From positions 1 to 32,733 of the forward strand of contig CAMBBZ010000007.1 of NCBI GenBank assembly GCA_945863965.1: a stretch of DNA of 32,733 bases. Direction: 5' to 3'. The first letter of the stretch is position 1. Every line of letters begins with the position of its first letter. Made by a program: the position numbers and the translations under genes. Shown one piece after another: positions 1-32,733 of the stretch. The stretch comes from Chitinophaga pinensis (GTDB lineage: Bacteria; Bacteroidota; Bacteroidia; NS11-12g; UBA955). The notes below the pieces were generated by a model. The model saw only the letters and a program-made list of their open reading frames with translations, ran no database searches and was not told the DNA's origin.

Positions 1-62
1 CGCGAAAATAATCAAAGTTTATTGACAATTTCGATTTTTTGGTAAAACAGGGTAAAACCAAG

Positions 63-76
63 TGTCAATTTTGACA
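63..76. promoter_or_regulatory. Short palindrome TGTCAA-TT-TTGACA
   Basis: Perfect 6-bp arms around two bases lie just past the stop of the leftmost gene. Two copies of GGTAAAAC (41-48 and 51-58), ten bases apart, lie beside it. The loop is too small for an RNA hairpin, so a protein-binding site for a gene beyond the left edge is possible. No such gene can be seen, so the role is open. Confidence 0.25.
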
Positions 77-84
77 TTATGATA

Positions 85-2085
85 TTATTGGGATACAATT
101 ACCCACGATTCTATGGACTTATTGTTGCCTGTTTCCTTCACGACAATCCGATACATACCGTTATTTAGCGTTCTCAAATCTATACCTTTTTGCAAATCGC
201 ATTTTAGATTCTGTCCAATTTCACGACCGCTCAAATCATATACCGACCAAGATCCCAAAGAGAAATCGCCTCCCTTTATATAAACAATGCCATTTGTTGG
301 ATTTGGGTATACTTCGTAGTTAGTGGAGTTGGGCTTTGTAATGGAATTGACATGAGACACTTCAACGGTTTGCAATAAACTGCGATTTAAAAAAGTCCCT
401 GAAGCCGTTTTTGAGTAATTAGCCGCTAAAACACCGTAAACATAATCACCCGTTGACCAATTGCACTTATCTGTAAATACCGTATCCGTTAATATTGCAG
501 CACAATCGCCTTCTCTACTAATAGGTGTGATGCTGCGGTTTTTGAGGTCGATTCGAAATATTTCATATTCAGTTGCATCTGCAGAAGCGGACCATTTTAG
601 CGTTACCGATCCATTATTACTAGTAGCACTTAGGTTTTTAATTTGCTTTACAGGAATCATTTGTAGAGTGGGATCGCCCAACAAGGCAACATGCACGCCT
701 CGATGTGAGGCATTAAAGCCGCCGTTGAAATATTCATTGTTATTATTTTGAGTGATACGTGCGCCTTGTCCGATGTGTTTCCCCAAAGCCATATGGTGTA
801 CATACCATTTAGGTATGCCTCCCCAAAACGTAGCTAAGGAGCCAGTAGCAAGTGCCGCGCGGAGTAAATTGTTTTTGGAATCCCAATCCCCAAAGTAACT
901 GCCCGCCAAAATGGTAAAAATGTTATTGAACGTTTTTTTATTTTTGACAAAGTCACTCGTGCTGCCTATTCCATTACAACTGGTATACGAGCCAGCACCG
1001 CAACCATAACTCCATAAATAGTTACCGGCATTTTGAGCGGTGAAATAATCACGGTCCTCAAAAATACTGTCCTGAGGCAAAAAACAGGAGAAATTATGAT
1101 AACCCGTTGATGCCAAATTTAAACTCCCAAAATTATTGTCAATTAACGCCCGATTTGTGTACGAAATATTTCCATGCTTCCACTCATGTGCACGATCGAG
1201 ATAGTTTTGAGTCAGTTTTACTTCAGACTCAGCAAATGCCGGCATGTTGTAAAAATCAACCCGGCCTAAATCTAAACTTGCATTTCCGGGTAATTCAGAG
1301 GCATCATATTTACCATCGCCACCAACGTTGTGAAGTCGGGCTTCACTTCCTGTAACACAAGAAACAAGCATATCTTCCCAAATGCCTTCAAAGTCAGCAT
1401 AAAATACATCCGCAGGCCAAGCGCCTGTATGATTACCTGAACCCTCAATGTGACCATCTGGAGGTGGGCGAGTTCCTGATCCGGAAAAATAACCGGAATA
1501 CGGCACCGGTACATGTCCAATAATATAAAGGGCATTGGTCTTAAAGGTCTGTTCTTTAAGTACATTTTGGATTTTCTGTTTGATATTATCGGTGTTTTCA
1601 GAACGTTTTACGATTATCTCGTCATAAAACCATCCCGAAGCCAATAAATCTTTCTTTAGGGTATTTAGTTGTGAAACGGCTTCCACCGAAATTAAACTAT
1701 CAACGAGTAAAATAGTCCGGCCTTTAAAAAATGGAGCCACATATTGATTGCCTGCGGCGATGTAGCCAATCGATTCTAGTTGGTTATTGGGATTGACATA
1801 TTGAACAAGAAATTCTACATAATTAAGTTTCGTATTAAAGGTAAACGATTGAGCGGGTCCTTTTTTATTAGGTCCTGCAGTTTGAAATACGGACCCTTCA
1901 GTTTTTAAATCTCGATAGAAAACTAAGTAGGTGCCCGTTCGTTGGTTATTGAAAGGCCATTGAATATTAAACCCATCCTGAGTAACCTCGATAGACAATG
2001 CTAATACTTGACTTTTAGCGACTTGAGCTTGTGAAATCAAGGTGCTAATTATTGAAAACAACAAAAGGAATACAGTCTTTTTCAT
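85..2085 (-). CDS. Secreted C25 (gingipain)-like protein with T9SS sorting domain; probable pseudoprotease
   Basis: The protein has 666 residues when started at MKKTVFLLL, which gives a clean signal peptide (1-21); an ATG nine codons upstream adds only charged residues. The middle follows the C25 caspase-like pattern: ALYIIGHVPVP (185-195), WPADVFYADFEG (223-234), LDLGR (271-275), and the closing VALLGDPTLQM (466-476). A fibronectin III-like segment spans about 481-580. A T9SS type A domain starts at YPNPTNG (593-599) and runs to the end. In C25 proteases the catalytic His sits in a GHG motif and the Cys in an ACxxGxF-like motif. Here the matching places read YGCGAG (Cys362) and AGSYFGDWD (Ser396), so both residues seem replaced. 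I infer a secreted, surface-attached or released protein with a C25 fold but doubtful protease activity. The fold assignment is fairly safe; the inactivity is an inference from alignment by eye. Confidence 0.75.
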   Translation of the reverse strand: MKKTVFLLLFSIISTLISQAQVAKSQVLALSIEVTQDGFNIQWPFNNQRTGTYLVFYRDLKTEGSVFQTAGPNKKGPAQSFTFNTKLNYVEFLVQYVNPNNQLESIGYIAAGNQYVAPFFKGRTILLVDSLISVEAVSQLNTLKKDLLASGWFYDEIIVKRSENTDNIKQKIQNVLKEQTFKTNALYIIGHVPVPYSGYFSGSGTRPPPDGHIEGSGNHTGAWPADVFYADFEGIWEDMLVSCVTGSEARLHNVGGDGKYDASELPGNASLDLGRVDFYNMPAFAESEVKLTQNYLDRAHEWKHGNISYTNRALIDNNFGSLNLASTGYHNFSCFLPQDSIFEDRDYFTAQNAGNYLWSYGCGAGSYTSCNGIGSTSDFVKNKKTFNNIFTILAGSYFGDWDSKNNLLRAALATGSLATFWGGIPKWYVHHMALGKHIGQGARITQNNNNEYFNGGFNASHRGVHVALLGDPTLQMIPVKQIKNLSATSNNGSVTLKWSASADATEYEIFRIDLKNRSITPISREGDCAAILTDTVFTDKCNWSTGDYVYGVLAANYSKTASGTFLNRSLLQTVEVSHVNSITKPNSTNYEVYPNPTNGIVYIKGGDFSLGSWSVYDLSGREIGQNLKCDLQKGIDLRTLNNGMYRIVVKETGNNKSIESWVIVSQ

Positions 2086-2109
2086 AGATTTATCGAGCTG
2101 GTTAGTGAA

Positions 2110-2117
2110 CAAATATA
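2110..2117 (-). promoter_or_regulatory. Bacteroidota -7 box TATATTTG for the C25-like gene
   Basis: A perfect TAnnTTTG box reads on the minus strand and ends 24 bases before the chosen ATG. This also supports the internal ATG at 2085, since the upstream ATG (2112) would fall inside the box. No TTG is found at the right distance for a -33 element. Confidence 0.45.
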
Positions 2118-2182
2118 AGGGGGTCGAGCAATTTCTTTATTGCTTATGGTACAAATTGAGGGTAAATAATTCGACAGAAGCG

Positions 2183-2213
2183 TTGGTAAGCGTTACAAAT
2201 TGGCTTATTTTCG
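2183..2213 (+). promoter_or_regulatory. Candidate promoter for the OmpA-domain gene
   Basis: TTG (2183-2185), 20 bases, then TATTTTCG (2206-2213), one mismatch from TAnnTTTG. It sits 16 bases before the ATG at 2230, so the alternative start at 2200 would lie upstream of the transcription start. Confidence 0.4.
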
Positions 2214-2229
2214 CAACGTTCTAGTAGAC

Positions 2230-3453
2230 ATGAAAAACATACTTATTATATTCTGTGCCTTTATTATGGCGGGTTCATCCTTTGGTCAATCAAAAACACC
2301 AGCAACAATTAAAGAACCCCGTGAGTTAACCCCAGCCGTTCAAATTTATTTTAAGCTTAATAAATCTGACATTGATCCGACCGAGCAAGCTAAGCTTGAG
2401 GAACTTGTAGGAACCCTCAAGAGAATTCCAGAATATCGGTTAATTTTAACAGGTCATACCGACAGCACGGGTAATGATGTATACAATATGGAGCTTTCGC
2501 GCGACCGTGTTGATGAAGTATACGATGCGTTAGGTAGTTTAGGAATTTCAGATAGTTTTATGATGATGCGTTATTATGGCAGATCCAAACCGCGCGTAAA
2601 TGAGACCAATAAGGAAAAAGCATCACGCAATCGCCGTGTTGAATTAACGATAATCGAAAAGCCAGCCGAAATAGCTAAGCCCGTCGTGGCTAAAGTGGAC
2701 GTGTGTAATGAGGACACCACGTTCCAAGTTAATCCGGGATTGAGTATAAAAATCAACAAATGCGATTTTAAACTCTTAGCCTCTAAAAGCAAGAAAAAAG
2801 ATTTTGGTGTTGTTGTGAAAAAAACAGCAGATGTTATGGGTATCATCACCAATGAGTCGATTCCTAAAATATACCGTAAAGACCAAGGAATGACTTGGTT
2901 GGGTGCACTTGATATATCATTTTCTGTTGATACTTGCTTAACACGCCCGATAGAAATCACTGTTGATCCTATGGACTTCGAAGCTTACAATAAAGCGAAG
3001 ATCAAAGTGATGGCCAAGAATCTAAAAAACAACAACGCGGACAAGAGTAACGATCGCAACAAGGATGTATCTAAGAAGACCGTTAAGAAGGACGCCGTTA
3101 AATTCGTAGTTAAGGCCAATTGTCCAACCAAAAAAGATCCAGAAGGATTGATTTTACTTGGTTCGCCCGAAAGCAAATCAAAAACCACTATCGTTAAAGA
3201 CCAAACCAACACAATTGAGGAAATATATGCGGTGCAAGAAGCCCCCATTATTATTATACCCGGCGTGAAGACAAGTAAAGGATTTGAATTGAAATACAAA
3301 AACTTAGAAAATCCATCTTTTGTTTTCAAGTTCACCGACGGGACTTATTCTGAGATGATTCCAGTTAACGATGTTTGCAAATTGAAGAGTAAATACCTAA
3401 AAGAAAAGGTACTTGACAAGAAATATAAAATCAAACCCAAACATTTGAAGTAG
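2230..3453 (+). CDS. OmpA-domain envelope protein with unassigned C-terminal region
   Basis: The protein has 407 residues, started at MKNILIIFCAFIMAG, which gives a signal peptide cut near FGQ (20); the ATG at 2200 would precede the likely promoter. An OmpA-type peptidoglycan-binding domain covers about 37-142, with HTDSTG (76-81), LSRDRV (89-94) and NRRVEL (134-139) matching the family's meso-diaminopimelate-binding loop. There is no lipobox cysteine, so it is probably soluble in the periplasm or carried by a partner. The domain is at the front, followed by about 260 residues that I cannot assign. These are rich in Lys and beta-type segments, with a lysine/asparagine-rich stretch at about 255-290. 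OmpA domains more often close a protein. It lies between a divergent secreted protein and nuoI and has no visible link to complex I. Confidence 0.75.
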   Translation: MKNILIIFCAFIMAGSSFGQSKTPATIKEPRELTPAVQIYFKLNKSDIDPTEQAKLEELVGTLKRIPEYRLILTGHTDSTGNDVYNMELSRDRVDEVYDALGSLGISDSFMMMRYYGRSKPRVNETNKEKASRNRRVELTIIEKPAEIAKPVVAKVDVCNEDTTFQVNPGLSIKINKCDFKLLASKSKKKDFGVVVKKTADVMGIITNESIPKIYRKDQGMTWLGALDISFSVDTCLTRPIEITVDPMDFEAYNKAKIKVMAKNLKNNNADKSNDRNKDVSKKTVKKDAVKFVVKANCPTKKDPEGLILLGSPESKSKTTIVKDQTNTIEEIYAVQEAPIIIIPGVKTSKGFELKYKNLENPSFVFKFTDGTYSEMIPVNDVCKLKSKYLKEKVLDKKYKIKPKHLK

Positions 3454-3471
3454 TATTCTTGACTATATTTG
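3445..3471 (+). promoter_or_regulatory. Candidate promoter of the nuoI-N operon
   Basis: TTG (3445-3447) inside the end of the OmpA gene, 16 bases, then a perfect TATATTTG (3464-3471). The expected start of transcription is near 3478, leaving a leader of about 38 bases before the nuoI ATG. The spacer is at the short end of what is known for Bacteroidota. If real, nuoI-N is transcribed independently of whatever encodes nuoA-H. Confidence 0.45.
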
Positions 3472-3515
3472 CGGTTTAAACAGTCCATCCCGGAAAAGCA
3501 TTGACGAAACGTAAC

Positions 3516-4049
3516 ATGGAACCATTAACTACAAGAGCTTCGAGAGTCGTCAACAAAGAGATGACTTTTGGGGAGAAAATATACTTACCCGCTATTTTTA
3601 GCGGTATGTGGATCACACTCAAGCATTTCTTCAAAAAAAACAATACCGTTTCATATCCTGAAGAAAAACGACCCGTTGCTCCCATATATCGCGGACAACA
3701 TGTTTTGAAGCGAGATGATGAAGGCAGGGAACGTTGCACCGCCTGTGGTCTATGTGCCGTTGCTTGTCCAGCAGAAGCCATCACCATGGTTGCCGCTGAA
3801 AGGGAAAAAGGAGAGGAGTCCTTATATCGCGAGGAAAAATACGCAAGTACATATGAAATCAATATGTTACGTTGCATATTCTGCGGTCTCTGTGAAGAGG
3901 CGTGTCCGAAAGAAGCCATATTTCTTACGGATCGTTTAGTGGATGCTGAATTCGGTAGAAACGAGTTCATTTACGGCAAAGAAAAGCTTGTTGAAAAAAC
4001 CGATCAACGCATCGATGTTTCACAACGACAAATTTGGGATAATCATTAA
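3516..4049 (+). CDS. nuoI: NADH-quinone oxidoreductase subunit I
   Basis: This 177-residue ferredoxin-like subunit of complex I passes electrons through two [4Fe-4S] clusters (N6a, N6b) towards the quinone site at the joint of the two arms. Two complete CxxCxxCxxxCP motifs are visible: C74-C77-C80-C84 (CTACGLCAVACP) and C120-C123-C126-C130 (CIFCGLCEEACP). I chose the ATG at 3516; a TTG five codons earlier would add only MTKRN. It is the first gene of the nuo run here, three bases before nuoJ. In most bacteria nuoI follows nuoH, but here an OmpA-domain gene precedes it. The Fe-S ligands are all present, so a working subunit is expected. Confidence 0.95.
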   Translation: MEPLTTRASRVVNKEMTFGEKIYLPAIFSGMWITLKHFFKKNNTVSYPEEKRPVAPIYRGQHVLKRDDEGRERCTACGLCAVACPAEAITMVAAEREKGEESLYREEKYASTYEINMLRCIFCGLCEEACPKEAIFLTDRLVDAEFGRNEFIYGKEKLVEKTDQRIDVSQRQIWDNH

Positions 4050-4052
4050 TTT

Positions 4053-4592
4053 ATGGGAGCATTAAGCAGTTTACCTTTGCCCTTCCTCATACTTTCGTTT
4101 CTGACTATTTTGGGAGCCTTGTATGTGGTAACAAGCAAAAATCCAGTTCACAGTGTATTGGCACTGATATTCACATTCTTTACTATTTCTGCTCATTATG
4201 TTTTGCTCAATGCCCAGTTTCTAGCGGTTGTTAACCTTATGGTATACGCGGGAGCCATTATGGTTTTGTTTTTATTTGTTCTCATGCTTCTTAATCTCAA
4301 TAAAGAATCTGAGCCTTTAAAATCAAATATTTGGGGGATAGCGGCTGCGATTTCTGCAGGACTTTTACTTTTAGTTATTACCGCCGCTTTTCAAACCTCA
4401 GGCATAGCAGTAATGAAAGGTAACGCAGAAGGAATCGGGCTTGTTAAGAATCTCGGTCGTGTATTAATGACCGAATACCTAGTTCCATTTGAATTAACGG
4501 GTATCTTATTCATATCTGCTATGGTAGGTGCCGTATTATTAGGTAAGCGCGATAAAAGCGAAGTTGTAAAATCAGAAGAAACAATATCGTAA
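4053..4592 (+). CDS. nuoJ: NADH-quinone oxidoreductase subunit J
   Basis: This membrane subunit of complex I has 179 residues and five predicted transmembrane segments. The signature VNLMVYAGAIMVLFLFVLML (about 54-73) matches the family's TM3, whose pi-bulge and Tyr/Gly-rich stretch take part in coupling quinone reduction to proton movement. It starts three bases after the nuoI stop and its stop directly abuts the nuoK ATG, so it is surely co-transcribed. The tail after the last membrane helix is short and charged (GKRDKSEVVKSEE). Length is normal for Bacteroidota NuoJ. Confidence 0.93.
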   Translation: MGALSSLPLPFLILSFLTILGALYVVTSKNPVHSVLALIFTFFTISAHYVLLNAQFLAVVNLMVYAGAIMVLFLFVLMLLNLNKESEPLKSNIWGIAAAISAGLLLLVITAAFQTSGIAVMKGNAEGIGLVKNLGRVLMTEYLVPFELTGILFISAMVGAVLLGKRDKSEVVKSEETIS

Positions 4593-4919
4593 ATGTTAAC
4601 TATTTTTCATTCCTTAGAAATCAGTCATTATATCTATCTAAGTACGGTGCTCTTCAGCATCGGACTTTTTGGTGTATTATTCAGAAGAAATGCCATCATA
4701 TTATTAATGTGCATTGAGTTAATGCTGAATGCCGTTAATTTACTATTGGCTGCCTTCACCGAATATATGGGCGATGTGCAAGCAAACGGACAAATGTTCG
4801 TATTTTTTATCATGGTAGTTGCGGCTGCAGAAGCAGCAGTGGGATTGGCCATTATTGTGATGGTTTATCGAAATACCCGTAAAACCGATGTGAGTTTCTT
4901 AGACCAATTGAAAGACTGA
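4593..4919 (+). CDS. nuoK: NADH-quinone oxidoreductase subunit K
   Basis: This is the small Mrp-related membrane subunit, 108 residues with three transmembrane helices. The two buried glutamates known to matter for proton transfer are present: Glu42 in CIELMLNAVNLLL and Glu80 in AAAEAAVGLAIIV. It starts immediately after the nuoJ stop. Its TGA overlaps the nuoL ATG by one base (TGATG), a sign of translational coupling. Confidence 0.94.
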   Translation: MLTIFHSLEISHYIYLSTVLFSIGLFGVLFRRNAIILLMCIELMLNAVNLLLAAFTEYMGDVQANGQMFVFFIMVVAAAEAAVGLAIIVMVYRNTRKTDVSFLDQLKD

Positions 4920-6808
4920 TGAATCCAATTGCACTTATTTTATTATTTCCGCTATTGGGCTTTGCTCTAAACGGAACGATCGGACATAAATTACCCAAAG
5001 GGATTGCGCCTTGGATTGGTACTTTATTCATATTTCTTCCCTTTGTCATAACACTCGGTCAGTGGGACATTTTATCAAACGATGTCGAAGCAACTATTAA
5101 ATGGGATGCTTACACCTTTTTTAATCTCGACGGAATTATATTTAAAGCTGCTTTCACCTTAGACCGTTTGTCTATTTGGATGACCTTAATAATTACAGGT
5201 ATCGGTACCCTGATTCATCTGTATTCAATATCTTACATGGATCACGACCCCAATGCGGCTAAGTTTTTTTCCTTTTTGAATTTCTTTGTTTTCAACATGC
5301 TTCTCTTGGTTTTAGGGGCTAACTTCTTGATGCTGTTTTTTGGCTGGGAGGGTGTTGGTCTGTGCTCATACTTATTGATTGGATTCTGGTATCAGAATGC
5401 TTCCTATGGAAAAGCCGCCCGCAAAGCATTCATTATGAATCGAATTGGTGACCTTGGATTGCTGTTAGGTATGTTCTTAATCATCAAGAATTATGGTTCC
5501 TTAGAATATAGTGACGTATTACCCGCTATTGCTCAAGGTACTGGTGGAAGTGTTTTATTAACCAGTATTGCTATCCTACTATTCATCGGCGCTATGGGAA
5601 AAAGTGCGCAAATACCTCTTTTCACTTGGTTACCAGATGCTATGGCAGGACCTACGCCTGTTTCTGCGCTTATCCACGCGGCAACTATGGTTACTGCCGG
5701 TATTTATTTAGTCATTAGATGTGAAGCCCTGTATGCCTTGGCCCCAATTGCGAATGAATTCATTCTTTGGATCGGCTTAGCTACTGCATTAATCGGCGCC
5801 TTAATTGGACTCCGACAAAATGACATTAAAAAGGTATTGGCTTATTCTACGGTAAGTCAACTTGGATTCATGTTTGTTGCATTAGGGGTTGGAGCCTACA
5901 CTACGGCACTATTTCACGTTACTACACATGCATTTTTTAAGGCCCTTTTATTTTTAGGTGCAGGAAGCGTTATTCATGGTGTTCACGATCGTCAGGACAT
6001 TACACAGATGGGCGGACTTAAGAAAATGATGCCGTTGACCTACATTACTTTTTTAATAGGAACGCTCGCAATTTCCGGATTCCCACTTTTAAGTGGTTTC
6101 TTTTCAAAAGACGAAATTTTAGCCAGTGTTTTTCACCATAATATTGTGGCTTACATAGTTTTAGTGATAGCCGCTTTATTAACGGCAACGTACATGTTTA
6201 GATTGTTGTTTTTAACTTTTCATGGGGAATTTAGAGGAACGGATTATGCACTAAAAGACGTGCATGAGTCCAACTGGAAAATGACCACTCCATTAGTAGT
6301 TTTGGCCGTATTGAGTATTTTAGGTGGAGTATTAAATTTACCACATTACTTGTTGCACACGGATGGATTTCTAGCATCATGGCTTAGACCAACGTTTTTG
6401 ATTTTTGAAAATCCAGCACATACGGACATTACAACGGAAATTATCTTAATAGGTGTCGCAATCTCTATTTTCCTATTTGGATTTATATACAGCCGTAGCC
6501 GATACATTACCAAAAACATGTCGCCGGAGCAATCAACTGCAGGTATCGAAAAAGTACTTTCCAATAAATTTTATATCGATGAGTTTTATCAAAAAGCCAT
6601 TGTTAGGCCTATTGAATTTTTAGGAGATATTCTATTTGCGCTTGTGGATACCTTGTTGCTTTATGGATTGACATTTAGCGTTCACCCTATTTTACGATTT
6701 ATCGGGCGATTCAATCGTAAAATCCAAAATGGAAATATTGAGTATTACTTATTATACATGGTTGGCGCTATTGCGTTATTGTTAGGCCTTAATTTATTAT
6801 TTGCATAG
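4919..6808 (+). CDS. nuoL: NADH-quinone oxidoreductase subunit L
   Basis: This is the distal antiporter-like proton pump of complex I, 629 residues. Key residues sit where the family has them: Glu144 in FFGWEGVGLCSY, Lys228 in AMGKSAQIPLFTWLPD, and His253 in SALIHAATMVTAG. The C-terminal part carries the extra helices and lateral amphipathic helix region (about 500-629) that separate NuoL from NuoM/N. The ATG overlaps the nuoK stop by one base, and its TAG overlaps the GTG of nuoM by one base. No sign of damage. Confidence 0.95.
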   Translation: MNPIALILLFPLLGFALNGTIGHKLPKGIAPWIGTLFIFLPFVITLGQWDILSNDVEATIKWDAYTFFNLDGIIFKAAFTLDRLSIWMTLIITGIGTLIHLYSISYMDHDPNAAKFFSFLNFFVFNMLLLVLGANFLMLFFGWEGVGLCSYLLIGFWYQNASYGKAARKAFIMNRIGDLGLLLGMFLIIKNYGSLEYSDVLPAIAQGTGGSVLLTSIAILLFIGAMGKSAQIPLFTWLPDAMAGPTPVSALIHAATMVTAGIYLVIRCEALYALAPIANEFILWIGLATALIGALIGLRQNDIKKVLAYSTVSQLGFMFVALGVGAYTTALFHVTTHAFFKALLFLGAGSVIHGVHDRQDITQMGGLKKMMPLTYITFLIGTLAISGFPLLSGFFSKDEILASVFHHNIVAYIVLVIAALLTATYMFRLLFLTFHGEFRGTDYALKDVHESNWKMTTPLVVLAVLSILGGVLNLPHYLLHTDGFLASWLRPTFLIFENPAHTDITTEIILIGVAISIFLFGFIYSRSRYITKNMSPEQSTAGIEKVLSNKFYIDEFYQKAIVRPIEFLGDILFALVDTLLLYGLTFSVHPILRFIGRFNRKIQNGNIEYYLLYMVGAIALLLGLNLLFA

Positions 6809-8256
6809 TGGAATTACTAATTATTGCTCCGATTGTATTGGCCCTTGTTTCCGCACTAGGAAGCAAATGGAATAAATGGATCACCTGGATATTTTCTATG
6901 GCGGGCCTTGTCGTGCTTCTTGGAAATTGGGGCTCTTTAGCGCCTTTAGTAAAAGGAGCTGAATTCGCCACTTTGGTTGACTATCCTTGGTTGGGAGAAA
7001 CAGTACATTTCCAATTGGGTATCGATGGAATTAGCTTCTTTTTGTTATTGCTAACGAACATGCTCATTCCGGTAATCGTTTTGTCCATCAATTCGGATAA
7101 ACGTTTAGCATTGATTCCCCTTATTTTATTCATGCAAGCCGGTCTCAACGGTGTTTTTATGGCACAAGACGGATTGTTGTTTTACCTCTTCTGGGAATTG
7201 GCAATGATTCCAATATATTTCATTACACTCATGTATTCAGAACGCGATGCCTTTGCTACGACTATCCGTTTCTTCGTGTACACATTTATCGGATCTTTAG
7301 CCATGTTAGCTTCTTTAATTTTCTTGGGAAGCAAATCACTCAACGGATCTTTCGCCTATACTGATTTATATAACGTTCAGCTAAGCTTTGCCGAATCAAT
7401 TTGGGTAGGAGCGGGGTTTCTTTTGGCATTCGCCGTGAAAATACCGCTATTTCCCTTCCATGTATGGCAACCCAATACCTACACCTACGCCCCTGCACAA
7501 GGTTCGATGCTCTTATCAGGTATCATGCTCAAGATGGGACTTTACGGCGTTTTACGTTGGTATTTCCCAATGGCGACGGAAAGTATTGACTTTTATCAAC
7601 CTATTATAATGACATTAGCGGTTATTGGCGTAATCTACGGAGCCATAATTGCCATGCGCCAAGATGATATGAAACGAATGATTGCATATAGTTCCATTTC
7701 TCACGTTGGACTTATTGCGGCAGGATTGTTCGCCCTTAATAGCTCTGGATTTCAAGGTGGATTGCTGCAAATGTTTGTGCACGGTATCAATGTCGTAGGT
7801 TTATTTGTGGCTGTAAATATTATCGAAAGAAATTTCGGGACCAGAAACCTCAATGAATTGGGCGGAATCGCCCAAAAAAATAAGTTATTTACCGTTTTAT
7901 TCTTCCTTGTAATAATTGGAACCGTAGCCGCTCCCTTAACCAATGGTTTCCCTGGGGAATTTTTATTGTTAAAATCCATTTTTGACTACCAGGCCACTTA
8001 TGCCGTATTCGCGGGACTCACCATCATTTTTTGTGCGGTTTACATGTTGCGTATGTTCCAATTTTCAATGCTGGGTGAGTGCAATACCGAAACTGAAAAT
8101 AAGACCATACCGATTGCACAACTGATTCCGCTGTTTGTGGTTGCTTTTTTTGTAATTTCAATTGGATTCTTCCCCCAATGGTATTTGGATTTATTTCAAA
8201 ATTCATCTGCGGGTTTGTTAAACATGATTTCTAACGTAAAAGGAGTATTATCGTGA
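6808..8256 (+). CDS. nuoM: NADH-quinone oxidoreductase subunit M
   Basis: This is the second antiporter-like proton pump, 482 residues with about 14 transmembrane helices. Glu130 in LFWELAMIPIYF and Lys211 in AFAVKIPLFPFHVW correspond to the key Glu/Lys pair. The usual WLPDAHxxAP loop reads VWQPNTYTYAPAQGSMLL, a form I associate with Bacteroidota. It starts at GTG (6808), inside the nuoL stop, so initiation probably depends on nuoL translation. It overlaps nuoN by four bases. Confidence 0.94.
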   Translation: MELLIIAPIVLALVSALGSKWNKWITWIFSMAGLVVLLGNWGSLAPLVKGAEFATLVDYPWLGETVHFQLGIDGISFFLLLLTNMLIPVIVLSINSDKRLALIPLILFMQAGLNGVFMAQDGLLFYLFWELAMIPIYFITLMYSERDAFATTIRFFVYTFIGSLAMLASLIFLGSKSLNGSFAYTDLYNVQLSFAESIWVGAGFLLAFAVKIPLFPFHVWQPNTYTYAPAQGSMLLSGIMLKMGLYGVLRWYFPMATESIDFYQPIIMTLAVIGVIYGAIIAMRQDDMKRMIAYSSISHVGLIAAGLFALNSSGFQGGLLQMFVHGINVVGLFVAVNIIERNFGTRNLNELGGIAQKNKLFTVLFFLVIIGTVAAPLTNGFPGEFLLLKSIFDYQATYAVFAGLTIIFCAVYMLRMFQFSMLGECNTETENKTIPIAQLIPLFVVAFFVISIGFFPQWYLDLFQNSSAGLLNMISNVKGVLS

Positions 8257-9635
8257 TTGCTATAGCTATCGTATTTTTTGGGGCCTTGGCCCTTCTTTTT
8301 ATCGGCCTCAATAAAGAGGAGAAAAGTTTAAAACTTGCTGCGGCATCAATATTAGGTTTAGCAGGTATTTCCATATTTGCAGAATCTAAGGGAATAATTA
8401 ATGTAGATGCTTTTTTTACTTGGGTGCCTGCCGGTATGATTACATTCAACCCAACGGCTCAAGTTATTGCGGCTATACTCACTGTAATGGCAATGATTAT
8501 CATTAATTTAATGCCGGCGGTGTCGCGCAAAGGAATGGATGTTATTGCATTGATGATGTTTTCTTTATGCGGAGGCCTTCTTATGATTGGGGCTCAGCAT
8601 TTAGTGGTGTTATTTTTAGGTATTGAAATCCTATCTATCCCCTTATTTGTTCTTGCAGGAAGTGAAAAAGACGATATATATGGTAATGAGGCTTCGCTGA
8701 AATACTTTTTAATGGGTGCTTTTTCAACAGCAATTTTTCTATTAGGCGCTACTTTTCTTTATGGCGGCAGTGGAACCATGTACTATCATGAAATTTTATT
8801 GCGACTTTCCTTCGCGGAACATTTTGGAGAGTTTCCTATTTTGATGCAAACGGGACTGGTTTTAGTTTCCGTTGGTTTGCTGTTTAAAGTATCAGCCGTT
8901 CCTTTTCATTTTTGGAGTCCCGATGTATATGAAGGTTCCCCCAATAGAATTGCGGCTTTTATGGCCATCATTGTAAAAATTGCGGGATTTGCTGCATTTG
9001 CGCAATTACTGACTGCCTTCGTTCCTATGCAAACGTGGTATTCCAATTGGATGTTACCAATTTCCGCCATAACGGTATTGGCAGGAAACATAATGGCTCT
9101 AGCGCAACAGTCCTACAAAAGAATGTTGGCGTATTCTAGTATTAGTCATGCTGGATATTTATTGTTGTTTTTATTGCAACCCATTCAAGAGAACTTTCAA
9201 GTTTTAGGTGTCTATTTATTGTCCTACGGATTAGGAACGGCTGTTTTATTTTACTTGTTTGATAAATATGCAACCTCGCAAGACAAAACGGTTGGCATAT
9301 TTACAGGTATTGCCTACACCAACCGATTTGATGCTATGGCATTAATAGTGGCTACTTTAACGGTAGCGGGTATTCCCTCAACTATCGGCTTTATAGCTAA
9401 ATACCAGTTGTTTACTGCTGCATTTCCCACAGCCATGTGGGGTGTTTTATTGGCATTAGTAGGATCTGCTATTAGTATTTCATACTATTTCAAACCATTT
9501 AGGGTATTATTCAAAACCGAATCAGACGTTCAACCATCTATTCATTTTACTTGGAAATACGTTTGTCTACTGGGTGTTACATTAAGTATGGTAATCCTAG
9601 GATTGTTTCCAGTGCTTTTGAATTGGATTTTTTAA
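8253..9635 (+). CDS. nuoN: NADH-quinone oxidoreductase subunit N
   Basis: This is the third antiporter-like subunit, 460 residues. Glu125 in LGIEILSIPLFVLAG and Lys212 in GLLFKVSAVPFHFWSPD are the expected buried charges. FWSPDVYEGSP is the NuoN form of the loop. It starts at GTG overlapping the nuoM stop by four bases (GTGA). It is the last gene of the operon; a 10-bp palindrome follows its stop but no clear T-run terminator. Confidence 0.94.
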   Translation: MIAIAIVFFGALALLFIGLNKEEKSLKLAAASILGLAGISIFAESKGIINVDAFFTWVPAGMITFNPTAQVIAAILTVMAMIIINLMPAVSRKGMDVIALMMFSLCGGLLMIGAQHLVVLFLGIEILSIPLFVLAGSEKDDIYGNEASLKYFLMGAFSTAIFLLGATFLYGGSGTMYYHEILLRLSFAEHFGEFPILMQTGLVLVSVGLLFKVSAVPFHFWSPDVYEGSPNRIAAFMAIIVKIAGFAAFAQLLTAFVPMQTWYSNWMLPISAITVLAGNIMALAQQSYKRMLAYSSISHAGYLLLFLLQPIQENFQVLGVYLLSYGLGTAVLFYLFDKYATSQDKTVGIFTGIAYTNRFDAMALIVATLTVAGIPSTIGFIAKYQLFTAAFPTAMWGVLLALVGSAISISYYFKPFRVLFKTESDVQPSIHFTWKYVCLLGVTLSMVILGLFPVLLNWIF

Positions 9636-9665
9636 CGCAGCTGCGGGGCGTGTGAATTTCCCCCG
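9636..9665 (+). other. Palindrome and short dyad after nuoN
   Basis: A perfect 10-base palindrome CGCAGCTGCG (9636-9645) begins right after the nuoN stop. CGGGG (9644-9648) can pair with CCCCG (9661-9665). There is no T-run, so this is at best a weak processing or stability hairpin rather than a standard terminator. Confidence 0.25.
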
Positions 9666-9735
9666 AAAAGCGAATTCCAATCTAAATAAGAGCCCCAACA
9701 CGTTGGTGTAAATATATTTGGAATTGACATCAATG
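9663..9735 (-). pseudogene. Decayed duplicate of the 3' end of the neighbouring barrel-like gene
   Basis: On the plus strand 9668-9678 and 9766-9776 share AAGCGAATTCC. In both places this is followed by a similar run ending in CGTTGGTGTA and an ATAT-rich stretch. Read on the minus strand the first copy gives NSKYIYTNVLG, against NPKYSYTNALG in the intact gene at 9762-10340. The relic lacks two bases near the end, which shifts the frame, and its stop codon is lost. The offset is 98 bases. It looks like a tandem duplication of a gene, or of its last 70 bases, that has decayed. Similarity beyond 9735 is not convincing. Confidence 0.5.
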
Positions 9736-9761
9736 CAGACCACTTATTTCAGTATCAACTT

Positions 9762-10340
9762 TTAGAAGCGAATTCCGAAGCGGTAAATAAATGCCCCCAA
9801 TGCGTTGGTGTAGCTATATTTTGGATTGAAAGCCACACCAATTAGTGCATACATACCCAAACGCCCATCATCGTTGTATCCTCCTCCCAAAATTGGAGTG
9901 CCAAACCATTGCCGTTCGCGCGGGTCAAAAGAAACTATTGAATTTTGATAACGGTACTCGACATGCAGAAATAGATTTGAAATGGGCAAACGAGCAAAAC
10001 TGTAAATACCCCCAATTGGACTCAATACATTATTGAAATTATCTCCATAAATAGATCCGGTAAGTCCAGCGGCTACATAAAATCTTTCATTGATATGAAT
10101 GCCCGTATAGGGGGCTAGCTCGAGCAAATAGGTAATGCCACTTCCGAAGGCTGTGAAATCCATACCGTGGTACGCAATATCCTTATAGCGATAGGCTACT
10201 ATTTCATCTGCAAACTTGGTTTCTTGAATTGATTGGTTCGCCTGTTTTCGTGTGCTATCCAATCCCTCATACTGTCCAAAAACAGAATTCGACAATAGTA
10301 ATATAACAATAATAAAAACTAAAGGTGTATTTCTACTCAT
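9762..10340 (-). CDS. Small outer-membrane beta-barrel-like protein, function unknown
   Basis: The protein has 192 residues. A signal peptide is clear (about 1-22, ending SNSVFGQ). The rest has no long hydrophobic helix. It has alternating, aromatic-rich segments (FYVAAGLTGSIYG, LFLHVEYRYQNS, GMYALIGVAF, AFIYRFGIRF) and ends in Phe, as outer-membrane barrel strands do. I do not recognise the family. It is convergent with nuoN and divergent from serC, 44 bases away. A degenerate second copy of its last part lies just downstream. A small outer-membrane protein is the best guess; a secreted soluble beta protein is the alternative. Confidence 0.6.
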   Translation of the reverse strand: MSRNTPLVFIIVILLLSNSVFGQYEGLDSTRKQANQSIQETKFADEIVAYRYKDIAYHGMDFTAFGSGITYLLELAPYTGIHINERFYVAAGLTGSIYGDNFNNVLSPIGGIYSFARLPISNLFLHVEYRYQNSIVSFDPRERQWFGTPILGGGYNDDGRLGMYALIGVAFNPKYSYTNALGAFIYRFGIRF

Positions 10341-10343
10341 GTA

Positions 10344-10375
10344 TTTGGTGTCTCACAATATTACATGTAAAATTG
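10344..10375 (+). promoter_or_regulatory. Candidate promoter of serC-serA-DUF1015
   Basis: TTTG (10344-10347), 20 bases, then TAAAATTG (10368-10375), one mismatch from TAnnTTTG. The box ends nine bases before the serC ATG, so the mRNA would have almost no leader. Confidence 0.4.
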
Positions 10376-10384
10376 TAGGCGTTT

Positions 10385-11461
10385 ATGAACAACGGTAAAA
10401 AGATTCACAATTTTTCAGCAGGGCCGTCGATTTTATCGGACTACGCCCTAGAAAAAAGTGCACAAGACATTGACAATTTTGCAGGAATGGGTTTAAGCGT
10501 TCTTGAAATTTCACACAGAAGCAAACAGTTCGTTGACGTAGTTGATCAAGCGCAACATTTGGTTCGCCAATTGATGGGGTTGAATGAAGACTACGATGTT
10601 CTTTTTTTGCAAGGTGGTGCTTCTACTCAGTTCTTTCAGGTACCTCAAAATTTCCTACAACAAAAAGCAGTTTATTTGAACACGGGTGTTTGGTCCCAAA
10701 AAGCAATTGAAGAGGCTAAGGGATTTGGACGTGTGGTTGTGGCGGCTAGCAGTGAGGATAGTAATTTCAATTTTATTCCCACATCCTATACTATTGATGG
10801 GGATGCTGATTATTTCCATTGCACCAGTAACAATACCATTTTTGGCACACAGATGAAATCGTTTCCCAATTCGCCTGTGCCCATGATTTGCGATATGAGC
10901 TCCGATATTTTTTCAAAAGAAGTTGATTTCAACGCTTTTGATCTCATATACGCGGGTGCGCAAAAAAATATGGGACCTGCGGGAGTAACCCTAGTAGTAA
11001 TCCGAAAAGATATGTATGCTAGAGTGGCAGACCGTCATATCCCAACCATGTTAGGTTATAAGGTTCATGGAGAAAATGGAAGTATGTACAATACACCACC
11101 GGTTTTCCCAATATTGGTTTCTAAATACAATTTAGAATGGGTAATGAATAATGGCGGCTGCGCTGGAATGCAGATACGCAATAACGAAAAAGCGGAATTA
11201 CTATATGCGGCCCTTGATCGTTCTCCTTATTTTGTGGGAACCGCAGAAACAGACTCACGCAGTAATATGAATGCCTGCTTCGTTTTCAAATCCGAATTTG
11301 AACACCTAACAGAATCATTTGATGCCGCTTGTAAAGAAGGTAATATTAGTGGCTTAAAAGGCCACAGAAGTGTAGGCGGTTACAGAGCCTCAATGTACAA
11401 TGCCTTACCCTTGGAAAGCGTTCAAGCTTTAGTTCACATAATAGACAATTTTGCCTCATGA
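10385..11461 (+). CDS. serC: Phosphoserine aminotransferase
   Basis: This PLP enzyme, 358 residues, converts 3-phosphohydroxypyruvate and glutamate to O-phospho-L-serine; in many bacteria it also serves pyridoxal phosphate synthesis. The family start HNFSAGPSILS is present. The PLP lysine is Lys194 in AGAQKNMGPAG, and the substrate-binding HRSVGGYRASMYNALP closes the protein. Full length for the family. Its TGA overlaps the serA ATG by four bases (ATGA), so SerC and SerA, which catalyse consecutive steps, are translationally coupled. The gene order serC-serA is the reverse of the reaction order. Confidence 0.95.
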   Translation: MNNGKKIHNFSAGPSILSDYALEKSAQDIDNFAGMGLSVLEISHRSKQFVDVVDQAQHLVRQLMGLNEDYDVLFLQGGASTQFFQVPQNFLQQKAVYLNTGVWSQKAIEEAKGFGRVVVAASSEDSNFNFIPTSYTIDGDADYFHCTSNNTIFGTQMKSFPNSPVPMICDMSSDIFSKEVDFNAFDLIYAGAQKNMGPAGVTLVVIRKDMYARVADRHIPTMLGYKVHGENGSMYNTPPVFPILVSKYNLEWVMNNGGCAGMQIRNNEKAELLYAALDRSPYFVGTAETDSRSNMNACFVFKSEFEHLTESFDAACKEGNISGLKGHRSVGGYRASMYNALPLESVQALVHIIDNFAS

Positions 11462-12408
11462 GAATCTTAGCTAACGACGGTATCGATGCCGCAGGTAAAG
11501 AACTTCTCGAAAATGCAGGATTTGAAGTGGTTACTACTAAGGTCCAACAAAATGACTTGGCGACTGCAATTTCCGAGTACGATGTACTTATAGTTCGCAG
11601 TGCAACCAAAGTTAATGCCGATATCATTAATGCGAGTAAGCTAAAGTTAATCGCTCGTGCAGGTGTCGGTTTGGATAATATCGACTTGAAAGCTGCCGGT
11701 GAAAAGGGTATTACTGTCGTAAATACACCGAATGCATCGTCAAGATCGGTAGCGGAATTGGTATTTGCCCATGCATTTTCTGTAGCGCGTATGTTACACC
11801 ATACCAATAGAGAAATGCCTTTGAATGGCCAAGCAGACTTCAAAAACCTTAAAAATATAGCCTCTGAAGGATTTGAACTTCAAGGTAAAACAATTGGAAT
11901 TATTGGATTCGGTCGCATCGGTCAAGAAGTTGCCAAAATAGCCGTTGGCTTGGGTATGCAGGTATTGGTTTATGATTACAAGTCCCGAGTTTTTGATATC
12001 ATAATAGAATTGCACCTGGCCTACAAACAACACAACTTTAAAGTTCAACTTAGTGGACAACCCATGGATGTGGTTTTGTCACAATCTGATTTCATTAGCG
12101 TACATACCCCTGGATCCGAAGAGGTTATTGGTCATGCCGAATTAGCGCAAATGAAAAAAACAGCCGTCGTTATTAATTGTGCTCGTGGCGGTGTTGTCAA
12201 CGAAATTGCATTAAATGAAGCGTTAAAAACAGGTAGAATCGCTTTCGCAGGCATTGATGTTTTCCAGAACGAACCCCCAACGGATGATCTAATGCTTTCT
12301 TTATCGAATGCATCTTTGTCACCTCATATTGGAGCTAGTACGGCAGAAGCACAAATGCGAGTAGGCATAGAATTAGCGGAACGTATTATCAATCACTTGG
12401 TGAAATAA
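11458..12408 (+). CDS. serA: D-3-phosphoglycerate dehydrogenase, short form without ACT domain
   Basis: The enzyme oxidises 3-phosphoglycerate to 3-phosphohydroxypyruvate, the first step of serine synthesis. It has 316 residues. The NAD-binding GFGRIG (150-155) and the catalytic Arg243 (NCARGG), Glu272 (NEPP) and His290 (SPHIGAS) are in place. The C-terminal ACT domain that gives serine feedback inhibition in the long form is missing, so control is probably at another level. Other 2-hydroxyacid dehydrogenases share the motifs, but coupling to serC makes SerA the clear choice. DUF1015 follows eight bases later. Confidence 0.93.
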   Translation: MRILANDGIDAAGKELLENAGFEVVTTKVQQNDLATAISEYDVLIVRSATKVNADIINASKLKLIARAGVGLDNIDLKAAGEKGITVVNTPNASSRSVAELVFAHAFSVARMLHHTNREMPLNGQADFKNLKNIASEGFELQGKTIGIIGFGRIGQEVAKIAVGLGMQVLVYDYKSRVFDIIIELHLAYKQHNFKVQLSGQPMDVVLSQSDFISVHTPGSEEVIGHAELAQMKKTAVVINCARGGVVNEIALNEALKTGRIAFAGIDVFQNEPPTDDLMLSLSNASLSPHIGASTAEAQMRVGIELAERIINHLVK

Positions 12409-12416
12409 TCCGTTTT

Positions 12417-13628
12417 ATGCGCGTTTTCCCTATTACAACCTTATTACCCGAAAGAACCCAAGCACAAAAAATCGTTTCCTTGGGTTCTGGAAAACTCAGT
12501 GTCGAGGTATTGCAATCAAAAGCCCAAGCATTTGAAGATTCATACCTTCGGGTGGTGAAGCCGCAGTTTATAGACGCCTCGCTTATTTCTGAAACCCCAG
12601 AGTTTTACGATAAAAGCCGAGCGTATTTTTTAAGACTTTTAGAGAATAAGCGTATCAACCCGCATCCCAAAAGTATGTTCTACTACCAACAAGAACATCA
12701 TTCAGGACTTATATTAGGGGGTTGGATTTTAGGGGTAGATGCCGAAGATTATATTAATGGTAAAGTAAAAAAACACGAAAATACCCTTTCCATTAAAGAA
12801 AATAGGCTCGTTAGACACATTGCCGCTCTAGAATCAATGGCGGAACCTGTTTTATTGAGCCAAAAATTACCTGCTATCTTGACTGAGTTAGCCGTTGAGA
12901 TCTCCCATTCGGAGCCTTTATTGCACGTATCCGATGAATTACAAAATATTCATCGTGTTTGGGCTGTCGGTAATCTTCAAGATATTGAAAAAGTTGAGCA
13001 TACATTCGAACAATTTGATTCTTTGTATATCGCTGATGGACATCATCGGTGCGCTGCATCATCCCGATATTTAATCGAGCGTTATGGCGTTAATTCGGGA
13101 AAAGGTATTATGGCGCTCATTATGGATGAGAATGATTTATTAGTTAAGCCCTTTTATCGAATGCTATCCCAAGTAAAACCTGAAATATTATGGGATTTTA
13201 TAAATGCCGAAGGGATACATCATTGGGAAGTAGCCCATTCCCTAAGTTATGAAGACCTAAAAAAAGGTCAGATACTTTGTATCAGTAAGGATAAACGGTC
13301 CATAATCCAGATTTCTCCCGATATGATGGGGGAGAGTGCACTTTCGAAATTAGATGTGAATATTTTAGAAACTAACATCCTTAGTAAAGCCTACGATTTA
13401 AAAGATTCCTCAGAGGATAATCGTTTGACATTTATGCGTGGTGACACTCCCTTGGATACGATTTTACAAAAGTTAACCGAGGGAAGTATTGATTTGGCCT
13501 TCTTATTCGCGCCCAATACCATGTCGGAAATTCGTTTGGTAGCGGATCAAGGTGATATTATGCCTGCAAAGTCTACATTCATCGAGCCCAAAATACCAAC
13601 AGGTTTGATCATCGAAGATTACAGATAA
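12417..13628 (+). CDS. DUF1015 family protein in the serine operon
   Basis: The protein has 403 residues and no signal peptide or membrane segment, so it is cytoplasmic. The family marks are HENTLSIKENRLVRHIAALE (120-139) and YIADGHHRCAASSRY (204-218). No reaction has been proven for the family as far as I know. It starts eight bases after serA and is surely in the same transcript; DUF1015 beside serA/serC is a recurring arrangement in Bacteroidota and other phyla. The DGHHR motif recalls the DGxHR-type motif of ParB/sulfiredoxin-fold proteins, a fold that includes the ADP-dependent free serine kinase SerK of archaea. A role in serine/phosphoserine metabolism is therefore a fair inference, not a demonstrated fact. 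No serB lies in this cluster. Confidence 0.8.
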   Translation: MRVFPITTLLPERTQAQKIVSLGSGKLSVEVLQSKAQAFEDSYLRVVKPQFIDASLISETPEFYDKSRAYFLRLLENKRINPHPKSMFYYQQEHHSGLILGGWILGVDAEDYINGKVKKHENTLSIKENRLVRHIAALESMAEPVLLSQKLPAILTELAVEISHSEPLLHVSDELQNIHRVWAVGNLQDIEKVEHTFEQFDSLYIADGHHRCAASSRYLIERYGVNSGKGIMALIMDENDLLVKPFYRMLSQVKPEILWDFINAEGIHHWEVAHSLSYEDLKKGQILCISKDKRSIIQISPDMMGESALSKLDVNILETNILSKAYDLKDSSEDNRLTFMRGDTPLDTILQKLTEGSIDLAFLFAPNTMSEIRLVADQGDIMPAKSTFIEPKIPTGLIIEDYR

Positions 13629-13729
13629 AAATAAGATTTATTGGATTCTTATTAGATTCCACATTTAGATCTTCCGGTTTCAAACTTAGAAGATTGATCC
13701 GTCAGCGTTTAATTGTTTGGTTTTTCCTC

Positions 13730-14059
13730 TTAAAACAACGAAAGTTGTTTCTTTTCAGGCCCAAGCTTGAAAACCGACTGGACCAATTTGTGAAGTGTGG
13801 TAATCGTTTGTTTTTCTACCGAATAAATAGAGGAAGTGCGGTGTAACTTCATTTTTATGAAACCTTCATCCTTAAGCTTTTGCAAGTGACCTGATACGGT
13901 ACTTTGAGAATAGGGGAGTTTGTTGACTACCGCTTGACATGTTGATGGGCCCGATTCTGTTAAAAACAACAGAATTGCAATTCGGGCTGGGTGACCTATT
14001 GCTTTTGACAAATGAGCCAAATGATCTACTTGTGTGTCGAATGCGGAATCTTTCTTCAT
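13730..14059 (-). CDS. ArsR-family winged-helix regulator
   Basis: The protein has 109 residues when started at MKKDSAFDTQ. A TTG six codons upstream (14077) lies inside the promoter box and is rejected. It follows the ArsR/SmtB layout: helix LSKAIGHPARIAILLFL (17-33), DNA-reading helix around YSQSTVSGHLQKLKDEG (50-66), and a wing at IKMKLHRTSSIYSV (68-81). The ELCVCD metal site is absent, and a lone Cys41 is the only cysteine, so a metal sensor of the classic kind is unlikely. It belongs to the broad group of ArsR regulators of unknown signal. It is the last gene of a minus-strand series but has its own promoter with an inverted repeat. No obvious target gene is adjacent. Confidence 0.85.
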   Translation of the reverse strand: MKKDSAFDTQVDHLAHLSKAIGHPARIAILLFLTESGPSTCQAVVNKLPYSQSTVSGHLQKLKDEGFIKMKLHRTSSIYSVEKQTITTLHKLVQSVFKLGPEKKQLSLF

Positions 14060-14061
14060 AT

Positions 14062-14088
14062 CTATCGTTAATAGCAAATATACGATAG
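14062..14088. promoter_or_regulatory. Candidate ArsR operator (inverted repeat around the -7 box)
   Basis: CTATCGT (14062-14068) and ACGATAG (14082-14088) are perfect 7-bp arms 13 bases apart. The minus-strand -7 box TATATTTG (14082-14075) lies between them. The centre-to-centre distance of the arms is 20 bases, about two helical turns, as expected for a dimeric winged-helix repressor. The site starts three bases before the ArsR ATG, so binding would block its own transcription. Confidence 0.5.
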
Positions 14089-14101
14089 TTTATTTATTCA
14101 A
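14075..14101 (-). promoter_or_regulatory. Promoter of the ArsR gene
   Basis: TTG (14101-14099), 16 bases, then a perfect TATATTTG (14082-14075), reading on the minus strand. It lies between the end of the acyltransferase gene and the ArsR ATG at 14059. Confidence 0.5.
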
Positions 14102-14108
14102 GATACGT

Positions 14109-15020
14109 TTACGAATTAATATCCGATTTTTTATGCTTCCAACGCCGGTGACTCCAAAGCCAGGTGTGGGGTTGGTTTTGGATTTCTTGTTGCATATTAC
14201 GAATACAAACCGACATGATTTCTTCGCTAGACATAGATTCTGAATCCAAGGTATCGGTAAATTTAGCGGTATAATATCCCCGTTTGATTTGGTGTTGGGT
14301 TAGGTATAAAACAGGTAATTTGTACTTTTTGGCAATTTTGGCAGGTCCATTTAAAAAAGGTGTTTCTTGATTAAAAAATGGTTCCCAATGAACGCCGTTC
14401 AAATTTGCAGGACTTTGATCGCCAATCAAGGCTGCAATAAAAGCTTCCCTCTGAGCCGTTAAGGTTGAAACAGCCCGAACGGTTTCATTCATATTTACGG
14501 GTGTTCCTTTAAATCGAGACCTCATACGGTACATTAAATAGTTAAAATTCGGATTACTTAAAGACTTATAGACAATCAAAACTATTTGATCCACATATAA
14601 TTGGGATGCCAAGGCGGCCCATTCCCAATTACCAGAATGGGTTAGAACTACTACGCAGGCTTGATTATTTTTATTGTATTCGTGAAGAATTTCCGGATTT
14701 TCATAAACAACGCGTTTTTTAAGTTCCCGTTCTGAAATACTTAATCCTTTTATGATTTCCACAAAAATATCGCCAAGGTGCTTGTAATAATCGCGTTCGA
14801 TTTGACGCTTTTCGGATGTTGATTTTTCTGGGAAAGCCGAATCTAAATTAGATCGAACTACTTTGAGCCGATATTTGAACACCCTATATAAGAGTAAAGA
14901 AACAAAATCAGAAAGGGCGTATAGTACGGAACAGGGGAGGCACGAAATTCCATAGAAAATCGGATATGCCACCCGCATAAACATAACAGATGCTTTTGGA
15001 ATATCCGATTGATAGGGCAT
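14109..15020 (-). CDS. LpxL/HtrB-type lipid A or lysophospholipid acyltransferase
   Basis: This inner-membrane acyltransferase, 303 residues, moves an acyl chain onto lipid A or a related acceptor. An N-terminal hydrophobic stretch (about 15-47) anchors it. The HxxxxE catalytic motif is His128-Glu133 in THSGNWEW. GDQSPA (about 198-203) and the closing WLWSHRRWKHKK are typical of the LpxL family. Length is usual for the family. It starts seven bases after the stop of the M42 peptidase gene, so the two are probably co-transcribed. MFMRVAYP (Met13) is an alternative start. Which acyl step it performs cannot be told from sequence. Confidence 0.88.
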   Translation of the reverse strand: MPYQSDIPKASVMFMRVAYPIFYGISCLPCSVLYALSDFVSLLLYRVFKYRLKVVRSNLDSAFPEKSTSEKRQIERDYYKHLGDIFVEIIKGLSISERELKKRVVYENPEILHEYNKNNQACVVVLTHSGNWEWAALASQLYVDQIVLIVYKSLSNPNFNYLMYRMRSRFKGTPVNMNETVRAVSTLTAQREAFIAALIGDQSPANLNGVHWEPFFNQETPFLNGPAKIAKKYKLPVLYLTQHQIKRGYYTAKFTDTLDSESMSSEEIMSVCIRNMQQEIQNQPHTWLWSHRRWKHKKSDINS

Positions 15021-15027
15021 AACCGTC

Positions 15028-16095
15028 TTAATTATACTGAAAAGATTGGTGGGCTTTAAGGTTTTTAAGCGCGGCTAGCATCAATTGAATACAAGATTCA
15101 ACATCGTCTTTATGGACCATCTCAACGGTGGTGTGCATATATTTCAAGGGAAGAGAAATAAGCGCAGACGCCACGCCATTGCCAGAGTAGGCAAAGCTAT
15201 CTGTATCGGTGCCTGTTGAACGACTTACCGCATTTCTTTGAAACGCAATCTTGGCCTCGTTGGCCGAATTGATTATAAATTGCAATAAGTTATTTTGAAC
15301 TGCTGGTCCGTAAGTTACAACAGCCCCTTTTCCGCATTTGGTATCTCCTTGGAGTTTCTTGTTATATAATGGACTGTAGGTGTCATGGGTAACATCGGTT
15401 ACTATGGCTACATCGGGTGCTAGGCGCCTTGAAATCATTTCCGCACCGCGTAATCCAATCTCTTCCTGTACACTGTTAACCACATATAACGTAAATGGCA
15501 AGTCTATTTTCTGTTCTTGTATATGGCGAGCAACTTCTGCAATCATAAATCCACCCATCCGATTATCGAGAGCACGACCAATTATAAATTGGTCATTAAG
15601 CCATTCCGAACCGGCTTCAAAAACCGCTACCGCACCGACATGAATGCCTAGTTTTTCTACTTCTTCTTTATTGGCACAACCCACATCAATACACACATTT
15701 TCGGGTTTAATCTCGGGGTCTTTGCCTAAGCGAACGTGCACGGCTGGCCAACCAAACACACCTTTAACTTTATTGCCATTTTCGCAATGGATGTAACAAC
15801 GCATACTAGGTGCAATTTGAAAATCACTACCTCCATTACGAATAACATATATATAACCATCGTCGCTGATATAGTTCACAAACCAACTTATCTCATCGGC
15901 ATGAGCTTCTATTACTACTTTATACTCTTTACCTGGATTTATTACTCCTACCGCAGTTCCGTATGTATCTACAAAGGATTCTGCGATATACGGTTTTAGA
16001 TAATCGAGCCAAATTTTTTGTCCGCTGTACTCAAATCCGGTAGGACTTACGTTATCTAAATACGCATGTAAAAAGGTTTTTGATTCTTCTCTCAT
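15028..16095 (-). CDS. M42-family metalloaminopeptidase
   Basis: This cytoplasmic di-metal aminopeptidase of the M42 (glutamyl aminopeptidase/TET) family, 355 residues, usually forms large tetrahedral assemblies that degrade peptides. Metal and catalytic residues are all visible: His65 and Asp67 (EAHADEIS), Asp177 (RALDNRMGG), Glu211/Glu212 (VQEEIGLRGA), Asp234 (VTDVTH) and His321 (YMHTTVEM). M42 members were once called endoglucanases or cellulases, a name that should be avoided. A perfect -7 box ends only six bases before its ATG, and a tandem repeat array lies further upstream. The acyltransferase gene follows after seven bases. Confidence 0.92.
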   Translation of the reverse strand: MREESKTFLHAYLDNVSPTGFEYSGQKIWLDYLKPYIAESFVDTYGTAVGVINPGKEYKVVIEAHADEISWFVNYISDDGYIYVIRNGGSDFQIAPSMRCYIHCENGNKVKGVFGWPAVHVRLGKDPEIKPENVCIDVGCANKEEVEKLGIHVGAVAVFEAGSEWLNDQFIIGRALDNRMGGFMIAEVARHIQEQKIDLPFTLYVVNSVQEEIGLRGAEMISRRLAPDVAIVTDVTHDTYSPLYNKKLQGDTKCGKGAVVTYGPAVQNNLLQFIINSANEAKIAFQRNAVSRSTGTDTDSFAYSGNGVASALISLPLKYMHTTVEMVHKDDVESCIQLMLAALKNLKAHQSFQYN

Positions 16096-16101
16096 AATCT
16101 A

Positions 16102-16109
16102 CAAATTTA
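16102..16109 (-). promoter_or_regulatory. -7 box TAAATTTG of the M42 peptidase gene
   Basis: A perfect TAnnTTTG box on the minus strand ends six bases before the ATG, so transcription would start at or within a base or two of the start codon: a leaderless mRNA. No TTG lies at the matching upstream distance. Confidence 0.4.
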
Positions 16110-16154
16110 ATACAAATCACAGAGTATATAAGACTCGAACGAAATATGGTAATA

Positions 16155-16402
16155 ACTTGTTAGAAGCTATAAGATAATTGTTTAACCTTTGACTTTCGAA
16201 CTAGTTTAACCAAATTGAATAGTTCGATAAATCTGCTTTGGTAGAAGGGTTAAGGTTATCATCTAACCTTTGACTTTCGAACTAGTCTAACCAAATCGAA
16301 TAGTTCGATAATTCTAATTTGGCAGAAAGGGTTTAGATTATCATCTAACCGTTGATATTCGAACTAGTCTAACCAAATCGAATAGTTCGATAATTTAGGT
16401 TT
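16155..16402. repeat. Tandem array of structured 81-82 bp repeats
   Basis: Three direct repeats start at 16181, 16262 and 16344; the third is cut short at about 16402, and a degenerate tail of a fourth lies at 16155-16180. Every unit holds the inverted repeat TCGAACTA/TAGTTCGA with its arms exactly 24 bases apart: 16196/16220, 16277/16301 and 16359/16383. A second pair, CCAAA(T)/(A)TTTGG, interleaves with it in units 1 and 2 (16291-16296 with 16317-16322 in unit 2). The array fills most of the 376-bp gap between the tRNA-Val gene and the M42 peptidase promoter. No gene is visible in it. Confidence 0.85.
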
Positions 16403-16433
16403 AATAGAAAATGGGAGTGGAGTGCTGAATACA

Positions 16434-16466
16434 AAAGAAAAGCCCCGCTTTCGCGAGGCTCTTTTT
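16434..16466. terminator. Terminator of the tRNA-Val gene
   Basis: Stem 16441-16448 with 16453-16460, eight pairs including one G-U when read on the minus strand, a GAAA loop and a TTTTCTTTT run. It also has a T-run on the plus side, but the stem has a mismatch in that direction. Confidence 0.8.
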
Positions 16467-16471
16467 TGTTG

Positions 16472-16546
16472 TGGGGGCTACTGGATTCGAACCAGTGACC
16501 CTCTGCTTGTAAGGCAGATGCTCTGAACCAGCTGAGCTAAGCCCCC
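16472..16546 (-). tRNA. tRNA-Val (anticodon UAC)
   Basis: The cloverleaf folds by eye: acceptor GGGGGCT/AGCCCCC, D arm GCTC/GAGC, anticodon stem TCTGC/GCAGA with loop CTTACAA, and T arm ACTGG-TTCGAAT-CCAGT. It has 75 bases including the discriminator A. The anticodon UAC reads GUA and other valine codons. The 3' CCA is not encoded. It stands alone, with its own promoter and terminator. Confidence 0.96.
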
Positions 16547-16564
16547 TTGACTCTTTCGAGGATG

Positions 16565-16594
16565 CAAATATACAACGATTCTTTTTGTACACAA
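16565..16594 (-). promoter_or_regulatory. Promoter of tRNA-Val
   Basis: TTG (16594-16592), 19 bases, then a perfect TATATTTG (16572-16565), reading on the minus strand and ending 19 bases before the tRNA. This is the cleanest match to the Bacteroidota consensus in the window. Confidence 0.65.
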
Positions 16595-16655
16595 CAAGCA
16601 TTTTACAAAAAAATATCATAAAAATCACAATGTTATATAAATCAAAGGAATAGCA

Positions 16656-18236
16656 CTACGAAAAATCGGACAAATTCCTCGGCTGTACATCAATGGTTTG
16701 AAATTTGGCGACTTTAACCTGTCCAGGCAGTCCGTTTTTTGCCTTTGAAACCATTTTACGTTCGGTATACATGACGGTTTGCAAGGTTTGACTTTTGCCT
16801 TTTGAGTTGAACGCACAATAGGAAGCCACCGCCTCTAAAGTGCTTTTTGCTACCGGCTTCCCCATATTTCGTATGATTACATGGGAGCCGCTCACGTCTG
16901 CCGCGTGCATCCAAATGTCGTTTTTGTGTGCATCTTTTAACAATGCATCGTTAGACTTTGCATTTTTGCCTAGCCAGACTTCAAATCCAGAATACTCCAA
17001 GCGTTTGTAAGGTTTTTGGCTTTCAACGCTTTTTTGTGCGCCCCCCTTTAATTGGGGCACGAATTCACGAAACGGTCGCAAATCTTTAGGGGTTGCTGCC
17101 TTTAGCGCTTCGGCTTCTATGTTTTCCCAAACCTTTAATTGTGCTGTTAATAAATCTATATTCTGATCCAAATGGGCGATTTCAAGTCCTTGGTTTTTTG
17201 CTTTCTTGTAACACTTTTCAGCGTTTTCAGCCGCTGATAGGTCCGGATTGATTTTTAAACGGATACGCTGACCGGTAAAGAAATCAGTAATAAGTGCTTC
17301 CGATGTGCCTTTTCGAATGGAATGCGCATGGCCTAGAATTAAATCCCCAATTTCTTTAAAACTGCGCTGATTGTTCATTTCTGATTTGCGAGCTTGATAG
17401 GTTTTTAATCGATTGCGAATTGATTTTAATTGTCGGCCCGATTCCCCAAGTAAGAGAATTTTTTCACGCTCAAAAAAATACCATCTTAAATACGAACGCA
17501 ATTCAACTTCCAATACCCCAAGCACGGCATCCAATGTCATTAAAGGAGTTGGAATCCAATTTATAACGGCCTTTTCACCTTCTATAATCAATTGAGGTGA
17601 ATATGATAAATGATTTGATAGTGAATGAATTGATTTTTCTTTATTTTCTGAATCTTGTTCAAAAAAGTCAGGATGAATTTCCAATACCTCTTCAATCCCA
17701 AATCCCTTTATTAACGATTTCCATTGCTCGTGATTTTCTATATTAGGCAAGGCGATACGGTCTGATGCCATCGATTGCCAACAGGTGGCAATATCTGTCC
17801 AACTCAATTCCCAGTCTTTTTTAAAATTGAATCGGAATATGTGATCGGGAATCATATTTGCTTTCTCATATAGCAAAACATTGCCAAACTTTCCGAAGGA
17901 CTTTAATAGTAAACGAGACCCGTTTTGGAATTCAACCGCAAAAACGCGATCAAATAAGCCATAGATTACATCTACAACTACGTGCCCTTCTATTTCTTTG
18001 AGTTGTAAGACCGCATTGGATTTTACTTTTGACTTTGAATCTGTCCAATTCGCTTTGGTCAAAAGTAGGGCACCTTCTACAAATTTAACTTCATAGCAAA
18101 TCTCTTGTTTGCCCTTGTAGAAATGCAACAACAGTCCGTCTTTATTAAAACTCAATCCATGACTAAAGATGGCCCCTTGAATTTCATTGAACAATTGGGC
18201 GGCAAAAAGGCGGTATAAACGATGATGTGCAATCAC
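16656..18236 (-). CDS. rqcH: NFACT (RqcH/FbpA-like, DUF814) ribosome quality-control protein
   Basis: Members of this family bind stalled 50S subunits and, in bacteria, add C-terminal alanine tails to the stuck peptide. I chose the GTG at 18236 (526 residues): the following HHRLYRLFAAQLFNEIQGA fits the usual family start, and the Asp-Arg pair in GLFDRVFAVEF then becomes D96/R97, next to the D97/R98 pair needed for tailing in Bacillus RqcH. An ATG 17 codons upstream (18287) is the alternative. The order is NFACT-N (about 1-200), a coiled middle (about 265-390) and the NFACT-R/DUF814 domain (about 410-526) with DIWMHAADVSGSHVIIR. It is followed by tRNA-Val, which has its own promoter. The old name fibronectin-binding protein should not be taken literally. 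Confidence 0.85.
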   Translation of the reverse strand: MIAHHRLYRLFAAQLFNEIQGAIFSHGLSFNKDGLLLHFYKGKQEICYEVKFVEGALLLTKANWTDSKSKVKSNAVLQLKEIEGHVVVDVIYGLFDRVFAVEFQNGSRLLLKSFGKFGNVLLYEKANMIPDHIFRFNFKKDWELSWTDIATCWQSMASDRIALPNIENHEQWKSLIKGFGIEEVLEIHPDFFEQDSENKEKSIHSLSNHLSYSPQLIIEGEKAVINWIPTPLMTLDAVLGVLEVELRSYLRWYFFEREKILLLGESGRQLKSIRNRLKTYQARKSEMNNQRSFKEIGDLILGHAHSIRKGTSEALITDFFTGQRIRLKINPDLSAAENAEKCYKKAKNQGLEIAHLDQNIDLLTAQLKVWENIEAEALKAATPKDLRPFREFVPQLKGGAQKSVESQKPYKRLEYSGFEVWLGKNAKSNDALLKDAHKNDIWMHAADVSGSHVIIRNMGKPVAKSTLEAVASYCAFNSKGKSQTLQTVMYTERKMVSKAKNGLPGQVKVAKFQTIDVQPRNLSDFS

Positions 18237-18340
18237 ATTACAAAGTTCGACTATTATAATCGCTTTTGAGGATATTGCAAATTGCATTTGCTAGGTTGTA
18301 ATCATAAATCCGCATTTATACAAACTGTTACATGGCATTA

Positions 18341-18348
18341 TACTTTTG
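18341..18348 (+). promoter_or_regulatory. Candidate -7 box TACTTTTG for homogentisate dioxygenase
   Basis: A perfect TAnnTTTG box lies 52 bases before the ATG, in an AT-rich stretch. No TTG is found at the right distance upstream. A weaker TATATTCG (18377-18384) is a second candidate. Confidence 0.35.
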
Positions 18349-18400
18349 AGCGTATCGTATAAAATATAATATTCCTTATATTCGTAGACTTTATATTGCT

Positions 18401-19558
18401 ATGGCATTTTATTATAAACTCGGACAAATTCCCCGGAAAAGACATACTCAGTTTCGAAAACCTGATGGCACCCTCTACTCAGAAGAATTGATTTCAACGG
18501 AAGGCTTTAATAGCTTATATTCATTGGTTTACCATGCACATCCTCCCACTTCTGTCAAAGAAATCGGAGAACCAATAGATGTAACTCCGAAAGTAGCTTC
18601 CCCGAAAAACATGAAAAGTAGGAGTTTTGTTACGTTCGATACCCCAGCCGCAGATGACTACTTAGAAAGTAGAACCGCGCTATTGGTAAATAGCGACGTG
18701 CAAATTGGAGTGGCAGCCCCAAGGCATTCTATGACCACTTACTTCTTTAAGAATGCCGATTCTGATGAAGTTTTATTCATTCATGAGGGTAGTGGCTTGC
18801 TAAAAACCATTTATGGGGAAATTCCCTTTGAATACGGCGACTATTTGGTCATACCCAGAGGGTGTATCTATCAATTGCATTTTAACGATGAAAATAACCG
18901 ATTATTGGTAATTGAATCACCCACGCCTATATATCCGCCCAAACGTTATCAAAATAGTTTTGGACAGTTGTTGGAACATTCTCCCTATTGTGAACGCGAT
19001 GTTAAATTGCCCGAAAATCTGCAAACACACGATGAAAAAGGTGATTTTAAGGTAATGATCAAAAAACAAGATTTAATATATCCGTACACCTACGGATCAC
19101 ATCCATTTGATGCGATAGGTTGGGATGGGTATTCGTATCCATATGGTTTTTCGATTCACGATTTCGAACCGATTACAGGCCGTTTACACATGCCACCTCC
19201 AATACATCAAACATTCGAAGCCCGCAATTTCGTAATTTGTAGTTTTGTACCGCGCCTATACGATTACCATCCCAGTTCTATTCCAGCGCCTTACAACCAT
19301 TCCAATGTGGATAGCGACGAAATTTTATACTACGTAGACGGTGATTTCATGAGTCGTAAGCACGTAGTACGAGGTATGATAACCTTGCATCCAAAAGGAA
19401 TACCGCATGGTCCTCACCCCGGAACCGTAGAAAAAAGTATCGGAGCGAAAGAAACCCGCGAATTAGCCGTAATGATAGATCCATTTTTCCCATTGCAAAT
19501 TACGGAGGCAGCTCTAAGAATAGAAGATCCCACTTATTATAAAAGCTGGGTTAAATAG
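18401..19558 (+). CDS. hmgA: Homogentisate 1,2-dioxygenase
   Basis: This Fe(II) enzyme, 385 residues, opens the ring of homogentisate to maleylacetoacetate in tyrosine/phenylalanine breakdown. The cupin-type fold is complete. Iron ligands by spacing to human HGD (His335, Glu341, His371) are His300, Asp306 or Glu307, and His336, in HSNVDSDEILYYVDGDF and LHPKGIPHGPHPG. The middle ligand place reads DE instead of the E of the long form. WDGYSYPYGFSIHDFEPITG (241-260) is also typical. The protein is shorter than human or Pseudomonas enzymes (about 430-445) but of the size seen in Bacteroidota. No other tyrosine-pathway gene (hppD, fahA, maiA) is in the window, so it is an orphan here. Confidence 0.9.
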   Translation: MAFYYKLGQIPRKRHTQFRKPDGTLYSEELISTEGFNSLYSLVYHAHPPTSVKEIGEPIDVTPKVASPKNMKSRSFVTFDTPAADDYLESRTALLVNSDVQIGVAAPRHSMTTYFFKNADSDEVLFIHEGSGLLKTIYGEIPFEYGDYLVIPRGCIYQLHFNDENNRLLVIESPTPIYPPKRYQNSFGQLLEHSPYCERDVKLPENLQTHDEKGDFKVMIKKQDLIYPYTYGSHPFDAIGWDGYSYPYGFSIHDFEPITGRLHMPPPIHQTFEARNFVICSFVPRLYDYHPSSIPAPYNHSNVDSDEILYYVDGDFMSRKHVVRGMITLHPKGIPHGPHPGTVEKSIGAKETRELAVMIDPFFPLQITEAALRIEDPTYYKSWVK

Positions 19559-19623
19559 CTTCTGAGGTTAAATAGATAAAAACATACTAAATTGAAGCTT
19601 TAAATAATCAATCTTAAACAAAT

Positions 19624-22600
19624 ATGAATCATTTTTTTAAACTTTTAGGCGTTCTTGTTTTTGGGGGAATTCAATTCACACCGCAAGCAGCTTTTTCGCA
19701 ATCTGGCAGTATAGATTTTCAAAACGAATTCCTTCAGCGCAAGGTTGTTAGAAAATCGTATGCCAAAACATACAAAAATGCCGAAAAATTCCTTGAAAAG
19801 GAGTCGCGAAAGTCGCAAAGAAAAAATGAAATTCACAAGGAAATTACCCCGCTAGAATGGTGGAAGCAAGAGTACCTAATGACGATGGACCCCGCTTTAG
19901 GCAGGCCTACTCCGGAAGTGCTTCTTCCCACATTAAAACAATTGAACCGAAAGTCGGTAAGTCTTAGAGCCACTCCAGGATCTAGCTTATATCCTTGGGA
20001 ATCTAGAGGGCCTAACGATATAGCAGGACGAACCCGCGCCCTTTGTTGGGATGCAGCAGATAGTAAACAGCTGCGGGTTTTTGCCGCAGGTGTAACGGGT
20101 GGTTTATGGGTAAATGACGATATAAGCAATGCCAGCAGTGATTGGAAGCAGATAAATGGACTTTGGTCTAACCTAAACGTTAGTTGTATTGCACAAGATC
20201 CAAACGACAGTAAAATTATTTACATAGGAACGGGAGAGGGGTTTGGTACTACCGCTTCTAGTTCTAGAGGGTTTGGCATTTTCAAAACTACAGACGGCGG
20301 AAAATCATGGACGCACCTAAGCACTACGGAAGGTTTGTTTTATATAAATGACATCGCTGTGCGGAATGAATCGGGGAGTAGTGTATTGTATGTGGCCACC
20401 GATATCCTTTACTATCAAGGACAATGGCATGGAACAAATACCGATGCGGGATTATTACGAAGTACCGATGGGGGAGCCTCTTTCACCAATGTGAGTCCTT
20501 TTATTCCCTCACAATCGCAACGATATATTGCATCAGATCTTGAAATTGGACCCGATAATAGATTGTGGGTGGGTACTCGGAAAAATATGTATTCTTCTGC
20601 AAGCGACCAAGGCGGCGGTCGTGTTTTATATTCAGATAACGGAACAAGCTTTACCGAATCTTACAAAAATAGCAACGCACTTAAGGGTAGAGTTGAATTG
20701 GCTTGTGCCCCAAGCTCTAAAGATACATTGTATGCCGTTGTCGAAGCCAATGGTGTGGTTCAAGATGTTGCGCGTAGTTTCAATGCAGGCAGCACTTGGT
20801 CGACATTTACCGAGCCGAGCGATGCAGATAAAGGAATTCCAAGTACTGATTTCACACGAGGTCAAGCTTGGTATGACTTAATCATTGCCGTAAATCCAAA
20901 AAACGCCGCAGAATTGGTAATTGGCGGGGTTAATTTCTTCATGAGCAAGGAATCAGGCAATAATTGGAAACAAATCTCCAAATGGTCTAACAATCCTGGA
21001 ATGGATGCGTTGTCTTGTTCTTACATACATGCGGACATGCATGCAGCTGCTTACACCAACGATGGAAAACGTTTAATTGTAGGCACCGATGGAGGTTTGT
21101 TTTACGCCGCAGATGTGCGAAACGATCCTTGGAATAGCAATACAGCCTTTGTAGAACGCAATAACAGGTATGTAGTTACCCAATATTATGCAGGAAGTAT
21201 TTCCCAAATTAATGCAAATTTCATGGTAGGTGGAGCTCAGGATAATGGAACCAGTTATACCCAAGACACAGGCTTTAATCAAAAATACATGCTCTTCGGG
21301 GGCGATGGTGGTTATTGTTTCATTCACCCCAAGATTGTTGATGCGGTTATTTTCTCCTACGTAAAGAATAATTTCTATTCTTATATCGACAATCAATTGT
21401 ACTATTTAGCTCAGGATAACAATACAGGATCCTTCATCAATCCAGCAGGACTGGATTATGTAAACAATAATCTGTTTACGCAAAAAGGCAAGGGGACTCT
21501 TTATCGGAACGATATTTATGGAAGCACAACAACGCTGGCAACGATTAATTTTGCGACTAGCGTTAATGACTTGGCTACTGCCTTTCATGTGGTTGAACGA
21601 AGCACGGGTAAAGCACGGCTGTTTTTAGGGACTTCATTAGGAAACGTATTTTATAGCGATAATCCAGAGGCGGCAACACCCACATTTTCAAGCTTAGGCT
21701 CCGTGAATTCGGGAAATATAAGTTCCATAGAAACCCTAAATGGATCATTGGATACGCTGTTCCTGACGTTAACGAACTATGGGATCAATAATGTTTATGT
21801 AAGTATCAATGGAGGGACTAATTGGACGGCTATTGATAAGAACTTGCCTAATATGCCGGTGTGGGACATTGTGGCCAATCCCTACAATCGCAAAGAAGCG
21901 ATAATAGCAACGGAATTTGGCATGTATCAGTGTTTAGATGTTTATAATACAGATCCAACTTGGACACCCATTCACAATGGAATGGGCGCTGTTAAAACAA
22001 TGATGCTTGATTACAATAAAAAAGAAGGCGTTTTAATGGCGGCGACTCATGGTAGGGGATTCTTCACGAGCGACGCATGGGTAAAAACAGAGCCAATTGC
22101 GTATTTTAGTTTAAGCGACTCTGTTTTTTGTCAGGGTACAACGATAACTCTTGTCGATTCTTCCATTAATGATCCGAGCAAACGGGTATGGCGGACTAGC
22201 AGTAAAGACCTCGTTTTTACCAATAACGATAGCTTGTCAAAAACAACGAAGCTAGAATGTACCATACCAGGGCAGTTTTTCATTACCCTTGAAATTCAAA
22301 AAGATGGCATTACATCAAGAATTAGCAAATCCATATCCGTATTAGAATCTTATACAAACGGAATCGTGCTGAGTTCATCCAATGTGAATTATTGCGAGAG
22401 CGATAACATTATGTTAAATGCATCATTGGCAGATTCAAGTGTGCTTAAATTAAAAGGCGCCTCATTACAGTGGTTTAAAAATGGCAATCAGATAGTTGGG
22501 AATGCGAATAAGCGTTCTTTAAATATATCAGCTCCGTTGGTTAATAACGATCAGTTTTCTGTTCAATTTACTGCTGATTATGGTTGTTTGTCTCCATTAA

Positions 22601-23100
22601 AAGCAAGTTCCAATACGTTCACTATCAATACATCTGAGTCGACCCCTCTGAATATTACGAGAAGTTGGGATACTCTTTTTAGCAATTACATTGGAACTGG
22701 TATGGTAGAATGGTATCGAAATAATTTGAAAATTGGCACGGGAAAAAGATATACATTGATATCTAATGGTAATTTCCAAGCGAGATTGATCCAAGGGAAT
22801 TGTATAGGTGCTTTTTCAAATACCATTGTTTTCGGCAGTATGAATACACAGGCTTTGGGCCAATATTTACAAATCGGACCCAATCCGAACAAAGGATTGC
22901 TTCAGATTAAATCCAACTTGGATGCCGGATTACAATTATCCATTTTTGACCTGAAAGGGCAATTGGTAAAGTCGAATATGACCATAAAGGCTCAGTTGTT
23001 AAATGAGATTGAGTTAGACATGGCGAATGGGATTTATATTTTGGTATTTAAGAATGATTCAGGAATGGAGTACCAAACGAAAATATCGTTGAACCGTTAA
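19624..23100 (+). CDS. Large secreted T9SS protein with sortilin/BNR-type beta-propeller
   Basis: The protein has 1158 residues. The signal peptide (about 1-26) ends AAFSQ. A Lys/Glu-rich helical stretch (40-75) precedes SLYPWESRGPNDIAGRTRAL (121-140), the usual entry to Vps10/sortilin-like propellers in Bacteroidota. Asp-box repeats are seen as TTDGGKSW, STDGGASF and SINGGTNW up to about residue 820, where THGRGFF closes the propeller. A PKD-like domain (about 825-920), an Ig-like domain with paired Cys (about 925-1010) and a T9SS type A sorting domain starting at IGPNPNKG follow. It is probably surface-bound or released; the ligand or substrate is unknown, and a glycan or peptide-binding role is only a guess. 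It starts 65 bases after hmgA with no terminator or clear promoter between, so partial co-transcription is possible. Confidence 0.85.
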   Translation: MNHFFKLLGVLVFGGIQFTPQAAFSQSGSIDFQNEFLQRKVVRKSYAKTYKNAEKFLEKESRKSQRKNEIHKEITPLEWWKQEYLMTMDPALGRPTPEVLLPTLKQLNRKSVSLRATPGSSLYPWESRGPNDIAGRTRALCWDAADSKQLRVFAAGVTGGLWVNDDISNASSDWKQINGLWSNLNVSCIAQDPNDSKIIYIGTGEGFGTTASSSRGFGIFKTTDGGKSWTHLSTTEGLFYINDIAVRNESGSSVLYVATDILYYQGQWHGTNTDAGLLRSTDGGASFTNVSPFIPSQSQRYIASDLEIGPDNRLWVGTRKNMYSSASDQGGGRVLYSDNGTSFTESYKNSNALKGRVELACAPSSKDTLYAVVEANGVVQDVARSFNAGSTWSTFTEPSDADKGIPSTDFTRGQAWYDLIIAVNPKNAAELVIGGVNFFMSKESGNNWKQISKWSNNPGMDALSCSYIHADMHAAAYTNDGKRLIVGTDGGLFYAADVRNDPWNSNTAFVERNNRYVVTQYYAGSISQINANFMVGGAQDNGTSYTQDTGFNQKYMLFGGDGGYCFIHPKIVDAVIFSYVKNNFYSYIDNQLYYLAQDNNTGSFINPAGLDYVNNNLFTQKGKGTLYRNDIYGSTTTLATINFATSVNDLATAFHVVERSTGKARLFLGTSLGNVFYSDNPEAATPTFSSLGSVNSGNISSIETLNGSLDTLFLTLTNYGINNVYVSINGGTNWTAIDKNLPNMPVWDIVANPYNRKEAIIATEFGMYQCLDVYNTDPTWTPIHNGMGAVKTMMLDYNKKEGVLMAATHGRGFFTSDAWVKTEPIAYFSLSDSVFCQGTTITLVDSSINDPSKRVWRTSSKDLVFTNNDSLSKTTKLECTIPGQFFITLEIQKDGITSRISKSISVLESYTNGIVLSSSNVNYCESDNIMLNASLADSSVLKLKGASLQWFKNGNQIVGNANKRSLNISAPLVNNDQFSVQFTADYGCLSPLKASSNTFTINTSESTPLNITRSWDTLFSNYIGTGMVEWYRNNLKIGTGKRYTLISNGNFQARLIQGNCIGAFSNTIVFGSMNTQALGQYLQIGPNPNKGLLQIKSNLDAGLQLSIFDLKGQLVKSNMTIKAQLLNEIELDMANGIYILVFKNDSGMEYQTKISLNR

Positions 23101-23194
23101 TCAAATGCGTTAAAACTAGATAAAAACAAAATGCGAATGGGTAAATACAAATGATAGCTCCCTCGATTCCAATAATCCTTAAGTTGTTTTATAA

Positions 23195-23209
23195 TTTACA
23201 TTATGTAAA
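23195..23209. promoter_or_regulatory. Perfect 15-bp palindrome TTTACAT-T-ATGTAAA
   Basis: Seven-base arms around one base lie 94 bases after the stop of the propeller protein and before its terminator. The one-base centre excludes an RNA hairpin, so it would be a DNA-binding site. No gene start is nearby for it to control. Chance in AT-rich sequence is possible. Confidence 0.25.
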
Positions 23210-23235
23210 ATGATAATTTCAGGGACTCTAATAAA

Positions 23236-23268
23236 AAGCCAATCCACTTCAAGGTTGGCTTCTTTTTT
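23236..23268 (+). terminator. Terminator of the T9SS propeller gene
   Basis: GCCAA-T-CC (23238-23245) pairs with GGTTGGC (23253-23259), with one bulged T, followed by TTCTTTTTT. It lies 136 bases after the stop. Confidence 0.7.
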
Positions 23269-23269
23269 G

Positions 23270-23480
23270 AAGCAGATATTTATACAATGATCCAATTAAC
23301 ATCTAACCCAATAAGATGCATGGATATTAATTGCCCCTTTCCGATCTGACCTCGAAATAATAACACACTTCGATCTTCATAAATTTACGTGGTTTCAAAC
23401 GCTAATTCTCAAGCCGCTGTATCTACGTCCGGTAACTCCTAATTCAACCCTTAAATTATCCCCTATCATACGAACAAAAA
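23270..23480. other. Intergenic stretch between two terminators
   Basis: The 466-base gap 23101-23566 between convergent genes holds a palindrome, two terminators and this part. Here only a 24-codon minus-strand frame (23395-23469) stands out; no promoter box, tRNA or known RNA is visible. It may be the remains of a lost gene. Confidence 0.4.
23395..23469 (-). pseudogene. Short reading frame, possible 3' relic of a lost gene
   Basis: The frame ATG to TGA gives 24 residues, with VELGVTGRRYSGLRISV as its final part. This has the look of a true protein end (possibly a last beta strand) rather than random translation. It starts just past a strong terminator on the same strand, so it is unlikely to be expressed from the gene upstream. 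No upstream coding sequence can be joined to it. It could be a relic or chance. Confidence 0.25.
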
Positions 23481-23510
23481 AACCAACCTATTCGTAGGTT
23501 GGTTTTTTAT
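23475..23510. terminator. Bidirectional terminator between the propeller and TPR genes
   Basis: A perfect 10-bp stem AACCAACCTA/TAGGTTGGTT (23481-23490 and 23495-23504) carries a four-base loop and T-runs on both sides. It ends the minus-strand gyrA-TPR unit and backs up the plus-strand terminator at 23236. Confidence 0.85.
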
Positions 23511-23566
23511 CTAATTCAATAATAATTTTCAGATTCTTATCAAGACCCTCAAATCCTTTGTTCAAC

Positions 23567-25096
23567 TTAAAATCTCAAATAGCCACGAGCTCCGTTACCA
23601 GAAATGGTTTTCTCATCAACAGGCACACCATTTACAATGATATACAACGTTGCTTCACCATCTCCTTTAATCGTAACACTTAAACTTAGCAAATCGGTTT
23701 TATCTACGCAGTCAAATTCTTTTTCCCAATTCCCATTTTGATCATAAATGGTGGAATTGGTATTCCGGGCATTCTGATAACTGATTTGCATTTTGGTTGC
23801 ATCACCTGTAATGCGATAGGTGAATTTATCTCCTATTCCGAATTCAAAACCATTCAACGTACGAACACGATCTCTTTGCTCTGCTGTGCACTTCTCATCT
23901 CCTATTTCTAAACAACAGGTGCGGATGGCATTAGAAATGTTGATTAACTCCTCTTTGCTGTAGTTGATGTTCTCACTTGCAAATTCCAAATACGACCTGG
24001 CTGTTTTAAACGTTTCGTTCTTTTTTGATTCTAACTTAGCCTTTTCAACAGCATCGCTTGTTTTCGAAAGTTGTTCAATGAGATCTTTGGTTTCGTACTT
24101 CATCAAAGCAACACCTAGATTCCAATTGGCATCGAAACTAAACTCGTCTAATTCACGCGCTTTTTGATAATCGGCCGTAGCTTTTGCGTAATTCCCAGCT
24201 CTCTCATTCAAATAACCGCGAATCCAATAATTCTTTGAATTGGGAACTTCTGCAATTTGCCCGTCGACTTCCGCCATAAGCTGATCTTGACGATCAATTG
24301 CCAAGTAGTAATTCACCAAAACATTGAAAATATCATTATTGTAGTTAGATTTTACCAACGCCTTTTTAATCACTTCTTTGGCACCCAACGTATCTCCTTT
24401 TTCTAAGAGAATTCGAGAATAATTTTCAACAACAAAAGGAATTGGCGTTTCATTGGTAATGAGATAATCTAGGGTAGCCATTCTTTTGGTTACGTCTGAA
24501 TTATTCAAGGCATAATAAGCCAAGCGCTCTACGAAGTAAGGCCTGTCAACTTTCTGACCTTTCAATTCGTTTACCATAGCCGTATCCAATCGCTCATGCA
24601 TGTTAATCAGATATTCAAAATAGGTTAGCATGGTGTCATTGATGCGCAGCTTTAACTCATCATTCGCCGTATTGAACGCCTCGGAGTAGTTTTGTGTCTC
24701 GTTGAATGTTGCGGCAAAGCAATTACCTAATATATAGCGCGCATCTTCATCATCGGTACTCGTCTTTTTTTCTTTAGAATCGTAATAATTCATTATTGAC
24801 CGTGCCGATTCAAGTCCAGACTGGTATTTGATTTTAGCTAACATCGGATTACCCCGCTTATCGAAAACGGTTTGATAAACGCGAGCTCTAATCAACCACA
24901 TTCTCGGGAACGTAGCTGTTTTGGGGTGCACTTTTGCTTTTTCTATTTCTTCGTGCGCAATAATGAGGTCTTCAGGCGTCCCTGATTCAAGGGCGTATTC
25001 TGCAGAGTTAACGGCGCGTTTCTGAGCGAAACTCGATCCCACCAAAAAGATAGAAACGACTAATAGAGCTGGATTTTTCAAATTGTCGAAGTTCAT
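23567..25096 (-). CDS. Exported TPR protein next to gyrA, function unknown
   Basis: The protein has 509 residues. The signal peptide is MNFDNLKNPALLVVSIFLVGSSFAQ (1-25 by position; cleavage near SSFAQ). Most of the chain (about 30-400) is helical with TPR-like pairs, the clearest being NYWIRGYLNERAGNYAKATA and the following DYQKARELDEFSFDANWNLG. The last ~90 residues are beta-rich (FEFGIGDKFTYRITG to the final GYLRF) and may be a small binding domain. TPR proteins of this kind scaffold periplasmic or outer-membrane complexes; no partner is shown here. It lies 25 bases after gyrA on the same strand and before a strong terminator, so it probably rides on the gyrA transcript. Confidence 0.75.
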   Translation of the reverse strand: MNFDNLKNPALLVVSIFLVGSSFAQKRAVNSAEYALESGTPEDLIIAHEEIEKAKVHPKTATFPRMWLIRARVYQTVFDKRGNPMLAKIKYQSGLESARSIMNYYDSKEKKTSTDDEDARYILGNCFAATFNETQNYSEAFNTANDELKLRINDTMLTYFEYLINMHERLDTAMVNELKGQKVDRPYFVERLAYYALNNSDVTKRMATLDYLITNETPIPFVVENYSRILLEKGDTLGAKEVIKKALVKSNYNNDIFNVLVNYYLAIDRQDQLMAEVDGQIAEVPNSKNYWIRGYLNERAGNYAKATADYQKARELDEFSFDANWNLGVALMKYETKDLIEQLSKTSDAVEKAKLESKKNETFKTARSYLEFASENINYSKEELINISNAIRTCCLEIGDEKCTAEQRDRVRTLNGFEFGIGDKFTYRITGDATKMQISYQNARNTNSTIYDQNGNWEKEFDCVDKTDLLSLSVTIKGDGEATLYIIVNGVPVDEKTISGNGARGYLRF

Positions 25097-25121
25097 TTTT
25101 TATATTTTATTAAACTTGATT

Positions 25122-27719
25122 TTATTCTTCAACTGGTGAATCATCGGGTTCCGTATTGTCATCACTTTCTAAAATAGCTCCGTCGATTGTTTCATCTACG
25201 GGGATAATTCCTTCTACTTCCCCATCGATTGACAGAATTTCTTCATCCTCTTCGCGTGGTGTTTTAGCAATACTGGCAATGGCGTCGACACCTTTTATGT
25301 TGATCAATCGCACACCTTGAGTCGCACGACCCATAATGCGCAACGAATCTATCGCCATTCGGATTGTCATACCGCTGCGATTGATAATCATCAATCCATC
25401 GTTATCATTGACCCCCATGATGGCTACCAGGTATCCCGTTTTTTCTGTAACAGACAAGGTTTTTACTCCTTTTCCGCCACGACCTGTAATCCGATAATCC
25501 TCAATATTAGAACGCTTGCCATATCCTTTTTCACTTACCACAAGGATATTGGTCTTCTCTTCTGTATCTCTTGCACAAACCATGCCAATTACTTCGTCTT
25601 CCGCGCTTTCTAAGGTCACCCCTCTTACTCCCGCTGCCGTTCTGCCCATTGGACGTACTTTTGATTCATGGAATCGAATGGCTTTACCCATACGCTTGGC
25701 AATTACGATATCGGAATTGCCGTCGGTAACAGAAGCTTGAAGAAGTTCATCGCCATCTCTAACGGTTATTGCATTTATACCGTTGGTTCTCGGGCGGCTA
25801 TAGGCCTCAATAGATGTTTTCTTGATGATACCGCGTTTGGTAACCATAACAATAAAGTTATTCTCCAAATATTCTTGATCTTTAAGATTCTTGATATTCA
25901 AATACGCTTTTATGGTATCGTCAGACGGGATATTGATTAGGTTTTGTATCGGACGGCCTTTGGTAGCTTTCGCACCTTCGGGTATTTCGTAAACCTTTAA
26001 CCAGAAACAACGGCCTTGTTCTGTAAATAACAATAAATAATTGTGTGTGCTCGCTACAAACAGGTGTTCAACGAAATCTTCATCTCGGTGAGAAACCCCT
26101 CTAAGCCCACGCCCACCCCTATTTTGTTCTTTATATTCAGTTAGAGCCGTACGTTTGATATATCCTTTATGTGAAATGGTAATTACCACTTCTTCATTCG
26201 GAATTAAATCTTCAATATTAATTTCCTCCGCATTGTATTCAATTCTTGTTCTGCGATCATCTCCATGCTTTTCGGCCATTTCCGTAGTTTCGTCTTTTAT
26301 GATTGACATACGTAAATTTTTATCGGCTAGGATATTTTCATAAAATTCAATTTCCTTCAAAACTGCATTATACTCCTCGCGTATCTTATCGATTTCCAAT
26401 CCGGTCAATCGCTGCAAACGCATATCAAGAATGGCTTTGGTCTGAATTTCGCTAAGTCCAAATTGAGACATTAGACCTTCCCGAGCGGCTTCTGGAGTTC
26501 TGCTCTGACGGATTAACTTGATTACCGCATCTAAATTGTCCAGCGCAATGATGAGTCCCTCTAAAATATGTATACGCTTACGAGCTTCTCTAAGCATATA
26601 TTGGGTACGTCGCACGATTATTTCGTGGCGATGGTCCACAAAATGCCGAATCATGTCCTTCAAATTCAACATCTCAGGCTTTCCTTTAACTAAGGCGATG
26701 TTGTTTACGGAAAATGAACTTTGTAAGGGCGTGAACTTATATAGCTGATTCAATACAACATTAGGAATGGCATCTCGTTTAAGTTCAAAAACAATTCGCA
26801 TTCCTTGGCGACCGCTTTCATCGCGAACAGCCGATATACCATCAATTATTTTTTCGTGAACTAAATCTACGGCTTTTACAATTATTTGTGGCGGAGATAC
26901 TTGGTAAGGGACTTCCGTGATGATAATCATTTCTTTTCCCGTTTTGGTAACCTCTATTTCGGCCTTACCTCTCATTACCACTCTACCCCTGCCCGTTTCA
27001 TAGGCATCTTTAATGCCTTCAACGCCGTAAATAATACCTCCCGTTGGAAAGTCAGGACCTTTAACCGCTTCCATTAGCTCAGAAATAGTTACATCGTGAT
27101 TGTCGATATACATATTAACGGCCGCACAAATTTCTCGTAAATTATGAGGTGCCATATTGGTGGCCATACCAACTGCAATACCTGAGGCCCCATTTACCAA
27201 TAGGTTAGGGATTTTGCTAGGCATGACAGTAGGCTCTTGCAAACTTTCGTCAAAGTTCGGTCTGAAGTCAACCGTTTCCTTGTCGATATCGGTAATCATT
27301 TCTTCGGCAATTTTGCGCATACGGGCTTCTGTATAACGCATCGCCGCTGGTGGATCTCCATCAATACTTCCAAAGTTACCTTGACCATCAACAAATGGAT
27401 AGCGTACGCTCCAGCTTTGAGCCAATCGCACCATAGCATCGTAAACGGACGAATCACCATGCGGGTGGTATTTACCCAAAACCTCACCGACAATACGGGC
27501 AGATTTCTTGTACGGGCGATTGGAAGCCAATCCTAAATCGACCATTCCATATAGCACCCTTCTATGAACGGGCTTCAATCCGTCGCGAACATCGGGCAAT
27601 GCACGCGATACAATAACCGACATCGAATAATCGATGTAAGCCGTTTTCATTTCGTCTTCTATATTAATCGGAATGATTCTTTCTGTAAATTCTTCAGGTA
27701 ATAGGTTATTCTCTTCCAT
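25122..27719 (-). CDS. gyrA: DNA gyrase subunit A
   Basis: GyrA, 865 residues, is the cutting and religating subunit of gyrase, working with GyrB (not in the window) to add negative supercoils. The catalytic Tyr129 is in [10 protein letters not shown]. The quinolone-resistance region reads [19 protein letters not shown], with Ser90 and Asp94 (Escherichia coli Ser83 and Asp87), the sensitive form. A GyrA-box of the form QNRGGRG starts the C-terminal DNA-wrapping pinwheel, so this is gyrase rather than ParC. The tail is very acidic (last ~35 residues). Only a weak -7 box (GATATTTG, ending ten bases before the ATG) is seen. An inverted repeat lies about 33-63 bases upstream. Confidence 0.96.
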
Positions 27720-27751
27720 AGTTGCACTTCAAATATCCGCAATATACAACC

Positions 27752-27782
27752 AAGGCCTTAACTGACCTTGACTTAAGGCTTA
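27752..27782. promoter_or_regulatory. Inverted repeat upstream of gyrA
   Basis: AAGGCCTTAA (27752-27761) and TTAAGGCTTA (27773-27782) form seven perfect pairs, extended by one G-T and one A-T, with an 11-base centre. Its place just upstream of the likely gyrA promoter fits an operator, but no regulator is known for it here. Confidence 0.3.
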
Positions 27783-27820
27783 TTATTGCCCACATTTTTT
27801 AGACAAATGAGGGGTCAAAA

Positions 27821-27850
27821 AAAAAGACGGGCGAACCCGTCTTTTTTTGT
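27821..27850. terminator. Terminator of the M16 protease gene
   Basis: A perfect 10-bp stem AAAAGACGGG/CCCGTCTTTT (27822-27831 and 27836-27845) with a CGAA loop and long A and T tracts on both sides. It sits between the M16 gene stop and the gyrA upstream region, so gyrA needs its own promoter. Confidence 0.9.
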
Positions 27851-27864
27851 AGTGTAAAGTTAAA

Positions 27865-30786
27865 TTACTTCCAATTTTTTTTGTGTTCGGTTTTTCCTGT
27901 TTTGAGATATTTCACCTTACCAGAACCGTCTTTTTCAAGTACTTGAATAGCGCCTAATCCCAAGCTATTCAAGCGATTTTTAAGCATAAGCATATCGCCT
28001 GCTACCACTACCACTACTTTATCAAGATCCATATGCTTTTTTGCCAATGCATTTAATTCTGCTTTGGTAATATTTTTTAGAATATCGGACTGCTTTTGTG
28101 CATAATCCTTAGGCAGGTCTCGCGCTTGCATATTTGAGATATAACCCGCTTTCTGCATCATGCTTTCATAGTCTAATGCTTCACTTGCCAAAAGCGCTTT
28201 CTTCGTAAACTCAAACTCCGCATCGGTGAGTCCATTTTCTTTAAATTCTCGAAGCATCCAAAGAATCTCATTGATAGCACTATCAGTAGCTTCTGCCTTT
28301 ACACCCGCTGAAACGGTATAATAACCTGGCAGGTCCTTGTAAGACGAACTAAATCCACCTCTAATACCGTAAGTCCAACCTTTATCTTCTCTGATTCTTA
28401 AATTCAATCGGCTATTAAAATTCCCACCTAAAACGAAGTTCATGATGTTGTTTTTATAAAAGTCGCCATTGAAATCGTAAGGCAAACTCTTGAAGCCCAA
28501 AATAATATCGCTTTGTTCTGCATCGACATATTCAACGCCGAAAATTTGTGAGGTATTAAAGTCAGCGGCTAACGCGGGCAAGCTAATTTGGGGTTTATTA
28601 CCCGAAACAGGCCAAGATTCCAAAAACTTCATAGAAGAAACCATTTCACTTTCGGAAAGCGAACCGATAACAATCGCGCTTGCCATTTCAGGTTTGAAGT
28701 ATAAATCGTAATAGTTTTTTACGTCTTGGGGATTGATTTTTGCATATTCATCCGCTCCGATAAACTTACCTAATGCCGATTCGTTATAACGCAGGCGATT
28801 CCATACGTTAGACATGCCTTGTGAGCGGTTGCTTAAGCCAGAACGTGCACTTTCAATAATGCGCTTTTTGCCTTTTTTGAATTCTTTTTCATCCCAACGG
28901 GGTTCAAACATCATTTCTCTGGCCAAATTGATAGAAGCATCTAATTTGTCCTTTTCACAGGAAATATAAACCGACATACCTGTTTTGTTAGCGCTTATAG
29001 AAATAGAGGTTCCCAAACGTTCCATTTCGTTTTCCAACTGTTCAGGGGTTTTGTTTTTAGTTCCATTACCTAATGACAAGGCGAGCATTTCTGAAGTTCC
29101 CCAAGGAATATCTTTACCATTTTCAAATAAACGACCACCTTCTATAGTCACGAGGGCCAAAACACGAGAGGTTTCGTCGAAGCGCGTGCCTAATAGTCGG
29201 ATGTTATTCGACAATTTGGTATCAAATGCATTCGGAATGCTTACCGTTTTAGGCGCTGATGCCTCAGGTCGAATGCTGCGTTCAAAATTATCTTTTACCA
29301 CGCGCACTTCTAATCCTTTGTATTCTAACTCTAAAGCAGCACTTCCCGCAAAATTAGCATTGGGATTAAAGCTTTCGTATTTTTCAGACTTTTCATCTTT
29401 TGGGGCTTTGTAAGGTTGTACATTAATGGCAGAAGAAAATTGCCCTTTTATGTACTTTTTATAAACGCGCATAATGTCGGCGCGTGAAACCCTGCTATAT
29501 CGTTCAACCTCGTTGGGTAAATTATACGTTTGATTGGAGTCGTTTTTTAAATCTAAATACCAGAAATTACTCAAGTAGTTCGCTTTCGTTGATGCCAATT
29601 CCAAACCATTAGAGTACCCCGATAAAATGTTATTTTTTGCACGCGACAAATCGTCATCAGTAAAATTCACGTATTGAAAGGAATCAATTAACACTTTAAG
29701 TTGGTCGCGCATTCCATACATATCAGACCAGGGATATCCTACCAGAGTAAAAGAGATTTCGCCTGCCAATTCGTGATTTATAGCACTTAGCGGATTATTA
29801 CTCGCTTGAACCTGCAGCGCCAATTCATTGTCTACAAATCGCTTGTAAAGAACCGAACTCTGTGTGCTACCCATTAAATAGGTCAACATATCCAAGGCCG
29901 CTTCATCTTCATGATAAGCAGGCACGCCCACATAGGTAATGTAGGTTAATGGCAAATACGCGTTAGGATCCTGTACTGTTTTAACTTTATCGGCTTGAAT
30001 TTCCACAGGGCGAATACGCTTTTTCTTGGCGGCTTTACCAGGAGGAATTCCCCCGAAATATTTTTGCGTCCATGCAACGACTTCGGCCGTATTGACATCT
30101 CCGGCCACGATAATAGCGGCGTTGTTAGGGCCATACCAACGCAAGAAAAAGTTGCGTAAGTCACTGCTATCGGCGCGATCTAAATCGTCTACAAATCCAA
30201 TAGTGGACCAACTGTACGGGTGCTCAGCTGAATACAATTCTTGATCTTTTACCTCCATTAAAAAACCATAAGGCGCATCGTATCGCTCATCTTTTTCGTT
30301 TTTAACGGTAGCACGCTGGTTTTCAAATTTCTTCTGTGTGAAGCCTTCCAAAAAGAAGCCCATTCTATCGGCTTCCATCCAAAGTGCTGTTTCCGTGAAA
30401 TTACTCGGGAAGGTTTCTACATAAACGGTTCTATCTCTCGTCGTGTTTCCGTTTACATCACCGCCGTATTCCTTTATTATTCTAAAATGTTCTTCGTCGG
30501 CTACATGCTTAGAACCTTGGAATAACATGTGCTCGAAAAAATGCGCAAATCCAGATTTACCGGGAGTTTCACGCGCGGATCCTACGTGGTAGGTAACATT
30601 TATGTGGGCTACTGGATCTGAATGATCTTCTGAAACAATGAGTGTTAAGCCATTACTTAACAAATACTTAGAATAAGGTATAACCAAAGATCCGGGCTTG
30701 GGGTCAACCTTTTCGATTAACGTCGCTTGCGAAAAAACAGTAACCGAAGCTACTAACGACAAAATGCTTAAGAGGTATTTTTTCAT
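27865..30786 (-). CDS. Two-domain M16 (pitrilysin-type) zinc metalloprotease
   Basis: The protein has 973 residues when started at MKKYLLSIL, which gives a signal peptide ending TVFSQ (20); an ATG six codons upstream is too close to the promoter. The first M16 half has the inverted zinc motif HFFEH (82-86) and a third ligand Glu164 in VKNEKDERYD. The second half (about 515-940) has the M16 fold but no HxxEH (it reads SEMLALSLGNG), so it is the inactive partner half, as in fused PqqL-like proteins. It probably acts on peptides in the periplasm. GWTYGIRGGFSS near 820 matches the conserved R/Y motif of the C-terminal half. It is a single-gene unit with a good promoter and terminator. Confidence 0.9.
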   Translation of the reverse strand: MKKYLLSILSLVASVTVFSQATLIEKVDPKPGSLVIPYSKYLLSNGLTLIVSEDHSDPVAHINVTYHVGSARETPGKSGFAHFFEHMLFQGSKHVADEEHFRIIKEYGGDVNGNTTRDRTVYVETFPSNFTETALWMEADRMGFFLEGFTQKKFENQRATVKNEKDERYDAPYGFLMEVKDQELYSAEHPYSWSTIGFVDDLDRADSSDLRNFFLRWYGPNNAAIIVAGDVNTAEVVAWTQKYFGGIPPGKAAKKKRIRPVEIQADKVKTVQDPNAYLPLTYITYVGVPAYHEDEAALDMLTYLMGSTQSSVLYKRFVDNELALQVQASNNPLSAINHELAGEISFTLVGYPWSDMYGMRDQLKVLIDSFQYVNFTDDDLSRAKNNILSGYSNGLELASTKANYLSNFWYLDLKNDSNQTYNLPNEVERYSRVSRADIMRVYKKYIKGQFSSAINVQPYKAPKDEKSEKYESFNPNANFAGSAALELEYKGLEVRVVKDNFERSIRPEASAPKTVSIPNAFDTKLSNNIRLLGTRFDETSRVLALVTIEGGRLFENGKDIPWGTSEMLALSLGNGTKNKTPEQLENEMERLGTSISISANKTGMSVYISCEKDKLDASINLAREMMFEPRWDEKEFKKGKKRIIESARSGLSNRSQGMSNVWNRLRYNESALGKFIGADEYAKINPQDVKNYYDLYFKPEMASAIVIGSLSESEMVSSMKFLESWPVSGNKPQISLPALAADFNTSQIFGVEYVDAEQSDIILGFKSLPYDFNGDFYKNNIMNFVLGGNFNSRLNLRIREDKGWTYGIRGGFSSSYKDLPGYYTVSAGVKAEATDSAINEILWMLREFKENGLTDAEFEFTKKALLASEALDYESMMQKAGYISNMQARDLPKDYAQKQSDILKNITKAELNALAKKHMDLDKVVVVVAGDMLMLKNRLNSLGLGAIQVLEKDGSGKVKYLKTGKTEHKKNWK

Positions 30787-30808
30787 AAAGTTCCAAAAAT
30801 ACACAAAT

Positions 30809-30838
30809 CAAAGTTATACAGATTCAAAAGTTAGACAA
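30809..30838 (-). promoter_or_regulatory. Promoter of the M16 protease gene
   Basis: TTG (30838-30836), 19 bases, then a perfect TAACTTTG (30816-30809) on the minus strand, 22 bases before the chosen ATG. The spacing matches the consensus and supports the start at 30786. Confidence 0.6.
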
Positions 30839-30848
30839 TCGGCGTTAG

Positions 30849-30884
30849 TTTGGGGATAAAAAATCATTTCTGTGTTATATTTTG
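30849..30884 (+). promoter_or_regulatory. Weak promoter candidate for the last gene
   Basis: TTTG (30849-30852), 23 bases, then TATATTTTG (30876-30884), which has one base too many between TA and TTTG. The leader would be about 40 bases. Confidence 0.25.
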
Positions 30885-30931
30885 AATTTTTTTAAACAAA
30901 AAGTGGTTTCAGAATGTCTTAACATTGTATT

Positions 30932-32733
30932 ATGACATCAGTTCGAATTAAAGCGAGTCTTTTTATCTTAGGGATTTTCGGAATTTCCATTTACCAAATC
31001 AATGCCAATTCATCGGGCGCTTCACAGCCTAAAACGGGAGCTCCCAACGAAACGACTTGTACATCCTGCCATAGCGGTTCGTCGTTAGTAACTTCAGGAA
31101 CACAACACGGTCGTATAAACCTTAAAGGAAACTATACAGGCGGCGGTTACATCCCCGACTCCACCTATACTCTTACCGTTTCCTACGCCGAAACCGGCAG
31201 GTCTACTTTCGGATTCCAAATGACAGCGCTAGCCAACGGAAAAGCGGCAGGTACTTTTACGGCATCTACAAGAACGGGAACATTCTCCGCCACAGTTTCT
31301 GGAGACACACGCTATTACGTTGAGCACAATTCAACCGGGTCAACGGGTGTTGCTAAGGACTCAACCGCATGGACTTTTCAATGGAAAGCGCCCAATACCA
31401 ACATAGGAGAGATCATCTTCTATGTAGCCCTCAATTCCGCTAATGACAATGGTGGCACCAGTGGCGATGTTATTTACAACAAAACCTTCAAAATATCACC
31501 CTCAACGCTACTCCCCAAAGCTACTGCTAGCATAAAAACAAAAGTATTGTGTCCAGGATCTACTCTTGAATTCGGGGGAAGCTCTACCAACAATGCAACG
31601 GGATATTCATGGTCCTTCCCTGGTGGAACGCCTAGTACCTCTGCGTTACAAAATCCCAAAGTTAGCTACAGTACCGCAGGAGCCAAAATCGCTATATTAA
31701 CCTCCACCAATGCGAAAGGTGCCTCTTTAAAAGACACCTTGAAATTCACGGTATTGGATGCCGCCGTCAAACCCAACTTAAATATCCGCACCCCTACCGT
31801 TATATTGTGTTTGGGCGATACCCTTGAATTTAGTCTCGGCACTACAGCAAAACATACCTATAAATGGCTAAACGGGGCTACCTCGCGTAGTATACGTATA
31901 GACACATCACAATGGGTGTCAGCCGTAGCCACGCGCGATAATGGATGTTCCGTTTCAACTGACAGTGTGTTAGTTATAGGACTACCCAAGCCCCGTTTTA
32001 ATGTTAGTTACGGCTTTACCACTGATAGCGTTTGCGTTAACGAAAGCATGATTGTCCTTCTTAACAGCCGTGGATTTACAGACTCCTACTCCTCCGTTTC
32101 TCCCAAAGGACCTTACTCCAAAGATTCGTTTTTAATTTATCCTATAAAAAAGGGCATTAATTCCTATCGTTTTTGGGCAAAGAGTACGGTTGGTTGCTTT
32201 TCCGAACCAAGCAAAACAAGAAACGTTATCGGAGTTGATACGCCCTCTGCACCCAAAATAACAGTCTTTGAAACTTCTAGCGACCGTATTGTTTTTTCTT
32301 GGGAAAATGTACTTAAAGCACAATCTTACGAATACTCTATCGATCTCGGCAAAACTTGGACCAAAACCGATAGTGGTTTGAACAAACGCATACAAAACGT
32401 TGCCTTGAAATCTGCGACCCAATCCGTTGATTTTTGGGTACGCGCTCGAACTGGCAATTTTTGTACATTTTCACATGTGGGTAAACTCACTGCTAAAGGG
32501 GCTGGATGTACCGAGCCAAAATGGAATATTAGCGCTTCCAACTTAATTACGTGTTTTGATAGTTTGGTTGTACTGAAGGTAAATGGACTCGGTAGATTAT
32601 CGGGATACTCATTGAAAATAAATCAGGAAACATTGAAAGATAGTATTTACCGTGAATTTATAAAAACAGACCGGAATTTTACGGTAAAACTTTTAGACTC
32701 ACAGCAGTTGTTATGCGGTTCGTTCGAAAAAAG
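30932..32733 (+). CDS. Large secreted protein with CxxCH motif, Reeler-like, PKD and Fn3-like domains (3' end beyond window)
   Basis: An open frame of 600 codons with no stop before the right edge; the gene is cut by the window. A signal peptide covers about 1-25. TTCTSCHSG (41-49) holds a CxxCH motif (C43, C46, H47), as in c-type haem binding. Residues about 60-189 resemble the Reeler/choice-of-anchor V type domain: GGYIPDSTYTLTVSY and IIFYVALNSANDNGGTSGD are characteristic. A PKD-like domain follows (about 200-275, YSWSFPGG). Then come Ig/gliding-motility-type repeats with Cys pairs and a fibronectin III-like domain (about 445-510). A T9SS sorting domain is likely beyond the edge but is not seen. 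Codons show no break, and base use matches its neighbours. Whether haem is attached is unknown: one CxxCH alone is weak evidence. Confidence 0.8.
   Translation, partial: MTSVRIKASLFILGIFGISIYQINANSSGASQPKTGAPNETTCTSCHSGSSLVTSGTQHGRINLKGNYTGGGYIPDSTYTLTVSYAETGRSTFGFQMTALANGKAAGTFTASTRTGTFSATVSGDTRYYVEHNSTGSTGVAKDSTAWTFQWKAPNTNIGEIIFYVALNSANDNGGTSGDVIYNKTFKISPSTLLPKATASIKTKVLCPGSTLEFGGSSTNNATGYSWSFPGGTPSTSALQNPKVSYSTAGAKIAILTSTNAKGASLKDTLKFTVLDAAVKPNLNIRTPTVILCLGDTLEFSLGTTAKHTYKWLNGATSRSIRIDTSQWVSAVATRDNGCSVSTDSVLVIGLPKPRFNVSYGFTTDSVCVNESMIVLLNSRGFTDSYSSVSPKGPYSKDSFLIYPIKKGINSYRFWAKSTVGCFSEPSKTRNVIGVDTPSAPKITVFETSSDRIVFSWENVLKAQSYEYSIDLGKTWTKTDSGLNKRIQNVALKSATQSVDFWVRARTGNFCTFSHVGKLTAKGAGCTEPKWNISASNLITCFDSLVVLKVNGLGRLSGYSLKINQETLKDSIYREFIKTDRNFTVKLLDSQQLLCGSFEK

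Follow-up and report, generated by a model that had tools for sequence, protein, structure and literature searches.

A repeat array behind a tRNA-Val gene as candidate remnants of a proposed tRNA-anchored gene-cassette system in aquatic Bacteroidia

The described systems closest to the repeats considered here fall among cassette arrays, tRNA-anchored islands and small hairpin repeats. Integrons and CALINs hold gene cassettes that each end in a palindromic site, and CALIN genomes may themselves lack the enzyme. Tycheposons, which span 4–200 kb, carry a xerD-type recombinase (PMC10872708). RAYTs recognise the GTAG tag of the REP repeats, which form arrays, and the GTAG-bearing phyla are listed without Bacteroidetes (PMC3733652). 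A limited search of the open-access literature found no description of arrays such as those presented below.

The window, i.e., the entire stretch of 32,733 nucleotides that was analysed, is contig 7 of a genome of 1.96 Mb in 178 contigs. It holds three tandem units at 16160–16407 with a period of 81–82 bp, each with the dyad TCGAACTA/TAGTTCGA (Table 1). An earlier note, made from the letters alone, had described this array as three and a half units: the array and its period are real, but there are three units, as judged from TRF (16183–16395, period 82, 2.6 copies, 90% matches, the sole strong array in the window) and the sequence itself. The arms start at 16196/16220, 16277/16301 and 16359/16383, which confirms the reported distance of exactly 24 bases, start to start, in 3/3 units; the second pair, CCAAA/TTTGG, is likewise exact in units 1 and 2, with TTTAA replacing TTTGG in unit 3. 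Perfect 8-bp dyads with a 16-nt loop occur at seven places in the window, three of which are the array units, against a shuffled expectation of about one. The spacing had been likened to 8 helical turns; at 10.5 bp per turn it amounts to a non-integer 7.7–7.8. Folding (z of −3.7 and −3.9 for the two strands, both beating the shuffles equally) favours neither strand, because palindromes fold equally well on both.

Table 1. Features of the window's array and its flanks, and the layout of site-bearing arrays in related genomes
Feature	Positions	Strand	Remarks
Unit 1	16160..16244	-	reads as left end + right end without cargo; last on the minus strand; dyad of the earlier note at 16196-16227
Unit 2	16241..16325	-	GTAG/CTAC border (16241-16244) common to units 1 and 2
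Unit 3	16326..16407	-	first on the minus strand; degenerate border (CTAT, TTTAA); R1 81.4 bits
tRNA-Val(TAC)	16471..16546	-	ARAGORN + Rfam; apparently a neighbour, not an anchor; 3' end without CTAC
Terminator-like hairpin	16440..16470	.	between tRNA-Val and the array; retained in congeners without the array
M42 glutamyl aminopeptidase gene	15028..16095	-	PF05343, E 6e-72; right-hand flank of the array
Array L176			site/gene/site/gene/site/gene
Array L173			tRNA-Met/T9SS gene/site/two small genes/site
Array L091			tRNA-Glu/.../site site/gene/site
Array L068			tRNA-Met/site/gene/site site site
Array L056			three sites, two intervening genes

The array is not a private duplication, and it is not a conserved pseudoknot RNA either. 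The further copies that the earlier note had suggested looking for do exist in related genomes, although a DNA search and a relaxed pattern found none elsewhere in the window's own genome. DNA related to the unit was recovered by BLAST in 12 of the 97 genomes searched, the window's own included. The three units match single units at tRNA-Arg genes of relatives with 78–84% identity (unit 1, 78–81% to the loci of genomes G029 and G002; unit 2, 84% to G049 and G005), and this BLAST match is the independent evidence; that the covariance model R1 finds the three units (units 1 and 2 with 97.1 and 99.1 bits) follows by construction, the model having been built partly from unit 1. R1 has matches in 19 of the 108 genomes of the order, with weak second matches lying on the same strand as the strong match in their contigs, while R2, a model of the conserved half of the unit, gave about 65 matches in 20 of the 108. 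The family is confined to the order in the sample searched: five of 395 genomes sampled across the class had matches, 5/5 from this order, and none was found outside it. A family pattern recovered 18 stretches in genome contigs, most of them MAGs, with titles naming Bacteroidia, Bacteroidetes, Bacteroidota or Flavobacteriaceae; the exact pattern of the window unit was not found in genome contigs, and viral contigs, phages and plasmids yielded no family match. The copy number is 1–10 per genome, most of the genomes being fragmented MAGs or single-cell assemblies.

At the window's locus itself, the M42 peptidase is found with tRNA-Val nearby in 11 congeners, in the same gene order, and the array is missing from every congener whose tRNA-Val/M42 stretch was read, including the nearest relative (M42 protein 90% identical). 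Relatives that share the order tRNA-Val, terminator and M42 gene thus lack the array, which speaks against the earlier idea of a regulatory array for the M42 gene.

We read the anatomy of the family on the minus strand, the opposite of that used in the earlier note; the family's neighbouring genes and tRNAs mostly run this way. Elsewhere in the family there are two separable ends: a left end that starts CTAC^CARAGCGGAAT and a right end, TAAAGRTTMGATAANAGTCTNANAGACTCTAC^ (the caret marks the joint). The left end, CTAC^CARAGCGGAATAG...CTATTCCGCTTTTTT, contains a terminator-like hairpin. The right end follows either the remainder of an 81–86 bp unit (CTAC...TTATCGAAC...) or a gene whose 3' end touches it. 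Its CTAC leads most often into CAGAGCGGAATAGTTGAATTTTAGTTCACTATTCCGCTTTTTT, i.e., a left end, and in other cases into a further unit or a different terminator. CTACCAAAGCGGAA occurs both at the start of the G029 unit and in the left end of G058; the 81–86 bp unit thus consists of a left end fused to a right end, with no cargo between them. The reverse complement of the right end is GTAGAGTCTTTGAGACT, with a GTAG tag beside a hairpin, and on the strand of the earlier note each unit accordingly starts with GTAG-AGTCT-TTG-AGACT. Most right ends read RTTCGAT, not GTTRRRY, and resemble the tRNA ends used as anchors (RTTCGAT...CTACCA). Comparison of CARAGCGGAAT at the left end with GTAGAGTCTTTGAGACT revealed no terminal inverted repeats. 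Of the three guesses first offered, a MITE-like element came nearest, in that the unit belongs, as a version without cargo, to a dispersed family and is absent at the same locus in congeners, but its ends are not terminal inverted repeats.

Locus maps showed that the ends delimit gene-sized segments in head-to-tail, same-strand arrays; tandem arrays of gene cassettes with one site each are present in L176, L173, L056 and L091, and at L060 one site lies on the other strand. The genes between the ends often code for type IX-secreted proteins: the cargo includes T9SS proteins (PF18962, PF13585) as well as a metallo-beta-lactamase-fold protein, a fatty-acid hydroxylase and a PMT-family enzyme. A small antisense ORF of 105–106 aa, N-TGIKYGG (L057:1755-2075, L064:2052-2372, L171:2599-2916), recurs in the same cassette with three different upstream genes. 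In the window, positions 19624–23100, next to the region, encode a protein of 1158 aa that has a domain of the Sortilin-Vps10 type and a tail for type IX secretion (PF18962).

We then compared 1.5 kb on each side of every site and aligned the joints. The same cassettes occur next to different partners, and the sequences part at CTAC or within the right end. First, L169 and L175 are alike through CTAC and unrelated from the next base. Second, L171, L057 and L064 have the same downstream segment from about CTAC behind unrelated upstream genes, and L056 and L060 have the unit and downstream gene in common, the similarity starting at the first CTAC of the unit. Third, and most clearly, G049 and G058 differ by a cassette of about 2.5 kb between flanks that are 94–96% identical on both sides: G049 has tRNA-Arg, CTAC, a unit and an esterase gene, and G058 has tRNA-Arg, CTAC, a left end, a CHU_C gene, a right end and the same esterase gene. 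The right-hand break of this pair lies inside the unit, and loss of cargo within a cassette is therefore as good a reading of it as excision. Some other breaks, too, go against joints at CTAC only: in L070 and L073, which come from two taxonomic families, 1.4 kb of the upstream gene are 94% identical and the downstream parts unrelated, with the break inside the right end, and the similarity of L056 and L180 starts about 60 bp before the site. Part of the shuffling could be due to ordinary homologous recombination, between homologous left ends or between C-terminal coding sequences that T9SS genes have in common.

At ten loci (tRNA-Arg, -Met and -Glu, one of them a tRNA 3' fragment), a left end or a full unit comes immediately after GTTCGATTC-N9-CTAC. 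The acceptor sequences of these anchor tRNAs differ while the sequence after CTAC is alike, so that the joint must be at CTAC. Most of the other relatives examined have unrelated DNA behind the tRNA-Arg gene. Where tRNA-Arg is followed by a mutase gene, G063 has no insert; in G083 and G059 the same flanking genes enclose different content. In this comparison no tRNA is recognised in G083, that of G059 is degenerate, and the two flanks of G059 lie on separate contigs. Beside these anchors, G005:C66 (L087:6066-8022) has an integrase, a tRNA-Arg 3' fragment and then a unit, and G049:C44 (L088:7373-7526) a whole tRNA-Arg before the same unit; about 3 kb of the two are 99.7% identical though the bins belong to two genera, which indicates transfer or a misbinned contig. 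At another tRNA-Arg unit, in G002, a GmrSD-type restriction gene (PF03235 + HNH) and two more genes follow (L074:5846-10992), possibly as a defence island, and a 5' piece of tRNA-Arg lies just upstream (L074:5273-5325).

We consider it about two-thirds probable that the window array represents three tandem, cargo-free, decaying copies of a cassette-end element that belongs to an integron-like cassette system. These copies are probably stranded, self-repeated remnants, because they have no cargo, no second locus and decayed right ends (unit 2 scores just 16.1 bits with R2), and only two Xer-size tyrosine recombinases were found in the window's genome. The decayed right end and missing cargo in the window also weigh against the cassette reading, as do the fragmented state of most assemblies and the enzyme searches described below. 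The tRNA-Val gene looks like an incidental neighbour, since its 3' end, CCCCCACA, has no CTAC junction and the array sits behind the tRNA-Val terminator.

For the family at large we tentatively propose, at odds slightly short of even, a non-integron gene-cassette system in which tRNA 3' ends (GTTCGATTC-N9-CTACCA) serve as the attachment platform and a right end mimicking them as the cassette site, and which, run in trans by a host recombinase (e.g., Xer) or one not yet recognised, moves genes for secreted and other proteins between aquatic Bacteroidia. An intact cassette, as seen elsewhere in the order, comprises a left end, one or a few genes and a right end. A putative site-specific recombinase acting in trans would join CTAC to CTAC and insert cassettes behind a tRNA 3' end, as the attachment site, or behind another right end; the left end would restore the CCA of the tRNA, and the effect would be integron-like. 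The presence of GTTCGATTC-N9-CTAC at all ten anchors would be explained by the resemblance of the right end to the tRNA ends used.

The enzyme could be a Xer recombinase working in trans, or one since lost or carried separately. Neither the tyrosine recombinases listed in 14 genomes nor searches for IntI, Y1 and IS110 revealed a recombinase shared by the site-bearing genomes, and no circular form or vector was seen in viral contigs, phages and plasmids. G067, which is 99% complete and has four sites, has only two tyrosine recombinases of Xer size. The DEDD transposase of IS110/IS1111 (bridge-RNA) elements (PF01548) occurs in 5 of the 108 genomes, one of them (G023) site-bearing; like Y1_Tnp and the integron integrase, it does not track the sites. 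An integrase family (PF00589, PF13102; arm-binding domain in one member) is found behind tRNA-Lys/Ala; such an integrase lies directly before a unit in G093 (62 nt) and two genes before one in G090, and was not found in several site-bearing genomes or in most arrays. Four tyrosine integrases directly behind tRNA-Lys or tRNA-Ala (L060:8618-9868, L194:5139-6401, L196:2792-4042, L071:3766-5016) are 63–79% identical, and repeated ATGTTTCAC motifs occur between these tRNAs and the PF00589+PF13102 integrase gene. A divergent tyrosine recombinase family (30–43 bits to PF00589; L221:6275-7336, L222:5101-6144, L225:2419-3498, and fragments in L223 and L224) is encoded 5' of tRNA-Met or tRNA-Asn genes, in divergent orientation; the loci read almost alike as far as the 5' part of the tRNA, and the family looks like a distinct kind of island whose entry is from the 5' end of the tRNA. 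As candidates for the site enzyme, both the tRNA-Lys/Ala and the tRNA-Met/Asn families were set aside, as they look like separate islands.

An unlikely alternative is that the units are GTAG-tagged, REP- or BIME-like repeats moved by a single-strand (HUH, Y1) transposase, the genes between them being bystanders. The GTAG tag and hairpin, the mostly intergenic position of the sites 3' of genes and the arrays known from REPs all fit this, but Y1_Tnp (PF01797) was not found in eight site-rich genomes (G065, G067, G076, G083, G086, G089, G090 and G091), the copy number is far from the high numbers of REPs, and the published GTAG-bearing phyla include no Bacteroidetes (PMC3733652). Such repeats would also leave unexplained the same cassette with different partners and the CTAC joints at tRNAs.

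The tests of structure bear on a second, rather improbable reading, namely a structured 3'-UTR RNA (an mRNA 3' end or terminator) of secreted-protein genes that is carried along by homologous recombination of genes or gene ends. In its favour, a stop codon on the same strand closely precedes 34 of 63 sites, usually with a terminator-like hairpin after the site, and the P1/P3/P4 arms (TTATCGAA/TTCGATAA, GTCTAAA/TTTAGAC and GAGTCT/AGACTC) pair in 76% of cells (shuffles 0/500), although related sequences can exceed shuffles without any structure. The covariation score of these three arm pairs was matched by 3/500 shuffles, but pairs changed on both sides were not above shuffles (410/500), and hairpin P4 alone showed little covariation over 30 right ends. 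Inverted repeats in DNA account for the pairing of the arms no less well than an RNA does. Against an RNA stand the units that directly abut mature tRNA ends, the tandem units without genes and the sharp CTAC joints between unrelated sequences. At the gathering threshold, Rfam returned only the tRNA in the window, and a relaxed search of ten family loci gave nothing relevant. The pseudoknot of the earlier note was rejected: over 24 full units, 62% of the cells in its two stems are paired, which is no more than shuffling gives (168/500), and the stems showed no covariation (265/500 shuffles).

It is more doubtful still that we are dealing with a true but divergent integron or CALIN whose units are attC sites, with arms near RYYYAAC/GTTRRRY, and whose IntI was missed. 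Arms such as ATCTAAC and GTTAGAT do occur in some units, the outer arms with the inner hairpin resemble the attC fold, and there are cassette arrays. However, the IntI cut-off (TIGR02249) was reached in 0/108 genomes of the order, the prevailing RTTCGAT right ends depart from GTTRRRY with joints at CTAC some 20 nt further on, and tRNA ends, not an attI beside intI, act as anchors. Mere local tandem duplication of no wider meaning, which the single locus in its own genome and its decayed copies might suggest, is scarcely credible: the units are 78–84% identical to single ones at the tRNA-Arg genes of other genomes in the family, and a second family has similar copies.

If the proposed system is real, it would be a second cassette-array strategy beside integrons, anchored on tRNA genes, and would help explain the exchange of single genes, especially for type IX-secreted proteins, in small-genome aquatic Bacteroidia without conjugative or phage machinery on the element. 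The left end, right end and CTAC joint form a short searchable signature that makes the question of the enzyme directly testable.

Among known systems, integrons and CALINs share with these arrays the head-to-tail gene cassettes that each end in a palindromic site, the absence of a resident integrase and the recurrence of the same cassettes in different contexts. Unlike them, the arrays of this order have no IntI over the cut-off, their joint lies at CTAC or elsewhere in the right end and not at G/TTRRRY, a tRNA 3' end takes the place of attI next to the first cassette, and cassettes begin with a conserved terminator-like left end; we do not class them as integrons because neither IntI nor the GTTRRRY joint was found when tested for. 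With tRNA islands and tycheposons they have in common tRNA-anchored inserts with variable cargo in aquatic bacteria, but the cassettes are of about 1–4 kb, stand in tandem and mostly show no tyrosine recombinase, though an integrase precedes a unit in G093 and in G090; their joint is at the CTACCA of several tRNAs, and a direct repeat specific to the tRNA was not found at the far end. They recall the GTAG REP/RAYT systems in their extragenic, tandem units of GTAG and hairpin, whereas the present family is low-copy, lacks the Y1 transposase in most site-rich genomes and borders gene cassettes and tRNA ends. Finally, the 81–86 bp unit resembles a MITE in that it corresponds to a larger mobile unit from which the cargo is missing, as if by deletion, but its two ends are not terminal inverted repeats and its border is a fixed CTAC in place of a variable target duplication.
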